Of a stretch of DNA of 64,000 nucleotides, positions 1 through 64,000 are shown in pieces. Source of the DNA: Vineibacter terrae (GTDB lineage Bacteria > Pseudomonadota > Alphaproteobacteria > Reyranellales > Reyranellaceae); NCBI RefSeq assembly GCF_008039615.1, contig NZ_VDUZ01000016.1, forward strand, positions 1 to 64,000. Direction: 5' to 3'. Below the pieces are notes generated by a model, which did not search any database, was not told where the DNA came from, and saw nothing but the letters and a program-made list of their open reading frames with translations. Positions within the stretch are counted from its first letter, which is position 1. Every line of letters starts with the position of its first letter. A program made the translations under genes and the position numbers.

Positions 1-117
1 GCAAAGCTCGGCGGATGGCATGTATATGAAACCAAGCCGCCGGGACCCATCACCTTCTTCAACGGCTTGACCTACTTCCGCGCCCTCGCACAAGGTTATG
101 CCCTCAACGATCTGTAG
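1..117 (+). CDS. C-terminal fragment of a probable IS4/Tn5-type transposase (cut by window edge)
   Basis: Only the last 38 codons are visible, open from base 1 to a TAG at 115-117. The residues LGGW, then KPPGP, then a Gly-Leu and an aromatic stretch, then GYAL, follow the pattern at the C-terminus of Tn5/IS50 and other IS4-family transposases (LGG...W.GL..L...GF). The identification rests on this short pattern and on memory of the family, so it is tentative. The gene converges on the gentisate dioxygenase gene, with a palindromic repeat between them. Confidence 0.4.
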   Translation, partial: AKLGGWHVYETKPPGPITFFNGLTYFRALAQGYALNDL

Positions 118-124
118 ACGCCCT

Positions 125-293
125 AGCCCGCGAGCGGGGAGAGGAAGGGGCCCATGCCGAAGGCATGGGAAGGTGAGGGGTAGGAACGATCAGGCCATGC
201 GGAGAGAACAGGGACTGGTCGCTCGTACCCCTCACCCTCCCATCGCTTCGCGATGGGTCCCTCCCTCTCCCCGCTGCCGCGGGGCGAGGGTGG
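125..293. repeat. Composite intergenic palindromic repeat, copy A
   Basis: The 3' ends of two convergent genes flank a stretch built of nested inverted repeats. A hairpin arm (GCCCGCGAGCGGGG) is followed by GAGAGGAAGGGGCCCAT, a second small hairpin around GCCGAAGGC, and AAGGTGAGGGG. The other half carries the complementary CCCCTCACC and CCCTCTCCCCGC. Copies B (44515-44661) and C (55845-55986) share the core. It can fold on either strand, so a bidirectional terminator role is plausible. Confidence 0.75.
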
Positions 294-297
294 GACG

Positions 298-1359
298 TCA
301 CTTCCCGCCGCGATCCTCGCGCCACAGGTCCAGCCGCTCCTGCACCGGCCGGTCGGAGAAGCTGAACAGCACCGCTTCCGAATCGGCGCGATGCGTCACG
401 CGCGCCCAGCTCGGCACCACGAAGTGGTCGCGCTTCTTCCAGCGGATCGTGGTGTCGCCGATCGTGGATTCGCCGGCACCTTCGACGACCGAGAAGACGG
501 TGCCGTCCGTCGAGCGGTAGGGCGCCGATGCGAATCCCTTGGGCAGCAATTGCATGAACGTGCCCATGGTGGCGATCGGCGCCCCGCCATTGGCCGGATT
601 CACATAGCGCAGCTTGTGGCCGTGGCAGGCATCGGGTGGGCCATCCTTGTCGAGCCGCTCCAGCGCCTCGCGCGTGCGGGCATAGGGATAGTTGAAGATC
701 GGTGACGTCTGGCGGCTGGCCTTCCAGTCGACCGGCAGCAGGCCGTGCGCGAAGCGGGCGTCCGAGTAGCCTTCAGGCTGGGTCACCGGCTGCTCGTCGG
801 CGCCGTAGTTCTCCGCGAAGCCGGCGTTGAACATGGCCACCAGGGGGATGTCGAGGCCGTCCAGCCATACCATCGGCTGGGACGAATCGTTGCCATGATC
901 GTGCCAGGTCCAGGTCGGCGTGATCACGAAATCGCCCTCGTGCATGATGGTGCGCTCGCCGTCGACGGCGGTATAGGCGCCTTCGCCTTCGACGATGAAG
1001 CGCAGCGCCGATTGCGTATGGCGATGGCTGGGCGCGATCTCGCCGGGCAGGATGAGCTGCAGGCCGGCATAGAGCGTGGGCGTGCAGCAGGCGCTGCCGC
1101 GCATGGCCGGGTTCTCCAGGATCAGCACGCGGCGCACCGCCTCCTTGGCGGTGATCAGGCTGCCGGACTCCATGAGGAAGGGGCGCACCGCGTCGTAGGA
1201 CCAGTGCGCCGGCACGTATTTCGGCGCCGGCGTCGGCGGCACGAGCTGATGCAGGGACTCCCACAGGGGAGCCATGGAAAGGGCGCCGATACGCTCGTAG
1301 AAATCACGCCGCGCGTTGTTGCCGGTCGTGGGCTTCAAGGTGGCGGTCTGGGCGCTCAT
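298..1359 (-). CDS. Gentisate 1,2-dioxygenase (bicupin)
   Basis: This 353-residue bicupin matches gentisate 1,2-dioxygenase in length and motifs. That enzyme opens the gentisate ring with Fe(II) and O2 to give maleylpyruvate, in the cytoplasm. The N-terminal cupin carries the metal-binding set SHRH (H112, H114) and TWHDHG (H153/H155). A second cupin fold spans roughly residues 260-340 and looks degenerate. No maleylpyruvate isomerase or hydrolase gene lies beside it; the divergent neighbour is a Bug-type solute-binding protein that might bring in an aromatic acid (inference). The ATG at 1359 is the first start of the conserved frame. Related salicylate or 1-hydroxy-2-naphthoate dioxygenases share the fold, so the exact substrate is uncertain. 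Confidence 0.85.
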   Translation of the reverse strand: MSAQTATLKPTTGNNARRDFYERIGALSMAPLWESLHQLVPPTPAPKYVPAHWSYDAVRPFLMESGSLITAKEAVRRVLILENPAMRGSACCTPTLYAGLQLILPGEIAPSHRHTQSALRFIVEGEGAYTAVDGERTIMHEGDFVITPTWTWHDHGNDSSQPMVWLDGLDIPLVAMFNAGFAENYGADEQPVTQPEGYSDARFAHGLLPVDWKASRQTSPIFNYPYARTREALERLDKDGPPDACHGHKLRYVNPANGGAPIATMGTFMQLLPKGFASAPYRSTDGTVFSVVEGAGESTIGDTTIRWKKRDHFVVPSWARVTHRADSEAVLFSFSDRPVQERLDLWREDRGGK

Positions 1360-1490
1360 GGCCGTGTCCTGTGATGATGCGTTCTTGGCCGCATCTTAGG
1401 CCGGCGGCCTGCAGAGCGCCAATGCGCCGGCGCTGCTTGCAGGGAGTGCGGGCTTGAGCTTCATTGCCGGCCCAGCCGAGGAACCAGTTC

Positions 1491-2474
1491 ATGACCATCG
1501 CAATCACGCGGCGCCGGGCGCTGGCCGCAACAGCGGCAGCCGCATGGGCATCGACGACCGCTGGCCGCGCCGTTGCGCAGGCCTATCCCAACGGGCCGAT
1601 CCGCATCGTGGTGCCGTTCGCCGCCGGGTCGGCCACCGACACCGGCGCGCGCCACATTTCCGAGGGTCTCAACCGGCTGTGGGGCGTGCCGGCGGTGGTC
1701 GACAACAAGGCCGGCGGCAACGGCGCCATCGCAGCTGAGATCGTGGCGCGTGCCAAGCCGGACGGCCAGACGCTGTTCGTGACGTCGAACACGGCGGTGG
1801 CGTCGAACGTCGCGATGATGAAGTCGCTCAGCTATGACCCGCTGAAGGATTTCGAGCCTTTGACCGCAATCGGCTCGGCGCCGACCTTCCTGATGGTCCA
1901 TCCCTCGCTGCCGGCGAAGAACGTGAAGGAGCTCGTCGGAATCGCCAGGCAGCAGCCGGGGAAGCTGAACTTCGCCAGCGGCAGCGCCTCGACCCGCATT
2001 GCCGGCGAGATGCTGAAATGGAAGACCGGCATCGACATCGTGCACGTGCCGTACAAGAGCACGCCGCTGGGCCTGCAGGATCTCGTGGCCGGCCACGTGC
2101 AGATCATGTTCACCGATCCGGTCACGGGGCTGCCGCAGGTGAAGGCCGGCGCCGTGCGCTGCCTGGGAACATCCTCGCGCGAACGCTATGCGCTGGCGCC
2201 GGACATCCCGACGATGATCGAGCAGGGCCTCGACGGCTTCGAGCTGGGATCGTGGACGGCCGTGTTCGCGCCGGCCGGCCTGCCGCCCGCCATTCGCGAC
2301 AAGCTGCATGCCGCGCTGGTGCAGATCATCAGCGATCCGGCTTATGTGAAGCGGCAGGCCGAAAGCGGCTCATTGATCCAGCCCGGCAGCCCCGATGCGC
2401 TGCGCCGCCTGCAGCTCGCCGAGATCGAGATCTACCGCGACATCATGAAGGCGGCCGGCATCGAGCCGGAGTGA
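1491..2474 (+). CDS. Bug-family (TTT) periplasmic solute-binding protein
   Basis: The product (327 aa) is a tripartite tricarboxylate transporter substrate-binding protein of the Bug type. A Tat-like signal (TRRRALAAT, then an Ala-rich stretch ending near AVAQ) directs export. The mature part begins with YPNGPIRIVVPFAAG, the usual first strand of the family, and contains the KPDGQTL and VPYKS motifs. An open frame extends to 1464, but the signal peptide argues for the ATG at 1491. The membrane subunits TctA/TctB are not nearby, as is common for the many orphan Bug genes. The ligand is probably a carboxylate, unknown here; the divergent gentisate dioxygenase hints at an aromatic acid. Confidence 0.88.
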   Translation: MTIAITRRRALAATAAAAWASTTAGRAVAQAYPNGPIRIVVPFAAGSATDTGARHISEGLNRLWGVPAVVDNKAGGNGAIAAEIVARAKPDGQTLFVTSNTAVASNVAMMKSLSYDPLKDFEPLTAIGSAPTFLMVHPSLPAKNVKELVGIARQQPGKLNFASGSASTRIAGEMLKWKTGIDIVHVPYKSTPLGLQDLVAGHVQIMFTDPVTGLPQVKAGAVRCLGTSSRERYALAPDIPTMIEQGLDGFELGSWTAVFAPAGLPPAIRDKLHAALVQIISDPAYVKRQAESGSLIQPGSPDALRRLQLAEIEIYRDIMKAAGIEPE

Positions 2475-2739
2475 CGCCGGCGAAGGCGCGCGGGAGCCCG
2501 ATCCGGACCGCGCGCCTCCCGGCGCGCTCATGGAAAAAACGGCCACGTCTGATTTCGTTCCGTTGTGCCGGCCTGCGCTCTCACCATATAGGGCCCCTCT
2601 GTCGGCAGGCTTCGCGCGGAGGTGGCGATGGCGCAGGCGACTTTCAGTCATTGTTGTCGTTTTTGTCACGCGTTTCGCGGCGACGATTTCGTTTCCGGGA
2701 TTGCCGCAATTGCGCAACGCGCTATCGCAGGGGGAGAAT

Positions 2740-3648
2740 TCAGCGGTGCCCTGCCTCGCGGGCGCGGACCCGCTCGCGATGCAGGATGTAGAGGCCGGCG
2801 CCGACGAGCAGGGCGATGCCGAGCCATGCCAGGGTGTGCGGAACCTCGCCCCACACCACGTAGCCGATGATCAGGGCGCCCAGCAGTCCGGTGTAGCGGA
2901 ACGCGCCGACCAGGGACGCCTCGCCGCCGCGCATGGCGATCACCACCAGGTGGTAGCCGGCCGCCAGGAACACCGATGCCGTGGCAAGCAGCGAGAGCTC
3001 ATGCCAGGCGATCGGCCGCCATCCCTCGGCCACCGCCACCGGCCCGGCGACCATGGTCACCCCGAGCGTGGTGGCCAGGGTGATGACGATCGAGGGCACA
3101 TGGGCGCCGATGCGGCGGGTGTAGATGTCGCGCGCGCCGTTCAGCACCGTGGCGCCGAGGCAGAGCAGCGCCCAGCCATCGAGGCCGTCGGGAGTCGGCT
3201 TTATGATCAGCAGGACGCCGGCGAAGCCGGCTGTCACGGCCGCCCAGCGCCGCCAGCCGACATGCTCGCGCAGCAGCAGCACGGCGAGCACGCAGATCGC
3301 CAGCGGCGCCGCCATGTTGATCGCGGTGGCGATCGAGATCGGCATGTTGAACAGGGCCACGAGGTAGCCGAAGGTGCACAGCACGTCGAGCAGCGCGCGG
3401 AAGGCGACGTGCGGGTCGGCAAGCCGGGGCAGGTTGCGGACCTGGCCCATGGCCATCACCGCCACGAGCACCAGCGCCGTGGCGAAGAGGCCGCGAATGA
3501 AGATGGCCTGCGCCGCCGGCATGGCCTCGGCCGCCGCCTTGATCAGGGCATCGTTGACGATGAACAGCGTCATCGCCGCCGCCATGGCGATGATGCCGCG
3601 CCGGTTGGCATCGGCCGGGTGGGCGGAGAGGGCGACAGCCGTCGACAT
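2740..3648 (-). CDS. EamA/DMT-superfamily transporter
   Basis: This 302-residue protein has about ten hydrophobic helices in two halves, the EamA repeat pattern of the drug/metabolite transporter superfamily. The first half starts MTLFIVNDALIKAAAEAMPA, with the usual charged pair after the first helix; the second half begins near IKPTPDGLDGWALLCLG. Such proteins export metabolites, amino acids or drugs across the inner membrane; the substrate cannot be read from sequence. The gene stands alone between a convergent Bug gene and the EVE gene. The 265 bases upstream of its stop (2475-2739) show no further gene. Confidence 0.88.
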   Translation of the reverse strand: MSTAVALSAHPADANRRGIIAMAAAMTLFIVNDALIKAAAEAMPAAQAIFIRGLFATALVLVAVMAMGQVRNLPRLADPHVAFRALLDVLCTFGYLVALFNMPISIATAINMAAPLAICVLAVLLLREHVGWRRWAAVTAGFAGVLLIIKPTPDGLDGWALLCLGATVLNGARDIYTRRIGAHVPSIVITLATTLGVTMVAGPVAVAEGWRPIAWHELSLLATASVFLAAGYHLVVIAMRGGEASLVGAFRYTGLLGALIIGYVVWGEVPHTLAWLGIALLVGAGLYILHRERVRAREAGHR

Positions 3649-3757
3649 GTCGGGGCACGATCCTAGCGGCGCGCATCGCGCGCGCCAGCGCGATGTTGCG
3701 CAACCCTGTCATTCCGGTGGGGCGAGGCCGCCGTCGCCTGCCTGGCGCGGCGCGGTC

Positions 3758-4171
3758 CTATGCCGTCGTGTGGCCCATCTTCAGGATCATGTCCCAATGG
3801 GCGTCGGACACCGGCTGCACCGACAGCCGCGACAGGCGCACCAGCGCCAGGTCCTTGAACTTCGGCTCGGCCTTGATGTCGGCCAGGGTCACCGGCGTCT
3901 TCAGCGGCTTCACCGTCGCGAGGTCGACCATGCCGAACTTGCCCGTCTTGTCGGTGTGGTCGGGGTAGTATTCCTTCACGACCTTGGCGATGCCGACGAT
4001 CTCCTTGCCTTCGCCGGAATGATAGAAGAACGCCAGGTCGCCGACCTTCATCGCCTTCATGTTCGCGCTGGCCTGGAAGTTGCGCACGCCGCTCCAGAAC
4101 GTCTGCTTGTCCTTCACGAGCTGGTCCCAGGAATAGGTGGACGGCTCGGATTTCACCAGCCAATGGGCCAT
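3758..4171 (-). CDS. EVE domain-containing protein
   Basis: The 137 residues form a single EVE (PUA-like) domain: MAHWLVKSEPSTYSWDQLV at the start, then WSGVRNFQA, GDLAFFYHS and IVGIAKVVKEYYPD. EVE domains are thought to bind modified bases in nucleic acids. The gene is the last of a tight minus-strand run tsaD, TIGR02466, 2OG oxygenase, gpsA, EVE, and begins one base after the gpsA stop. This gpsA-EVE pairing is common in alphaproteobacteria. Its ligand in this organism is unknown. Confidence 0.92.
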   Translation of the reverse strand: MAHWLVKSEPSTYSWDQLVKDKQTFWSGVRNFQASANMKAMKVGDLAFFYHSGEGKEIVGIAKVVKEYYPDHTDKTGKFGMVDLATVKPLKTPVTLADIKAEPKFKDLALVRLSRLSVQPVSDAHWDMILKMGHTTA

Positions 4172-4172
4172 A

Positions 4173-5180
4173 TCACTCTCCCTCGCCCTTCAGTGGCCGC
4201 GCCAGCAGCGCCCGGATCGTGTCGTCGATGTCGGCGCCATCATGCAGCAGCGCCGCGACGGCGGCACAGATCGGCATCTCGACCTGGTGGCGGGCTGCCA
4301 GCGCCTGCACGATGGGGGCGGTATGGAAGCCCTCGGCCACGCTCGACCGCCCGGCCAGGAAATCGGCGGCCTTGATGCCCTGGCCGACCGCGACGCCCAG
4401 CGAGCGGTTGCGCGACAGCGGGCCGTTGCAGGTCAGGGTGAGGTCGCCCAGCCCGGCCAGGCCCGCGAGCGTCTCCAGCCGCGCGCCCATGGCCAGGCCC
4501 AGCCGTGCCATCTCGGCGAAGCCGCGGGTCAGCACGGCGGCCCGCGCATTGTCTCCCAGCTTGCGCCCCTCGACGACGCCGCAGGCGATCGCCAGCACGT
4601 TCTTGATGGCGCCGCCCAGCGCCACGCCGGTCACGTCATCGGTCCAGTAGGGCCGGAATGTCGGCGTGCGCAGCGCATGCGCCAGCGCTTCACCCAGGGC
4701 GCGGTCGGGGCTGGCCAGCGTGACCGCCGTCGGCAGCCCCTGCGCGACCTCCTCGGCGAAGGTCGGGCCGGACAGCATCGAGATCGAATGGCCGGGCAGC
4801 GCATCGGAGACGACCGCGGGCATCAGCTTCGCCGCCGCCGCCTCGATGCCCTTGGCGCAGACCACGATCGGCACCGTCGCCGGCACCAGCGGCGCCAACT
4901 GGCGCGCCACCGCGCCGGACGCCTGCGCCGGCGTTACCAGCAGGACGACGTCGCAGGACGCGAGATCAGCCAGCGCCGAAGTAGCGGTGATGCCGGCCGC
5001 GATCGTGTGTCCCGGCAGGTAGCGCTGGTTGCGGCGGGCGGTGTTGATGTCGTCGACGACTTCGGGCTCCAGCGCCCACAAGGTCACCTGACGGCCGGCC
5101 CGCTGCGCCGTCAGCGCCAGCGCCGTGCCCCAGGCGCCGCCGCCCACGATCCCGACATGTGCGTAGAGGGAGGATGGCAT
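4173..5180 (-). CDS. gpsA: Glycerol-3-phosphate dehydrogenase [NAD(P)+]
   Basis: GpsA reduces dihydroxyacetone phosphate to sn-glycerol 3-phosphate for phospholipid synthesis. The 335-residue product has the N-terminal dinucleotide-binding motif GGGAWGTALAL (about residues 13-23), the VVCAKGIE strand, SGPTFAEEVAQGLPTAV, and the GAIKNVLAIACG segment holding the catalytic lysine. Length is normal for the family. It lies 12 bases after the 2OG oxygenase gene and one base before the EVE gene, so it is probably co-transcribed with tsaD upstream. Confidence 0.96.
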   Translation of the reverse strand: MPSSLYAHVGIVGGGAWGTALALTAQRAGRQVTLWALEPEVVDDINTARRNQRYLPGHTIAAGITATSALADLASCDVVLLVTPAQASGAVARQLAPLVPATVPIVVCAKGIEAAAAKLMPAVVSDALPGHSISMLSGPTFAEEVAQGLPTAVTLASPDRALGEALAHALRTPTFRPYWTDDVTGVALGGAIKNVLAIACGVVEGRKLGDNARAAVLTRGFAEMARLGLAMGARLETLAGLAGLGDLTLTCNGPLSRNRSLGVAVGQGIKAADFLAGRSSVAEGFHTAPIVQALAARHQVEMPICAAVAALLHDGADIDDTIRALLARPLKGEGE

Positions 5181-5192
5181 CTCGGGCCGGAC

Positions 5193-6257
5193 TCAGGAGG
5201 TGCGTCGCTGCGGCGCCTGCGGGCCGCGGTTGCGGAAGAACGTGGTGAGCACGAAGCGCCGGCCGCGCGTCACCGGCAGGGCCTCGTGCAGCAGCGAGCA
5301 CGAGAACACGGCCGCGGCACCGGCCTTGGGCTTGTAGCGCGTCGGCCCGTATTCCGGGAACGCCAGCTCGCCGCCATCGTAGTCCTCGTTCAGGTTCAGG
5401 GAGACTGCGAACGTGCGGTCTGCCGTCTGCGGCGTGCCGTTGTCGCGGTGGGCCCGGAAATAATGCTGCGCCTCGGCTGCATATGAGATGATGACATGCG
5501 CATCGAAGCCGAACTCGGCATCCCACGCGAACACCTTGCCCAGCTCCGGCCCGATGCGGTAGGCGAGCCGGTCGGAGATCTGCTTGTTGATGTTCTGATC
5601 GGTGACGATGTGGTCCTCGGTGCGCTTGCGGTCGGCCGCCATGACATTGCCGTAGCGGCTGGCCACGCCGCCGTCGGCGCGCTCGCCCGCCGACCACAGG
5701 TCGATCAGCGCACGGCAGAACGGCGGCTCGAACACGCGCGGCAGCATCAGCACCGGCGCCGCCGAACCGAACAGCAGTTGCTGCTCCGCCGGCCGGTCGG
5801 CGCGGGCGACGGCGATCGCGTCGCGGATGGCGGCGAGCTGCGTCTCGAGCGGGCCGGCGGCCGTCTGGCCGACAAGCCTCTGGTTGGCGTCGAGCACCAG
5901 CGTGCGCCGTGCCGGCGATGCGGTGGCGGATGCCGTATCCGGTGCCAGCAGCGGGCGCAGGAAGCGGCGCTCGGCGTCGCACAGGATGAAGGATCTGTCG
6001 ACGCCCGGTATCGTGCCGACGTTCAGCGACGACGGCGCGGCGCCAATGATCATGGCGGGCGTCGCACCCTGCGCCACGGCGTCGGACAGGATCCGCATGG
6101 CGTCGTCATCGAGCGCGCGTGCGTCGGCCAGGGCGATCAGCACCACCGGCTCGCCCTGGAATGCCCACTGCAGCTTGCGCATCTGTCCATCGAGGCTCGG
6201 CAGCGGGATGTCGGGGACCCGATCGCCGGGTCGGAACGGGAAGGCAGGGCCGTTCAT
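5193..6257 (-). CDS. Peroxiredoxin-like domain fused to a 2-oxoglutarate/Fe(II) prolyl-hydroxylase-type oxygenase
   Basis: The 354-residue protein has two parts. Residues 1 to about 150 resemble the AhpC/TSA fold (FRPGDRVPDIPLPSLDG start), but no peroxidatic Cys follows the VVLIALADA strand, so this part is probably not a peroxidase. The C-terminal 200 residues are a P4Hc-type dioxygenase, with the HRDNG segment for iron, LNEDYDGGELAFPEYG, and LLHEALPVTRGRRFVLTTFF supplying the distal His and the 2OG-binding Arg. The ATG at 6257 is chosen because it lies 2 bases after the preceding stop; the frame stays open upstream only as an antisense shadow. The substrate is unknown. Its neighbour is a second 2OG-type oxygenase. 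Confidence 0.82.
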   Translation of the reverse strand: MNGPAFPFRPGDRVPDIPLPSLDGQMRKLQWAFQGEPVVLIALADARALDDDAMRILSDAVAQGATPAMIIGAAPSSLNVGTIPGVDRSFILCDAERRFLRPLLAPDTASATASPARRTLVLDANQRLVGQTAAGPLETQLAAIRDAIAVARADRPAEQQLLFGSAAPVLMLPRVFEPPFCRALIDLWSAGERADGGVASRYGNVMAADRKRTEDHIVTDQNINKQISDRLAYRIGPELGKVFAWDAEFGFDAHVIISYAAEAQHYFRAHRDNGTPQTADRTFAVSLNLNEDYDGGELAFPEYGPTRYKPKAGAAAVFSCSLLHEALPVTRGRRFVLTTFFRNRGPQAPQRRTS

Positions 6258-6259
6258 GC

Positions 6260-6895
6260 TCACACACTGAGGTTGAAGGCCACCGAGATGCGCTCGGCCG
6301 CGCCGTGATAGGGGCGCACGGCGTGCAGCATCCAGGCGGGAAACATGACCATGCGGCCGGCGCGGGGCGGGATGGTCTCGCAGGCGCCCATCGAACGGCC
6401 GCCGGGCACGGTCCAGGCAAGATGGGGCGCGTACATCGCTGGCGCCGCGCCGCGCGGATCCATGAACTCCAGCTCGCCGCCCAGCGACGGATCCGTTCCG
6501 ATGCCGCCGTCCTCGACGTAGTAGACGCCCGACCAGAAGCTGCCGGGATGGAAATGAAACTCGTTGCCGTGGCCGGCGCGGTTCACGTTGGCCCAGATGT
6601 TGGACTTCCATGTGATCGGCACGGGACGGCCCTGGCGATCGCAGGTGAGGCCGTTGGCGACGCCGCGGGCCACGTCGAGCAGCCGTGCCGCGGCGCCGCC
6701 GCCCCAGCGTTCCATGTCCCAGCTCGATTGCCAGCCGCCGAGGTTGCTGTGCTGCGTGCTGGGCGTCGCCTTCTCCTGCGCCAGGATCACGGCCTTGAGC
6801 TCGGCGTTGAGCGCGGCGGCGCCGGGAACGTCCACCACGGCGATGGGCGTGGCGAACAGCGGCGCGACTTCGACTTTCGGGGCAGCAGACGACAT
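6260..6895 (-). CDS. TIGR02466-family putative 2OG-Fe(II) oxygenase
   Basis: This 211-residue protein fits the TIGR02466 family of putative 2-oxoglutarate-dependent oxygenases. It opens with PLFATPIAVVDVPG, has WANVNRAGHGNEFHFHPGS (H114, H116), a strand ELEFMDPRG, and MFPAWMLHAVRPY with the distal H191, then ERISVAFNLSV with R202. These give an iron-binding HxH...H set and a likely 2OG-binding Arg. The gene sits 9 bases after tsaD and 2 bases before the other oxygenase gene. The reaction is unknown. Confidence 0.85.
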   Translation of the reverse strand: MSSAAPKVEVAPLFATPIAVVDVPGAAALNAELKAVILAQEKATPSTQHSNLGGWQSSWDMERWGGGAAARLLDVARGVANGLTCDRQGRPVPITWKSNIWANVNRAGHGNEFHFHPGSFWSGVYYVEDGGIGTDPSLGGELEFMDPRGAAPAMYAPHLAWTVPGGRSMGACETIPPRAGRMVMFPAWMLHAVRPYHGAAERISVAFNLSV

Positions 6896-6904
6896 GGCGG
6901 CAGC

Positions 6905-8005
6905 CTACACCTTCACGCCGGCGCCGACACCGGTCCTGCCGATCGCGGCGGTTGCCGCCGGGTCGAGCGGCCAGCGCGGCCGCGGGGCGACGTCGAGGCC
7001 GTCGACCAGCCCCAGCCGCAGCCGCTCGATGCCGGCCCAGGCGATCATCGCTGCGTTGTCGGTGCAAAGTGCCGGCGGCGGCGCCACGAGGCGCGCGCCG
7101 CATGAAGCCGCGACATCTGCCAGCCGCGCCCGCAGGTGCTGGTTGGCGGCGACGCCGCCTGCCACCACCAGCGGCACGGGCGTGTCGGGAGGGAGGCCGC
7201 AGGTGGTGCGGAACATGTCGAAGGCATGACGGCAGCGGTCGACCAGGATGTCGCCCACGGTGCGCTGGAAGCTCGCCGCCAGGTCGGCGATCGCGCGCGG
7301 ATCGTCCTTCGGCAGGCCTGCGGCGGCTAGCCGCACCGCCGTTTTCAGGCCGGAGAACGAGAAATCGCAGCCCGGCTTGCGCCACAGTGGGCGTGGCAGG
7401 TCGAATTTCGCCGGATCGCCATCGCGTGCGGCGCGCTCGACGGCGGGCCCGCCGGGAAAGCCCAGGCCCAGCAGCTTGGCCGTCTTGTCGAAGGCTTCGC
7501 CGACAGCATCGTCGATGGTGGTGCCCAGGCGCCTGTAGCGCCCGACTCCCTGGACCGCCAGGAGCTGGCAGTGTCCGCCCGAGACCAGCAGCAGCAGGAA
7601 AGGGAAGGCGACCGGCTCGACCAGGCGCGTGGTGAGCGCGTGGCCTTCGAGGTGGTTGACGGCCAGGAACGGCTTGTCATGCGCCAGCGCGATCGCCTTG
7701 GCCGTCATCACGCCCACGATCACGCCACCGATCAGGCCGGGCCCCGCCGTCGCGGCGACGCCGTCGAGGTCGGCGAAGCCGACACCGGCATCGGCCAGCG
7801 CGCGGGCCACCATGCCGTCGATGCGCTCGAGATGGGCGCGGGCAGCGATTTCCGGCACCACGCCGCCGAACGGCCGGTGCTCGCTGAGCTGGGCGTAGAT
7901 CGCGTTGGCACGAATCCGGCCCACCGGCGTGCCCGGCGTCGGGTCGGCCTCGACCACGGCGGCCGCCGTCTCATCACAGCTTGTCTCGATTCCCAGCACC
8001 AGCAT
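6905..8005 (-). CDS. tsaD: tRNA N6-adenosine threonylcarbamoyltransferase
   Basis: TsaD transfers the threonylcarbamoyl group to A37 of tRNAs reading ANN codons, together with TsaB and TsaE. The 366-residue product begins [19 protein letters not shown], and has the metal-binding HLEGH motif near residue 115, [26 protein letters not shown] and the C-terminal [12 protein letters not shown]. The ATG at 8005 is set by this conserved N-terminus; the longer open frame (to 9127) is antisense to hemC. It is divergent from hemC with 93 bases between start codons, the classical alphaproteobacterial order. Confidence 0.96.
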
Positions 8006-8098
8006 CAAGTCAGCCCATCTGGCAGAGCCGACCTTGTAGCCGCTGCCGCGGCCTCTGGCCACTTTCGCGGGACGCGGCGGAAGGCTACACCCTTTTGC

Positions 8099-9025
8099 AT
8101 GACGTCCCCTGTTCTTCGCATCGGCACACGCGGCAGCAAGCTGGCCCTGGCTCAGGCAACGCTGGTATGTGACGCCCTGAAGGCGGCCCATCCGGCGCTG
8201 GCGCGCGATGGCGCCCTCGAGATCGTCGCGATCCGCACCACGGGTGATCGCGAGCAGGCGCGCAAGCTGTCGGAAATCGGCGGCAAGGGCCTCTTCACCA
8301 AGGAGATCGAGGAGCAGCTGCTGGACGGTTCGGTCGATATCGGCGTGCACAGCACCAAGGACATGCCGACGCTGCAGCCGGATGGACTGGCCCTGGCGGC
8401 GTTCCTGCCGCGCGAGGATCCGCGCGACGTGTTGATCGCGCGCGGCGATGCGCGCGCGATCGCCGATCTGAAGAAGGGAGCCACCGTCGCAACCGTGGCG
8501 CTGCGCCGTCAGGCGCTGCTGCTGCATCGCCGGCCCGACCTGAGGGTCGAGCCGATCCGCGGCAATGTCGACACGCGGCTGCGCAAGCTTCAGGACGGCG
8601 CCGCCGATGCGCTGATCCTGGCACGGGCCGGACTCAATCGGCTGGGCCGCGGCGATGTCGGCGTGGTGATCCCCGTCGACGAGATGCTGCCGGCGGTGGG
8701 CCAGGGCGCCGTGTGCATCGAATGCCGCAGCGACGATGGGCGGGTGCGCGATCTGCTGGCCGCGATCGACCATCAGGCGACGGCGCGCTGCGTGCGCGCC
8801 GAGATCGCGATGCTGCGCGTGCTCGATGGCTCGTGCCGCACGCCGATCGCCGGCCATGCCGTGCTCGACGGCGGGCAGCTCTGGCTGCGGGCGCTGGTGG
8901 CGCGGCCCGATGGCAGCGAGGTGATCGCCACCGAGCGGCGTGGCGCTGCCGGTGACGGCGACGCGCTGGGCGTCGATGCCGGCGAGGAGCTGCGGCGCCG
9001 CGCCGGCCCCGGCTTCTTCGGCTGA
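8099..9025 (+). CDS. hemC: Porphobilinogen deaminase (hydroxymethylbilane synthase)
   Basis: HemC joins four porphobilinogen units into hydroxymethylbilane, an early step of haem synthesis. The 308-residue product starts [16 protein letters not shown], has STKDMPT, the [14 protein letters not shown] region and RGNVDTRL. The dipyrromethane cofactor Cys lies in [13 protein letters not shown] (about C246). The start is the ATG at 8099, fixed by the conserved N-terminus. The stop is 10 bases before the hemD fusion gene, and hemY follows, so hemC leads a haem operon. Confidence 0.97.
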
Positions 9026-9035
9026 GCCGCGCGCG

Positions 9036-11276
9036 ATGCGCGTCCTCATCACGCGGCCCGAGCCCGAGGCGCAGTCTTTCGCCGAGCAGCTGAGCGCGCG
9101 TGGGCACGAGGCGCTGCTGGCGCCCATGCTGAGCGTGGTGATCCTGCCGGTGCCGGACGGGCTTGCCGATCAGCTGGCAGCGGCTCAGGCGGTCCTGCTC
9201 ACCAGCATCAACGGCGCGCGGGCGCTGGCGCAGGCCACCAAGGTGCGCGGCTATCGCATCATGGCGGTCGGCGATGCGACGGCCGACGCCGCGCGCCAGC
9301 TCGGGTTCACGGACGTGGTGTCGGCCAGCGGCGACGGGCGGACATTGATCGCTTTCGTGTCGCGGCGGCTGTCGCCGGCGGATGGCCGGCTGATCCATGC
9401 CGGCGGCGCCGTGAAGGCTGGCGACATCGCCGGCGTCCTGCGGACGGCAGGCTTCACTGTCGACGACGTCGTGCTCTACGAGACACGCAACGTCGATGCC
9501 TTGCCCCGCGAGATCGTGCAGGCCATCGAGGACGGGCGCGTCGACGCAGTCACGTTTTTTTCGCCACGCACGGCGCAGGCCTTTGTTAAGGTGGCCGAGC
9601 AGACCGGCATCGCGCCGTTCCTGGCGCGGACGGTTGCCGTGGCCATCAGTCCGGCCGCGCTGGCTGGCGCCGATGGCATTTCGTGGCGTGCGCGGATTGC
9701 TGCGCGCACGCCGACCCAGGACGGTGTCCTCGCTTCCCTCGATGCGGTGACGCCACCACGAACGGGATCGCCGACAATGAGCGACGACAAGAAGTCGACT
9801 GCCCCCGAGGCAGATGCTGGCGACAAGATCCAACCGACCGAAGCGGCAGACGACAACGCGGTGGCGGCAGCCGGCACGCAGGCGGCTTCTCACGCTCCAG
9901 CGCCGCGCCGCGGCGTGGGCGTCGTCGGTGCCTTCATCAGCGGCCTCGTCGCATCGGTCGTCGTCCTCGGCGGCGCGTTGGCCGTCTACGAGGCGCGGCC
10001 GCAGGCGGTGCGCCAGTTCTTTGCGCCAACTGCGCAGGATGCCGGCAACGCACCGGTGTCGCGGGAGACATTGGCCGGTTCCTTGAAGCCGCTGGATGAA
10101 CGCCTGGCGCAGCTCGAGGCCAAGGCACGGGCGCTCGACACGGTTGCAGCCCAGGCAGCCCAGCTCAAGGAGCTGCAGGACAAGCTGGCGGCGCAGGGGA
10201 GCCGGCTGGCCGCGATGCAGGACCTCGCTGCGAAGGTCGATGGTCTTGGCAAGAGTGGTGACGTGGAGGCGGCGGCGCGCATCGCGGCCGATATCGCGCA
10301 AGCCCGCCAGGAGCTGGCGACGCTGCGATCCGATATGGCGACGCTGAAGAATCGGCAGGAGGCGGCGGACACGACGATCCGCTCATTGACGGACCGGGCT
10401 GCCGCGCCGGGCGCCACGACGAGCGATGTCCCGGCCGATGTGGCGCGCCAGGTCGCGGTCCTGATGGATCGCCTCGACCGGCTCGAGAAGCGCGAGGCCC
10501 AGGTCAGCGGCACGTTGAGTGGCGTCGTCGACAGCGCCGCGCTCGCGCGCGCGGTCGGCGAGGCCGAGGCACGGCTGCGCGATCAGCTTGCACGCAACAC
10601 GACCGAGATCGAACGCACGCGCGGCATGACGGCAGCGTTGACGGAGCGCGTGACCGCCGTCGAGAAGGACGTGACCGCGAAGCTCGACGCCGTGCGCCAG
10701 GACGTCGCCTCGCGCGGCGACAGCGACCGGCGCGCCGGCGACAACGGCCGAGCCGCGGCCGCGTTGGGCATCGCCACGCGGCTGCGCCAGGCGATCGATG
10801 CCGGCGGTCCGTTCGTGGCCGACGCCGACTTGCTGAAGCCGCTGGCCGCCGGTGATCCGGCCATCGCCGCCATCCAGGGCGAGCTGGCGCCGTTCGCGTC
10901 CGCCGGTGTTGCCACCCGCCGGACGCTGGCCGGCGCGTTTCCCGAGATGGCGCGCCGCGTGCTGGCAGCGGACGTCGCCGACGACTCCTGGGGAGAACGC
11001 CTGCTGGGCAAGCTCAAGCAGCTCGTGTCGATACGCCGCGTCGGCGACGATGTCGTCGGCGCGACGCCGGAGGCGATCCTGGCGCGCGCCGAGGCGGCGA
11101 TCGAGGCTGGCGATATCGCCAAGGCCGTGGCCGAGATGAAGGGGTTGAAGAGCCCCGCCATCGATCCGGCGCGCGACTGGCTGGCGCGCGCCGATGCCTA
11201 TCTCGCGGCCCAGCGCGCCGTCGATCGGCTTAGCCTTCACGGCATCGGCCTGCTGTCGCGGGCCGACTCCAAGTAA
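9036..11276 (+). CDS. hemD: Fusion: uroporphyrinogen-III synthase (HemD) + mitofilin/Mic60-like membrane protein
   Basis: One uninterrupted frame of 746 codons holds two proteins that are normally separate neighbours. Residues 1 to about 247 are HemD ([19 protein letters not shown]..., [22 protein letters not shown]), which closes hydroxymethylbilane to uroporphyrinogen III. Residue 248 is an in-frame Met (ATG 9777-9779) at the point where a free COG4223/Mic60 protein would begin: acidic leader, one membrane helix at about 295-318 ([20 protein letters not shown]), then a long coiled coil and a C-terminal mitofilin-like helical domain. Mic60 homologues shape membranes. With the N-terminus inside, HemD would stay cytoplasmic and the coiled coil would be periplasmic, so the fusion is topologically possible. 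Separate translation from 9777 cannot be excluded; an ACGGGAT stretch precedes it weakly. Confidence 0.88.
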
Positions 11277-11300
11277 CGCGGCGGCTGGAGCACGATACGC

Positions 11301-12710
11301 ATGACCCTTGTGCGGACCCTGGTCTGGTTTGTGCTGCTTGTTGTGGCCATGACCCTCGCCGTCTGGCTGGTGGAACGGCCCGGCGTGGTGACGGTGCAAT
11401 GGCACGGCTGGCGGCTCGACACCAGCGTCGGCGTGGTGCTGATCGTGATCGTCGTGCTCTGCGTGCTGGCGGCGCTGCTCTATGCGCTGTGGCGCTGGCT
11501 CGCCGGCGCGCCGTCCACCGTGTTCGACATCTGGGGCGAGTCGCGCCGTCGCAAGGGCTATCGCGCGCTGACGCAGGGCATGGTCGCGGTCGCTGCCGGT
11601 GATGCGGCCGAGGCGCAGCGTTGCGCCCGGCTGGCCGAGAAGCTGCTCGAGGAGCCGCCGCTGACGCGCCTGCTGTCGGCCCAGGCGGCCCAGCTTGCCG
11701 GCGACCGTGATGCCGCGCAGCGTTATTTCGCGGCCATGCTCGACGATCCGCAGATGGCCTTCCTCGGGTTGCGCGGGCTCATGATGCAGTCGCTGAAGGA
11801 TGGCAATTCGAGCAAGGCGCTGGCCTATGCCGAGCAGGCCTTCCAGCGCCGGCCCGACACGCCGTGGGTCGTGCGCTCGCTGTTCGACATGCAGGCGCAG
11901 GCCGGCAAATGGAGCGCGGCGCAGGAGACCCTGCAGGTCGGGCTGAAGCGCAAGATCGTCGATCCGGAGCGCGGCCGCACGCTCAGCGCCCTGCTGCTGG
12001 TCGAGCGCAGCCGCGCCGCCGAGCGCGGCGGCGCCGACCAGGATGCCGTCGACCATGCCAGGGCGGCGCTGGCGCTGGCGCCGGAACGCGAGCCCGTGGC
12101 CTATCGTTACGCCGAGCTGCTGATCAAGCGTGGTGACGGCAGGAAGGCGATGAAGGCGATCGAGCGCGCCTGGCCGGTGTCGCCACATCCCGATCTGGCG
12201 CAGCTCTACCTCGCGGCTGCCGGCGAGAAGGATGCGCTCAAGCGGGTGCAGGCCCTCAGTCGCCTGACGGCCGGCAACCCCGATGATCTCGACAGCCGCA
12301 TTGCGCTGGCCCGCGAATGCCTGGAGGCGCGGCTATGGGGTGAAGCCCGGCGCCATCTCGTGGCGGCCGGCGCCGAGCGGCCGGATGCGCCGACGCGGCT
12401 GTGCCGGCTCATGGCCGACCTGGAGGAGCAGGAGTACGGCGACGGCGAGAAGGTGCGCCAATGGCTGGCGCGCGCCGCCGACTCGCCGGGCGACCGGCAG
12501 TGGCGCTGCCGCAGCTGCGGCGCGGTCCACGACAGGTGGCTGGCCGTCTGCGATTCCTGCGCCGCCTTCGGCACCACCGAATGGCAGATGCCGCCGCCGT
12601 CATCCCATGCCGTGGCGGCGGCCGCAGCCACCAGCACGCTGCGCCTGCGCCCCGAGCAGGAGGTCCTGCCGCCGGATCCGCCGGCCGAGGCGAAAGCGCC
12701 GGCATCCTGA
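11301..12710 (+). CDS. hemY: HemY-type haem biosynthesis protein, TPR membrane protein with zinc ribbon
   Basis: This 469-residue protein has two N-terminal membrane helices (about 5-25 and 42-66), the HemY_N signature WHGWRLDTS and GYRALTQGMVAVAAGD, then tetratricopeptide helices to about residue 395. A C-terminal four-cysteine ribbon follows (CRSC...CDSC, about 403-425), ending in a Pro/Ala-rich tail. HemY of this type is linked to late haem synthesis, but its exact role is not settled; it is not the oxidase named HemY in Bacillus. It follows hemC and the hemD fusion by 24 bases, in line with one haem operon. Confidence 0.88.
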   Translation: MTLVRTLVWFVLLVVAMTLAVWLVERPGVVTVQWHGWRLDTSVGVVLIVIVVLCVLAALLYALWRWLAGAPSTVFDIWGESRRRKGYRALTQGMVAVAAGDAAEAQRCARLAEKLLEEPPLTRLLSAQAAQLAGDRDAAQRYFAAMLDDPQMAFLGLRGLMMQSLKDGNSSKALAYAEQAFQRRPDTPWVVRSLFDMQAQAGKWSAAQETLQVGLKRKIVDPERGRTLSALLLVERSRAAERGGADQDAVDHARAALALAPEREPVAYRYAELLIKRGDGRKAMKAIERAWPVSPHPDLAQLYLAAAGEKDALKRVQALSRLTAGNPDDLDSRIALARECLEARLWGEARRHLVAAGAERPDAPTRLCRLMADLEEQEYGDGEKVRQWLARAADSPGDRQWRCRSCGAVHDRWLAVCDSCAAFGTTEWQMPPPSSHAVAAAAATSTLRLRPEQEVLPPDPPAEAKAPAS

Positions 12711-12724
12711 ATCTCGCCGGCGAG

Positions 12725-13657
12725 TCACTTCAGCACGAAGCGGCGTATGTCGGCCGCGCTGCGGTCGGGGACTTCCTCCATCGGCACATGCGCGGCATCG
12801 GGATAGACCAGCAGCGTGCTGTCCGCGATATCGTGCTGTAGCCGCCTGGCATCGGCCGCCGGAACCCAACGGTCCTGCGCGCCCCACAGGATCAAGGTCG
12901 GGAGCGCAAGCGACTTCAGCGGCGCCGGGTCCAGGCGCGTCGCGTGACGCAGGCGTTGCAGCGTCGCCGCGCGATTGCCGTCGCGGCGCAGCAGGTCGTG
13001 GTAGCGGCGCACATCGGCTGGATCGAGCTTGTCCGGATCGGCATAGGTCTCGCGCAACGTGCGTGCGGCCAGCCAGCGCGGCTTCAGCATCGTGACGATC
13101 TCGCCGAGGACGGGCGCCTGCGCCAGGCGCAGCGACAATGGCGGCGCGCCGTCGCGGGGATAGGCGGCGGTGTCGATCAGCACGAGATGCGTCACGCGCT
13201 GCCGGTGCCGTGCAGCCAGGGTCCACGCCACGGCACCACCCATCGAATGGCCGACGGCGACGAAGCGCGGGATGTCCAGCCTGTCGGCGATCTGCACGAC
13301 GAGGTCGGCATAGGCCGGGATGGAATAGTCGCCGCGCGGCCAGGGGCCAGTCAGGCCGTGACCCGGCAGGTCGAGGCTCACCAGGCGGGCACTGTCGGCC
13401 AGACGCCGCGCCCATGGTTCCCAGACCTGCAGCGATCCGTTGGAGCCGTGCAGCAGGATCAGCGTCGGGCCTCGCCTGCTGCCCTCGTCGCGGACATGGA
13501 TCGCGGCGCCATCGATGTCGATGAATTGCGAGCGCGGCGAGGCGTAGCGGGATTTCAGCGTCTCCACCGGGATGTCGGGCGTGTAGAGCACGGCGCCGGC
13601 GACCAACATCAGGGTGATGGCCGCGCCGGCAGCGAGGCCCGGCCAGCGTCCTCTCAC
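12725..13657 (-). CDS. Membrane-anchored alpha/beta hydrolase
   Basis: A 310-residue alpha/beta hydrolase with an N-terminal hydrophobic anchor (about residues 8-26). The catalytic set is visible: oxyanion motif LLHGSNGS, nucleophile in GHSMGG, Asp in LWGAQDRWVP and His in YPDAAHVPMEE. The predicted start is GTG, whose bases overlap the stop of the upstream channel gene by 4 nt (GTGA), so translational coupling is likely. Substrate unknown; esterase, epoxide hydrolase or haloalkane dehalogenase-like activities share this fold. Confidence 0.88.
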   Translation of the reverse strand: MRGRWPGLAAGAAITLMLVAGAVLYTPDIPVETLKSRYASPRSQFIDIDGAAIHVRDEGSRRGPTLILLHGSNGSLQVWEPWARRLADSARLVSLDLPGHGLTGPWPRGDYSIPAYADLVVQIADRLDIPRFVAVGHSMGGAVAWTLAARHRQRVTHLVLIDTAAYPRDGAPPLSLRLAQAPVLGEIVTMLKPRWLAARTLRETYADPDKLDPADVRRYHDLLRRDGNRAATLQRLRHATRLDPAPLKSLALPTLILWGAQDRWVPAADARRLQHDIADSTLLVYPDAAHVPMEEVPDRSAADIRRFVLK

Positions 13658-16104
13658 GTTGCGGCCGGTGGCGGCCGGACCGCCGGCGGCGGCACTGCCG
13701 CCAGCGCGATCCCGGCCTCGGCCAGGCCGGCCAGGATGGAGCGGTTGAGCGCGTTCTGTGCGGCCACGGTATTGGCGACGTTGTCGACATGGGCGCGCAG
13801 CTCGAACTCCAGGCCGACCGGGCTGATCGTCTTGAACATCACCAGCGCGCGCGGCACGGCGACGGTGTGCGGGTTGTCCTCGGCGGCCTGGCGCAGGATC
13901 GCCTCGACCTTGTCGGCGTCGCTGCCATGGACGACGCTGATCGGCAGGTCGATCCGGCCGACATTGTCGGCGTAGGTCCAGTTGACGACGGCGCTCTGCA
14001 GGAACTCGCTGTTGGGCACGATGACCATGGCCCGCTGCCCGGTCTCGATCTCCGTGGCGCGGACATTGATGCGCCGCACGATGCCCTCGTGCCGGCCGAC
14101 GATCACCCGGTCGCCGACCTTGATCGGCCGCTCCAGCAGCAGCACCACGCCGGAGATCGTGTTGTTGGCCAGGTTCTGCAAGCCCAGGCCGATACCGACG
14201 GACAAGGCGCCGACGATCAGGGCAAGGTTGGTGAAGTCGATGCCCAGCGCCGAGATCGCCAGCAGCACGGCGGCGATGAAGCCGACATAGTTGACCATCG
14301 AATCGATGGTCAGCCGGATGTCGTCCTGCATGTTCAGCGACGGCAGGAACCGCTCGCGCAGCCCGCGGCGGGCAAGCCGGACCGCCGTGATCGCCGCCAC
14401 GAACACCAGCAGCGCCACGACCATGTCGATCGGCGAGATCCGGTGCTGGCCGATGGAGAAGCCGGTCAGCAGCCGCTTGGCCTTGTCGAGGATGTCGTCG
14501 AGGTCGGCGCCCCAGAGGACCGGCACGAGCACGCAGACGATGACCAGCAGCAGCAGGTCGGCCAGCATCACGATGGCGAAGGGGCCATGGATGGGGGCGT
14601 CGGGGGCCAGGCCGAAGACGCGGCGCAGCCAGCGCCCGGGCGGCGTGTCGGGTGCGCCGGCGGCGTGCACCACGTCACGGACAAGCGCGTGCACGATCAT
14701 GGCGATCACCACGACCAGCACCGACCCGAGCAGCGCGCTGCTGGCGTGGACGGCCAGCGCCGTGTAGCCCAGCAGCGCCGCCACCACGATCGCGATCAGC
14801 AGCACGCTCAGCCCCAGCCGGCCCAGCAGCCAGGGATAGCCGCCGATCAGCCGGGGCGTGTCGCCCTCGGCGACCTCGCTCGATTGCCAGGCGTCGGATC
14901 GCAGCGCCGGCTGTCCGAAGGCGAGCAGGCCGACCGCGACAGCAAAACCAAGGACTGAAGCCAAGCGCGCCACCTCGACCGTGCCGCCGGGCAGCTGCAG
15001 CAGCCAGAACGCCGTGATCGGTCCGGCAAGGGAAACGAACCCGGCCAGGCGCTGGATGCGAGCGCAGAACACCTCGGCGCTGTGGGCGGAGAACGGCAGC
15101 AGCCGCCATGTCGGCCGGCGCGGCGTGAGGCTCGCTTCCGAGAGGCCGTAGACGACCAGGAAGAAGATCGCATTGTAGGCCACGTTGAGCAGCGTGGTCA
15201 GCGCCGGGCGCATCGCCTCGGGCGACGCCTCGACCGAGGGCAGCCAGGACACTGCCAGCAGGACTCCCAGCACCGGCAACGCCACCATGCCGACGCCGTC
15301 GAGCAGCGCCGCGATCGCCCGCTCGCGATAGGACGGCTCGGTGATCGCCTGGCCGCGGCCATGGTAGTGCCGCAGCCAGACCAGCCCGAGCCAGCAGATG
15401 GCCAGGCCGATCACGCTGGCGATGGTGCGGCCGCGGTGCTCGGCATCCTTCAGGGCCGCGGTCATCGCGCCCGAATCGGCCAGCGCGCGCCACGCTTCCA
15501 TCTGCGTCTTCCAGGCGAAATCAATATCGTCGCCGAGGCGCAGCCATGTCGATGGTGCAAGCGGCGGGTGCTTGCGCCTCAGGACGATGCGGGCAAACTG
15601 GTCGCTGCGCGCCTTGGCGATCTGCGCCGTGAGCTGATCGGCCCGGGCGATGATCAGCTCCGCCTGCTTCACGCGTGCGTCGACCAGCGCCAGATTGGCG
15701 CGCAGTCGATCGCGCTGCGCCTTGAGCGCCTCCGATTCGGGCGCCTGGTCCGTGGGTGGCGCGTCGGGCGTCTTGGTGCCCAGCGCCGGGTCGGGGCGTG
15801 CCTCCAGTGGCGCCAGCAGGGTGCGCAGCGAGCTTCCCTCGTCGCGGGCCTGCTCGGCCGCCCGGGAAGCGGCCTGGCGGATCATGGTCGTCTCGTTGCG
15901 CAAGCGCTCGATCTCGGCATCGATCAGGTTGGGCCGCCCGGCTTCCTGCGCGATCTGGTCCAGCGCCCGCGTCCATGTCTCGACCATCAGGCCGAAAGGC
16001 CGCTGCTCGCCACTCGATGGCGGCGGTGACGCCTGCCCCAGGACGACCGCGGGAAACGCCAGCCACAGCACGCCGATCAGGATGAAGCGCAGGAGCTTGG
16101 TCAT
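13654..16104 (-). CDS. DUF3772-containing mechanosensitive channel (MscS/MscK type)
   Basis: The 816-residue protein has a signal peptide (MTKLLRFILIGVLWLAFPA...), a periplasmic helical DUF3772 region with coiled-coil heptads (about 30-200), roughly ten membrane helices and a C-terminal MscS domain. That domain shows LIVGALSVGIGLGLQNLANN for the pore helix, then LERPIKVGDRVIVG and GIVRRINVRATEIET in the beta domain. Such channels release solutes under hypo-osmotic stress. An open frame extends to 16179, but the signal peptide places the start at the ATG at 16104. It overlaps the hydrolase gene by 4 nt. Confidence 0.92.
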   Translation of the reverse strand: MTKLLRFILIGVLWLAFPAVVLGQASPPPSSGEQRPFGLMVETWTRALDQIAQEAGRPNLIDAEIERLRNETTMIRQAASRAAEQARDEGSSLRTLLAPLEARPDPALGTKTPDAPPTDQAPESEALKAQRDRLRANLALVDARVKQAELIIARADQLTAQIAKARSDQFARIVLRRKHPPLAPSTWLRLGDDIDFAWKTQMEAWRALADSGAMTAALKDAEHRGRTIASVIGLAICWLGLVWLRHYHGRGQAITEPSYRERAIAALLDGVGMVALPVLGVLLAVSWLPSVEASPEAMRPALTTLLNVAYNAIFFLVVYGLSEASLTPRRPTWRLLPFSAHSAEVFCARIQRLAGFVSLAGPITAFWLLQLPGGTVEVARLASVLGFAVAVGLLAFGQPALRSDAWQSSEVAEGDTPRLIGGYPWLLGRLGLSVLLIAIVVAALLGYTALAVHASSALLGSVLVVVIAMIVHALVRDVVHAAGAPDTPPGRWLRRVFGLAPDAPIHGPFAIVMLADLLLLVIVCVLVPVLWGADLDDILDKAKRLLTGFSIGQHRISPIDMVVALLVFVAAITAVRLARRGLRERFLPSLNMQDDIRLTIDSMVNYVGFIAAVLLAISALGIDFTNLALIVGALSVGIGLGLQNLANNTISGVVLLLERPIKVGDRVIVGRHEGIVRRINVRATEIETGQRAMVIVPNSEFLQSAVVNWTYADNVGRIDLPISVVHGSDADKVEAILRQAAEDNPHTVAVPRALVMFKTISPVGLEFELRAHVDNVANTVAAQNALNRSILAGLAEAGIALAAVPPPAVRPPPAAT

Positions 16105-16236
16105 GGATGCAAATTGTGGAATAGCCAGATATGGACCGGCAACGTGCCACCTTTGCGGCCGCATTGCAGCAGCACACATCCATCCAATGACGGCAACCTT
16201 GCAGCAGGCTTGAGGGTGCGAGCGAGATGCCGCCGG

Positions 16237-18330
<2,094 letters not shown>

Positions 18331-18531
18331 CACAGCCTCCCTGAAGCAGCCCGGCATCGCGATGGCCGGGCAACGGCCGCCCTGCCGCCGGGTTCCGGCG
18401 AGGCGATCCGTCGCCATAGCACGCCCCCGGTCCGGCGCCAGCCGCCGTCGTCGGTGTCCTGGCAGGGGGCCGGTGTCTGGCGCCGGCGCCCGTCGTCGCC
18501 TAATCTGCGGCCGCCGACTGGAGGCACCGCA

Positions 18532-18789
18532 ATGAAAGTCAATGTACAGATCGACTGCACGCCGGAGGAAGCCCGCTCCTTTTTCGGGCTGCCGGACCTC
18601 AAGCCGATGCAGGACCGCATCCTGGCCGAGATCGAGCAGCGCATGAAATCCAGCCTCAACGCCATGGACCCGTCGGAAATCTTCAAGACGTGGCTGCCGG
18701 CGTCCATGCAGGGTGTCGAGCAGATGCAGCAAGTGCAGCAGATGTTCTGGCAGAACCTGGCGGCGATGGCCGGCAGCCAGAAGAAGTGA
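18532..18789 (+). CDS. DUF6489 family small protein
   Basis: An 85-residue protein starting [20 protein letters not shown] and ending in a Gln/Met-rich helix, matching the alphaproteobacterial DUF6489 family. A GGAGG ribosome-binding site (18521-18525) lies 6 bases before the ATG, so the longer frame to 18454 is rejected. The helical Met/Gln content resembles polyhydroxyalkanoate-granule or phasin-like small proteins, but no function is known. It precedes the OmpA-like gene by 52 bases on the same strand. Confidence 0.85.
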
Positions 18790-18841
18790 CCGGTCCATTG
18801 CTCACGTGGCGCCTGGCCGGATGTCGGATCGGGAGGTCGTC

Positions 18842-19732
18842 ATGAATCGGATCATGGGCATCACTGTCGTGGTGCTGGCGATCGTGGGCGCTGTGCTGGC
18901 GCTCTGGAGCCTGCCCGGCACGCCGCTGGCGGACCGCACGAAGGCTGAGCTGGCGCAGGCGGCGGCGGCGCGCGACGCCGCCGAGAAGGCGCTCGCAAGC
19001 GCGCGCGCCGAGGTCGACCGCGCCCTGGCCGCCGACGCGACCGCCAGAGCCGACGCCGCGAAAGCCGTGGCGGCGGCGCGCGAGGAGGGCGAGCGCAACC
19101 TGACGGCAGCCCGGGCCGAGGCCAACAAGGCCATAGCCGCGGCCAGGGTCGAAGCCGAGAAGTCGCTGGGCAGCGAGAAGGAGGCAGCCCTGCGCGAAGC
19201 CGTCGAGCAGGCGGTGAAGTCGGCCAAGGCCGATGGCGAGAAGGCGGCGGCGGCGTTGCGCGACCAGCTGGGCCAGTGCCAGGCTGCGGCAGCCAAGAAG
19301 CCGGATGCCGACTCGGCACGCTGCGCGACGGCGACGCCGCCGGCCACCGGTCCGGTCGACGCGACCGATATCGGCCGTGAGCTGGACACCAACGGCAGCA
19401 TCGCGCTCTACGGCATCCAGTTCGACATCGGCAGCGCCAAGCTCACCGATGAGTCGCGCGCCTCGATCGACGAGCTCGCCAAGCTGATGAAGAGCGATTC
19501 CGATCTGAAGCTGCTGATCGTGGGGCACACCGACAGCCAGGGCGATTTCGCCACCAACCGGACCCTTTCCGAGCAGCGCGCGCAGGCCGTGGTGACGGAC
19601 CTGGTGGCGCGACTGGGCGCCGACCGCACCCGGCTGTCGTCGGCTGGCATCGCCGACCTCTCGCCGCTGGCGACCAACGACACCGAGGCTGGCCGCGCCC
19701 GCAACCGCCGTGTCGAGATCGTGAAGCGATAG
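18842..19732 (+). CDS. OmpA-like peptidoglycan-binding protein with coiled-coil stalk
   Basis: The 296-residue protein has an N-terminal membrane helix (MGITVVVLAIVGAVLALW), an Ala/Glu/Lys/Arg-rich coiled coil (about 30-150) built of repeated AARAEA-type heptads, and a C-terminal OmpA domain (about 180-296). That domain shows the start GIQFDIGSAKLTDES, the motif VGHTDSQGD, LSEQRAQAVV and the closing NRRVEIV. This architecture ties the inner membrane to peptidoglycan across the periplasm. The start at 18842 has GGGAGG a few bases upstream. Confidence 0.9.
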   Translation: MNRIMGITVVVLAIVGAVLALWSLPGTPLADRTKAELAQAAAARDAAEKALASARAEVDRALAADATARADAAKAVAAAREEGERNLTAARAEANKAIAAARVEAEKSLGSEKEAALREAVEQAVKSAKADGEKAAAALRDQLGQCQAAAAKKPDADSARCATATPPATGPVDATDIGRELDTNGSIALYGIQFDIGSAKLTDESRASIDELAKLMKSDSDLKLLIVGHTDSQGDFATNRTLSEQRAQAVVTDLVARLGADRTRLSSAGIADLSPLATNDTEAGRARNRRVEIVKR

Positions 19733-19797
19733 AGCGGGCCGTCGGATCCATCCATCGGCGGCGGGACGGCCGAGCCCGGCGCCGCGCGAGAAATCGC

Positions 19798-20517
19798 CTA
19801 CTCCAGCAGCTCGCCCAGCCGCGTGAGGATGCGGTCGGGCCGGACCGTCGAATCCGCCGGCAGACCCATGCCATGCGGGTCGTACCAGATGCCGCGCATG
19901 CCCAGCCGCTGCGGCATCACGACTTCCCACTCGACATTGTCGCCGATCATCCAGCATGCCTGCGGCGGCACGCCGAGCCGGCCGAGCACGTGGATATAGA
20001 CTTCCGGATCGGGCTTGCCCTTGCCGAACTCGCCCTCGATCTGGATGTGCTCGAAGCGGTGCTCGAGGTCGAAGCGCACCACCTTCGCCCGCTGGGTCAG
20101 GGCGGCGCCGTTGGTCACCAGCGCCAGCTTGATGCCGGCTGCACGCAGCCGGTCGAGCGTGTCGTGCGCGTCCGGAAACAGCTTGTATTCCTGGCGGCGC
20201 AGCTCGGTGAAGGCATCGCCGATGCGGTCGGCGAGCACGTCATCGGCCAGCTGCAGCCGGGCCAGCGCGCGTCGCACCACCAGCCGCCGGGCGCCGGCCA
20301 GATCGAGCCGCCAACGGGCCGCCTTGACCGGGTCGCTCCAGAAGGTGCGTCCTTCCTCCAGGATGGCGCGGTGCATGCGGGCAAAGCGGTCGGCGTCGTC
20401 GGGCAGCTCGCCCCTGAACCGCTCCAGCAGCCGCCACCAGGCTTCCTCGGGCTTGGCATAGGCCTGGATGATGGTGTCGTCGAGATCGAACAGGATGGCG
20501 GTGGGCAGGGCGGGCAT
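19798..20517 (-). CDS. HAD-family phosphohydrolase
   Basis: A 239-residue HAD hydrolase. Motif I is ILFDLDDTI (DxDxT type, near residues 7-15), motif II is LVTNGA, motif III is GKGKPDPEVY, and motif IV is MIGDNVEWEVVMPQ. The insertion between motifs I and II is a helical cap of the phosphoglycolate-phosphatase/YjjG class. The substrate is not evident. The ATG at 20517 starts the conserved fold; the frame upstream lacks support. It is divergent from the aspartoacylase-like gene (82 bases). Confidence 0.88.
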   Translation of the reverse strand: MPALPTAILFDLDDTIIQAYAKPEEAWWRLLERFRGELPDDADRFARMHRAILEEGRTFWSDPVKAARWRLDLAGARRLVVRRALARLQLADDVLADRIGDAFTELRRQEYKLFPDAHDTLDRLRAAGIKLALVTNGAALTQRAKVVRFDLEHRFEHIQIEGEFGKGKPDPEVYIHVLGRLGVPPQACWMIGDNVEWEVVMPQRLGMRGIWYDPHGMGLPADSTVRPDRILTRLGELLE

Positions 20518-20599
20518 GATGCGACCGGTGTAGCGGGGCTTGGGCCACGACGCCAGCGCCGGCATTGCGTAGGATACGCAGGGCAGGGAGGTGATGTTG

Positions 20600-21532
20600 A
20601 TGGCCATGGAGATCGTGCGGTTTGCCGGCCTGGAGCCGGGCCCGAAGCTGCTGGTGCTGGGTGCCGTGCACGGCAACGAAACCTGCGGCACCGAGGCGAT
20701 CCTGGCCACGATCGCCGATCGCCGCGACGGGCGGCTGGCGATCCAGCGTGGTCATGTCACCTTCGTGCCGGTCGCCAACCGAAAGGCCTACGACCAGGGG
20801 ACGCGTGAAGGCGATCGCAACCTCAACCGCGATCTGCGCGAATACATCCTGCCGCAATGCCACGAGGACCGGGCCGCCAACATCCTCTGCCCGCTGCTGC
20901 GCGAGCACGACGTGCTGCTCGACATCCACTCCTTCAGCGGCCCGGGCGAGGCCTTCGTGTTCGTCGGGCCGCCCGACAACAGCGGTCCGATCGAGCCTTT
21001 CCGCTTCGCGGCCGAGGAAGGCGCCTTCGCGTCGCGGCTGGGTCCGCCGCTGCTGATGCACGGCTTCCTGGCGGCGCATGCGCGCGCCCAGGAAGATCTG
21101 GTGCGGCGCGGGCTGGCGGGAAGCTCCTTGTCCAAGGGCGTCGGCATGACCGAGTACATGCGTCGCTTCGGGGGCTACGGCGTCACCATCGAATGCGGCC
21201 AGCACCGCGACAGCCGAGCGCCTGAAATGGCCCGCCAGGCGATCCTCAATGCGCTGGCGCATCTCGCGCTGATCGACGCGCCGCCACCGGTGGCTTGCGC
21301 GACGCAGGCGATCGAGGTCGTCGAGGCAGCCTATGCCCTGGCGCCGGACGATCGCCTGGAGCGGCCGTTCGTATCGGGCGACACAGTCATGGCGGGGCAG
21401 GTGATCGCGCGGCGCGGCAATGGCGAGGTGCTCACGGCGCCGCGCGACGGCTTCGTGGTCTTTCCCAATTCCAGGCCGACGCCGATGGTGGAGCTCTACT
21501 ATTTCGGCGTGAAGAGCACGCGCTTCGGCTGA
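20600..21532 (+). CDS. Succinylglutamate desuccinylase/aspartoacylase-family metallohydrolase
   Basis: A zinc carboxypeptidase-fold amidohydrolase of 310 residues. GAVHGNETCGTEA provides the first His/Glu zinc ligands, DRNLNRDL the substrate-binding Arg/Asn, LDIHSFSGPGEAFVF the third His, and VTIECGQH the catalytic Glu; a C-terminal beta domain follows (RPFVSGDTVMAGQVIARR). It would cleave an N-acyl amino acid; the actual acyl group is unknown. Several in-frame starts exist (20591 GTG, 20594, 20600, 20606); the AGGGAGGT at 20585-20592 favours 20600. Confidence 0.85.
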   Translation: MAMEIVRFAGLEPGPKLLVLGAVHGNETCGTEAILATIADRRDGRLAIQRGHVTFVPVANRKAYDQGTREGDRNLNRDLREYILPQCHEDRAANILCPLLREHDVLLDIHSFSGPGEAFVFVGPPDNSGPIEPFRFAAEEGAFASRLGPPLLMHGFLAAHARAQEDLVRRGLAGSSLSKGVGMTEYMRRFGGYGVTIECGQHRDSRAPEMARQAILNALAHLALIDAPPPVACATQAIEVVEAAYALAPDDRLERPFVSGDTVMAGQVIARRGNGEVLTAPRDGFVVFPNSRPTPMVELYYFGVKSTRFG

Positions 21533-21551
21533 GGCGCCGCGGCGGTCGTGG

Positions 21552-21956
21552 TCAGGCGGTGGTCCGCGCGGCCTTCTCGGTGATCCCCGACACGCCCTCG
21601 CGGCGCGCCAGCTCGGCCCAGACCTGGGTGGGCTTGACGCCCAGCGTCGCCCACAGGGCCAGCAGGTGGTAGAGCAGGTCGGCGCTTTCCAGGATCAGCT
21701 TGTCGGCATCGCCCTTGACGGCCTCGATCACCGCCTCGGTCGCTTCCTCGCCCAGCTTCTGCGCCAGCTTCTCCTGGCCGCGCGCCATCAGGCGGGCCGT
21801 GTACGACGTCCTCGGATCGGCACCCTTGCGGCTTTCGATCGTCGCGTAGAGCCGGTCAAGCATGTGCTGTGAGTCGTCGGCCACCAGCTCACGCTGGTTC
21901 TTTCCGGCGCGCTTCTTCGCTTTGACGACTTTCTTTTTCTGTCGGTGCTTGGCCAT
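21552..21956 (-). CDS. hisE: Phosphoribosyl-ATP pyrophosphatase
   Basis: HisE hydrolyses phosphoribosyl-ATP to phosphoribosyl-AMP, step two of histidine synthesis. After a lysine-rich leader (about 22 residues, unusual for the family) the fold follows: [31 protein letters not shown] and [13 protein letters not shown]. At 134 residues it is longer than the common 105-110, entirely because of the basic leader; a later start is possible. It lies 80 bases downstream of hisF and converges on the aspartoacylase-like gene. Confidence 0.93.
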
Positions 21957-22036
21957 GGTCCGCTTGTCTGCGTCAGAGGGAGACGCGCCGGCCTTGGTGC
22001 CGATTCTGCGGTTGCTTCCCGAAAATCAACTCTACG

Positions 22037-22825
22037 CTACTTCTGTAATTTGTCTAAGAAGTTTGTATTCCCGCGCACCGGAACGCCGTGCTTCGCCAGG
22101 TGCGCCTTCGCCTCGGCGATGGTGAAGGTGCCGAAATGGAAGATCGACGCTGCCAGCACGGCGCTGGCGTGGCCTTGCACCACGCCGTCGACCAGGTGAT
22201 CGAGCGTGCCGACACCGCCGGACGCGATGACAGGCACCGGCACCGCATCGCTCACAGCCTGTGTCAGCTCCAGATCGAAGCCGGCCTTGGTGCCGTCGCG
22301 ATCCATCGATGTCAGCAGGATCTCGCCGGCGCCGCTGTCGGCCATGCGCCGGGCCCAGGCGACGGCGTCGAGGCCGGTCCCGCGGCGGCCGCCATGGGTG
22401 AAGACCTCCCATCGGTCCGGTCCAGTGCGCTTGGCGTCGATCGCCACTACGATGCACTGGTCGCCATATTTCTCGGCGGCGTCCTTCACGAACTCGGGCC
22501 GCGCCACGGCGGCTGAGTTGATCGACACCTTGTCGGCGCCGGCCAGCAGCAGCCGCCTTATGTCCTCGATCGTGCGCACGCCGCCGCCCACGGTCAGCGG
22601 CATGAAGCACTGCTCCGCCGTGCGGGCAACGACATCGTGGATGGTGTCGCGGTCTTCGTGGCTGGCGGTGATATCAAGGAATGTCAGCTCGTCGGCGCCG
22701 GCAGCGTCGTATACACGCGCCTGCTCGACCGGATCGCCGGCATCCACCAGGTCCACGAAGTTGACCCCCTTGACCACGCGGCCAGCATGCACGTCGAGGC
22801 AGGGAATGATGCGCACCTTCAGCAT
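22037..22825 (-). CDS. hisF: Imidazole glycerol phosphate synthase, cyclase subunit
   Basis: HisF, with HisH, converts PRFAR and glutamine-derived ammonia into imidazole glycerol phosphate and AICAR. The 262-residue TIM barrel starts [20 protein letters not shown] (catalytic Asp11), has [10 protein letters not shown] and the second catalytic Asp in [14 protein letters not shown], and ends with the phosphate-binding [12 protein letters not shown]. The ATG at 22825 fits the conserved N-terminus; the frame upstream is ignored. hisE follows. hisA, normally next to hisF, is 1.5 kb away, beyond an inverted sigma/anti-sigma pair. Confidence 0.96.
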
Positions 22826-23063
22826 GCTTGCGGTGCTATCCGGCCCGTGCCCGGGGCACAAGCGCTAACTCGACAACGCTACCTTCTGCCGCCCGCGCGT
22901 CACGGCTGTTGCATCCAAATGAGATCATTCGATCGTACTGGCATTGATGCACCCGAATCGCGTGCCCCAGGACATGGGACGGTGAATTGTCGGCCCGTGA
23001 AAGGAGCGTCATGATGCTGGCGTCGATCACCTGCCCGGCAGGTCGGAGATACGGCGCTGCCGG

Positions 23064-23624
23064 ATGGGCGCGGAACTGATGATGCAAGCCGGCGACCTGG
23101 ATATCGAGGAGGCGCTACGCCGCTGCGCCGGCGGCGATGACGCGGCGCTGCGTGCGATCTACGAGCGCGAAGCGCCGCGCATGATCGGGGTCGCCCAGCG
23201 GATCGTGCGCCGCCGGGCGCTGGCTGAAGAGGTTGTGCAGGATTCGTTTGTGCAGATATGGCGCCGGGCCGCCAGCTTCGATGCCGCCCGCGGTGCCGGC
23301 CGCACCTGGATCTATGCCATCGTGCGGCATCGCGCCATCAGCATCTTGCGCAACGAGAGCCGGCTCGAGCTCGATGCCGACGGCGACGCCGCGGCGGCTG
23401 CCGCTGAGGAGAACGCCGACGACGTTGTCACGAAACTGTCGGATTCCAGCAGCCTCCGCCGCTGCCTCGAGCATCTGGAGGAGCGGGCGCGCAAGCTGAT
23501 CGTGCTGACCTATGTGCACGGCCTCAGCCACGCGGAGCTGGCGGCACGCGAGGGCGTGCCCCTGGGCACCGTGAAATCCTGGATCAGGCGTGGCGCGCTG
23601 GCGCTTCGGGAGTGTCTGGGATGA
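23064..23624 (+). CDS. ECF-type RNA polymerase sigma factor
   Basis: A 186-residue extracytoplasmic-function sigma factor. Region 2 is visible as ALRAIYEREAPRMIGVAQRIV...AEEVVQDSFVQIWRRAASFD, and region 4 as LEERARKLIVLTYVHGLSHAELAAREGVPLGTVKSWIRRG. The start is uncertain between 23064 and the Met pair at 23079-23084. The gene overlaps its anti-sigma gene by ATGA, the usual coupling, and is probably autoregulated; the 238-base divergent gap to hisF should hold its promoter. It belongs to the group paired with RskA-type anti-sigma factors. Confidence 0.92.
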   Translation: MGAELMMQAGDLDIEEALRRCAGGDDAALRAIYEREAPRMIGVAQRIVRRRALAEEVVQDSFVQIWRRAASFDAARGAGRTWIYAIVRHRAISILRNESRLELDADGDAAAAAAEENADDVVTKLSDSSSLRRCLEHLEERARKLIVLTYVHGLSHAELAAREGVPLGTVKSWIRRGALALRECLG

Positions 23625-24343
23625 CCGCCGCCGACGATGACCGCGAAGCCCTGGCGGCTGAACATGTGTTGGGCTTGTTGAGTCCGGCCGACGCGGCGGC
23701 CGCCGAGCGCCGCATCGCCGGCGATGCGGCTTTCGCCGCTGCTGTCGCCGCCTGGCGCGCGCGGTTGGCCGACCTCGATCAGACCGCCGCGCCGCTTCCG
23801 GTCGGCGAGGCGCTATGGGCACGCATCCGTGCCGGCATCGCGCCGCCGGCGGAAGGCGTGCGCGCGTCTGCGTCGGCCGCGGAAACTAGACGTCTGTCAC
23901 ACTTGTGGAACAGCCTTGTCTTCTGGCGCGGCCTGGCAGGGGCGGCCATCGCCGCGGCGGCGGCCTTGCTGGTGACAATCGGGTTGGCGCCGGCGCCCCA
24001 GGATCAACCGGCCTTCGTTGCCGTGCTGACCACGGATCAAGGCCGGCCCGGCGCCGTCATGCATGCCTATGCCGACGGGCGTGTGACTTTGATCCCGCTG
24101 GAGATCGCACCCATACCGCGGGGCCGCTCGCTTCAGCTTTGGTCCATCTCGACCGCTGCGCCGTCGCCGGTTGCGATCGGGCTCATGGACCAGGTGCGCA
24201 CCATCCGGCTCGATCTGGGCAATCTCTCGCCCGCCCAGCTGCGTCAGCGCTTCGCTGTTTCTCTCGAGCCGGCCGGCGGTTCGCCCACCGGCCTGCCGAC
24301 GGGCCCGGTCGTGATGCAGGGGCAGATGACGCCGGCGAACTGA
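23621..24343 (+). CDS. RskA-type transmembrane anti-sigma factor
   Basis: The 240-residue protein has an N-terminal anti-sigma helix set (AAEHVLGLLSPADAAAAERRIAGD...WRARLADLD), one membrane helix (GLAGAAIAAAAALLVTIGLA, about 105-124), and a periplasmic RskA domain with FVAVLTTDQGRPGAVMHAYADG and PRGRSLQLWSI. It would hold the cognate sigma factor inactive until an envelope signal triggers release. Its ATG overlaps the sigma stop codon, so the pair is translationally coupled. The inducing signal is unknown. Confidence 0.9.
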   Translation: MTAADDDREALAAEHVLGLLSPADAAAAERRIAGDAAFAAAVAAWRARLADLDQTAAPLPVGEALWARIRAGIAPPAEGVRASASAAETRRLSHLWNSLVFWRGLAGAAIAAAAALLVTIGLAPAPQDQPAFVAVLTTDQGRPGAVMHAYADGRVTLIPLEIAPIPRGRSLQLWSISTAAPSPVAIGLMDQVRTIRLDLGNLSPAQLRQRFAVSLEPAGGSPTGLPTGPVVMQGQMTPAN

Positions 24344-24373
24344 GCGCCGTGGCCATCGTCGCGATCGGAAGCC

Positions 24374-25102
24374 TCAGGCCTTCATCACCTTCAGCGCTTC
24401 CGTGAGCCCGATGCGGCCATCATAGAGCGCCCGGCCGGCCACGACGCCGACGATTCCCGCCTTCTCGTGCTGCTTCAGCTCGCGCAGGTCGTCCAGCGTG
24501 GCGACGCCGCCGGACGCGATCACCGGCGTCGTCAGGTGCAGCGCCAGCGTGACCGTCTGGTCGACATTGACGCCGCCCATGGCGCCGTCGCGGTTGATGT
24601 CGGTGTAGATGATGGCCGACACCCCGGCGTCCTCGAACTTCAGCGCCAGGTCGAGCGCCTTGACCGTCGATTGCTTGGTCCAGCCGTCGACGGCGACCAG
24701 CCCCTCGCGGGCGTCGATGCCCACGGCGATGCGCCCGGGCCATTGGCGGCAGGCATCCTTGACCAGTCCGGGATCCTGCACCGCGACTGTGCCGAGGATC
24801 ACGCGGCGCACGCCGGCCTCGAGCCACAGCGCCACCGTCTCGATGCTGCGGATGCCGCCACCCAGCTGCACCGGCAGGTCGCCGACGGCCTCGAGGATCG
24901 ACACCACCGCGGCGCGGTTGACGGGGCGGCCTTCCACGGCGCCGTTGAGGTCGACCAGGTGCAGCCATTCACAGCCGGCATCGACGAAGCGCTTGGCCTG
25001 ATCCGCCGGCGCGACGTCGAAGATCGTCGCCTTCTGCATGTCACCGCGCAGCAGGCGCACGCATTTGCCATCCTTCAGGTCGATGGCGGGAAACAGGATC
25101 AT
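24374..25102 (-). CDS. hisA: Phosphoribosylformimino-AICAR-phosphate isomerase
   Basis: HisA isomerises ProFAR to PRFAR, the step before HisF. The 242-residue TIM barrel starts MILFPAIDLKDGKCVRLLRG (catalytic Asp8), has LQLGGGIRS-type phosphate-binding residues (VQLGGGIRSIETV), the second catalytic Asp in IIYTDINRDGAMGG, and IASGGVATLDDL. The ATG at 25102 is fixed by this N-terminus. It is on the same strand as hisF and hisE but separated from them by the convergent sigma/anti-sigma genes. Confidence 0.96.
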   Translation of the reverse strand: MILFPAIDLKDGKCVRLLRGDMQKATIFDVAPADQAKRFVDAGCEWLHLVDLNGAVEGRPVNRAAVVSILEAVGDLPVQLGGGIRSIETVALWLEAGVRRVILGTVAVQDPGLVKDACRQWPGRIAVGIDAREGLVAVDGWTKQSTVKALDLALKFEDAGVSAIIYTDINRDGAMGGVNVDQTVTLALHLTTPVIASGGVATLDDLRELKQHEKAGIVGVVAGRALYDGRIGLTEALKVMKA

Positions 25103-25206
25103 GGAACGTGGCCATCCGGGAGCCGTCGGACGTGACGGCGGGCCGGTGTTAGCGGAAGCGGGCGGGTTTGCAAAGCCGGACGTGGCCGGACGCCGCGCGC
25201 GGTTCG

Positions 25207-26388
25207 TCAGGCCAGCGCCCGCCGCGCCGCCTGGAGGGCATCCACGAAGCGGTCGAGCTCGTCCTCGGTATTGTAGATATGCACCGAGGCGCGGATCACG
25301 TCCTCCAGCCCGCGGCCGTCCATATCCAGCCGCGAGGAGAACTTGGTCGAGATCGAGACGTTGATGGAGCGTTCGCGCAGCGCGGCGCGGATCGCCTCGT
25401 GCCGCCCTTCCTTGAGCGCGAAGGTGACGATCCCGCATTTCACCGCGCCCAGGTCGGTCAGCACGACGCCCGGCACGCGGGCGAGGCGTTCGCGCAGGGC
25501 GCCGCCCAGGGCCTGCACACGTCCCCAGATCGCGTCCAGCCCCAGCGCCGTGGCCTGGTCCACCGCGGCGGCCAGCCCCAGGATGCCGCCGTAGTAGCGT
25601 TCCCAGTTCTCGAACCGGCGGGCATCGGCGCGCACCTCGTAGACGGTGGCACCGGTCCAGCGCGCCGCGTGGTTGTCGAGGAACACCGGCTCCAGGTGCG
25701 CCGTCGTCTCGCGCCGGGCGTAGAGGAAGCCGGTGCCGCGCGGCCCGCGCAGGTACTTGCGGCCGGTGGCCGACAGGAAGTCGCAGCCGATCGCGTCGAC
25801 ATCGACCGGCATCTGGCCCACAGACTGGCAGGCATCCAGCAGGTAGGGCACGCCGGCGGCGCGTGCCACCTTGCCGACCTCGGCGGCCGGGTTCACCAGG
25901 CCGCCCTGCGTCGGCACGTGGCTGATCGAGATCAGCTTGGCGCGCTTGTCGATCCGGTCGGCGAGCGCCTGCACGTCGATCTGGCCCTGCGCATCGTCTG
26001 GCACCGGCACGATCTCGGCGCCCGTCCTGCGTGCCACCTGCAAATAGGAGATGTAGTTCGAGGAGTACTCGCTGCGGCAGGTCAGGATGCGATCGCCCGG
26101 CGCGAAGTCGAGCGAGTAGAACGCCATGCCCCATGCCCGGGTGGCGTTCTCTATAAAGGCGATCTCGTCCGGCCGCGCGCCGATCAGCCTCGCAGTCGAC
26201 GGATAGAACGCCTCGATACGCTCATGCGCCTGGTCCGCCGCCTCGTAGCCGCCGATCTCGGCTTCCAGCCGCAGGTGATCGAGGGTCGCATCCAGGGTGC
26301 GCCGTGTCGGCAGGCTGGAGCCGGCGTTGTTCAGATGGTTGACGACGGCGCAACCGGGAGTCTCGTCGCGCAGGCGGGTGATATCCAT
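25207..26388 (-). CDS. Class V aminotransferase (cysteine desulfurase-like)
   Basis: A 393-residue PLP enzyme of the aminotransferase V fold. It has HLNNAGSSLPT near the start, FIENATRAWGMAF (cofactor phosphate binding), ISHVPTQGGLVNPAAEVG, the cofactor Asp in YLLDACQSVGQMPVDV, and the Schiff-base lysine in LSATGRKYLRGPRGTGFLY. No active-site Cys loop of the IscS type is evident, so a desulfurase role is not supported; it could be an isopenicillin-N epimerase-like, ergothioneine-type or other lyase. The ATG at 26388 is preferred to 26436 because the conserved fold starts just after it. Confidence 0.87.
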   Translation of the reverse strand: MDITRLRDETPGCAVVNHLNNAGSSLPTRRTLDATLDHLRLEAEIGGYEAADQAHERIEAFYPSTARLIGARPDEIAFIENATRAWGMAFYSLDFAPGDRILTCRSEYSSNYISYLQVARRTGAEIVPVPDDAQGQIDVQALADRIDKRAKLISISHVPTQGGLVNPAAEVGKVARAAGVPYLLDACQSVGQMPVDVDAIGCDFLSATGRKYLRGPRGTGFLYARRETTAHLEPVFLDNHAARWTGATVYEVRADARRFENWERYYGGILGLAAAVDQATALGLDAIWGRVQALGGALRERLARVPGVVLTDLGAVKCGIVTFALKEGRHEAIRAALRERSINVSISTKFSSRLDMDGRGLEDVIRASVHIYNTEDELDRFVDALQAARRALA

Positions 26389-26707
26389 CACGTTGCTCGG
26401 GGAGGCGTGGTGCAAGAGGGCGGCACCGTAGAACATGTCCGCCCCCGATGCGATCGCGGCGTGGTCAGGCGTGGCCCCGCAGGCCGGCGCGCGGCCATGA
26501 AGACGGCCAGCAGGACCATCAGCGCGCCGCCGGCCTGCAGCAGCAGGAGCGCGCTGTCCGTGGAAGGGCAGAGGTCACTGTCATCCCGAGCGTCAGCGAG
26601 GGATCTCCCGCAATGGCGCACCGTGCGCTTTGCCGCAGGAGATCCCTCGCTGCGCTCGGGATGACAGATGTATCGCCGACCGGAGATTCCAGGGCTGGCA
26701 GGGCGAC
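26389..26707. other. Intergenic stretch with a dispersed-type palindrome
   Basis: These 319 bases between the aminotransferase and the carboxymuconolactone decarboxylase-like gene hold no supported gene. The short open frames lack ribosome-binding sites and conserved motifs. The notable content is the inverted repeat at 26579-26666. Confidence 0.5.
26579..26666. repeat. Inverted repeat, dispersed-palindrome type
   Basis: Left arm TGTCATCCCGAGCG...CAGCGAGGGATCTCC and right arm GGAGATCCCTCGCTGCGCTCGGGATGACA are near-perfect complements around a loop of about 30 bases. Arms containing this CATCCCGAGC/AGCGAGGGATC text are often found dispersed in proteobacterial genomes (recollection, not searched). 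It could fold as a large hairpin in RNA. Confidence 0.75.
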
Positions 26708-27115
26708 CTACAGCTTGCCCTGCTCCTTCAGCACCTCCTCCGCGGTGCGCAGGGCATCGATGGCGGCCGGGAAGCCGCAATAGGCGATGGCGTGGGTGAA
26801 GATCTCGCTGATCTCCTCGGCGGTGCAGCCGTTGTTGAGGGCACCGACCAGATGGATGCGAAGCTCATGCGGTCGGTTGAGCGCGCACAGCATGGCGATG
26901 GTGATCATGCTGCGCTGCTTGCGGTCCAGCGTGCCGCGCGTCCACAGCGTGGCGTAGGCGAATTCCTCGCTGAGGCGGCGCGCCTGGCCGTTGAACGGCG
27001 TGGTGCCGGCGTCGCGCTTCTCCAGGTAGGGCGCGCCCAGCACCTCGCGCAGCACCGCGCGGCCAGCCTCGCGCAACGTGTCATGGGCGGTCGTGAGCGT
27101 GGGTTCGGTCGTCAT
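26708..27115 (-). CDS. Carboxymuconolactone decarboxylase family protein (PcaC-like)
   Basis: The 135-residue protein is a single CMD domain: ALREAG-like leader, FNGQARRLSEEFAYATLWTRGTLDRKQRSM, then LNRPHELRIHLVGALNNGCTAEEISEIFTHAIAYCGFPAAIDAL. The length and GCTAEEI.E...H...Y.G.P.A pattern are those of 4-carboxymuconolactone decarboxylase, which acts in the beta-ketoadipate pathway; it lacks the CxxC pair of AhpD. No pca genes are adjacent, although a PcaF-type thiolase lies 7 kb away, so the exact substrate is open. Divergent from the YgjP-like gene by 45 bases. Confidence 0.82.
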   Translation of the reverse strand: MTTEPTLTTAHDTLREAGRAVLREVLGAPYLEKRDAGTTPFNGQARRLSEEFAYATLWTRGTLDRKQRSMITIAMLCALNRPHELRIHLVGALNNGCTAEEISEIFTHAIAYCGFPAAIDALRTAEEVLKEQGKL

Positions 27116-27160
27116 GTTATCCTCATTTGATCCGGTCTGAAGGCACCTTACTGTAGCCCA

Positions 27161-28159
27161 ATGTCGAGTCGGCGCATCGATCCCCTCAGCGTCCAGCCGC
27201 CAGCCGACCTGTTCGGCAACGGTCCGTCACCATCGGCGAAGGATCCGCAAGGGCTGACCTTCACTGAAGGCGGCCGACGGCTGGAGGTGCAGTTCCAGCG
27301 CAGCGCGCGCGCCCGGTGCACAGGGATGTACGTGGATCCGCTGGCGAAGACCGTCACGGTCGTGGCGCCGGTGCTGGAGCCGATGGCGGCGGTCGAGCGT
27401 TTCGTACGGCGCAAGCTCGCGTGGGCGCTGGCGGCGCGGGAGGGCTTGGCGACCAGCCGCGCCACGGACGCGGTCGACATCGCCCATGCCGGCGAGACGC
27501 TGACCGTCGCCTACGAGCCCAGCGCCCGGGCACGCCGTGTAGCGCTGCGCGTCGATGCCCGCACCGGGCACGTGAAGCTGGTCGTGCCGCCGCGCATGTC
27601 CCGCGAGCAGGCTCTCGAGTTCGCTCAGCAGAACGCTGCCTGGATTGCGACGCGGCTGAAGCGCCGCCAGCCGCCGGTGCCGTTCGCCGATGGCGCCGTC
27701 ATCCCGCTGTTCGACGTGCCGCATCGCATCCGCCATCGATCCGATGCCCGCGGCACCGTCTGGATCGAGAACGGCGAGATCCATGTCGCCGGCGGCGTGG
27801 AGCACATGTCGCGTCGGGTCGGCGACTGGCTCACGGCAAGGCTGCGCGAGCACCTGCAGCCGCTGGTGCGCGAGAAGGCGGCGCGCATCGAGCGGCCGGC
27901 CAGCCCCTTCAGCTTGCGCGATACCGCCACCCAATGGGGGAGCTGCAGCAAGTCGGGTGCCCTTTGCTTCTCGCTGCGGCTGGCGTTCGCGCCGTCCGAC
28001 GTGGTCGACTATGTCGTGGCGCACGAGATCGCCCATCTCGTCCACCACAACCACAGCGCCCGCTTCTGGGCGCTGGCGGCGAAGCTCACGGCCGGCGATC
28101 TTGCCGCCTGCAAGGCGTGGCTGCGCCACCACGGCCAGTCGGTGATGCGCTACGGCTGA
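27161..28159 (+). CDS. YgjP/SprT-like zinc metalloprotein with duplicated N-terminal module
   Basis: The C-terminal part (about 225-332) is a YgjP-like metal domain: WGSCSKSGALCFSLRL, then HEIAHLVHHNHSARFW with zinc ligands H288, H292 and probably H298. Relatives are usually about 230-250 residues; this one has 332. The excess is an N-terminal copy of the beta module: residues 41-92 and 114-166 align on LxVxF/Y, SARAR, VD, VxVVxP and W positions. Only one copy is expected in the family. YgjP proteins have been described as putative proteases or as nucleotide hydrolases; the activity here is unknown. Confidence 0.85.
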   Translation: MSSRRIDPLSVQPPADLFGNGPSPSAKDPQGLTFTEGGRRLEVQFQRSARARCTGMYVDPLAKTVTVVAPVLEPMAAVERFVRRKLAWALAAREGLATSRATDAVDIAHAGETLTVAYEPSARARRVALRVDARTGHVKLVVPPRMSREQALEFAQQNAAWIATRLKRRQPPVPFADGAVIPLFDVPHRIRHRSDARGTVWIENGEIHVAGGVEHMSRRVGDWLTARLREHLQPLVREKAARIERPASPFSLRDTATQWGSCSKSGALCFSLRLAFAPSDVVDYVVAHEIAHLVHHNHSARFWALAAKLTAGDLAACKAWLRHHGQSVMRYG

Positions 28160-28190
28160 GCGCCGGCGGCGGCCGGGCTGATGGCACCGC

Positions 28191-29276
28191 TCAGCGCGGC
28201 GGAGCGGTCGTCGCCGAAGCCGTGCCCGGGCCCATGAACAGGGCCACGATGTCGCCGATGCCGCGCTGCCGGCCGGTGTCGACACGTACCGTCGCCGTCA
28301 TGCCGGCGCGCAGCACCGGCTCGCCCTGGTGCGGCGCCAGGCGCAGCTTCACCGGCAGGCGCTGGACCACCTTGACCCAGTTTCCCGAGGCATTCTGCGG
28401 CGGCAGCACCGCGAACTCGCCGCCTGTCGCCGGGCTCAGGCTCTCGACGACCGCCTGCCACGTGACATCCGGGTAGATGTCGAGCACGACGGTGGCCGGC
28501 TGCCCGACCCGCACATGGGTGAGCTGTGTCTCCTTGAAGTTCGCCTCGACCCACGGCCGGTTGTCGGCGACCACGACGAACAGGGGCGTCGCCGCCCGGA
28601 TCTGCTCGCCGGGCTGGACCCGGACATTGATCGCGACGCCGGACACAGGTGCCCTCACGGTCGTGCGGGCGTGATCGAGCGCCACGCGATCGCGTGCCGC
28701 CTGCTTCTCGCGCACCAGCGGATGCTGTTCGGCCTCGAGCTTGGGATCGCCGTTCAGCGTGGTGAGCACGCGATACAGGCGCTCGCGCACGACATTGACC
28801 CGATCGCTGGCGGCGACCGCCTCGTTCTCCGCTTCCTCCCGCTTGCTGGTCGAGACGACGCCGCGTGTCGCCAGCTCGGCCTGGCGCGCCGCCTGGCGGG
28901 CGAAATGCGCCGCCCGCGACTCGGCCTCGGCAAGCTCGCTCACGACCTCGCGCCATGTCGCGCGCAGCGTCTCGACCTGGGTGCGGGCCGCGTCGAGCTC
29001 GGCCTCGGCCCGCTCGAGCGCCAGTCGGAACGGCTCGGGGTCGATCGTGAGCAGCACATCGCCCATCGCGACGCGGGCGTGGTCCCGTACCCGGACCTCG
29101 GCGACACGGCCCGCCACCTCCGGCGCGATCTGCACGATGTCGGCTTTGACGTAGGCGTTCTCGGTGCTGATGTAGCGTCCGCCGCTGAGCCAGACACCCA
29201 CCGCGGCCGCCAGCACCAGCAGCGGCACGCCGATCAGCAGAAGCGGACGCAGCCGCAGGCGCCGGCCCCGGATCAT
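28191..29276 (-). CDS. HlyD/EmrA-family membrane fusion protein
   Basis: A 361-residue periplasmic adaptor: one N-terminal helix (LLLIGVPLLVLAAAVGVWL), then STENAYVKADIVQIAPEVAGRVAEV, the EmrA-type lipoyl half-motif, a coiled-coil hairpin (about 90-200), and the second lipoyl half TVRAPVSGVAINVRVQPGEQI, then the beta-barrel region. It would link an inner-membrane MFS pump to an outer-membrane channel. The start at 29276 overlaps the marR stop by 4 nt. The MFS partner is divergent next door. Confidence 0.93.
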   Translation of the reverse strand: MIRGRRLRLRPLLLIGVPLLVLAAAVGVWLSGGRYISTENAYVKADIVQIAPEVAGRVAEVRVRDHARVAMGDVLLTIDPEPFRLALERAEAELDAARTQVETLRATWREVVSELAEAESRAAHFARQAARQAELATRGVVSTSKREEAENEAVAASDRVNVVRERLYRVLTTLNGDPKLEAEQHPLVREKQAARDRVALDHARTTVRAPVSGVAINVRVQPGEQIRAATPLFVVVADNRPWVEANFKETQLTHVRVGQPATVVLDIYPDVTWQAVVESLSPATGGEFAVLPPQNASGNWVKVVQRLPVKLRLAPHQGEPVLRAGMTATVRVDTGRQRGIGDIVALFMGPGTASATTAPPR

Positions 29277-29752
29277 GGCGTTCGTCGCCGCGACGGCGTG
29301 GCAGATGCGGCGTCGCCGTTCGCCAGTGCCAGCAGGCGCGCCTTGGCGCGGCCCATCAGCCGCGCCAGCTGCGTCCGTTCCGCGGCGGTCAGGTTGGCCA
29401 GGGCGTCGTCGACCGTGGCCTGCGCGACGACCCACATCCGGGCATGGACGCGCTCCGCCTCGCGCGTGAGGTGGATGCGCTTGACGCGCCGGTCGGCGGC
29501 ATCGGCGCGGCGCACGACCCAGCCGTTGCGCTCCATGCGGTCCACCATGCGGCCGGCGCTGGCCTTCTCGACTTCCAGCATCTCCGCCAGCTCGGTCTGG
29601 CTGGCGCCGGGGCGCCGGTGCAGGCGGCTCAGCAGCAGCCACTGGCTGCGGGTCAGCCCGAGCTTGCGCACGCGCCGGTCGAACACGGTGCGCATCAGGC
29701 GCGCCACGTCCGACACGAGATACCCGATATACGCGTCGTCGTCGGGCTTCAC
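29273..29752 (-). CDS. MarR-family transcriptional regulator
   Basis: A 159-residue winged-helix regulator: LGLTRSQWLLLSRLHRRPGASQTELAEMLEVEKASAGRMVDRMERNGWVVRRADAADRR shows the recognition helix and the basic wing DRRVKRIHLT. It starts with GTG, only 9 bases from the start of the divergent MFS gene, and its 3' end overlaps the HlyD gene by 4 nt. It probably represses the efflux genes on both sides in response to a phenolic or lipophilic ligand (inference from the family). Confidence 0.92.
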   Translation of the reverse strand: MKPDDDAYIGYLVSDVARLMRTVFDRRVRKLGLTRSQWLLLSRLHRRPGASQTELAEMLEVEKASAGRMVDRMERNGWVVRRADAADRRVKRIHLTREAERVHARMWVVAQATVDDALANLTAAERTQLARLMGRAKARLLALANGDAASATPSRRRTP

Positions 29753-29761
29753 CGTGCGGTG

Positions 29762-31216
29762 ATGCTCGGCTCGACGCTGTACGCCACCACGCTGCTGATC
29801 GCCTCGACCCTGCTGCCGCAGATGCAGGGCGCGATGTCGGCGACGCAGGACGAGATCGCGTGGGTGATGACCTTCAACATCCTCACCACCGCGGTCGTCA
29901 CGCCCATGACCGGCTGGATGGTGGCGCGGTTCGGCCGCCGCAACGTGATGGTGTGGTCGCTCTTCGCCTTCTCGGTCATGACGCTGCTGTGCGGCGCGGC
30001 CGAATCGCTGGAGATGCTGGTCCTGTGGCGGATCCTCCAGGGTGGCCTGGGGGCGCCGGTGATTCCCCTGTCGCAGACCATCCTGCTCGACAGCTTCCCC
30101 AAGCGGCAGGCCGGCATGGTGACGTCGATCTTCGGGATGGCGGTCGTGATCGGGCCGGTGATCGGCCCGACCGTGGGCAGCCTGCTGTCGGAGCTCTACA
30201 GCTGGCGCTGGGCGTTCTACATGGTGGTGCCGGTCGGGCTGGCCTGCTTCATCGGGCTGCGGCTCACGCTGCCGAAGGACGCGCCCACCGGCCGGACAGC
30301 GCTCGACTGGACCGGCTTCCTGTCGCTATCGCTGGCGATCGCCTGCGTTCAGCTGATGCTGTCGCGGGGGCAGCGGCTGGACTGGTTCGAATCGGAAGAG
30401 GTCGTCGTCGAGGCGCTGGTGGCGGCATTGGCATTCTACGTCTTCATCGCGCACAGCCTGACGTCGCAAGCGCCGTTCCTCAATCTGCGCCTGCTGCTGG
30501 ATCGCAACTATGCCCTCGGCCTCGTCCTGGTGGCGATCTACGGCATGCTGAACTTCACGCCCATGGTGCTGCTGCCGCCGCTGCTGCAGCAGCATGCGGG
30601 CTTCCCCGACAGCATCATCGGCGAGGTGATCGCCGCGCGCGGGGTTGGCGCGTCGATCGGCTTCTTCCTCGCCATCTTCATCGGCAAGGTCGATCCCCGG
30701 ATCGGGCTGATCGGCGGCTTCGGGGTGCAGGTGCTGTCCGGCCTGTGGCTGATGAGCCTCGACCTCAACGTCGACGTCGCCACCCTGATGGCTAACAGCA
30801 TGCTGCAGGGCATCGCCGTCGGCGTCATCTGGGTGCCGCTGACCCTGGCCACGTTCGCCACCATCGAGGCGCGCTATCTCGCCGAAGGGACGGCCGTCTA
30901 CCACCTGCTGCGCAACATCGGCTCGAGCTTCTTCATCTCGCTGTGCGTCGCCGAGATCGTGCGGGCCACCGGCACCAACTACGGCCGCATGGTCGAGATG
31001 GTGAGCCCGTTCAACGAGGCGCTGTCGCTGCCCTGGGTGATGGGTGGCTGGACCATGGACTCGACCGCCGGCCTTGCCCGGATCGCCAAGGAGATCAATC
31101 GCCAGGCGGCTATGATCGGATACCTCAACGCCTTCGGCCTCTACACCCTGGCCTCGGCATTGGCCGTGCCGGCGATCCTGTTCGTGGCCGGCAAGGCGCG
31201 CGCCCGCAACGCCTGA
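29762..31216 (+). CDS. DHA2-family MFS multidrug exporter (EmrB-like)
   Basis: A 484-residue transporter with about 14 membrane helices, the DHA2 pattern. It has WVMTFNILTTAVVTPMTGWMVARFGRRNVMV (motif A), RILQGGLGAPVIPLSQ, and GPVIGPTVGSLLSELYSWRWAFYMVVPVG (motif C). It would pair with the HlyD-like adaptor. The N-terminus is short: the first helix begins almost at the ATG, and an in-frame GTG at 29759 is an alternative. Any earlier start would lie inside the marR gene. Control by the divergent MarR is likely. Confidence 0.93.
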   Translation: MLGSTLYATTLLIASTLLPQMQGAMSATQDEIAWVMTFNILTTAVVTPMTGWMVARFGRRNVMVWSLFAFSVMTLLCGAAESLEMLVLWRILQGGLGAPVIPLSQTILLDSFPKRQAGMVTSIFGMAVVIGPVIGPTVGSLLSELYSWRWAFYMVVPVGLACFIGLRLTLPKDAPTGRTALDWTGFLSLSLAIACVQLMLSRGQRLDWFESEEVVVEALVAALAFYVFIAHSLTSQAPFLNLRLLLDRNYALGLVLVAIYGMLNFTPMVLLPPLLQQHAGFPDSIIGEVIAARGVGASIGFFLAIFIGKVDPRIGLIGGFGVQVLSGLWLMSLDLNVDVATLMANSMLQGIAVGVIWVPLTLATFATIEARYLAEGTAVYHLLRNIGSSFFISLCVAEIVRATGTNYGRMVEMVSPFNEALSLPWVMGGWTMDSTAGLARIAKEINRQAAMIGYLNAFGLYTLASALAVPAILFVAGKARARNA

Positions 31217-31323
31217 CGGGCGGCGCGCTCCTAAACGATTGACGTCGCGCCGGGCGCAGGGATGGATGCGGTCCGAGGCGAAGCCGGCTATCCGCCGCGC
31301 GCGCCGCGTATCGGGGAACCGTC

Positions 31324-31944
31324 ATGCCGCTTGATCTCTGGCTTGCGTTTGTTGCTGCTGCGATCGTCGTTCTCATCATTCCCGGCCCGACCATCGCGCT
31401 GGTGATCGGCTATGCGCTGGGCGAGGGGCGGGGTGCGGCGCTGGCCATCGTCGCCGGCGTGGCGCTGGGTGACCTGACCGCCATGACCTTGTCGCTGCTG
31501 GGCGTCGGCGCCTTGCTGGCCGCCTCCAGCACGCTTTTCACGGCGCTGAAGTGGATCGGCGCGGCCTATCTGGTCTATCTCGGGATCCGGCTGTGGCGGG
31601 CGCCGGTCGCTGACGACCTGACCGCGACCGTCGAGCATCGCTCGCCCTGGGTGATGATGGCGCACGCCTATGCGGTGACAGCGCTCAACCCCAAGAGCAT
31701 CCTGTTCTTCATCGCGTTCGTGCCGCAGTTCATGGACCCCGGCCGCGCCTGGGCGCCGCAGGCCGCGATCCTCGTTGCCACGTTCGTCACCATGGCGGCG
31801 CTCAATGCCGGCCTCTATGCCCTGCTGGCCAGCCGTGCCGGCGGCGTGATCCGCCGGCCGCGGGTGCGCCGCATCGTCAACCGCGTCGGCGGCAGCGTGC
31901 TGATCGGCGCCGGCGCGCTGACGGCCGCGATGCGCCGCGCCTGA
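31324..31944 (+). CDS. LysE/RhtB-family exporter
   Basis: A 206-residue six-helix exporter. It has IPGPTIALVIGYALGEGRGAALAIVAGVALGDLTAM, then LKWIGAAYLVYLGIRLWR, and NPKSILFFIAFVPQFM, the three landmarks of the LysE/RhtB family. Members pump out amino acids such as lysine, threonine or homoserine lactone. It lies 107 bases after the MFS gene and stops one base before the convergent molybdoenzyme gene. Confidence 0.93.
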   Translation: MPLDLWLAFVAAAIVVLIIPGPTIALVIGYALGEGRGAALAIVAGVALGDLTAMTLSLLGVGALLAASSTLFTALKWIGAAYLVYLGIRLWRAPVADDLTATVEHRSPWVMMAHAYAVTALNPKSILFFIAFVPQFMDPGRAWAPQAAILVATFVTMAALNAGLYALLASRAGGVIRRPRVRRIVNRVGGSVLIGAGALTAAMRRA

Positions 31945-31945
31945 C

Positions 31946-34315
31946 TCAGCTTGCGTCCCGCTCCACCTCGCAGGCATAGGAACGGTGTGGCGCCGAGCCG
32001 CTGATCGGATCGAGCAGAGTGTCGTCGATCAGCAGGTTGTAGTTGGCGCCGTCTTCGGAGAAGGGATCGAGCGGCGGCAGGCCCAGCGCCTCGTTGCCCG
32101 CCCACCAGCCATAGGTCGAGGTCACGACGCGCGGATCGAGATGCGCATCGAGGTTGGCGCGCATGCGGATGCTGCCGGCGGGCGTGCGCAGGCGCACCCA
32201 GTCGCCATCGGCAATGCCGCGTGCCGCCGCGGTATCGGGATGCAGCTCGATCAGGGGATCGGGCATGCGCCGCCGCAGCGCCGCGATGTCGCGATGCTGG
32301 CTGTGGTTGAAGTAGATGCGCTTGGTCGAGGTCAGCACCAACGGGTAGCCCGGGCCGGCCGTTTCGGGCGACACCAGCGGTGCCACGTAATCCGGAAGCG
32401 GTGCCTGTCCGTGATCCAGCAGCCGTTCGGAATAGACCTCGGCCTTGCGGGTCGGCGTGGCAAAGCCGCGCGCGACGCCGTCCGCCAGCTCGGCGAAGCG
32501 CCGGTAGCGCGGCTCCATCGGCAGGTCGATGCCGGCGGGGCTTTGCCGCAGCGCCTCGAGCGAAAGACCCAGCGGCGCCAGCAGCGCGGCGTAGCCGGCT
32601 TCGATATCGCCGTCCCAGAAATCGGCGCCGAAGCCCAGGCGCCTGGCGAGCTCGAACACGATCCAGGCATCCGACCGGCTTTCGCCGCGCGGCGGCAGCA
32701 CGGCCTGGCGGTACTGGACCCGGCGCGCCGCCGCCTGGGTCGGCTCGAAGCCGATGCGCAGCGCATCGCGCTCGAACGGCATGTTCACGGGCAGCACCAC
32801 GTCGGCGAAGCGGGCCGTCGGGTTCATCACCACGTCGGCATGGACGTAGAAATCGAGCCGCGCCAGCGCCTGGGCGATGCGCCGGCTGTTGGCGTGCGAG
32901 ACCGCGAGATTGGCGCCGAAGGCGATCAGGCCGGCGACGCGGTAGGGTTCTGCATCGATGACCGCGCGACAGAAATCGTCGGTGCGCACCCAGCCGCGGG
33001 CGGGCGGGCCCAGTGGCCGCTCGTCCAGGCCCAGCGCCTTGCCGCGCTGGGCCGGCGACAGGAAATCACGGCCGCCGAGGTCCGCCGCCGCCGGCTGCGC
33101 CAGCGCGATATTGCCGCCGGGCACATCATGGCTGCCGGTGAGCATGTGGAGCAGGGCGATGGCCCGGTCGGTCTGCGTGGCGTTGGTGTGCTGCCCGACG
33201 CCGGTCCAGGCATAGAGGCAAACCGGGCGCGCCGAGTGCAGCAGCTGCGCCGTGCGCTCGATATCCTCGGCCGGCACCCAGCAGATTTCGGCGGCGCGCT
33301 GCGGCGGGTACTGGGCGCATAGCGCGGCGTAGAGGTCGAACGCCGGCCGGCAGACGACCCGGCCGGCCGGCCCGTCCAGGGTCACGGCGCCGCGCAGCGC
33401 CAGGTTCCCGGTGTCGATGTCGGCGTCGTAGGCGCCGCGGCGGGGATCGTAAGGGATGGGCCGGCTCGAGAGCCGATCCCATGCCGCCAGCCGACGGTCG
33501 CCGGTGCCGTCGAGGTCGCCCATACGCAGGAAGCGGCCGGTATCGGCGCGCACCAGCAGCGGCCCGTTGCTCCACTGTCGGATGAAGGCAGCGTCGAACC
33601 AGCCGCGTTCCAGCATCACATGCGCGATCGCCAGCGCCAGGGCCCCGTCGGTTCCCGGCCGCACCCGCAGCCACATGTCGGCGCCGACCGCCGGTCCGGC
33701 CCGGCGCGGGTCGACCACCACCACCTTGGCGCCGCGCCGGCGGGCTTGTGCAGTCCCCAGCGTGTGGTCCAGCCAGGAGACGGCCGGATTGTGTCCCCAC
33801 AGCAGCACGCAGCCCGTGTTGTCGAAATCCGGCGAGCGGATGCCGACGCCCCAGGTGAGCTCGTGCGCATGGTCCTTATGCCAGTTGCAGATCTCGGTCG
33901 CGAAGAGGCTGTTGGGGCTGCCGAAGCGGTTGACGAAGCGCTCGATCCAGAGCAGCGCATCGGAGATCGGCGCCGCGCTGGGCGACGTGGACGCAAACGC
34001 CACCGCTTCCGGTCCGTGCGCGCGCCGGATGCGATCGATGTTCGCGGTGATCCTATCCAGCGCCTCGTTCCAGCTGGCGCGCCGCCACCGCGGATCGGCG
34101 GCGTCCTTGGGCGCGGTCCGGATCAGCGGATGCAGCAACCGGTTGGGGTTGGCCACGATTTCTGGCGCCGCCTTGCCCTTCACGCACAGCGCCCGGCCGG
34201 TGGGGTGGGTGGGATCGGCTTCCAGGGCCACCAGCGACGCATCGTCCACAACGGCGACGGCGCCGCAGCGCGAGCGGCACAACGGGCAGAATGTGGGCGT
34301 GCGGGTGACGGTCAT
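31946..34315 (-). CDS. Molybdopterin-dependent oxidoreductase (DMSO reductase superfamily, [4Fe-4S])
   Basis: The 789-residue catalytic subunit opens with an iron-sulfur motif CPLCRSRC followed about 30 residues later by LCVKG (C-x2-C-x3-C-xn-C). The bis-MGD domains follow, with SWNEALDRI, FATEICNWHKDHAH (the Cys is a candidate molybdenum ligand), LWGHNPAVSW, and the C-terminal PLVLTSTKRIYFNHSQHR and TPAGSIRMRANLD beta-barrel region. No twin-arginine signal is seen, so it may be cytoplasmic. No electron-transfer or membrane subunit is adjacent. The substrate is unknown. The ATG at 34315 is preferred over 34405 because it directly precedes the cluster motif. Confidence 0.88.
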   Translation of the reverse strand: MTVTRTPTFCPLCRSRCGAVAVVDDASLVALEADPTHPTGRALCVKGKAAPEIVANPNRLLHPLIRTAPKDAADPRWRRASWNEALDRITANIDRIRRAHGPEAVAFASTSPSAAPISDALLWIERFVNRFGSPNSLFATEICNWHKDHAHELTWGVGIRSPDFDNTGCVLLWGHNPAVSWLDHTLGTAQARRRGAKVVVVDPRRAGPAVGADMWLRVRPGTDGALALAIAHVMLERGWFDAAFIRQWSNGPLLVRADTGRFLRMGDLDGTGDRRLAAWDRLSSRPIPYDPRRGAYDADIDTGNLALRGAVTLDGPAGRVVCRPAFDLYAALCAQYPPQRAAEICWVPAEDIERTAQLLHSARPVCLYAWTGVGQHTNATQTDRAIALLHMLTGSHDVPGGNIALAQPAAADLGGRDFLSPAQRGKALGLDERPLGPPARGWVRTDDFCRAVIDAEPYRVAGLIAFGANLAVSHANSRRIAQALARLDFYVHADVVMNPTARFADVVLPVNMPFERDALRIGFEPTQAAARRVQYRQAVLPPRGESRSDAWIVFELARRLGFGADFWDGDIEAGYAALLAPLGLSLEALRQSPAGIDLPMEPRYRRFAELADGVARGFATPTRKAEVYSERLLDHGQAPLPDYVAPLVSPETAGPGYPLVLTSTKRIYFNHSQHRDIAALRRRMPDPLIELHPDTAAARGIADGDWVRLRTPAGSIRMRANLDAHLDPRVVTSTYGWWAGNEALGLPPLDPFSEDGANYNLLIDDTLLDPISGSAPHRSYACEVERDAS

Positions 34316-34465
34316 GAGCGGTTCCCAGGATTGTACAATCCGGAGGCACCATTTGAACACGCGTGCAGGGCGAGCGGCAAATGCCGGACGTGGACGCCGC
34401 GCCAAAAGAAAGGGGCGCCTTGCGGCGCCCCAGTGCTGAGAGAGGGGTACGCTACGCTACGCTGT

Positions 34466-35668
34466 TCAAACTCGCTCGATCACCATGGCGATGCCCTGGC
34501 CGACGCCGATGCACATGGTGCACAGCGCATAACGGCCACCGATCGCCTCCAGCTGGTTGATCGCGGTCATGATCAGCCGGCCGCCGCTGGCGCCCAGCGG
34601 ATGGCCCAGCGCGATCGCGCCGCCGTTGGGGTTGACATGGTCGGCGCAGTCCGGGAGCCCGAGCTGGCGCATCACCGCCAGGCCCTGGGCCGCGAACGCC
34701 TCGTTGAGCTCGACCACGTCCATGTCGGAAATCTTCAGGCCGGCGATCTCCAGCGCCTTGCGCGACGCCGGCACCGGGCCGATGCCCATCACCCGCGGCG
34801 GCACGCCGGCCGCGGCGGCGGCGAGAATACGCGCCCGCGGCGTCAGGCCCTGGCCCTTGGCCGCCTTCTCGGAGGCCACGATCATGGCGCAGGCGCCGTC
34901 ATTGATGCCCGAGGAGTTGCCGGCCGTGACCGAGCCTTCCTCGCGAAACGCCGGCGGCAGCTTCGACAGGCCTTCCATGGTGGTGTCGAACCGCGGATGC
35001 TCGTCGGCATCGACCATCTTCTCGGTCTTGCCGTTCTTGACCGTGACCGGGATCAGTTCCTTCTTGAAGAAGCCGCGCTCGGTGGCCTTCTTGCAGCGCT
35101 GCTGGCTGCGATAGGCGAAGGCGTCCTGGTCGACCCGGCTGATCTGATGCTCCTGGGCCACGTTCTCGGCTGTCTGGCCCATGGGATCGACGCCGTAGCG
35201 CGCCTTCATCGCTGGATTGATGAAGCGCCAGCCCAGCACCGTGTCCTCAAGCTTCATGTTGCGGTCGAAGCCCTGGTTCGGCTTGCCCATCACATAGGGC
35301 GAGCGCGTCATGCCCTCGACGCCGCCGGCGATCATGATCTGCGCCTCACCGGTGCGCACGGCGCGTGCCGCCATTGCCGCCGCCTCGATGCCGGAGCCGC
35401 ACAGGCGGTTGACCGTCGCGCCGGCGACCTCGACCGGCAGGCCAGCCAGCAGGCCGGCCATGCGCGCCACGTTGCGGTTGTCCTCGCCGGCCTGATTGAC
35501 GCAGCCATAGACCACATCGTCGACCGCACCCCAGTCGATGCCGGGGTTGCGGGCCATCAGGGCCTTGAGAGGCAGCGCCGCCAGGTCGTCGGTGCGGACA
35601 CTGGCGAGCGCGCCGTTGTAGCGGCCGATCGGGGTGCGCACGGTGTCGCAGATGAAAGCGTCGGTCAT
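34466..35668 (-). CDS. pcaF: 3-Oxoadipyl-CoA / acetyl-CoA C-acyltransferase (thiolase)
   Basis: The 400-residue thiolase has the PcaF-type N-terminus DAFICDTVRTPIGRYNGALASV, and VYGCVNQAGEDNRNVARM. The nucleophile is in VNRLCGSGIEA, the active-site His in NEAFAAQGL and GHPLGASGGR, and the second Cys in CIGVGQG. Its length and NQAGEDNRN segment favour 3-oxoadipyl-CoA thiolase of the beta-ketoadipate or phenylacetate routes, but a general beta-ketothiolase cannot be ruled out. No other pca gene is next to it. Confidence 0.85.
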   Translation of the reverse strand: MTDAFICDTVRTPIGRYNGALASVRTDDLAALPLKALMARNPGIDWGAVDDVVYGCVNQAGEDNRNVARMAGLLAGLPVEVAGATVNRLCGSGIEAAAMAARAVRTGEAQIMIAGGVEGMTRSPYVMGKPNQGFDRNMKLEDTVLGWRFINPAMKARYGVDPMGQTAENVAQEHQISRVDQDAFAYRSQQRCKKATERGFFKKELIPVTVKNGKTEKMVDADEHPRFDTTMEGLSKLPPAFREEGSVTAGNSSGINDGACAMIVASEKAAKGQGLTPRARILAAAAAGVPPRVMGIGPVPASRKALEIAGLKISDMDVVELNEAFAAQGLAVMRQLGLPDCADHVNPNGGAIALGHPLGASGGRLIMTAINQLEAIGGRYALCTMCIGVGQGIAMVIERV

Positions 35669-35810
35669 ATATCGAACTCCATTCGCCGACGAGCCGGGCG
35701 GCCGGTTCGCGCAGCCGGAAGTCGCTGGTTAACACTGCCGCGCGCCGGTGTCGAAGCCCAAGCAATGCCGACATCGCAACGGCGGCATGCGATGGCGCCG
35801 GTCCGGCGGG

Positions 35811-36560
35811 CTAGGCCGGCGACCGGCCGGCCAGCTGAGCGGCCAGGCCGGCGCAGAGGCCGACGCTGTCGACGGGCGGCGGCATGGCGAAGCTGCCGAT
35901 ACGGCTTTTGCTCGCGCCCAGCCGCGCCAGCGCTTCCGCCTGCCCGACGGCGGCAGCGACGCCGTCGATCAAGGGCACCGGCACGCGCTGCGACAAACGC
36001 GTGGCCAGACCAGCCAGCCCGGCGCCACCCAGGATCACCGCGTCGGCGCCGCCATCGACGGCATGGGCGCAGGCGGTGGCCAGCACCGAGAGCGAGCCGT
36101 CGGGATCGCGCGCGATGTCGGCGCCGGTCGGCGCCACGGTATGGATGCAGGCCAGGCGCGTCGAGAGGCCGCGCACGGCCACGAATTCGCGCAGCATGGG
36201 TGCCCAGCGTTCGCCGCCGGTGACGATCCCGAACCGCCCTCCAAGCTGGCATGCCGACTGGATCGACGCCTCGGCCATGCCGACCACGGGCACCGGCGAC
36301 AGCTCACGCAAGGCATCCAGCCCGGGGTCGCCGAAGCAGGCCAGCACCACGGCATCGAACGGGCCGGGCGTCTCCGCCCAGGCGTCGAGCGCGGCGTGCG
36401 CGGCGATGGCGTAGGCGGCACGGCTGGCGACGTAGGCGGCGCCGAAGCGGCCGGTGACGGCCACCAGCTCGGTGGACGGCGCCGCCACCGTGTGGGCCAT
36501 GGCCACCACCTTGTCGGTGATGGCGGCGGTGGTGTTGGGGTTGATCAGCAACAGGCGCAT
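35811..36560 (-). CDS. Asp/Glu/hydantoin racemase-family protein lacking the second catalytic Cys
   Basis: The 249-residue product starts MRLLLINPNTTAAITDKV and has VVLACFGDPGLDALRE with the first catalytic Cys, as in hydantoin and allantoin racemases. The second motif, normally LGCAGM, here reads ILGGAGLAGL (GGT codon), so the second acid/base Cys is gone. A two-base racemase is therefore unlikely; single-Cys relatives (arylmalonate decarboxylase) catalyse decarboxylation, though they keep the other Cys. It is the last gene of the ABC/amidohydrolase operon, 20 bases after the GNAT gene. Confidence 0.85.
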   Translation of the reverse strand: MRLLLINPNTTAAITDKVVAMAHTVAAPSTELVAVTGRFGAAYVASRAAYAIAAHAALDAWAETPGPFDAVVLACFGDPGLDALRELSPVPVVGMAEASIQSACQLGGRFGIVTGGERWAPMLREFVAVRGLSTRLACIHTVAPTGADIARDPDGSLSVLATACAHAVDGGADAVILGGAGLAGLATRLSQRVPVPLIDGVAAAVGQAEALARLGASKSRIGSFAMPPPVDSVGLCAGLAAQLAGRSPA

Positions 36561-36580
36561 CGGCAGCCTCCGCGGCACTG

Positions 36581-37432
36581 TCAGCCAAGCTCGAACGTGG
36601 TGACGCCGAACAGGTTGCGCAAGTCGATCACGGGCACGGCGGCGGTATACATTCGGGCGGTCTCGAACGCTGCTTTGAAGCCGAACGATTCAGCCATCCG
36701 GACAGCGGCCGGATTGCTTTCCGGCACATCCAATACGATCGGGCCCTCACTGAGCGCCGCGCTCAGATCGCCAAGCAGGGCGGCTGCGATGCCCGTGTCG
36801 GCGGCGTAGAGCGGCCCGATCTTGGTGCCGCGGCGGCAGGGGCGGGCCACCGCCAGTCCGGCAAGGGTGCCGTCGCGCAGCGCGACGCGGGCGCGGTGGC
36901 CCGGCAATGCCAGCCACAGCGACAGGAAGGCATCGCGCGGCGCCGGGAAGAACTGCCGGTCGAAGGCCGCGAGCGGCTCGAACGGCAGCGATGCGGCATC
37001 GGCGAGGACGATGCCGGCCGGCGGCGCGGCGCGTCCGGGCGGCGTCCCCTCGAAGCGGATGTTGCGCCAGGCGAGGGTGAAGCCGGACTTGCGGTAGTTG
37101 TCCTGCTGCGCCGGCACGCCGTCGAGGCCGACAAGGCGGCCGGACAGCCGCGCCATGCCGGCGTCCCAGACCCTGATGCCGCATCCCTGTCCGCGTGCCG
37201 AGGGGTGCGCGATGTAGAAGCCCAGGAAGCCGAAATCGGTGCCGTAGCGCACGACCGAGATGCAGGCGCCCGGCACGCCATCGCGCAGGCCGACCAGGAA
37301 CCCACCCGGGTCGGCAGCATGGAACGCCGGCGCATCGGCAAGCCCGGGATTCCAGCCCTCGGCCGCCGCCCAGTCGATGGCGAGATCCAGCTCTGCCCGG
37401 CTCATGCTGCGAACGACGAAGCGGTCGGTCAT
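36581..37432 (-). CDS. GNAT-family N-acetyltransferase (two-domain)
   Basis: A 283-residue protein with an N-terminal GNAT fold (FLVGLRDGVPGACISVVRYG, then the acetyl-CoA loop HPSARGQGCGIRVWDAGM) and a second Acetyltransf_18-like half (RDGTLAGLAVARPCRRGTKIGPLYA, VLDVPESNPAAVRMAESFGF). The acceptor is unknown. It sits between the ring-opening amidohydrolase and the racemase-family gene in one operon, so it may act on an amine or amino acid released from the imported ring compound (inference). Confidence 0.87.
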   Translation of the reverse strand: MTDRFVVRSMSRAELDLAIDWAAAEGWNPGLADAPAFHAADPGGFLVGLRDGVPGACISVVRYGTDFGFLGFYIAHPSARGQGCGIRVWDAGMARLSGRLVGLDGVPAQQDNYRKSGFTLAWRNIRFEGTPPGRAAPPAGIVLADAASLPFEPLAAFDRQFFPAPRDAFLSLWLALPGHRARVALRDGTLAGLAVARPCRRGTKIGPLYAADTGIAAALLGDLSAALSEGPIVLDVPESNPAAVRMAESFGFKAAFETARMYTAAVPVIDLRNLFGVTTFELG

Positions 37433-37467
37433 TGGATCACCTCTGCGAAGCAGGCGTGCCGGGAAGG

Positions 37468-38592
37468 CTAGGGAGAGCCGACCCGCGCGATGATCGCGAC
37501 CGGCCCGCCGCCGGCAGGGCCCTGGTGCTCGGCACCGCCGGAGACGTAGAGCATGGTATCGCCGATCAAGCCGGCAAGAACACCGCCAACCAGCGCCCGC
37601 GCGTGGCGCGTGCTGTGGATGTCGCTGTCGTCGAGCATGATATGGCGGCGCCCGCGGATCATGCCGGCCGGCGCGGCTTCGGCCTTGGCGAGCACGGCGA
37701 CGATGCGCTCGCGTGCCTCTGTCGGCACCTGACCCGCGGCGGCGAGGCCGAGCCGGCTAAGCGCGCGCCGCGCGGCTTCCAGGTCGATGGCATCGGCCAT
37801 GACGTCGTGCTCGATGCGCAGGTCGCCGGTCCAGCCCGTCGCATTGCCCAGCACGATGATCTCGTTGCGCTGCAGCTCGACGCCGGCGGAGGTGCTGGCA
37901 ACGCCGGAAAACAACGACCAGTCGGAACCGACAGCGGCGTCGGCCACCTGCGCCGCGCAGATCTCGCCCAACGCCACCGCGACGCCGAGAGCCGAGGCGC
38001 CGCGCGACAGGGCCATTGATTCATACGTGTCCTGCGTCGCGGTGTCCGCGCCGCGTGCCCGGGCCTCGCCGATCCGCTCCTGCGTCAGCAGCGGGCACTT
38101 GATCTGCACGAAATGCGCGTCGGCGGCATCATCGATGCCGGCCTCCGCCATGGCGGCACGGACCGCGGCGGCGGTTTCCCGGATCTGCGCCGCCCGGCCG
38201 ATCTCCTCCGGCCGGAAGCGCCGGGTGAAGCCGATGCCGATCGCCAGGCGCTTGCCGGCATCGGGCAAGCGCTCCTCGGCTTTCCGACGGCAGAACACGG
38301 TCAGGTGGGGTGACAGGCCGCCCTCCGTGCCGCCCGACATCACCAGCGCGATGCGCTGCTCGACCGCGGCCATCGTGCATGCCAGCCGCTCGGCCAGCAG
38401 CACCTTCAGCGCCAGAGTCGCATAGCCGCGGGTGAAATCGTTGACGCAGCCATTGCCCTCCGTCTTGCCCACGATGCCGACGATCTCGTCGGCGCGGAGC
38501 AGGCCCCTGTCGAGCGCTTGCGCCAGCGCCGTGGTGTCGTTTGGGCCTGCGGTCGGGAGCCGCAGCACCTGTGCTTGCTGTTGCAGGGCCAT
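37468..38592 (-). CDS. Ring-opening amidohydrolase (cyanuric acid amidohydrolase / barbiturase family)
   Basis: The 374-residue product belongs to the small AtzD/barbiturase family, which opens cyclic amides (cyanuric acid, barbituric acid) with three Ser-Lys dyads set in a threefold-repeated fold. The repeats are visible: IVGKTEGNG and LVMSGGTEGGLSPH; FVQIKCPLL and ASTSAGVEL; the final YVSGGAEHQGPAGGGPVA. No clear feature separates barbiturase from cyanurate hydrolase here. It begins 2 bases after the last permease gene of an ABC importer, which argues that the ring compound is imported. An ammelide- or ureide-like substrate is also possible. Confidence 0.9.
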   Translation of the reverse strand: MALQQQAQVLRLPTAGPNDTTALAQALDRGLLRADEIVGIVGKTEGNGCVNDFTRGYATLALKVLLAERLACTMAAVEQRIALVMSGGTEGGLSPHLTVFCRRKAEERLPDAGKRLAIGIGFTRRFRPEEIGRAAQIRETAAAVRAAMAEAGIDDAADAHFVQIKCPLLTQERIGEARARGADTATQDTYESMALSRGASALGVAVALGEICAAQVADAAVGSDWSLFSGVASTSAGVELQRNEIIVLGNATGWTGDLRIEHDVMADAIDLEAARRALSRLGLAAAGQVPTEARERIVAVLAKAEAAPAGMIRGRRHIMLDDSDIHSTRHARALVGGVLAGLIGDTMLYVSGGAEHQGPAGGGPVAIIARVGSP

Positions 38593-38594
38593 CT

Positions 38595-39440
38595 CTAGAC
38601 GGCCCGGCCGGCATCCGAGCCGCGGCGGGCTCGACGGTGGCGGATCACCTGCACGGCGATGATGGCCATGGCGATCACGGCGAAGGAGAAGACCGTGGTC
38701 ACCGTGCCCAGGGCGTAGAGGACGGGTGTGGTGACATTGGTGGTCATGCCGTAGATCTCGAGCGGCAGCGTGTTGAACGAGCCGGCCGTCATCAGGCTGC
38801 GCGCGAACTCGTCGTAGGAGAGGGTGAAACCGAACAACCCGACCCCCACCAGGCTGGGCGCCAGGATCGGCAGCACCACGTGGCGGATGGTCTGCCAGGG
38901 CGTGGCGCCGAGATCGCGGGCCGCTTCCTCGTAGGCGCGATCGAAGCGGTTGAACACCGCGAACATGATCAGCAGCCCAAACGGCAGCGTCCAGGAAAGA
39001 TGCGCGCCGAGACCGGAGGAATACCAGGCCGGCTGCCAGCCCAGGATGTTGAACATCAGCCCGATCCCCAGCGAGATCAGGATCGAGGGCACGATCAGGC
39101 TGGCGACGGCCAGGTAGAACACCACCGACGCGCCGCGGAACCTGTGCCGGAACGCCAGCCCGGCCATGAACGACACGGCCACGGTCACGACCATCACGAT
39201 CAGGCCCAGCGCCAGCGAGCGCTGGAATGCGCCGCCGAAGTCGCCCACCGCCTGGGTCTCGAACAGGTTGCGGAACCAGTGCAGCGACATGCCGTTCATC
39301 GGGAATGTCAGCCCGCCGTCGGGACCCTGGAACGACAGGATGATGATGGTCGACATCGGCCCGTAGAGGAACACCACGAACAGGCCGAAGAATACCGCCA
39401 GCGGGTAGAAGCTCCTGGAGCGTCGGGTCGCGGTGTGCAT
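38595..39440 (-). CDS. ABC transporter permease (PotC type)
   Basis: A 281-residue permease with about six helices and the EAA loop YEEAARDLGATPWQTIRHVVLPILAPS, close to PotC of spermidine/putrescine importers. It starts 2 bases after the other permease and is followed after 2 bases by the ring-opening amidohydrolase gene, so it is co-transcribed with both. Ligand specificity lies with the binding protein and cannot be read here. Confidence 0.93.
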   Translation of the reverse strand: MHTATRRSRSFYPLAVFFGLFVVFLYGPMSTIIILSFQGPDGGLTFPMNGMSLHWFRNLFETQAVGDFGGAFQRSLALGLIVMVVTVAVSFMAGLAFRHRFRGASVVFYLAVASLIVPSILISLGIGLMFNILGWQPAWYSSGLGAHLSWTLPFGLLIMFAVFNRFDRAYEEAARDLGATPWQTIRHVVLPILAPSLVGVGLFGFTLSYDEFARSLMTAGSFNTLPLEIYGMTTNVTTPVLYALGTVTTVFSFAVIAMAIIAVQVIRHRRARRGSDAGRAV

Positions 39441-39442
39441 GG

Positions 39443-40420
39443 TCAGAGCTCGCGGCGGATGTCGACGATGCGCAGCATGCCGGCCACCATCGCCAGCACG
39501 ACCAGCAGCAGCACCACGGCGTTGGCCGCCGCCGCGGGGTACTGCAGCAGCGACATGGCGTTGGCCATCATCAGGCCGACCGAGGCGCTCTGGCCGCCGC
39601 TCATCAGGCGCACGGTCACGAAGTCACCCATCACCAGGGTGACGACGAAGATCGAGCCGATGGCGATCCCGGGCTTGCACAGCGGCAGCACGACATGGCG
39701 CACGATCTGACTGCCGCTCGCGCCGGCGTCGCGCGCGGCCTCGATCAGCGAGCGGTCGATGCGCATCATCGAGTTGAAGATCGGCACCACCATGAACAGC
39801 GCATAGAGGTGCACGTAGGCGAGCACGACCGCGAAATCGGAGAACAGGAGGAACTCGAGCGGCTCGCGGATGACGCCGAGATCAATCAGCGTCGTGTTCA
39901 GCAGGCCGTTGCGGCCCAGGAACGGAATCCACGAGATCATGCGGATGATGTTGGAGGTCCAGAACGGGATCGTGCACAGCAGGAACAGCGCCATCTGCCA
40001 GGTCACGCTCTGCACGTGGAAGGCCAGGAAATAGGCCACCGCGAAGCCGATCGCCAGGGTGAGCGCCCAGACCATGGTGGCGTAGCGCAGCGTGTTGCCG
40101 TAGGTGCGCCATGTCACCGGCGATTCGAGCAGCTCGCGATAGTTGGTGAGCAGCATGTCGGGGATCACGCGCACCGTGTCGTAATCCCAGAAGCTCACGA
40201 CCACGATCGTGACGATCGGCACGGCCAGGAACAGCAGGAAGAGCGCCGTCAGCGGCGTCACCTGCAGGTATGGCGCCCATGCGGCGACGCCGGCGCGCCG
40301 CGCCGCCACGCGGGGTGCCGCCGCGGGCGCCTCTTGAGCCACGGACCCGACGCTCACGCTGTTGCCCTGTTTCGGTAGAAGGACATAGGCAGGATCCGGC
40401 GCGATGAGAGGATGCAGCAT
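39443..40420 (-). CDS. ABC transporter permease (PotB type)
   Basis: A 325-residue permease with a longer N-terminal leader than usual, then about six helices and the EAA loop IEAARDAGASGSQIVRHVVLPLCKPG. The PotB/PotH class matches the second permease downstream. Start choice: ATG at 40420, 27 bases after the binding-protein stop; an extended frame to 40447 and a later start after the Ala/Pro-rich leader (about residue 45) are alternatives. Confidence 0.9.
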   Translation of the reverse strand: MLHPLIAPDPAYVLLPKQGNSVSVGSVAQEAPAAAPRVAARRAGVAAWAPYLQVTPLTALFLLFLAVPIVTIVVVSFWDYDTVRVIPDMLLTNYRELLESPVTWRTYGNTLRYATMVWALTLAIGFAVAYFLAFHVQSVTWQMALFLLCTIPFWTSNIIRMISWIPFLGRNGLLNTTLIDLGVIREPLEFLLFSDFAVVLAYVHLYALFMVVPIFNSMMRIDRSLIEAARDAGASGSQIVRHVVLPLCKPGIAIGSIFVVTLVMGDFVTVRLMSGGQSASVGLMMANAMSLLQYPAAAANAVVLLLVVLAMVAGMLRIVDIRREL

Positions 40421-40447
40421 GCCGTCATCCTCTCCGCGCGCCGCCAC

Positions 40448-41752
40448 TCATGCCGCGATGAACTGGTTCCACTTCTGGACCATGTAGCGATCCTCATCCA
40501 TCACGGCGTTCCAGCACGACACCTTGCCCATGCGGTCGGCGAAGGAGCCGCCATCGCGCACGGCGCCGGCCTTCTCCATCACCTTGCCCTCGGGGTTCTT
40601 GATGTCGCCTTTCGCCGGCTTGCCTTCCATCCAATAGCCCCACTCGTCCTCGCTCATGTGCGCCTTGGCGGTTTCAAGCACGGCGGAATAGTAGCCCTGG
40701 CGGTTGAGGAAGGCGCCGACCCAGCCGGAGAGGTACCAGTTGATGTACTCGTAGGCGGCGTCGAGCTGCAGGCCGGTCAGATGCTTGGCGATGCCTAGCC
40801 CGCCGCCCCAGGCGCGGTAGCCTTCGGCCAGCGGCTGGTAGACGCACGGCACGCCCTTGGAGCGCACGGCCGTCACTGCCGGCGACCACATCGATTGGAT
40901 GATCACCTCGCCCGACGTCATCAGGTTCACCGATTCGTCGAAGGTCTTCCAGAAGGCGCGGAACTGTCCGGCCTTCTTGGCCTCGGTCAGCACCGAGATC
41001 GTCTTGTCGATCTCGGCCTTGGTCATGTTGCCCTTGTCGCCGTACTTGATGACGCCCATCGACTCACAGATCATCGCCGCGTCCATGATGCCGATCGACG
41101 GGATGTTCAGGATGGACGTCTTGCCCTTGAACTTGGGGTCCATGATGTCCTTCCAGTTCGTGATCGGACGGCCGACCAGATCCGGACGGATGCCGAGCGT
41201 GTCGGCGTTGTAGATCGTGGGAATCATCGTCATCCATTCGGTCCGCGCCATGGCGAACTTCACGGAGTCCTTGCCCTCGACGAAACCGACGGTGTGCGGC
41301 GCCGTGCCCTGGGCGATGGTCGAAGCAGGCGTCAGCTTGCCGTTGAGGAAGATCGGCACGATCTTGTCGACCAGCTTGATCTTCTTGGTGTCCATCGCCT
41401 GCATGACGCCGGCCGGGAAGACCTTGCGGCAGATCCAGTATTCGATATCGGCGATGTCGTAGGATTTGGGCTGCGTGACGGCGCGCTGCGTGACGGCATC
41501 TGAATCGAGCGCCGTCATCTGCAGGGTGAAGCCGAGATCCTGCTTCACCTTCTCGGCGATCGGGTTGAGGCTCGACACGCCGGTGCCGAATTGGCGCAGG
41601 GTGACGTTCTTGATGTTCTGCGCCCAGATGGTGGGGAAGCCGCCCATCGCGCCGCTGCCCAAGGCCGCGCCGGCCAGCGCCGCCGATCCCTTGAGCGCGG
41701 CGCGGCGTCCCAGCCGCCTCGATGCCGGCCCGGCGCTGATGCCGTTCTTCAT
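40448..41752 (-). CDS. Tat-exported ABC solute-binding protein (PotD/SBP type)
   Basis: A 434-residue periplasmic protein. The N-terminus RRLGRRAALKGSAALAGAAL is a Tat-type signal ending near IWAQ. The mature protein has a two-lobe type-II fold with TLRQFGTGVSSLNPIAEKV, YDIADIEYWI, and GEVIIQSMWSPAV. It follows its ATPase gene by 15 bases and precedes two PotB/PotC-like permeases. The family binds polyamines or other small cationic or polar solutes; the operon's ring-opening enzyme suggests a cyclic amide instead (inference). Confidence 0.9.
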   Translation of the reverse strand: MKNGISAGPASRRLGRRAALKGSAALAGAALGSGAMGGFPTIWAQNIKNVTLRQFGTGVSSLNPIAEKVKQDLGFTLQMTALDSDAVTQRAVTQPKSYDIADIEYWICRKVFPAGVMQAMDTKKIKLVDKIVPIFLNGKLTPASTIAQGTAPHTVGFVEGKDSVKFAMARTEWMTMIPTIYNADTLGIRPDLVGRPITNWKDIMDPKFKGKTSILNIPSIGIMDAAMICESMGVIKYGDKGNMTKAEIDKTISVLTEAKKAGQFRAFWKTFDESVNLMTSGEVIIQSMWSPAVTAVRSKGVPCVYQPLAEGYRAWGGGLGIAKHLTGLQLDAAYEYINWYLSGWVGAFLNRQGYYSAVLETAKAHMSEDEWGYWMEGKPAKGDIKNPEGKVMEKAGAVRDGGSFADRMGKVSCWNAVMDEDRYMVQKWNQFIAA

Positions 41753-41767
41753 GTGGGTCTCCCTTCG

Positions 41768-42847
<1,080 letters not shown>

Positions 42848-43101
42848 GGGCTCCCCATTCGCGCGCTGCTCTGCAAACGGGGTGCCAGCCGGACGCGGCT
42901 GTCGACGGACAGGGCATGCAGCCGCGTCTGGCCGGTGCCTGCACGGATGCAGGGCGCGACACAGGGTCATCTGCCCCAAGGCTCGGCGATTCGCTCAAAC
43001 TTTGGGCGGATGACGAGTATGGGAGTACCAATGATCTTTCCGCAGCGTGTCATGAACAGGTGCTACACTTCCAAGATCGCGGCTCCTTTCTGACGGCAAC
43101 G

Positions 43102-44514
43102 ATGACCTCTCCGCTTTCCGGTTTTGTCGACCGTGCCCTCGACCGCGTCGCGCGCGCCTTCCGTGACGCCACCACGGGCGCCCGCGAGGTGGTGGGCGCA
43201 CCGCTGCGCCCTGACCTTCCCGACGATGAGCTGCCGCGGCTGCGCCGCCAAATCGACGTCTGCCTGTCCGGCCCCGGGGGCGAGACGGCCGCCCGGGTGC
43301 GGGCCGCCGAACTCGGCCGCACCTATCTCGGGCTGTCGGCCGATGGCCGGCGCAAGTTCCTGACCATCCTGGCGCGCGACCACGGCCCGGATGCCGATGC
43401 CATCACGGCCGCCATCACGCGCTGGCAGGAGGCTGCCGATGACCGCGGCAAGGCTGCGGCCGAAGCGGCGTTGCGCCGCGCCCTGGAATCGCCGGCGGCG
43501 CAGCTCCTGGCCCGGTTCAACTCCTTGCCGGAGGGCGTGAAGTTCGTCGTCGACCTGCGCGCCGAGCTGCTGCGCATGGGCCGCAAGGACCCGGCGATCG
43601 CGCGCTTGGCCGAGGACCTGCGTCGGCTGCTCAGCACTTGGTTCGATGTCGGCTTCCTCGACCTGCGCCATATCGACTGGGGGGCGCCGGCGGCGCTTCT
43701 CGAAAAGTTGATCGCCTACGAGGCGGTGCATGCCATCGGCTCATGGAGCGACCTGAAGAACCGCCTCGATTCCGACCGGCGCTGCTTCGCCTACTTCCAT
43801 CCGCGCATGCCCGACGAGCCCCTGATCTTCGTCGAGGTGGCGCTGGTCGATGGCATGGCCGACAACGTGCAGCGCCTGCTCGACGAGTCGGCGCCGACAC
43901 GCGATCCGCGCGCGGCCAATACGGCGATCTTCTATTCGATCTCGAATTGCCAGCCAGGCCTGGCCCGCGTCAGCTTCGGCAACTACCTGATCAAGCGCGT
44001 CGCCGAGGACCTCAAGCGCGAGCTGCCCAAGCTCGGCATCTTCGCGACGCTGTCGCCGATCCCAGGCTTCGGCACCTGGCTGGACTCGATCCTGGAGGCC
44101 CAGGGCGATGCGGCGCTGCTGCCCACCGAGTGCGAGGCCCTGGCGGCGGTCACCGATGCGGCGCACGGCGCCGCTGCGGTCAAGCTGCTGCTGGCTGACA
44201 GCGCATGGCCGACCGTGCGCGCCCACGAGCAGGTGCTGAAGCCGATCCTGATGCGGCTATGCGCGTGCTACCTCGTGCGCGAGACCCGCGCGGGCAAGGC
44301 GCTCGACCGTGTGGCCCACTTCCATCTCGGCAACGGGGCACGCATCGAGCGGCTGAACTGGCTGGGGGACCCGTCGCCCAACGGCCTGAAGCAGGCCTGC
44401 GGATTGATGGTGAACTACCGCTACAAGCTCGAGGACGTCGACGCCAACCACGAGGCCTACGCCGACGGCAAGATCGTGGCGTCCAACGACGTCAAGCGCC
44501 TCGCAAAGACGTAA
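43102..44514 (+). CDS. Malonyl-CoA decarboxylase
   Basis: The 470-residue protein is malonyl-CoA decarboxylase, which converts malonyl-CoA to acetyl-CoA and CO2. It has the helical N-terminal domain and the GNAT-like catalytic domain: FVEVALVDGMADNVQRLL, YSISNCQPGLARVSFGNYLIKR with the catalytic Ser, and VAHFHLGNGARIERLNWLGD with the catalytic His. The ATG at 43102 is favoured over a frame open to 42916 that has no family similarity. In soil bacteria it usually serves malonate use with malonyl-CoA synthetase, which is absent here. The divergent neighbour is the ABC/amidohydrolase operon. Confidence 0.93.
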   Translation: MTSPLSGFVDRALDRVARAFRDATTGAREVVGAPLRPDLPDDELPRLRRQIDVCLSGPGGETAARVRAAELGRTYLGLSADGRRKFLTILARDHGPDADAITAAITRWQEAADDRGKAAAEAALRRALESPAAQLLARFNSLPEGVKFVVDLRAELLRMGRKDPAIARLAEDLRRLLSTWFDVGFLDLRHIDWGAPAALLEKLIAYEAVHAIGSWSDLKNRLDSDRRCFAYFHPRMPDEPLIFVEVALVDGMADNVQRLLDESAPTRDPRAANTAIFYSISNCQPGLARVSFGNYLIKRVAEDLKRELPKLGIFATLSPIPGFGTWLDSILEAQGDAALLPTECEALAAVTDAAHGAAAVKLLLADSAWPTVRAHEQVLKPILMRLCACYLVRETRAGKALDRVAHFHLGNGARIERLNWLGDPSPNGLKQACGLMVNYRYKLEDVDANHEAYADGKIVASNDVKRLAKT

Positions 44515-44661
44515 CTCCTCTCCCGCGAGCGGGAGAGGAAGGGGCCCATTGCGCGAAGCGCAATGGGAAGGTGAGGGACTACAAACGAGGTGCCTTGTCC
44601 TTAGCCCCTCACCCGACGAGCGCTGACACGCTCGTCGACCTCTCCCGCATGCGGGAGAGGT
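44515..44661. repeat. Composite intergenic palindromic repeat, copy B
   Basis: It lies directly after the malonyl-CoA decarboxylase stop and ends 5 bases before the convergent SMP-30 gene stop. Hairpins include CTCTCCCGCGAGCGGGAGAG and ATTGCGCGAAGCGCAAT. The second half has complementary CCCCTCACC and CTCTCCCGCATGCGGGAGAG. It shares over 40 identical bases with copy C and the core with copy A. All three lie between convergent genes, suggesting a two-way terminator. Confidence 0.85.
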
Positions 44662-44665
44662 AAGA

Positions 44666-45616
44666 CTACTTCCGATTCAAATGCTTCAGCTTGTGACCCG
44701 GCCGCGGCCACTCGAAGCTCACCAGCTTGCCGGTCATCGACAGCGTGGCGTAGGCCGTGCGCAGCCCGTCGCCACCGAAGCACACGTTGGTGACCATCGG
44801 GTCGGGCAGCTTGTACTGGTCGACGCGGCTGCCGTCGGGCCAGATGTCGGACACGGCGCCGGTGATCAGCGTGGCGACACAGACATGCCCTGCCGAATCC
44901 ACCGCCAGCGAGTCGAACATCTGGTAGCCGCCCAGGCCCGCCACCACGCGGCCCTTCTCGCCGCGGTAGGGGCCGTTGGCCGACTTGATCTCGCCCGGGG
45001 CCTGCAGCTCGAACGACCAGCAGCGCGCCGTCGGCGTCTCGACCACGTAGAGCGTCTTCTCGTCGGGCGACAGGCCGCAGCCATTGGGCCGCTCGAGCGG
45101 GAAGATCTTCTCCTCGATCTTCGAGCCGTCGGCCTTGGCGTAATAGACCGCGCCGCGATCGTTGTCGCGCTCGCGCGTCTTGCCCAGATCGGTGAACCAG
45201 AAGCCGCCGGCATCGTCGAACACCAGGTCGTTGGGGCCGTTCAGCCGCCTGCCGTCGCAGGATTCGTACAGCGTCTCGAACTTGCCGGTCTCGGGATCCA
45301 CGACCTGGATGCTGCCGCCGCGATAGTCGTCCGGCTGGGTGCCCGGGAAGATGCGGCCGTCGGGGCGCTCGATCCAGTTGAAGCCGCCGTTGTTGGTCAC
45401 GTAGATCTTGCCGTCGGGGCCCATCGCCGCGCCGTTGGGGCCGCCGCCCAGCTTGGCGATCACGTGCTGCTTGCCGTCGGGCATCACCCGGGTCAGCGTC
45501 TGGCGCGCGATCTCGACCAGGATGATGGTGCCGTCCGGCATCGCCACCGGTCCCTCGGGGAACCTCAGGCCGGTGGTGATCTCGCGGACCTTCGGTTCGA
45601 TCGTCGTCGTCTGCAT
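44666..45616 (-). CDS. SMP-30/gluconolactonase-family lactonase
   Basis: The 316-residue six-bladed propeller has the family metal-site residues: Glu in FPEGPVAMPDG, Asn in GRRLNGPNDLVFD, Asp in FDSLAVDSAGH, with GLSPDEKTLYVVET. The family hydrolyses lactones or phosphoesters. It is the last gene of a minus-strand run with two enoyl-CoA hydratases and a P450, so a lactone intermediate in that pathway is a fair guess (inference). Confidence 0.9.
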   Translation of the reverse strand: MQTTTIEPKVREITTGLRFPEGPVAMPDGTIILVEIARQTLTRVMPDGKQHVIAKLGGGPNGAAMGPDGKIYVTNNGGFNWIERPDGRIFPGTQPDDYRGGSIQVVDPETGKFETLYESCDGRRLNGPNDLVFDDAGGFWFTDLGKTRERDNDRGAVYYAKADGSKIEEKIFPLERPNGCGLSPDEKTLYVVETPTARCWSFELQAPGEIKSANGPYRGEKGRVVAGLGGYQMFDSLAVDSAGHVCVATLITGAVSDIWPDGSRVDQYKLPDPMVTNVCFGGDGLRTAYATLSMTGKLVSFEWPRPGHKLKHLNRK

Positions 45617-45626
45617 CGTCGGCTCC

Positions 45627-46412
45627 TTACCGTCCCTTGAACTGTGCCGGGCGCTTGGCCAGGAAGGCGGCGACGCCTTCCTTGAAATCCTCGCTGCGGC
45701 CCAGCTCGCGCTGCAGGTCGCGCTCGACGTCGAGCTGCGCCGAGAGGTCGTTGCCGTGGGCCACGTTCAGCGCCTTCTTGATGCTGGCGAGCGCCAGCGG
45801 GCCGTTGGCCAGGCGGCGGGCCAGGGCGGTCGCCGTCTCCATCAGCGCGGCGTCGTCGACGACGTCCCAGATCAGGCCCCAGGCCAGCGCCTTGTCGGCC
45901 GGAATCTGCTGCGCCAGCATCGCCATCGCCCGCGCCCTTGCGTCGCCCACCAGGCGCGGCAGGAACCAGGTGCTGCCGCCGTCGGGCAGCAGGCCGATGC
46001 GCGCGAAGGCCTGCAGGAAGCTGGCCGATCTGCCCGCGATGGCGATGTCGCTCGCGGTCACGAAGCTCATGCCGACGCCGGCCGCGACGCCATTGACGGC
46101 CGCCACGATCGGCTTGGGCAGGGCCCGCATGGTGCGGATCACCGGGTTGAAGAAATGCTCCAGCGCCGCGCCCGAATCGGCCGTGGCGCCCTGCGCCCGG
46201 TCGGGATCGGAGAGGTCGGCGCCGGCGCAGAAGCCGCGGCCGGCGCCGGTCAGTAGCACGGCGCGCACGCGGGTGTCGGTCGCCAGGGCCTCCCAGCACT
46301 CCTTCAGCTCGCTGATCATGCGCCGTGACACGGCGTTAAGCTTCTCGGGCTGGTTCAGCGTGATGGTGGCCAATCCGTCGTCGTGATCGCAGCGGATGGT
46401 GGTGTAGGTCAT
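45627..46412 (-). CDS. Enoyl-CoA hydratase/isomerase family protein (PaaG-like), copy 1
   Basis: The 261-residue crotonase-fold enzyme has LNQPEKLNAVS, GAGRGFCAGADLSDP, the second oxyanion segment VNGVAAGVGMSFVTASDIAI, and GLLPDGGSTWFLPRLVG, with Asp/Glu positions typical of PaaG/FadB1x isomerases. It shares its last 30 residues almost exactly with copy 2 (QRELGRSEDFKEGV...FLAKRPAQFKGR). It lies 7 bases after that paralogue and 10 bases before the SMP-30 gene. Probably acts in side-chain or ring beta-oxidation. Confidence 0.92.
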   Translation of the reverse strand: MTYTTIRCDHDDGLATITLNQPEKLNAVSRRMISELKECWEALATDTRVRAVLLTGAGRGFCAGADLSDPDRAQGATADSGAALEHFFNPVIRTMRALPKPIVAAVNGVAAGVGMSFVTASDIAIAGRSASFLQAFARIGLLPDGGSTWFLPRLVGDARARAMAMLAQQIPADKALAWGLIWDVVDDAALMETATALARRLANGPLALASIKKALNVAHGNDLSAQLDVERDLQRELGRSEDFKEGVAAFLAKRPAQFKGR

Positions 46413-46419
46413 GGCGTGC

Positions 46420-47217
46420 TCACCGTCCCTTGAATTGCGCCGGGCGCTTGGCGAGGAAGGCGCCGACGCCTTCCTTGAAGTCCTCGCTGCGGCCCAGCTC
46501 GCGCTGCAGGTCGCGCTCGAGGTCGAGCTGCTGGTCGAGCGAATTGGTGCCGGCTTCGTTCAAGGCCCGCTTGATCGCGGCGTAGGAGAGCGTCGGCCCG
46601 GCGGCCATGCGCTTGGCCAGCGCCCGGGCTTCGTCCATTAGCGCGGCGTCGTCGACCACCTGCCAGATCATGCCCATCTGCTCGGCCTTCTCGGCCGGCA
46701 CCGACGTGCCCAGCATCGCCAGCGCCCGGGCACGGGCGTCGCCCACCGTGTGCGGCAGGAACCAGGTGCCGCCCAGATCGGGGATCAGCGAGATGCGCAC
46801 GAAGGCCTGGTCGAAGCGGGCCGAGCGCGCGGCGATCACGATGTCGGCGGCCAGCGCCAGGTTGGCGCCGCCGCCGGCGGCGACGCCGTTGACAGCCGCG
46901 ATCACCGGCTTGGGCAGCGCCCGGATGCGCCGCATCATCGGATTGAACAGGCGGTCCATCGCTGTGCCGACGTCGGGCCTGCCGTCGCTGCCGGCATCGC
47001 CCGGGCCGCGGCCGCTCAGGTCGGCGCCGGCGCAGAAGCCGCGGCCGGTGCCGGTGATCAGCACGGCGCGGACGTCGGCCGAATCGCGGGCGCGATCGAG
47101 GGTGTCGTTCATCGCCGCGATCAGCGCGTGGCTCATGGCATTGAGCCGCTCGGGCCGGTTCAGCGTGATGGTCATCACACCGTCGGCGATGTCGGCAAGT
47201 ACGGGCTGTTCTGTCAT
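46420..47217 (-). CDS. Enoyl-CoA hydratase/isomerase family protein, copy 2
   Basis: The 265-residue crotonase-fold enzyme has LNRPERLNAMSHALI, GTGRGFCAGADLSGRGPGD, VNGVAAGGGANLALAADIVIA and ISLIPDLGGTWFLPH. It is a tandem paralogue of the downstream gene, diverged in the middle but near-identical at the 3' end. A Pro-Gly-rich loop (GRGPGDAGSDGRPD) is longer than in copy 1. A 205-base gap with a 24-bp inverted repeat separates it from the upstream P450 gene. Confidence 0.92.
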   Translation of the reverse strand: MTEQPVLADIADGVMTITLNRPERLNAMSHALIAAMNDTLDRARDSADVRAVLITGTGRGFCAGADLSGRGPGDAGSDGRPDVGTAMDRLFNPMMRRIRALPKPVIAAVNGVAAGGGANLALAADIVIAARSARFDQAFVRISLIPDLGGTWFLPHTVGDARARALAMLGTSVPAEKAEQMGMIWQVVDDAALMDEARALAKRMAAGPTLSYAAIKRALNEAGTNSLDQQLDLERDLQRELGRSEDFKEGVGAFLAKRPAQFKGR

Positions 47218-47334
47218 GGCAAGGTCTCCTGGCCGCGGACTGTGGCATGGCCGGACAAGCGCCGTAAACGATCGTTCACGGCGCTGCGCATTCGGGTTTC
47301 TGTTCTGCGAAAGAGCGGAGGCCTTTGGCTTCAG

Positions 47335-47406
47335 GGTGAGCCTGTCGAACCATGAAGCGGTCCCACGCCACGGTCGTGCGAGGCTTCATGGTTCGACAGG
47401 CTCACC
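47335..47406. repeat. 24-bp perfect inverted repeat around a 24-base loop
   Basis: Arms 47335-47358 and 47383-47406 are exact reverse complements (left arm begins GGTGAGCCTGTCGAACCATG). The element lies between the P450 stop and the enoyl-CoA hydratase start, both on the minus strand. Arms containing CCTGTCGAACCATGAAG are commonly dispersed in some proteobacteria (recollection). It could form a strong hairpin and attenuate read-through from the P450 gene into the downstream genes. Confidence 0.85.
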
Positions 47407-47422
47407 ATGAAGCTTGCGCGTC

Positions 47423-48706
47423 CTACGCCGCCTTGCGTTTCATGCGGTAGCGGATCGGCAGCCGCTTGAGGCCGCTCACGAACGTTGCCTCGACCCAGGC
47501 CGGGTCGCCCGCCAGCTCGACATGCTCGAGCCGTGACAGCAGCTCCTCGTAGAGGGTGCGGATCTCCATCTTGGCCAGGTGCTGGCCCAGGCAGAGATGC
47601 ACGCCATAGCCGAACGCGATATGCGGATTGGGCGCGCGATCGACCTTGAAGGCATAAGGCTCCGCGAACACCGCTTCGTCGCGGTTGGCCGAGGCGTAGC
47701 ACATCATCAGCGAATCGCCGGCCCGGATCGTGTGCCCGTGCAGGTCGTGGTCGACCGTGGCGGTGCGGAAGAAGTGCTTCACTGGCGTCACCCAGCGCAC
47801 CATCTCGTCGATCGCCAGCCGCAGCAGGTCGGGCCGCGCCCGCAGCTTCGCCAGCTCGGCCGGGTTCTGCATCAGCGCCAGCAGGCCACCCGCGGTGGTC
47901 GAGCTGGTCGTATCGTGGCCGGCGGTGGCGATGATCACATAGTAGGACAGCGCCTCGAACTCGCTGATCGGCTTGCCGCCGATCTGGGCGTTGGCGATGA
48001 CGCTGGCCACATCGTCCTTCGGGTTCTTGCGGCGGTCGGCGATGAGGGCGCCGAAATAGCTGAAGAATTCCTTCACCGTGGCGCTGACATGGGCCTTCTC
48101 GTCGGTATCGCCGCCGCGGCGCATGTCGGGGTCGCGCGCGCCGAAGATCTCCTGCGTCAGCTTCAGCATCAGCGCTTCGTCCTCGCGCGGCACGCCCAGG
48201 ATCATCATGATCACCCGCAGCGGATACCAGACGGCGACATCGCGCACGAAGTCGCATTCGCCGTCCATGTCCTCCAGCCGATCGACGAACTCGCGCGCCA
48301 GCGCCGCCAGCCCGGCCTCGAGCTTCTTGAGGTTGGGCGGCATGAACCAGGGCTGCGTCAGGTTGCGATAGACGCGATGGTCGGGGTCATCCATGTTCAC
48401 CAACGTGCGCAGCAGCAGGTGGTTGCCGCCGGTGATCCGCTTCACCCGCTCCTCGTCGGCGATGCTGGTCAGCACCAGGCGTGGATCGTTGATGAAGCGG
48501 TCGTTCTGGCGCTCGATGTCCTTGATGTCGGCGTGCCGCGAGATGGTCCAGAACGGCCGCACGCTGTCCGGCGCCGTCCAATGCGCCGGCCGCTCACGGC
48601 GCAGCCGTGCGAACAGCGCATCGCAGGCAGCCTGGTCCGCGTAGGTCCGAGGATCGACGATCGCCCGATCGATCCCGGCTTGGTCGGCGGCTGCGTCCGC
48701 AGGCAT
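47423..48706 (-). CDS. Cytochrome P450
   Basis: A soluble 427-residue bacterial P450. The I-helix oxygen-binding motif AGHDTTSS lies at 262-269, the K-helix ExxR at E301-R304, and the haem ligand Cys372 in HIAFGYGVHLCLGQHLAKME. No membrane anchor. The ATG at 48706 follows a GAGGAG ribosome-binding site, so the longer frame is rejected. A flavodoxin gene is divergent across a 170-base gap holding a 34-bp palindrome, and hydratases and a lactonase follow. Substrate unknown; terpenoid, fatty acid or steroid rings are all possible. Confidence 0.95.
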   Translation of the reverse strand: MPADAAADQAGIDRAIVDPRTYADQAACDALFARLRRERPAHWTAPDSVRPFWTISRHADIKDIERQNDRFINDPRLVLTSIADEERVKRITGGNHLLLRTLVNMDDPDHRVYRNLTQPWFMPPNLKKLEAGLAALAREFVDRLEDMDGECDFVRDVAVWYPLRVIMMILGVPREDEALMLKLTQEIFGARDPDMRRGGDTDEKAHVSATVKEFFSYFGALIADRRKNPKDDVASVIANAQIGGKPISEFEALSYYVIIATAGHDTTSSTTAGGLLALMQNPAELAKLRARPDLLRLAIDEMVRWVTPVKHFFRTATVDHDLHGHTIRAGDSLMMCYASANRDEAVFAEPYAFKVDRAPNPHIAFGYGVHLCLGQHLAKMEIRTLYEELLSRLEHVELAGDPAWVEATFVSGLKRLPIRYRMKRKAA

Positions 48707-48812
48707 GGTCCGCTCCTCTTCTTGCGTAGGCGCAATTTGCATAGACGCGAATCGGTGTATCCATGATTGGGCCCGGTCCGGCGCCGACAATCAATGGCCT
48801 CTTGCCATCCGC

Positions 48813-48846
48813 CGCCTAATTCGGTATTGCAATACCGAATTAGGCG
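48813..48846. promoter_or_regulatory. Perfect 34-bp palindrome in the P450-flavodoxin divergent promoter region (operator candidate)
   Basis: Each half is the 17 bases CGCCTAATTCGGTATTG and its exact complement, with no central spacer. It is AT-richer than its surroundings and lies in the only shared regulatory space of the P450 (start 48706) and flavodoxin (start 48877) genes. The size and symmetry suit a dimeric or double-dimeric regulator such as a TetR-family repressor, but no regulator gene is adjacent. A hairpin role is less likely because it lies upstream of both genes. Confidence 0.7.
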
Positions 48847-48876
48847 TGCAGCTCCAACCAACCAGCGATCATTGCT

Positions 48877-49329
48877 ATGACCATGGCCAATATCCTCGTC
48901 CTGATCGGTACTGAATCCGGCAACGCCCAGATGGTGGCCGACGCCGTGCGCGACCCTCTCGAGGACGCCGGCCACGGCGTCACGATCTCCGACAAGGCGA
49001 CGCACGCGGACGAATTCGCCGGGCACGACACGTTGCTGGTCATCTGCGCCACCCACGGCTCGGGCGACATCCCCAGCAACATCCTTCCCCTGCACGAGAC
49101 CTTGTCGCGCGAGAAGCCCGACCTGTCGCCCTGGCGCTACGGGGTGATCGCGCTGGGGGACATGACCTACCAGGACACGTTCTGCGGCGGCGGCAAGCAG
49201 ATGGACGCGCTGCTGGAAAAGCTGGGCGCCAGGAAGGTCGGCGATCGCCTCGAGGTCGACGCCTCGATCCAGCCGCTGCCCGACGAGGAGGCCGTGGGCT
49301 GGGTGAAGGAGTGGGTGAAGCTGGTGTGA
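48877..49329 (+). CDS. Flavodoxin (MioC/sulfite-reductase-like), likely P450 redox partner
   Basis: A 150-residue flavodoxin. The FMN phosphate loop is GTESGNAQMVADAV (P-loop TxSGNA), followed by ATHGSGDIPSN and ALGDMTYQDTFCGGGKQMD, which are the isoalloxazine-binding loops. It probably carries electrons from a flavodoxin reductase to the divergent P450. No reductase gene is seen in the window. The stop at 49329 is followed by the accessory islet, so any original downstream continuation is broken. Confidence 0.92.
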   Translation: MTMANILVLIGTESGNAQMVADAVRDPLEDAGHGVTISDKATHADEFAGHDTLLVICATHGSGDIPSNILPLHETLSREKPDLSPWRYGVIALGDMTYQDTFCGGGKQMDALLEKLGARKVGDRLEVDASIQPLPDEEAVGWVKEWVKLV

Positions 49330-49707
49330 TTGAACGTGCAGCGAGGATATGCTGCCAGCGTGGCTCCAGCCGCACCGTTCTTTTCGCCCATGCCGCGTCG
49401 GGCGAGCAACCTGGGCGCAGGGACGGTGCATCGAGCCCTCGCCGTGCTCGTGGTGACGAGCGCTGTCGCGCTGCTGCTGGCACAGCCGGATAGTACACCG
49501 TCGCAGGCATCGTGAGTACGTTAGTGCTGGGCGCAAGGGGGGCGGGATGACCTTCTTCGCGCAATGTCCGCTTCGGCCCTCTTGGTCAACGCGCCAGGAC
49601 CATCACCCGATACCTATGGTCACGATTGATCTGCAGCGATTTGGACGCATGAATATCGTCGCGGGAATTGCGATGTTTGACTTGGGACGGCCATCGCTGT
49701 GGGAGTG
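49330..49707. other. Stretch between flavodoxin and the IS, with one weak small membrane ORF
   Basis: No clear gene. The best candidate is a 41-codon frame from the ATG at 49390 (or 61 codons from a TTG at 49330) on the plus strand with one hydrophobic helix, ALAVLVVTSAVALLLA, and no ribosome-binding site. Other frames are short and run into the IS end. This may be debris of the insertion that separated flavodoxin from the aldehyde dehydrogenase gene. Confidence 0.3.
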
Positions 49708-51035
49708 GCTAAGGCGTCATCCACGAATAACTACATCGAAACAGGTCGGTTCGACGGTGTAATTCCAGTCGCCATGGAAGTCATGGCGTTTGAGATTGAT
49801 CGCTTGCAGGTCGGCGTCCGAGATTTTGATGCCGGCCGGATAGGTGTTGGGATCGAGTTGGCAGCGCACCGTCAAGCCCGCCTTGGTCGTGGTGGCCGCG
49901 ATCAGCTCGACGATGACTTTGTGGCTGACCAGCGGCTTGCCGCGCCAGTTGGCGGTGATGAAGGAGAACAGGCGATGCTCGATCTTGTTCCACTTGCTGG
50001 TGCCGGGCGGCAGGTGGCAGACGGTGATGGGCATGCGCAGCTCGTCGGCGAGCCTCTGGAGCTCCAGCTTCCACAGCCGCACCCGTGAGCCGTTGCTGCC
50101 GCCGCCGTCGGCGGTGATCACCAGACGCGTGGCGCCAGGGTAGCGCGGGCGGCCGCTCTGCAGCCACCAGCTGCGAATGGCGTTGGCCGCGAATGCCGCC
50201 GTGTCGTGATCGATACCGACGCTCACCCAGCCGGTATTGTCGGCGATGTCGTAGACGCCGTAGGGCACCGCGCGCCCCAGTTCCGGGATGACGAAGTCGT
50301 GCACGCGCACCTGCGGCGGCGAGCCTTGGGGATGCCATTCGCGCCCGGCATTCTTGAAATCGCCGACCAGTTCCTTCTTCTTCGTGTCCACCGAGATCGC
50401 CGGCTCGCCGGCGGCCAGCGCCGCCTTCACCTGCTCGTTGATGTAGTGGAACTGGGCGTCGCGATCAGGATGGCTCGCCCCCTCGCGGGCCTTGCGATTG
50501 GCCTGCAGCCGATAGCCCAGCTGGTGCAGCAGCTCGCCCACCAGCGTGCGGCCGATCTGGTGGCCCATGGCGCACAACGCGCCGGACAGCTTGCTCAGGC
50601 TCTTGCACGTCCACAGCAGCGGCGACTGGGGATCGCCCCGCGTGTCGGGCTCGATCAGCGCCCGCAGGTCAGCGACCAGGCTCGGATCCGTCGCGCTCTT
50701 CGGCTTGCCACCAGCCCCCGGCCGACGCACCCGCGTCGGATCAATCGTCTCGCCGCTGCGCACCTCGCGCAAGGCCCGGCCAATGGTGCTGCGGGCGATG
50801 CCGGTGGCACGCGCCACCGCTGCGATCCCGCCGCGCCCCGCCGCCCGCGCCTCCGCCGCCGCAAAGCGCCGCCGTGCCCGTTCGTCGAGCACAGGACGCA
50901 GCGTCTCAAACCGCTGCCGGATGGCTGATTCATCGATCACGCCGGCATGCTACAGGCCCCGCCAGCCAAACGGAATCCATCACCCCCCAACCGCCGATCA
51001 CGATCGATTCATCTATCGGCGGACAACGCCTAAGG
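49708..51035 (-). mobile_element. ISAzo13-family insertion sequence
   Basis: A 1.33-kb element around one transposase gene. Imperfect terminal repeats are visible: left GCTAAGGCGTCATCC from about 49709, and right, read on the minus strand, CCTTAGGCGTTGTCC ending about 51035, with about 21 of 31 positions matching. No convincing target duplication is seen. The exact outer bases are uncertain by a few positions. It is intact, so possibly active. Confidence 0.75.
49717..50940 (-). CDS. ISAzo13-family transposase
   Basis: A 407-residue transposase of the ISAzo13 family. It has a helix-turn-helix region (GIAAVARATGIARSTIGRALREVRSG), then the family's RRPGAGGKP, the catalytic-core segments ISVDTKKKELVGDFKNAGREW and VITADGGGSNGSRVRLWKLELQ, and PPGTSKWNKIEHRLFSFI near the C-terminal acidic residue. 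No frameshift or internal stop is visible. Its stop codon lies inside the left terminal repeat. Confidence 0.93.
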   Translation of the reverse strand: MIDESAIRQRFETLRPVLDERARRRFAAAEARAAGRGGIAAVARATGIARSTIGRALREVRSGETIDPTRVRRPGAGGKPKSATDPSLVADLRALIEPDTRGDPQSPLLWTCKSLSKLSGALCAMGHQIGRTLVGELLHQLGYRLQANRKAREGASHPDRDAQFHYINEQVKAALAAGEPAISVDTKKKELVGDFKNAGREWHPQGSPPQVRVHDFVIPELGRAVPYGVYDIADNTGWVSVGIDHDTAAFAANAIRSWWLQSGRPRYPGATRLVITADGGGSNGSRVRLWKLELQRLADELRMPITVCHLPPGTSKWNKIEHRLFSFITANWRGKPLVSHKVIVELIAATTTKAGLTVRCQLDPNTYPAGIKISDADLQAINLKRHDFHGDWNYTVEPTCFDVVIRG

Positions 51036-51242
51036 ACGAGAGCCCGTGTCGAGCCTCGGTTGTGACTTGCTCTCCTTTGTATTGCCTTTCTTTGGCAGAG
51101 CCTTCTGTGTGGGCGGAGAAGGTGGCGTAGTAGCCTCAATTTTAGGACCGCCGCCAAGAGCGGTGAGTTCACGCCGCCACTCGGGCCGCTTGGTGACCAT
51201 CAGCTTGACGGCAGCCGCATGCAATTTCGATCCGGCATCCAT
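51030..51242 (-). CDS. Small unknown protein downstream of the dCTP deaminase, 3' end clipped by the IS
   Basis: A 70-residue frame starting MDAGSKLHAAAVKLMVTKRP, with a helical front and a Pro/Lys-rich tail. An ACGGAG site lies 6 bases before the ATG at 51242; a start at 51302 is also open but has a poorer site and overlaps the deaminase gene. Its stop (51030-51032) lies inside the IS right end, so the natural C-terminus was probably lost on insertion. No family recognised. Its position 38 bases after the deaminase gene makes it a possible accessory gene or remnant. Confidence 0.4.
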   Translation of the reverse strand: MDAGSKLHAAAVKLMVTKRPEWRRELTALGGGPKIEATTPPSPPTQKALPKKGNTKESKSQPRLDTGSRP

Positions 51243-51279
51243 GTGAACTCCGTCGGCCAATGAGTTGATATAACTCAAC

Positions 51280-52845
51280 TTAAGAAATGATACGCAAAGC
51301 ATGGTAGATAACTTCCGCCTCGTTGTCGATATAGGACCAACTCACGGGCGTGCTTCTGAGCTGCCCTGTTCTCGGTTCCCACCTGACGGCTCGTCCAAGG
51401 CTGTCCTTACGTCTAGGCAGGCTGAACAACTGCTCGTATCGTCGCGGCGCGATGCCTATAAACGGCACAAACTGCACGACCGATGCGTCCTCAAACGTGG
51501 GCTCGATGGCAACTTCACGTCCGTAGAGTTCGCCGACCAAGCTCTTCGGATAGGGTTCGATGTACACCACGCGACGGATTCCAGCGGAAATGATGTGCCT
51601 CGCGCACATGTGGCACGGAAACGTCGTGCAGTAGAGGTCCGTATTTCTGACAGAGATGCCCTTCCGGAGAGCTTCCATCAACGCGTTCATCTCGGCGTGG
51701 ACGATCCTGCCGTATTCAATGACGTTGTCGACACGAGTACCTTCCAGCATCCCAACGGAACGTCCCCGCCGCGACGGCCCGTGTAAGGCGGCATGCGCCA
51801 GCCGCTGAACCCCGCGAGCCCGAATGTTGGTGGTCAGCCATTTCTCTTCCTTAAGCGCAGAGAAGATTTCCTCCAGGATCTCGTGCTTCTTCATCGCGTT
51901 GGAGTCGTATCCAATCCGATAGTCCCGCAAGTCTGCCCCGAGGGGGTCGTCCACCCAAACAACGCCGCCTCCGGCCATTGGCACGTCGTTGCATCCCGCA
52001 CCGATCAACTCGCCCATATCGTTCATGACAACCGCGCCTACCTGCCTCGCGAGGTCGGCTGAGCGCAGAGCGGCGCCGCGGGCCAGAAACATCGCGTATT
52101 CGGAGCGAGTCGGGGTGTGGAAAGGGTGGCCGAAGATGACCTCAAAGAACCGATTCAGTTGTCGGTAAGTCGACGCGGCGTCGCTGACTTCAACAAAGAC
52201 GTCTGCCTTGGGAAACGCGTTGCGCACGCTCTGACCATATTCGTTGTCGCCTGCGCTCGCATCCATCTCGATCAACCGTTCGGCGTCCGCGCGGCAGGAG
52301 GATGGATCCGTAATTTGCTTTGATTGAGCGATGATCTTCGCCAGCCGGTTCACACGGCTATCCCTTGGGGAATACAAGGAAACGACAAAAAACAGGTCGC
52401 CGTACACACGGCGCAGAAAGTCTATTTCATCAGGGTGCTTGAGCGAGTTGAGAACATAGGCGCCTCGTGAGAGAGGTTTGAAGTACCGCCATGCACGAGG
52501 CCGTACATGGCGATTCTCGGAGAACCTATGCTCCTCGATAAGTCGAATTGAGAGCTGCGCCAGTATGGACGAGTCGCTTGCTGTCCTTCGTAGGCGGTCG
52601 CCAGCACGCATGTATCTCTCGAGACGCGCATCTTCACTTGCGCGACCGGCCGGCAAGTTTACGCCTCTTCCATACATCCTGATGATGTCTGAGAGCCGGA
52701 CGTGCTTCGTCGTGTAATCGAACACCGCCAAGCTCTGCTCAATGCACGACGTCGCCGTTTGCCAATCGGTTCCAACTGGCCCAACCAATCCGATGAACAC
52801 CTCGGCATCCCGCAGCGGTGCTAGAGCAACTGGACCATTCTTCAT
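51280..52845 (-). CDS. Anti-phage dCTP deaminase homologue (AvcD/DCD type)
   Basis: The 521-residue protein has two parts. Residues 1 to about 230 look like a nucleotide-kinase fold; its loop reads LVGPVGTDW (20-28), not a full Walker A. Residues about 250-440 are a cytidine-deaminase-type zinc domain, with IVHAEMNAL (H383, E385) and TTFPCHMCARHI (C411, C414) as ligands and catalytic Glu. This layout is that of the phage-defence dCTP/dCMP deaminases AvcD and DCD, which deplete dCTP on infection. Base composition is visibly AT-richer than the flanks. The genes on each side have no link to defence, so it looks acquired. Confidence 0.85.
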   Translation of the reverse strand: MKNGPVALAPLRDAEVFIGLVGPVGTDWQTATSCIEQSLAVFDYTTKHVRLSDIIRMYGRGVNLPAGRASEDARLERYMRAGDRLRRTASDSSILAQLSIRLIEEHRFSENRHVRPRAWRYFKPLSRGAYVLNSLKHPDEIDFLRRVYGDLFFVVSLYSPRDSRVNRLAKIIAQSKQITDPSSCRADAERLIEMDASAGDNEYGQSVRNAFPKADVFVEVSDAASTYRQLNRFFEVIFGHPFHTPTRSEYAMFLARGAALRSADLARQVGAVVMNDMGELIGAGCNDVPMAGGGVVWVDDPLGADLRDYRIGYDSNAMKKHEILEEIFSALKEEKWLTTNIRARGVQRLAHAALHGPSRRGRSVGMLEGTRVDNVIEYGRIVHAEMNALMEALRKGISVRNTDLYCTTFPCHMCARHIISAGIRRVVYIEPYPKSLVGELYGREVAIEPTFEDASVVQFVPFIGIAPRRYEQLFSLPRRKDSLGRAVRWEPRTGQLRSTPVSWSYIDNEAEVIYHALRIIS

Positions 52846-52888
52846 TATGTCAATTCCCGTTGCGCTCAGAGGCGTTTGATTGCGAGAT

Positions 52889-52917
52889 AGTATACGATCT
52901 TATGCAACCGGCGATAA
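52889..52917 (-). promoter_or_regulatory. Probable sigma-70 promoter of the dCTP deaminase gene
   Basis: On the minus strand TATACT (52894-52889) is a near-consensus -10, and TTATCG (52917-52912) lies 17 bases upstream as a weaker -35. Transcription would start near 52882, about 37 bases before the ATG at 52845. The hairpin ATTGCGA-TCGC-TCGCAAT at 52940-52957 lies upstream of it. Confidence 0.5.
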
Positions 52918-53000
52918 GAATCTGCTGAATGCCGAAACTATTGCGATCGCTCGCAATCTCATTAAAAAAGCTCTGAGATCTCAATCCTGCAGGTTTTCCG

Positions 53001-54443
53001 ATGCCCGACGGTCAGATCCTCATCAACGGCGACTGGCGCCCGCCTGCGTCCGGCGCGGCGCTGCCGGTGTTCAACCCCAGCGACGGCGCCGAGTTCGCCA
53101 GGATCGCGCGCGGCGTGGCCGAGGATATCGATCGCGCGGTGAGAGCGGCGCGGGCGGCGCTGGAAGGCGGCGCCTGGGGGCGGATGACGGCGGTCGAGCG
53201 CGGCCGGCTGCTGTCGAAGATGGCCCAGAATGTGGCCGACCACGCCGAGGAGCTGGCGGTGCTGGAGGCCAAGGATACCGGCAAGCCGATCTCGCAGGCG
53301 CGCGCCGATGCCAGCGCGCTGGCGCGCTACTTCGAGTTCTACGGCGGCGCGGCCGACAAGATCCACGGCGAGACCATCCCCTACCTCAACGGCTATACCG
53401 TCTTCACTCTGCGCGAGCCGCACGGCGTGTGCGGCCAGATCATCCCGTGGAACTATCCCATGCAGATCTTCGGCCGCACCGCGTGCGGCGCGCTGACCAT
53501 GGGCAATTCAGTGGTGATGAAGCCGGCCGAGGAGGCCTGCCTGTCGGTGCTGCGCGTCGCCGAGCTGATGCTGGAGGTCGGCTTCCCGCCCGGCGCCATC
53601 AACATCGTGCCGGGTCTCGGCGTCGAGGCCGGCGCGGCTTTGGCCGACCATCCCGGCATCGATCACCTGAGCTTCACCGGCTCGCGCCAGGTCGGCGCGC
53701 TGGTGCAGGCGGCGTCGGCGAGGTTCAACCGGCCCTGCACCATGGAGCTGGGCGGCAAGAGCCCGCAGGTGGTGTTCGCCGATGCCGACATGGACGCGGC
53801 GCTGCCGTTCATCACCCGCGCCATCATCCAGAATGCTGGCCAGACCTGCTCGGCGGGCTCGCGGCTGCTGGTCGAGGACAAGGTCTATGACAGCTTCGTC
53901 GGGCGCGTCGCCGAGAAGTTCAAGGCCCTGCGCGCCGGCCCGTGGGACCGCGATCTCGATGTCGGCCCGCTGATCTCGCGCAAGCAGAAGGAGCGCGTCG
54001 ACGGCTTCGTCGGCAAGGCTGCCGCGGCCGGCGTCAAGCTGCTGGCAGCGGGCGAGACCGCTGCCAACGCGCCGGCCGGCGGCTATTACGTGGCGCCGCA
54101 GGTCTACGGCGACGTGCCGGTCGGCCACGTGTTGGCGCAGGAGGAGGTGTTCGGGCCGGTGCTGGCCGCGATCCGCTTCCGTGACGAGGCCGACGCCATC
54201 CGCATCGCCAACGCCACGCCCTACGGCCTGGTGGCCGGCGTCTGGACGCGCGACGGCGGCAAGCAGATGCGGCTGGCCAAGGCGATCAAGGCAGGTCAGG
54301 TGTTCATCAACAACTACGGCGCCGGCGGCGGCATCGAGCTGCCCTTCGGCGGCGTCAAGGGCTCGGGCTTCGGCCGCGAGAAGGGCTTCACGGCGCTGCA
54401 CGACTTCTCGACGCTGAAGACGGTCGCCATCCAGCACGGGTGA
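53001..54443 (+). CDS. NAD(P)-dependent aldehyde dehydrogenase
   Basis: The 480-residue enzyme has the ALDH fold: IIPWNYPMQIFGRTACGAL, KPAEEACLSVLR, FTGSRQVGALV, the catalytic Glu in TMELGGKSPQVVF, and the catalytic Cys in NAGQTCSAGSRLLV, then EEVFGPVLAAIRF and the C-terminal PFGGVKGSGFGRE. It resembles betaine-aldehyde-type and aromatic-aldehyde dehydrogenases; substrate not determined. The ATG at 53001 begins the conserved N-terminus. The AT-rich islet ends immediately upstream, so its original promoter or upstream partner may have been displaced. Confidence 0.93.
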   Translation: MPDGQILINGDWRPPASGAALPVFNPSDGAEFARIARGVAEDIDRAVRAARAALEGGAWGRMTAVERGRLLSKMAQNVADHAEELAVLEAKDTGKPISQARADASALARYFEFYGGAADKIHGETIPYLNGYTVFTLREPHGVCGQIIPWNYPMQIFGRTACGALTMGNSVVMKPAEEACLSVLRVAELMLEVGFPPGAINIVPGLGVEAGAALADHPGIDHLSFTGSRQVGALVQAASARFNRPCTMELGGKSPQVVFADADMDAALPFITRAIIQNAGQTCSAGSRLLVEDKVYDSFVGRVAEKFKALRAGPWDRDLDVGPLISRKQKERVDGFVGKAAAAGVKLLAAGETAANAPAGGYYVAPQVYGDVPVGHVLAQEEVFGPVLAAIRFRDEADAIRIANATPYGLVAGVWTRDGGKQMRLAKAIKAGQVFINNYGAGGGIELPFGGVKGSGFGREKGFTALHDFSTLKTVAIQHG

Positions 54444-54488
54444 TTTTCCTTTCCCGCCAGACGGGGAAGAACGAACCGGGAGGACATC

Positions 54489-55244
54489 ATGCGTCTGAAG
54501 GACAAGGTCGCGATCGTGACGGGTGCCGGCCAGGGGATCGGCGAGGCGATCGCACGGCGGATGGCCGAGGAAGGCGCGGCCGTGGTCGTCAACGACGTTA
54601 ATGCCGCCAACGGCCAGAAGGTGGCCAAGGACATCACCGACAAAGGCGGCCGCGCCGTCTTCTGCGAGGGCGACGTCACCAGGCTGGCGGCCAACGAGGC
54701 GATGGCGGCGGCAGCGACCAAGAGCTTCGGCCGCATGGACGTGTTCGTCGCCAATGCCGGCGTCACGCACTGGAACAAGCCGATGCTCGACGTCACCGAG
54801 GACGAGTTCGACCGGATGTTCGCGGTCAACGTCAAGGGCGTCTACCAGGCCGCGCGCGCCTGCGTGCCGGTGTGGGAAGCGCAGAAGTCCGGCAACATGA
54901 TCGTGATCGCCTCGACCGCCGGCATCCGGCCGCGGCCGGGCCTGGTCTGGTACAACGCCACCAAGGGCGCGGTGATCATCGCGGTCAAGGCGATGGCGGC
55001 CGAGTTCGGGCCCAAGAACATCCGCTTCAACGCCATCTGCCCGGTGGCCACGGAAACGCCGCTGCTGGCCCATTTCATGGGTGGCGACAACGCCGACAAC
55101 CGCTCGCGCTTCAACGCCACCGTGCCGCTGGGCCGCCTGGGCCAGCCGCTCGATCATGCCAATGCCGCAGTGTTCCTGGCGTCGGACGAATCGTCGTTCA
55201 TCACCGGCGTCGACCTGCCGGTCGACGGTGGCCGCTGCATTTGA
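54489..55244 (+). CDS. Short-chain dehydrogenase/reductase (SDR)
   Basis: A 251-residue classical SDR: GAGQGIGEAIARRMAEEG for the cofactor, VANAGVTHWN, the catalytic Ser in MIVIASTAGI, YNATKGAVI (Tyr-x3-Lys), and the C-terminal FITGVDLPVDGGRCI. Probably reduces or oxidises a keto/hydroxy intermediate. An AACCGGGAGGAC ribosome-binding region precedes the ATG. It follows the aldehyde dehydrogenase by 45 bases, likely one transcript. Confidence 0.94.
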   Translation: MRLKDKVAIVTGAGQGIGEAIARRMAEEGAAVVVNDVNAANGQKVAKDITDKGGRAVFCEGDVTRLAANEAMAAAATKSFGRMDVFVANAGVTHWNKPMLDVTEDEFDRMFAVNVKGVYQAARACVPVWEAQKSGNMIVIASTAGIRPRPGLVWYNATKGAVIIAVKAMAAEFGPKNIRFNAICPVATETPLLAHFMGGDNADNRSRFNATVPLGRLGQPLDHANAAVFLASDESSFITGVDLPVDGGRCI

Positions 55245-55248
55245 TTTT

Positions 55249-55272
55249 CCTTCTCCCGCAAGCGGGAGAAGG
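55249..55272. terminator. Hairpin after the SDR gene
   Basis: A perfect 11-bp stem (CCTTCTCCCGC / GCGGGAGAAGG) with a two-base loop, 4 bases after the SDR stop and 17 before the thpR start. It carries the same CTCCCGC/GCGGGAG core as the large repeats. No clear T-run follows on the plus strand, so it may weaken rather than stop transcription. Confidence 0.5.
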
Positions 55273-55289
55273 GCTCGACGGTGTCCGTC

Positions 55290-55835
55290 ATGCTTCGTTT
55301 GTTCGTTGCTCTGCCGCTGCCTGAAGATGTCGCCGATGACCTGGCGGCATTGCAGGAAGGGATCCCCGATGCCGCCTGGGTGCCGTCGGACAATTTCCAT
55401 GTCACGCTGGCGTTCATCGGCAGCGTCGATGGCGGTCTGCAGCGGGACATCGCCGAGGCGCTGGGCACGATCGACGGCCCGGTGCTCGACCTCGAGATCG
55501 CCGGCGTGGATCACTTCGTCGAAGGCCGCACGCCCAAGGTGCTGTACGCGGCGGTGGCGCCGAACCCGGGCCTCCTGCGGCTGCAGGAGAAGGTGAGCAC
55601 GGTGCTGCGCGGCGAGGGTGTGACGCTCGATCGCCGCAAGTTCCGCCCGCACGTCACCTTGGCGCGCTTCAACCGTCGCGCCGAGATGGGCCATCACATC
55701 GCGCAGTTCGTCGCCAGCAACAACCTCAGGCGCTTCGGGCCGTTCGAGGTCGACTGCTTCCGGCTCTATGCCAGCCATACACGCCCCGACGGCGCGGTCT
55801 ACACCGTCGAGGCCGAGTATCCGCTCGGGTATTGA
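55290..55835 (+). CDS. thpR: RNA 2',3'-cyclic phosphodiesterase (2H phosphoesterase)
   Basis: The 181-residue protein has both HxTx motifs of the 2H family, NFHVTLAFIG and FRPHVTLARF, and the N-terminal LRLFVALPLP of ThpR/LigT. It hydrolyses 2',3'-cyclic phosphates at RNA ends. An in-frame GTG at 55281 is the alternative start. It converges on the second Bug gene across repeat copy C. Confidence 0.92.
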   Translation: MLRLFVALPLPEDVADDLAALQEGIPDAAWVPSDNFHVTLAFIGSVDGGLQRDIAEALGTIDGPVLDLEIAGVDHFVEGRTPKVLYAAVAPNPGLLRLQEKVSTVLRGEGVTLDRRKFRPHVTLARFNRRAEMGHHIAQFVASNNLRRFGPFEVDCFRLYASHTRPDGAVYTVEAEYPLGY

Positions 55836-55844
55836 GGGAGTTAT

Positions 55845-55986
55845 CTCCTCTCCCGCAAGCGGGAGAGGAAGGGGCCCATTGCGCGAAGCGCAATGGGAAG
55901 GTGAGGGACCAAGGACGACGCGCCTCGCGTGGAGTCCTCATCTGCCGGGCGCTATCGAACCCATCTCTCCCGCTTGCCGGAGAGAA
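55845..55986. repeat. Composite intergenic palindromic repeat, copy C
   Basis: It lies between the thpR stop and the Bug stop, again convergent. The first half is nearly identical to copy B: CTCTCCCGCAAGCGGGAGAG, then GAAGGGGCCCATTGCGCGAA and GCGCAATGGGAAGGTGAGG. The second half differs from copy B but restores complementary CTCTCCCGCTTGCCGG pieces. Multi-hairpin potential on both strands. Confidence 0.85.
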
Positions 55987-55990
55987 GAAA

Positions 55991-56983
55991 TCACTCCGGC
56001 TTCAGCCCCGCCGCGTCGGCGACCTTCTTCCACTTCACGGTCTCGGCGGCGATGTGCTTGGCCAGCTCGTCCGAGGTGCCGGGCAGCGGCGCCGCGCCGG
56101 CGTCGCGAATCTTCTTCTCGATATCGGGCAGCCGGATGCCGCGGCCGATCTCGTCGCTGAGCTTCTTGACGATGTCCGCCGGCGTGCCGGCCGGCGCCGA
56201 TACATACCACCACGGGGCCGCGTCATAGCCGGGCACGCCCGACTCGGCGATGGTGGGCACGTCGGGCAGGTTGAACCAGCGCTTGGACGACGTCACCGCC
56301 AGGGCGCGGATGGCGCCCGAGCGGATATGCGGCAGGTAGACCGGCAGGTTGTCCATGACCGACGGGATGCGGCCGGGCAGCAGGTCCTGGATGACCAGCG
56401 CGCTGCCTTTGTAGACGATGTGCTCGACCTCGATGCCGGTCAGCGACTTGAAATACTCCATCGCGAGATGGCCGGTGCCGCCGACGGCTGGCGAGCCGTA
56501 GTTGAGCTGCCCCGGCTTGGCTTTGGCCAACGCGATGTATTCCTGCACGGTCTTGGCTGGTACGTCGGGGTGCACCGCCAGCACATTGGCGACCTCGCCG
56601 ACCAGCGCCACCGGCGCGAATGCCGTGGCGGTGTCGTACGGCATGCTCTTGTACAGGAACTGGTTGGTGACGGCCGAGCCGACCGTGCCCAGCAGCAGCG
56701 TGTAGCCGTCGGGTGGCGCCTTGGCGACGACGTCGGCGCCGACATTGCCGCCGGCGCCGGGACGGTTCTCGACGATCACCTGCGTGCTCCATGCCGTCTG
56801 CAGGTGGCTGGCCACGACCCGCCCCAGGATGTCGGTGGCGCCGCCCGGCGCGAAGCCGACGACGATGCGGATCGGCTTGTTCGGGTAGCCGCCCTGCGCC
56901 AGGCCGCCGCGCGCGATCATGGGCGCGGCAAGCAGCGTGCTGCCGGCGATCAGCGCGCGGCGTCGCGATATGGAACGGAGCAT
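55991..56983 (-). CDS. Bug-family (TTT) periplasmic solute-binding protein, second copy
   Basis: A 330-residue binding protein: Tat-like leader SRRRALIAGSTLLAAPMIA, then YPNKPIRIVVGFAPGGATD at the mature start, AKAPPDGYTLLLG, and the C-terminal TVKWKKVADAAGLKPE. It is a diverged paralogue of the gene at 1491-2474. No TctA/B subunits are nearby. Probably binds a small carboxylate. Confidence 0.93.
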   Translation of the reverse strand: MLRSISRRRALIAGSTLLAAPMIARGGLAQGGYPNKPIRIVVGFAPGGATDILGRVVASHLQTAWSTQVIVENRPGAGGNVGADVVAKAPPDGYTLLLGTVGSAVTNQFLYKSMPYDTATAFAPVALVGEVANVLAVHPDVPAKTVQEYIALAKAKPGQLNYGSPAVGGTGHLAMEYFKSLTGIEVEHIVYKGSALVIQDLLPGRIPSVMDNLPVYLPHIRSGAIRALAVTSSKRWFNLPDVPTIAESGVPGYDAAPWWYVSAPAGTPADIVKKLSDEIGRGIRLPDIEKKIRDAGAAPLPGTSDELAKHIAAETVKWKKVADAAGLKPE

Positions 56984-57021
56984 GTGGCCTCTCTGTGTCC
57001 CTTGCTGTTCACGTCACTTGA

Positions 57022-57882
57022 TCATGCGGGCAGGTAGCGGTCCAGCGTGCGCGCGATCTGTGCCGGATAGGGCTCGCCGAACAGCGCCGCGTGCACCAGG
57101 AGGGGATACAGGTTGTAGAGGGCACGGCGCTGCGTGCCGAAGCCGGGCGCCAGCGGTGCCAGCGCGCCGTAGCGCTCGTAGAATGCCTTCGGGAAGCCGC
57201 CGAACAGGGTTGTGAAGGCGATCTCGATCTCGGGATGGCTCCATGAGATGGCGGGATCGATCACCGCCACCACATGTCCACGCCGGCAGAGCACGTTGCC
57301 GGCCCAGAGATCGCCGTGGATCAGCGCCGGCTGGGCCGGCTCCTGCAGCCAGTCTTCCAGGCGCGTGCCAAGATGCTCGATGCGCTGCATCAGCCCGGCC
57401 GGCAGCCTGCCGCTGCGGCTGGCCAGCCACGCCGCGGTCCATAGGCGCTTCCAGCGGAAGAACGCCACCCAGGTGTCCCAGCGCTCGTTGATCTGCGGCA
57501 TGCCGCCGATCATCACGTCATAGCGGTAGCCGAACGGCGCCTGGCCGTCGGCCGGAACGGGCGCCTGATGCAGCGCCGCCAGGCGTTCGGCGAAAGCCGC
57601 GGCGCCGTCGTCGGAAAGGCCGCTGCCGTCATGATCGACCCAGTCCATCACCAGGAGCCGATCGTCGCTGGCATGCACCGCGGGCACTGGCCAGCCGGCG
57701 GCGGCCAGGTCTCGCAGCATGCGGCCTTCGCTTGCCAGGTGCCGCGCCGCGGTCTTGGCGATCAGCCGGTCGCTGCCGAGATCGACGCGCCACACCTGCG
57801 CGCCATGGCCGCCATCCGCCAGCGGCGCCACTGCCACGGGCCGCCGGCCCAGCGCCGCCTCCAAGTGATCGACGATCGTCAC
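57022..57882 (-). CDS. Fructosamine-3-kinase-family protein
   Basis: The 286-residue kinase-fold protein has the ATP-site Lys in LIAKTA, the catalytic loop IHGDLWAGNVL, and the metal-binding DPAISWSHPEIEIA. These match fructosamine kinases, which phosphorylate sugar-amine adducts so they fall off proteins. It overlaps the upstream LMW phosphatase gene by 4 nt, a pairing that is common: a kinase and an LMW phosphatase acting on the same class of adducts is a plausible reading. Confidence 0.9.
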   Translation of the reverse strand: MTIVDHLEAALGRRPVAVAPLADGGHGAQVWRVDLGSDRLIAKTAARHLASEGRMLRDLAAAGWPVPAVHASDDRLLVMDWVDHDGSGLSDDGAAAFAERLAALHQAPVPADGQAPFGYRYDVMIGGMPQINERWDTWVAFFRWKRLWTAAWLASRSGRLPAGLMQRIEHLGTRLEDWLQEPAQPALIHGDLWAGNVLCRRGHVVAVIDPAISWSHPEIEIAFTTLFGGFPKAFYERYGALAPLAPGFGTQRRALYNLYPLLVHAALFGEPYPAQIARTLDRYLPA

Positions 57883-58358
57883 GCCGTCAACGACGTGGCG
57901 CGCAGATGCTCGAGCAGGGCCGCGCAGCCGGCCTCGATCGTGTCAAGGGCGCGCTCGTAGTCCGCGGTGGTGCCGTACCAGGGGTCGTCCACCTCCTGCA
58001 GGCCCAGATGCGGTGCCGTGTCGAGGAAGAGCCGCGGCTTGTCCTTCAGGTCCGGTGGCGCCATGGCGCGCAGCGCCCGCAAATGGCCGCGGTCCATCGC
58101 CAGCACATGGTCGAAGCGGCGCAAATCGTCGGCCACGAGCTGTCGGGCCCGCAACGCGGCGAGGTCGTAGCCGCGCCGGGCTGCGGCGCGCACCGCCTCG
58201 CGGCTCGGCGGCTGGCCGACATGGCCGTCATAGGTGCCGGCCGAATCGATCACGAAGCCGCTTTCGAGCCCGGCCCGGGCGACCATGGCGCGGAACACGC
58301 CTTCGGCCGTGGGCGAGCGGCAGATATTGCCGGTGCAGATGAACAGGACGCCGATCAT
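57879..58358 (-). CDS. Low-molecular-weight protein-tyrosine phosphatase
   Basis: A 159-residue phosphatase with the P-loop CTGNICRSPTAE (C(x)5R) near residue 8 and the catalytic Asp in EVDDPWYGTTADYERAL. It may act on phosphotyrosine or on fructosamine 6-phosphate-like substrates, given its overlap with the fructosamine kinase gene. The ATG at 58358 is 61 bases from the divergent sirtuin gene. Confidence 0.94.
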   Translation of the reverse strand: MIGVLFICTGNICRSPTAEGVFRAMVARAGLESGFVIDSAGTYDGHVGQPPSREAVRAAARRGYDLAALRARQLVADDLRRFDHVLAMDRGHLRALRAMAPPDLKDKPRLFLDTAPHLGLQEVDDPWYGTTADYERALDTIEAGCAALLEHLRATSLTA

Positions 58359-58419
58359 GTGCCTCTGCCTCTCCGGGGCGTGAAAGCGTTATGCTTGTAC
58401 CCCAAAACGGAGGCAGCGT

Positions 58420-59154
58420 ATGCACCAGGACGTCGGGCAGGCATGCATCGTCGTGTTGACTGGGGCCGGGATCTCGAAGGAGTCCGGCATCGACACGTTC
58501 CGCGACGAGGACGGGCTGTGGACCCGGTACGATCTCGAGGAGGTCGCGACCATCGAGGCCTGGCACCGCAACAAGCAGAAGGTGCTCGATTTCTACAACG
58601 AAGGCCTCACCTGGTTCAGCGGCGCCAACATCCGGCCCAACGCCGCTCATGCCGCGCTGGCGCGGCTGGAGCGCGAGTGGCCCGGCGAGGTGCTGATCGT
58701 GACGCAGAACATCGATCTGCTGCACGAAGGTGCCGGCTCACGCAACGTGCTGCACATGCACGGCCAGTCCGGGAAGATCCGCTGCATGGCCTGCGACACC
58801 GTCATCGATTCCGACATGAGGCTGGATACGCAGACGCTGTGCGCCCATTGCGGCGCCCGGGGGCAGCTGCGGCCGCACGTCGTATGGTTTGGCGAGATGC
58901 CGCTGCGCATGGACGAGATCTATGCCGCGCTCGATCGCTGCACCCTGTTCCTGTCGGTCGGCACCTCGGGCATGGTCTACCCCGCCGCCGGCTTCGTGCA
59001 GCACGTCCGCCGCCATGTGCCGCGCGCCCACACGGCGGAATTGAACCTTGAGCCGTCGGACGGCCATTCGCTGTTTCGCGAGCGCATTTATGGTCCGGCA
59101 ACCGAGGTCGTGCCGGCCTATGTCGAGAAGGTGCTGAAGACCGGCTGGAGGTAG
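58420..59154 (+). CDS. cobB: NAD-dependent protein deacylase (sirtuin, CobB-like)
   Basis: The 244-residue Sir2 protein has GAGISKESGIDTFRDEDGLW, QNIDLLHEGAGS, the catalytic His in VLHMHGQSGK, and a zinc ribbon CMAC...LCAHCG. PHVVWFGEMP closes the active site. It removes acetyl or succinyl groups from lysine using NAD+. The residues that mark succinyl specificity (Tyr and Arg of the YxxR motif) are not conspicuous, so acyl preference is open. Confidence 0.94.
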   Translation: MHQDVGQACIVVLTGAGISKESGIDTFRDEDGLWTRYDLEEVATIEAWHRNKQKVLDFYNEGLTWFSGANIRPNAAHAALARLEREWPGEVLIVTQNIDLLHEGAGSRNVLHMHGQSGKIRCMACDTVIDSDMRLDTQTLCAHCGARGQLRPHVVWFGEMPLRMDEIYAALDRCTLFLSVGTSGMVYPAAGFVQHVRRHVPRAHTAELNLEPSDGHSLFRERIYGPATEVVPAYVEKVLKTGWR

Positions 59155-59240
59155 CAGAGCCGGCGGCGGTGCGCCGCCGCGCGAAGGAACGTACGCGAGC
59201 TGTGGACGTTGGTCGGCTGATTGATGCTGGAGAAACGATC

Positions 59241-59543
59241 GTGCGTTCGATCATGCTCGCGTTGGCTCTGGGCTGCGTGTCGCTGGCAGCCGTGCCGGTG
59301 ATGGCGCAAACCGGCAATCCGCCACCCACGACCGTGCCGCCGTCGGTCTGGGAGAAGATCAAGGGGAGCTGGACGGACACGAAAGGTGTCGTGAAAGAGC
59401 AATGGGGCAAGCTGACCGACGACGACCTTCTCGAGATCGAGGGGCGGCGTGACCAGCTTATCGGCAAGATCCAGGTGCGCTATGGCGTGTCGCGCGAGGA
59501 GGCCGAGCGGCAGGTGCAGACGTGGGAAAAGCGCCAGCGATAG
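59241..59543 (+). CDS. Exported CsbD-family stress protein
   Basis: A 100-residue protein: signal peptide (IMLALALGCVSLAAVPVMAQ), a proline-threonine linker, then a CsbD-like domain (WEKIKGSWTDTKGVVKEQWGKLTDDDLLEIEGRRDQLIGKIQ and YGVSREEAERQV). CsbD proteins are small stress proteins of unknown mechanism. The GTG at 59241 is 7 bases after GGAGA and precedes the signal peptide; ATG 59253 is the alternative. Export of a CsbD domain is not the usual cytoplasmic setting. Confidence 0.85.
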   Translation: MRSIMLALALGCVSLAAVPVMAQTGNPPPTTVPPSVWEKIKGSWTDTKGVVKEQWGKLTDDDLLEIEGRRDQLIGKIQVRYGVSREEAERQVQTWEKRQR

Positions 59544-59697
59544 CGACAGGAACGCCGGCTCCGGCCAGTAAAAATGCAAGTATCGGCTATTATTGCCCGG
59601 TGACGCAGGCCCGCGGCTGAGGCATCCTCACGCCTGGTTGCAGTAGTGGAAAGATCTGAACTCTGTCGGGGAGAGGTCAGATGCGCATCCCGATACT

Positions 59698-60498
59698 GTG
59701 GGCGGCGGGGGCCACCGTGTCGTTTGTCCATTTTACTGCTTGGCGGTTCTTCTGGCTCTGTGCGCGCTGCCGTTGCGCATGGCCGGTGCCGATACGCGCG
59801 AGGTTGTGCAGCTGTCGCTCGGTGTCGGCCTGACGCCGGTGCATTGGGGTGTCCTGCTGGCCGCAGGGCACAATGACAATGCGAACTACGACTACGCCAC
59901 GGAGGATATTGCTCAACGCCTGCGCGGCGTGGGTGTCAGCAACATCCGCGTGCTCACGGCCACACCCGAGCAGGCCGACCGCTCGGGTGCGTCGCTGACG
60001 ACCCACGACGAGATCCGCGCCGCCTTCGCGCAAATTGCCCGTCCGGAAACTGCCGCCTGCCTCTTCTTCATAACGTCTCACGCCAATCGTCGCGGCATCT
60101 ACCTCGCGCTCGACAAGAGCCAGCAGTATCTGACCGCCAGCGAGCTGGACCGCTACGTCACGGAGTCGTGCGGTAGCCGCCCCCAGGTGCTCATCCTGTC
60201 GGGCTGCTACAGCAGCGCGATGATCACCACTGCCATGACCCGGCACCCCAAGCGGATCGTGCTGGCGTCGGCCTCGCCGACCACGGTCTCCTATGGTGCC
60301 ACGACGACCGAACGGCACCTGAATTTCGAGCGCTGCCTGATCAAGGCCTACGACGCCGGCGCCGCCACGTGGCGCGATATGTTCCAGCAGGCCCTGCCTT
60401 GCGTCGAGGAGCGCGAGGACTGGCTGCGCGTGCCGGTGTCGAAGCCGGAAGCCTATATCGGCCCCTTGGTGTCCAACCTCCGCATCCCCGGGCGGTAG
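59698..60498 (+). CDS. Peptidase C13 (legumain/caspase-fold)-like secreted protein
   Basis: The frame has 266 codons. After a hydrophobic leader (YCLAVLLALCALPLRMAGA) come WGVLLAAGHNDNANYDYATEDIAQRL, LFFITSHANRRGIYLAL (candidate His, normally SHG) and VLILSGCYSSAMIT (candidate Cys), then VLASASPTTVSYGAT. This is the C13 pattern with His and Cys kept. The start is uncertain: GTG 59698 lacks a good site, while ATG 59681 has GAGAGG upstream but is in another frame, shifted at the GGGGG run 59704-59708. A frameshift or sequencing error there is possible. Confidence 0.75.
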   Translation: MGGGGHRVVCPFYCLAVLLALCALPLRMAGADTREVVQLSLGVGLTPVHWGVLLAAGHNDNANYDYATEDIAQRLRGVGVSNIRVLTATPEQADRSGASLTTHDEIRAAFAQIARPETAACLFFITSHANRRGIYLALDKSQQYLTASELDRYVTESCGSRPQVLILSGCYSSAMITTAMTRHPKRIVLASASPTTVSYGATTTERHLNFERCLIKAYDAGAATWRDMFQQALPCVEEREDWLRVPVSKPEAYIGPLVSNLRIPGR

Positions 60499-60738
60499 GT
60501 GCGAGCCGGCCTCCTGCGAATCTGGGCCACGGACGTGCCGCCGGCCGGCTGGGTATTGACCTGCCGCATCTTCTCGACAGAGTCGCAGTCCTGGCGATCA
60601 CTATCGGTCAATGTGTCGTAATATGAGCGGCATCAGTATCAAGCAGGCCTGATGTTTCCAGGTACCCAGGGCATTCGGTCCGCCGGCGCCAGAGACGGGA
60701 AGTGATGAAAGCCAGGAACGCCAGACGGAGGCGCTGTG

Positions 60739-60984
60739 ATGTCTTTGCTCATCTGGATCATTGTCGGTGCCCTGGCGGGCTGGATTGCTGGCCTGGTCGT
60801 GAGTGGTCGCGGCTTCGGCCTGATCGGCGACATCATTGTGGGTATCGTCGGGGCGATTGTCGCCGGCTGGCTCTTTCCCCGGCTTGGCGTGTCGCTCGGC
60901 GCGGGCGTCATCTCCACCATTTTCTCGTCCGCGGCAGGCGCGATCATCGTCCTGGTCGTGATCAAGCTGTTGCGGCGGGTGTGA
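60739..60984 (+). CDS. GlsB/YeaQ/YmgE-family stress-response membrane protein
   Basis: An 81-residue protein with two to three hydrophobic helices and glycine-rich packing: LIWIIVGALAGWIAGLVVSGRGFGLIGDIIVGIVGAIVAGWL. This is the transglycosylase-associated/GlsB family of small stress-response membrane proteins. GGAGG (60727-60731) lies 7 bases before the ATG; the GTG at 60736 is in frame but closer. It stands alone between the C13-like and SGNH genes. Confidence 0.93.
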   Translation: MSLLIWIIVGALAGWIAGLVVSGRGFGLIGDIIVGIVGAIVAGWLFPRLGVSLGAGVISTIFSSAAGAIIVLVVIKLLRRV

Positions 60985-61131
60985 CGGCAGGAGCGTGCTA
61001 GCAATGCCTGGCATGCGTGGGGATGATCGCGCCGACTTTTTCGTCATGCGTTGGTCACACGCGCCAGGCGATCCGCTTCTCTAGTCTTTGCATGGTGCTG
61101 TGCCGAAGTCCCGGCCCTGTATCGAGTCGCA

Positions 61132-62235
61132 ATGAAAGCGCATACCCGCTCCCGCCGATCACGTCTGACGCAGGCGTCGATCGGCACCGCGATGGTCCTC
61201 GCCAGTTTGACCGTTGCGCTGCTCGCCGCCGAGTTTGCCGTCAGGCTGCTGGGCTCCGGCGAGAGGCGATGGGAATTCGGTAATTTCATCGAGAATCCGC
61301 GGTTGCTGGCGCGCGGCTGGCGCACGATGCAGCACGACACGGGGCTCGGCTACGTGCCGCGCCCGGGCTACAGCGAGGTCGACAGCGAGAGCGGCAAAGT
61401 CCTGACGTTCGACGAGAACGGCCTGCGGGCGCATCGGCGCCTGCATTCGGAATCCCTGGATGAGACATCACCGGTTCTGGCCGTCGGCGACTCCTACGCC
61501 ATGGGCGAACAGGCAGCCGATGACGAAACCTGGCCGGTCTATCTCGAAGGCATGATTGACCGTCGTGTGCTCAACGGCGGCGTGTCCGGCTACGGCATCG
61601 ATCAGGCAGTGCTACGCGCAGAGCGGCTCGTGCCAATCGTCCGCCCCGGCGTGCTGCTGGTAAGCTTCATCGCCGATGACGTCAATCGCGCCCGCATGCG
61701 CATCCTATGGGGAGTCGACAAGCCGTATTTCGACATCGAACGCGGCACGCTGGTGCTACGCAACGTCCCCGTGAAGCTGCCGCGTGTCGATGCACGGCTG
61801 GATCCCGTGCGCCGCGTTCTGGGCTACTCCTTCCTGGTCGACGCCGTGATGCGTCGCCTGAAGCTGACAGCCTATTGGTCGTACGACCAGCCCTCGTATT
61901 TCGAGCCTGCCCATGATCAGGGCGAGCGCGTCGCTTGCCTGCTCATGGACCGGCTGCGACGGCTGGGCGAAACCTATGGCATGCAGGTCTTGGTGGTGGC
62001 GCAGTACACGCCGAACGCGTGGCTGCAGGCCCCGGCCTTCCAGCATGAGGTTCAAGTCGCGGAGAACTTGCTGGCTTGCGCCCGCGCGAACCAGCTGCAG
62101 ACGCTCGATACGCGTCCTGGCCTGGAAGCCGCAGTCCGCACCGATGGCGTTTGGCGATACTACTTCAGCGGTCACATGAACGATGCCGGCAACCGTTTGA
62201 CGGCCACGATGATCGCGCATCAGCTAGGCTGGTAG
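61132..62235 (+). CDS. SGNH/GDSL-type hydrolase, membrane-anchored
   Basis: A 367-residue protein with an N-terminal helix (MVLASLTVALLAAEFAVRLL), a conserved LGYVPRPGYSEVDSES segment, the block I motif VLAVGDSYAMGEQ, block II GGVSGYGIDQAV, and the C-terminal SGHMNDAGNRLTA carrying the His. This layout resembles AlgX/polysaccharide O-acetylesterase relatives. The ATG at 61132 starts the anchor; the longer frame to 61051 has no support. It converges on the exoD-like gene. Confidence 0.88.
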   Translation: MKAHTRSRRSRLTQASIGTAMVLASLTVALLAAEFAVRLLGSGERRWEFGNFIENPRLLARGWRTMQHDTGLGYVPRPGYSEVDSESGKVLTFDENGLRAHRRLHSESLDETSPVLAVGDSYAMGEQAADDETWPVYLEGMIDRRVLNGGVSGYGIDQAVLRAERLVPIVRPGVLLVSFIADDVNRARMRILWGVDKPYFDIERGTLVLRNVPVKLPRVDARLDPVRRVLGYSFLVDAVMRRLKLTAYWSYDQPSYFEPAHDQGERVACLLMDRLRRLGETYGMQVLVVAQYTPNAWLQAPAFQHEVQVAENLLACARANQLQTLDTRPGLEAAVRTDGVWRYYFSGHMNDAGNRLTATMIAHQLGW

Positions 62236-62270
62236 GCTTTCGTTCTCGGACCGGTTCGTCCATCAATCAA

Positions 62271-62855
62271 TCAATCAATGGCTTCAATTCCGAGAATGGT
62301 CCCCCACACGGTAGCCACCGTGATCGCCAGGGACAGGAGTGCTGCGCCGAGTGCTATGGTCAGCAGGGCGCCGTCCTCCTCCAGGTAGGCGAATGCTATG
62401 AGCACAATAACCAGCGCAGGCAAGACGTGGCTGAACGGCACGGGCCCAAGCATGGTTAAAGCCAGGAGGACGATCACAGCGCCGACGACGCGCTTGGTCG
62501 ACTCGAACGGCGTGCGCCAGCGTGGTCGTACCATCCTTTCCATCCAGACCAGGACAGGCACGACCCGATCAACAAGCCTCGTCAACCGTGCTGTCAGCAA
62601 CGGTCGCTGTGATATCCAGCGTGGCAAGGAGGGTGCGCGGCGCGCCATGATCATTTGGAACGCTGGCCACATCAACAAAACCCCGGTGACGATCGAAAGA
62701 CTGGGCACAAGCGCCAGCAGCCCCAGCAACAGCATCACCACACCGAACGAGCGGTCCCCCAGAGCCTCCAGCATGCTGGCCAGGGTCATGTGCTCGCCGT
62801 GCGCTTCATTCAGAATGCAGCGCAGCACGCTCGACGTCGGTGGGCGGATATCCAT
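62271..62855 (-). CDS. ExoD-family exopolysaccharide synthesis protein
   Basis: A 194-residue membrane protein with MTLASMLEALGDRSFGVVMLLLGLLALVPSLS, then MWPAFQMIMARRAPSLPRWI, and four or so helices, the ExoD signature. ExoD was found in rhizobia as needed for exopolysaccharide and alkali tolerance; its biochemical role is unknown. A (AATC)4 tetranucleotide run lies at the stop codon and beyond (62260-62279), outside the coding part. Confidence 0.92.
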   Translation of the reverse strand: MDIRPPTSSVLRCILNEAHGEHMTLASMLEALGDRSFGVVMLLLGLLALVPSLSIVTGVLLMWPAFQMIMARRAPSLPRWISQRPLLTARLTRLVDRVVPVLVWMERMVRPRWRTPFESTKRVVGAVIVLLALTMLGPVPFSHVLPALVIVLIAFAYLEEDGALLTIALGAALLSLAITVATVWGTILGIEAID

Positions 62856-63123
62856 CTCTACGACACCACACGAGCCATCGAATGCGCGGATTGCTATGCC
62901 TGCCCAGGTGCAGCGACCAGACGCTCCTCCTTATTGGAAGCTGAGCCGGCCGTGGCACCGCTAAAAGCCCGGGGCAAAGCTGTAGCTCTCAATTCCCAAA
63001 CGAGGCTGCACGGCAAAGGTTGCTTTCGGGCGACGAACGGCGCTCGCCCGAGCTCCGCCAGCAGAACGACGCGATACGGCAGCTCTGTCCGTAGCTGGTG
63101 GTCGTCTCCACGATCATGTTCGG

Positions 63124-63384
63124 TTAGGCGGCAACGATCCCGAATATGGCTAGAACCCAGAGCACCGGTTGGCCCAACCGCAAGAGGATGAGCGCGAACA
63201 CGCGCCGCAGGTCGCCCAGGGGATTGCGGAGAAACCAATCCGCCAGCGACAGTTCTGTCCACCAGATCGCCAGCATGACGGTTACGCTGGCGACCTGTGG
63301 AAGACCGCTGACGCTGGCCAGGCCATCTGCCGCAAAGGCGACGATCGCCATCCGCCAGGTCCACATGAGCGGACCACCTGTCAT
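63124..63384 (-). CDS. Small unknown membrane protein
   Basis: An 86-residue frame with two to three hydrophobic segments (VTVMLAIWWTELSLADW, LGQPVLWVLAIFGIVAA). Ribosome-binding site weak (GGGGT). No family recognised. It follows the gene at 63457-63702 on the same strand. The 268 bases between it and the exoD-like gene (62856-63123) hold no supported gene. Confidence 0.5.
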   Translation of the reverse strand: MTGGPLMWTWRMAIVAFAADGLASVSGLPQVASVTVMLAIWWTELSLADWFLRNPLGDLRRVFALILLRLGQPVLWVLAIFGIVAA

Positions 63385-63456
63385 GGATACCCCATCGAAG
63401 CTTCGACAATCTCCTCGATCGTTGGCGCACCATCGACCGGCCGCGCGCCGGGCCCC

Positions 63457-63702
63457 TCATCGCCTTCGCTTCGTGGAGCGCCTCGAACCAGGCCCGATCA
63501 GCGCTGCGTGTTCGCCTGCAGCAGTGAGGGAGATCGTTCCGGCAGGACCGTCGCGCACGACAAAACCGTCTTCCAGCAGGCGGGTCAGACCCGCAGTAAA
63601 CCTCCGTTCGCCATAGATGCGCTTGACCAGCTCCGCGTCGGCATAACGGCGAGGAGACTCCTGCGCAGCCGCGTGGATGATGCTGAGCAGTCGGCGATGC
63701 AT
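63457..63702 (-). CDS. Small unknown protein with a winged-helix-like core
   Basis: An 81-residue frame with a good GAGAGG site before its ATG. The segment DAELVKRIYGERRFTAGLTRLLEDGFVVRDGPAGTISLTAAGEHAAL has the helix-strand-strand shape of a small winged helix, with a basic C-terminal tail (RRSTKRRR). It may be a small DNA-binding protein. Not recognised as a named family. Confidence 0.5.
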   Translation of the reverse strand: MHRRLLSIIHAAAQESPRRYADAELVKRIYGERRFTAGLTRLLEDGFVVRDGPAGTISLTAAGEHAALIGPGSRRSTKRRR

Positions 63703-63909
63703 GACGTCACCTCTCGCCCGGTCGGGCCCGTGGCGGACGCGTCAACGAAGAGCATTCTGTGTGCAGGAAGGATATTAGATTTCCTTGCCTCTTCCCAACC
63801 GGCTTTCTCGCGCCGGCAGAGGCTACCCCGGGATGGTCGCTACCTCGCGCCTACCCGGGGCAATTCCAAAGAAAAGGCCGGGCTGACCCCGGCCTAAGTC
63901 CTTGAAGAA

Positions 63910-63984
63910 TGGTGCCCCGAGTCGGATTTGAACCAACGGCCTACCGCTTACGAAGCGGTTGCTCTACCGCTGAGCTATCGGGGC
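63910..63984 (-). tRNA. tRNA-Thr (anticodon CGT), CCA encoded
   Basis: Read on the minus strand: acceptor stem GCCCCGA pairs with TCGGGGC, the D arm has AGCTCAGCGGTAGAGC, the anticodon stem ACCGC/GCGGT holds the loop TTCGTAA (CGT reads ACG, Thr), and the T arm has GTTCAAATC. The 72-nt body ends in A and is followed by a genome-encoded CCA (63912-63910). The 207-base gap to the upstream small gene shows no other gene. Confidence 0.96.
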
Positions 63985-64000
63985 GCGGGCGCGGTCATAC

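Follow-up and report, generated by a model that had tools for sequence, protein, structure and literature searches.

An in-frame fusion of HemD and Mic60 in Vineibacter terrae and its putative internal mic60 start

Does the long reading frame at positions 9036-11276 of the Vineibacter terrae contig NZ_VDUZ01000016.1 encode one protein, in which HemD is joined to a Mic60-like membrane protein, or could it also give rise to a second product? We addressed this question in a window of 64,000 nucleotides (positions 1 to 64,000 of the contig), in which all the features described below lie on the forward (+) strand.

The fused gene and its domains

The frame at 9036-11276 is single and uninterrupted (746 codons, 746 aa) and its sole stop is the TAA at 11274-11276. 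A sequence-only reading of this locus had reported that no stop codon separates HemD from Mic60 and that the junction falls at an in-frame ATG. Both statements hold: the two domains score above the curated cut-offs of their profiles, and the ATG (9777-9779) is codon 248 of the frame. It is virtually certain that the fused open reading frame is real. The gene order at the locus is hemC, hemD-mic60, hemY. The upstream neighbour, hemC (porphobilinogen deaminase, 8099-9025; PF01379, E 5e-79; PF03900, E 2e-16), has its own frame and is unfused. The downstream neighbour, hemY (11301-12710), encodes a HemY_N/TPR membrane protein (PF07219, E 1e-27, with TPR repeats). Towards its C-terminus, at residues 401-425, the HemY product has a stretch that resembles a zinc ribbon (CRSCG...CDSC); it matches the LapB rubredoxin-type domain below threshold (E 2e-4).

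In the fusion, HemD is followed by a linker, probably disordered, then by a single transmembrane helix and the Mic60/mitofilin part. The HemD domain (residues 14-232, 9075-9731) matches HEM4 (PF02602) with 137.2 bits against a curated cut-off of 27.5 (E 6e-40), over profile positions 2-230 of 231. It also matches the solved synthases 3mw8 and 1jr2 in phmmer searches. It has every residue that reaches at least 90% conservation across 107 loci, among them S176 and Y148, the latter aligning with the Tyr of the VYQT motif of the human synthase (1jr2). The genome encodes only one hemD and only one mitofilin gene. Hence, any HemD made by this bacterium is fused, unless it is cleaved. Provided that hemD is expressed, production of the fusion protein, with a computed size of 77.1 kDa, is nearly certain.

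The Mic60 (COG4223/mitofilin) part matches Mitofilin (PF09731) at residues 261-732, with 50.5 bits against a curated cut-off of 27.4 (E 2e-13). Its C-terminal mitofilin core (11055-11231) aligns with residues 26-84 of the MIC60 chain 7pv1_A, and the match to this solved mitofilin domain has an E of 9e-4. The putative coiled coil of the Mic60 part gave weak matches to coiled-coil profiles. A structure prediction from a two-row alignment had a mean pLDDT of 40 and was discarded. The dN/dS between genus members is 0.27-0.30 for HemD and 0.17-0.27 for the mitofilin part, showing both domains to be under purifying selection. For the HemD part, this selection and the sole genome copy are consistent with uroporphyrinogen-III synthase activity.

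The transmembrane helix of the Mic60 part (about residues 294-318, 9915-9989) appears as a single hydropathy peak of 2.35 at residues 293-311 and is preceded by RR. We saw no N-terminal signal in the fusion protein. By established topology rules, these two features should place HemD in the cytoplasm and the mitofilin part in the periplasm. The earlier proposal of a membrane-tethered HemD thus stands as regards the fusion itself and the single helix that follows HemD, and its cytoplasmic HemD is the predicted orientation. Alphaproteobacterial Mic60 (COG4223), a homologue of the MICOS subunit Mic60, has the same transmembrane helix and C-terminal mitofilin domain as the window protein (review PMC12136173). 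The latter differs from an ordinary alphaproteobacterial Mic60 by the catalytic enzyme added at its cytoplasmic end.

Distribution and history of the fusion

We fetched 100 regions; profiles made from the family of the window (Reyranella and its neighbours, f1) served to classify 126 loci. All 32 sampled loci of this family are fused, some of them in single-contig assemblies, with divergences reaching down to about 40% protein identity. The nearest named genome, Reyranella sp. CPCC 100927, is about 70% identical and has the same stop-free junction. Comparison with relatives, which the sequence-only reading had proposed as a check, therefore shows the junction to be a real feature and no product of misassembly or chance, since it is free of stops in the 32 family genomes. 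These data refute the idea of a sequencing or assembly artefact, or of a recent neutral stop loss in one strain, to which we give practically no credence. One of the 32 fused loci, in the Reyranella-type genome G035, has an in-frame TAG where its relatives have Trp. The break falls in the Mic60 part, downstream of the transmembrane helix, and leaves the junction intact; it could reflect either a misassembly or a genuine truncation.

Outside the family, 33 of 94 loci (59 families) were fused by domain match, 53 were separate and five unassigned, counts that should not be read as class-wide rates because the sample, which includes draft genomes, favours HemD resembling the query. Three more long frames with a linker and a transmembrane helix, lacking a Mic60 match, bring the fused total to 36 of 94. 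Fused loci thus span 20 families by domain match, and 23 with these three. In the three loci (L067 of G251, L121 of G218 and L150 of G081), HemD runs in frame into the helix and a long C-terminal part, which is either a highly diverged Mic60 or another partner. We rejected a candidate triple fusion of HemC, HemD and Mic60, suggested by open frames of up to 1515 codons: HemC was in another frame at all the loci checked, and the long upstream frames are GC-rich read-through of a different frame.

The sequence-only reading described hemD and mic60 as separate neighbours in most alphaproteobacteria. The fusion is fixed in the window's family and recurrent in alphaproteobacteria. It is not a novelty of one genome. 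In a tree of HemC and HemD from 107 loci, the fused or separate state changes at least 19 times, a figure that is approximate because the backbone of the tree is poorly supported. Shuffling the labels on the same tree gave a mean of 35 changes and a minimum of 26. The state therefore carries phylogenetic signal with many switches, and by this reconstruction alphaproteobacteria have gained or lost the fusion repeatedly.

How could such fusions arise? The separate hemD/mic60 pairs of the class are spread over the three possible relative frames (26, 17 and 10 pairs). In 14 separate loci (e.g., L081, L086, L087, L099, L146 and L153) the genes share a frame with exactly one stop between them, so that a change of one base could create or abolish the fusion; read-through of this stop would yield the same HemD-Mic60 protein. 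One of these loci, L153, belongs to the nearest family outside f1 and has the single stop directly between the genes. The route by stop loss is shown directly in three close relatives on supported branches (family f44): the genes overlap out of frame in L097, are separated by one in-frame TGA in L099, and are fused in L078. The block around the mic60 start is nearly identical in the three (GGAGCAyGAnATGAsCGAGCGTCC). The suggestion that loss of the hemD stop created the fusion thus describes a demonstrated route, although at the window locus a shift of hemD into frame is an alternative.

A probable internal start at the junction

The sequence-only reading was right about the fusion but missed the role of ATG 9777 as a retained mic60 start codon. 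Every member of the family has M-[ST]-[DE] after the HemD domain. Measured from the start of hemD, the internal ATG lies at nine different distances in the family (244, 247, 248, 249, 252, 253, 256, 258 and 260 codons) and is always in frame, whereas the separate pairs of the class use every relative frame. Across the class, separate mic60 genes commonly begin with MSD, MSE, MTD or MTE, and the median energy of their ribosome sites is -5.8. As these starts are alike, the most plausible reading of the internal ATG is that of the mic60 start. In most family members, AAGGA or AAGGAG lies 8-10 nt upstream of it. Outside the family, fused loci occur in 23 families, and in 15 of these an ATG within the 25 codons that follow HemD is accompanied by a site of -4 kcal/mol or stronger; other windows of these genes would lead one to expect 1.2.

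Could the ATG and its upstream site be relics of the old mic60 start, the full-length fusion alone being made? Relics should decay, yet where codon -4 encodes glycine it is GGA in 23 of 23 cases, whereas GGA makes up 6.7% of the Gly codons elsewhere in these genes. All the other Gly columns (27 in total with this one) use more than one codon, and the codon preceding GGA varies (GAA, CAA, AAA, ACG, CCG, ATG, CCA and CAG). Synonymous change is about halved upstream of the ATG: across 13 independent family pairs, codons -10 to -1 have a pS of 0.205 and other windows average 0.384, with 9 of 635 as low. Amino-acid change in the same codons is raised, to 0.23. M-[ST]-[DE] is kept throughout the family while its flanks diverge. 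In the L001/L006 pair (L001 being the window gene), pS is 0.00 in the linker before the ATG (9732-9776), against 0.43 in HemD, and a run of 10 residues is identical between the window gene and that of CPCC 100927, the overall identity being 73%.

Other observations agree better with a relic. Members of the window's genus have a weak ribosome site (GGGA, -3.5 to -4.1), although GGGATC is kept in three of its four members. In the window gene, the Shine-Dalgarno-like GGGA (9764-9767) lies 9 nt before the ATG with a duplex energy of -4.1 kcal/mol, and 7.5% of other windows hold an ATG with an equally strong site. About a third of the fused loci outside the family (13 of 36) lack a good internal start and would make the fusion only, so the short product is not universal. 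Examples of loci with no such start, which should make the fusion alone, are L063, L065, L067 and L085. On balance, a mere relic seems unlikely to us.

A second alternative is that a protease cuts the linker of the 77-kDa chain, releasing soluble HemD and an ordinary Mic60, the fusion then being a device for making both in equal amounts. In its favour, the linker is rich in Pro, Ala and Ser, fast-evolving and likely disordered. However, we saw no conserved cleavage motif in it, its residues varying freely except for M-[ST]-[DE], and protein processing would leave the conservation at the nucleotide level unexplained. We consider this alternative very improbable.

The marks of a retained start at the junction ATG imply that a free Mic60 is probably made too. 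Initiation at 9777 is well supported by the conserved signals, with the case weakest in the window's own genus. We hold with good confidence that the internal start is used in the family, and with somewhat less that it is used in the genus. In the window gene, the mRNA around 9777 has little structure, ranking in the lowest 1.3% of windows. The difference in folding at the junction between fused genes with and without an internal start (z 1.94 vs. 0.88) is only suggestive as a start signal. The fall in GC3 at the junction was rejected as evidence, since fused genes that lack an internal start show an equal drop (-0.052 vs. -0.057).

Possible function and known systems

The reading that we favour is thus one gene with two products, a membrane-tethered HemD-Mic60 and a free Mic60, and we think it probable. 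In an ancestral hemC-hemD-mic60-hemY operon, the hemD stop would have been lost, or hemD brought into frame with mic60, so that HemD became attached to the N-terminus of Mic60 on the cytoplasmic side. Initiation at 9036 would then produce a 77-kDa inner-membrane protein whose cytoplasmic HemD is connected by a flexible linker to a single transmembrane helix, with the coiled-coil and mitofilin domains lying in the periplasm. Initiation at ATG 9777 would produce a free Mic60 of 52 kDa (computed at 51.6 kDa, 499 aa, 9777-11276). The two forms would have the coiled coil and the mitofilin domain in common and could co-assemble, in which case only part of the Mic60 pool would carry HemD. The retained start leads to a precise prediction, two products of 77 and 52 kDa from one gene, and to a caution for annotation, as a second product may go unnoticed behind a single HemD-Mic60 call.

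A covalent fusion that recurs, and that stays in frame through many changes of length, is strong genomic evidence that HemD and Mic60 work together. HemD carried on Mic60 would place uroporphyrinogen III synthesis at the inner membrane. A role in membrane bending or in intracytoplasmic membranes has been reported for other alphaproteobacterial Mic60 (review PMC12136173). The sequence-only reading proposed that the fusion links haem synthesis to membrane shaping. That such coupling is the function of the fusion is conceivable, and we give it slightly less than even chances. We are a little more hesitant about the fuller picture, a recurrent two-product gene whose two forms co-assemble and thereby place this synthesis at Mic60 sites. 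The natural fusions with and without an internal start provide a means to ask what role Mic60 has in haem synthesis.

An alphaproteobacterial operon of hemC, hemD, a mitofilin gene (IMMP) and hemY, head to head with tsaD, has been described (PMC7641849). Its gene order and domains are those of the window locus, but hemD and the mitofilin gene are described as separate in it, with no fusion mentioned in the passages found, whereas they form one frame in the window. Our search of the accessible literature found no described HemD-Mic60 fusion, and an earlier mention may exist. Genes within genes expressed by internal initiation include those of the long and short forms of Rpn (PMC10327210) and AerR (PMC6199135). 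Like hemD-mic60, these have one frame with a second in-frame start and a C-terminal product. In hemD-mic60, the inner gene would instead be an ancestral neighbour whose start survived the fusion.

In mitochondria, MIC60 interacts with the haem metabolon, MICOS is linked to ferrochelatase, and the loss of MICOS in yeast leads to porphyrin accumulation, according to PMC9163361 (citing Piel 2016 and Dietz 2021). Cooperation between HemD and Mic60 fits this contact, as Mic60 is physically associated with haem biosynthesis in both cases, but the mitochondrial enzyme is another one (ferrochelatase, on the matrix side) and its contact is non-covalent, whereas the window fusion is covalent. We thus regard it as a parallel, not as proof. 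Mic60 is the oldest part of the crista-organising system and sits among haem genes in alphaproteobacteria. If co-assembly at Mic60 sites were true, the fusion would be a covalent bacterial counterpart of the contact between MICOS and a haem enzyme, and would suggest that the link between Mic60 and haem predates mitochondria.

Fused HemD/HemX proteins occur in some beta- and gammaproteobacteria. In them HemD is also joined to a membrane protein at the same operon position, but HemX belongs to another family (PF04375). No HemD-HemX fusion was found among the 150 Pseudomonadota genomes that we sampled, 33 of which carry HemX. A single HemX frame of this sample exceeds 600 codons (in G346), and HemD and HemX are separate there.

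The linker between HemD and the transmembrane helix holds a Cro/YdaS-like helix-turn-helix (FGGIRPMAxKLxxxxSTVQGWKxRxHIP) in several fused loci (L077, L090, L096, L115, L125 and L137). The segment also occurs, on the cytoplasmic side of the helix, in some separate Mic60 (e.g., L084, L118, L143 and L151). Its best Pfam match, P22_Cro, is below the cut-off (E 9e-4), and a membrane-bound Mic60 that binds DNA would be odd.
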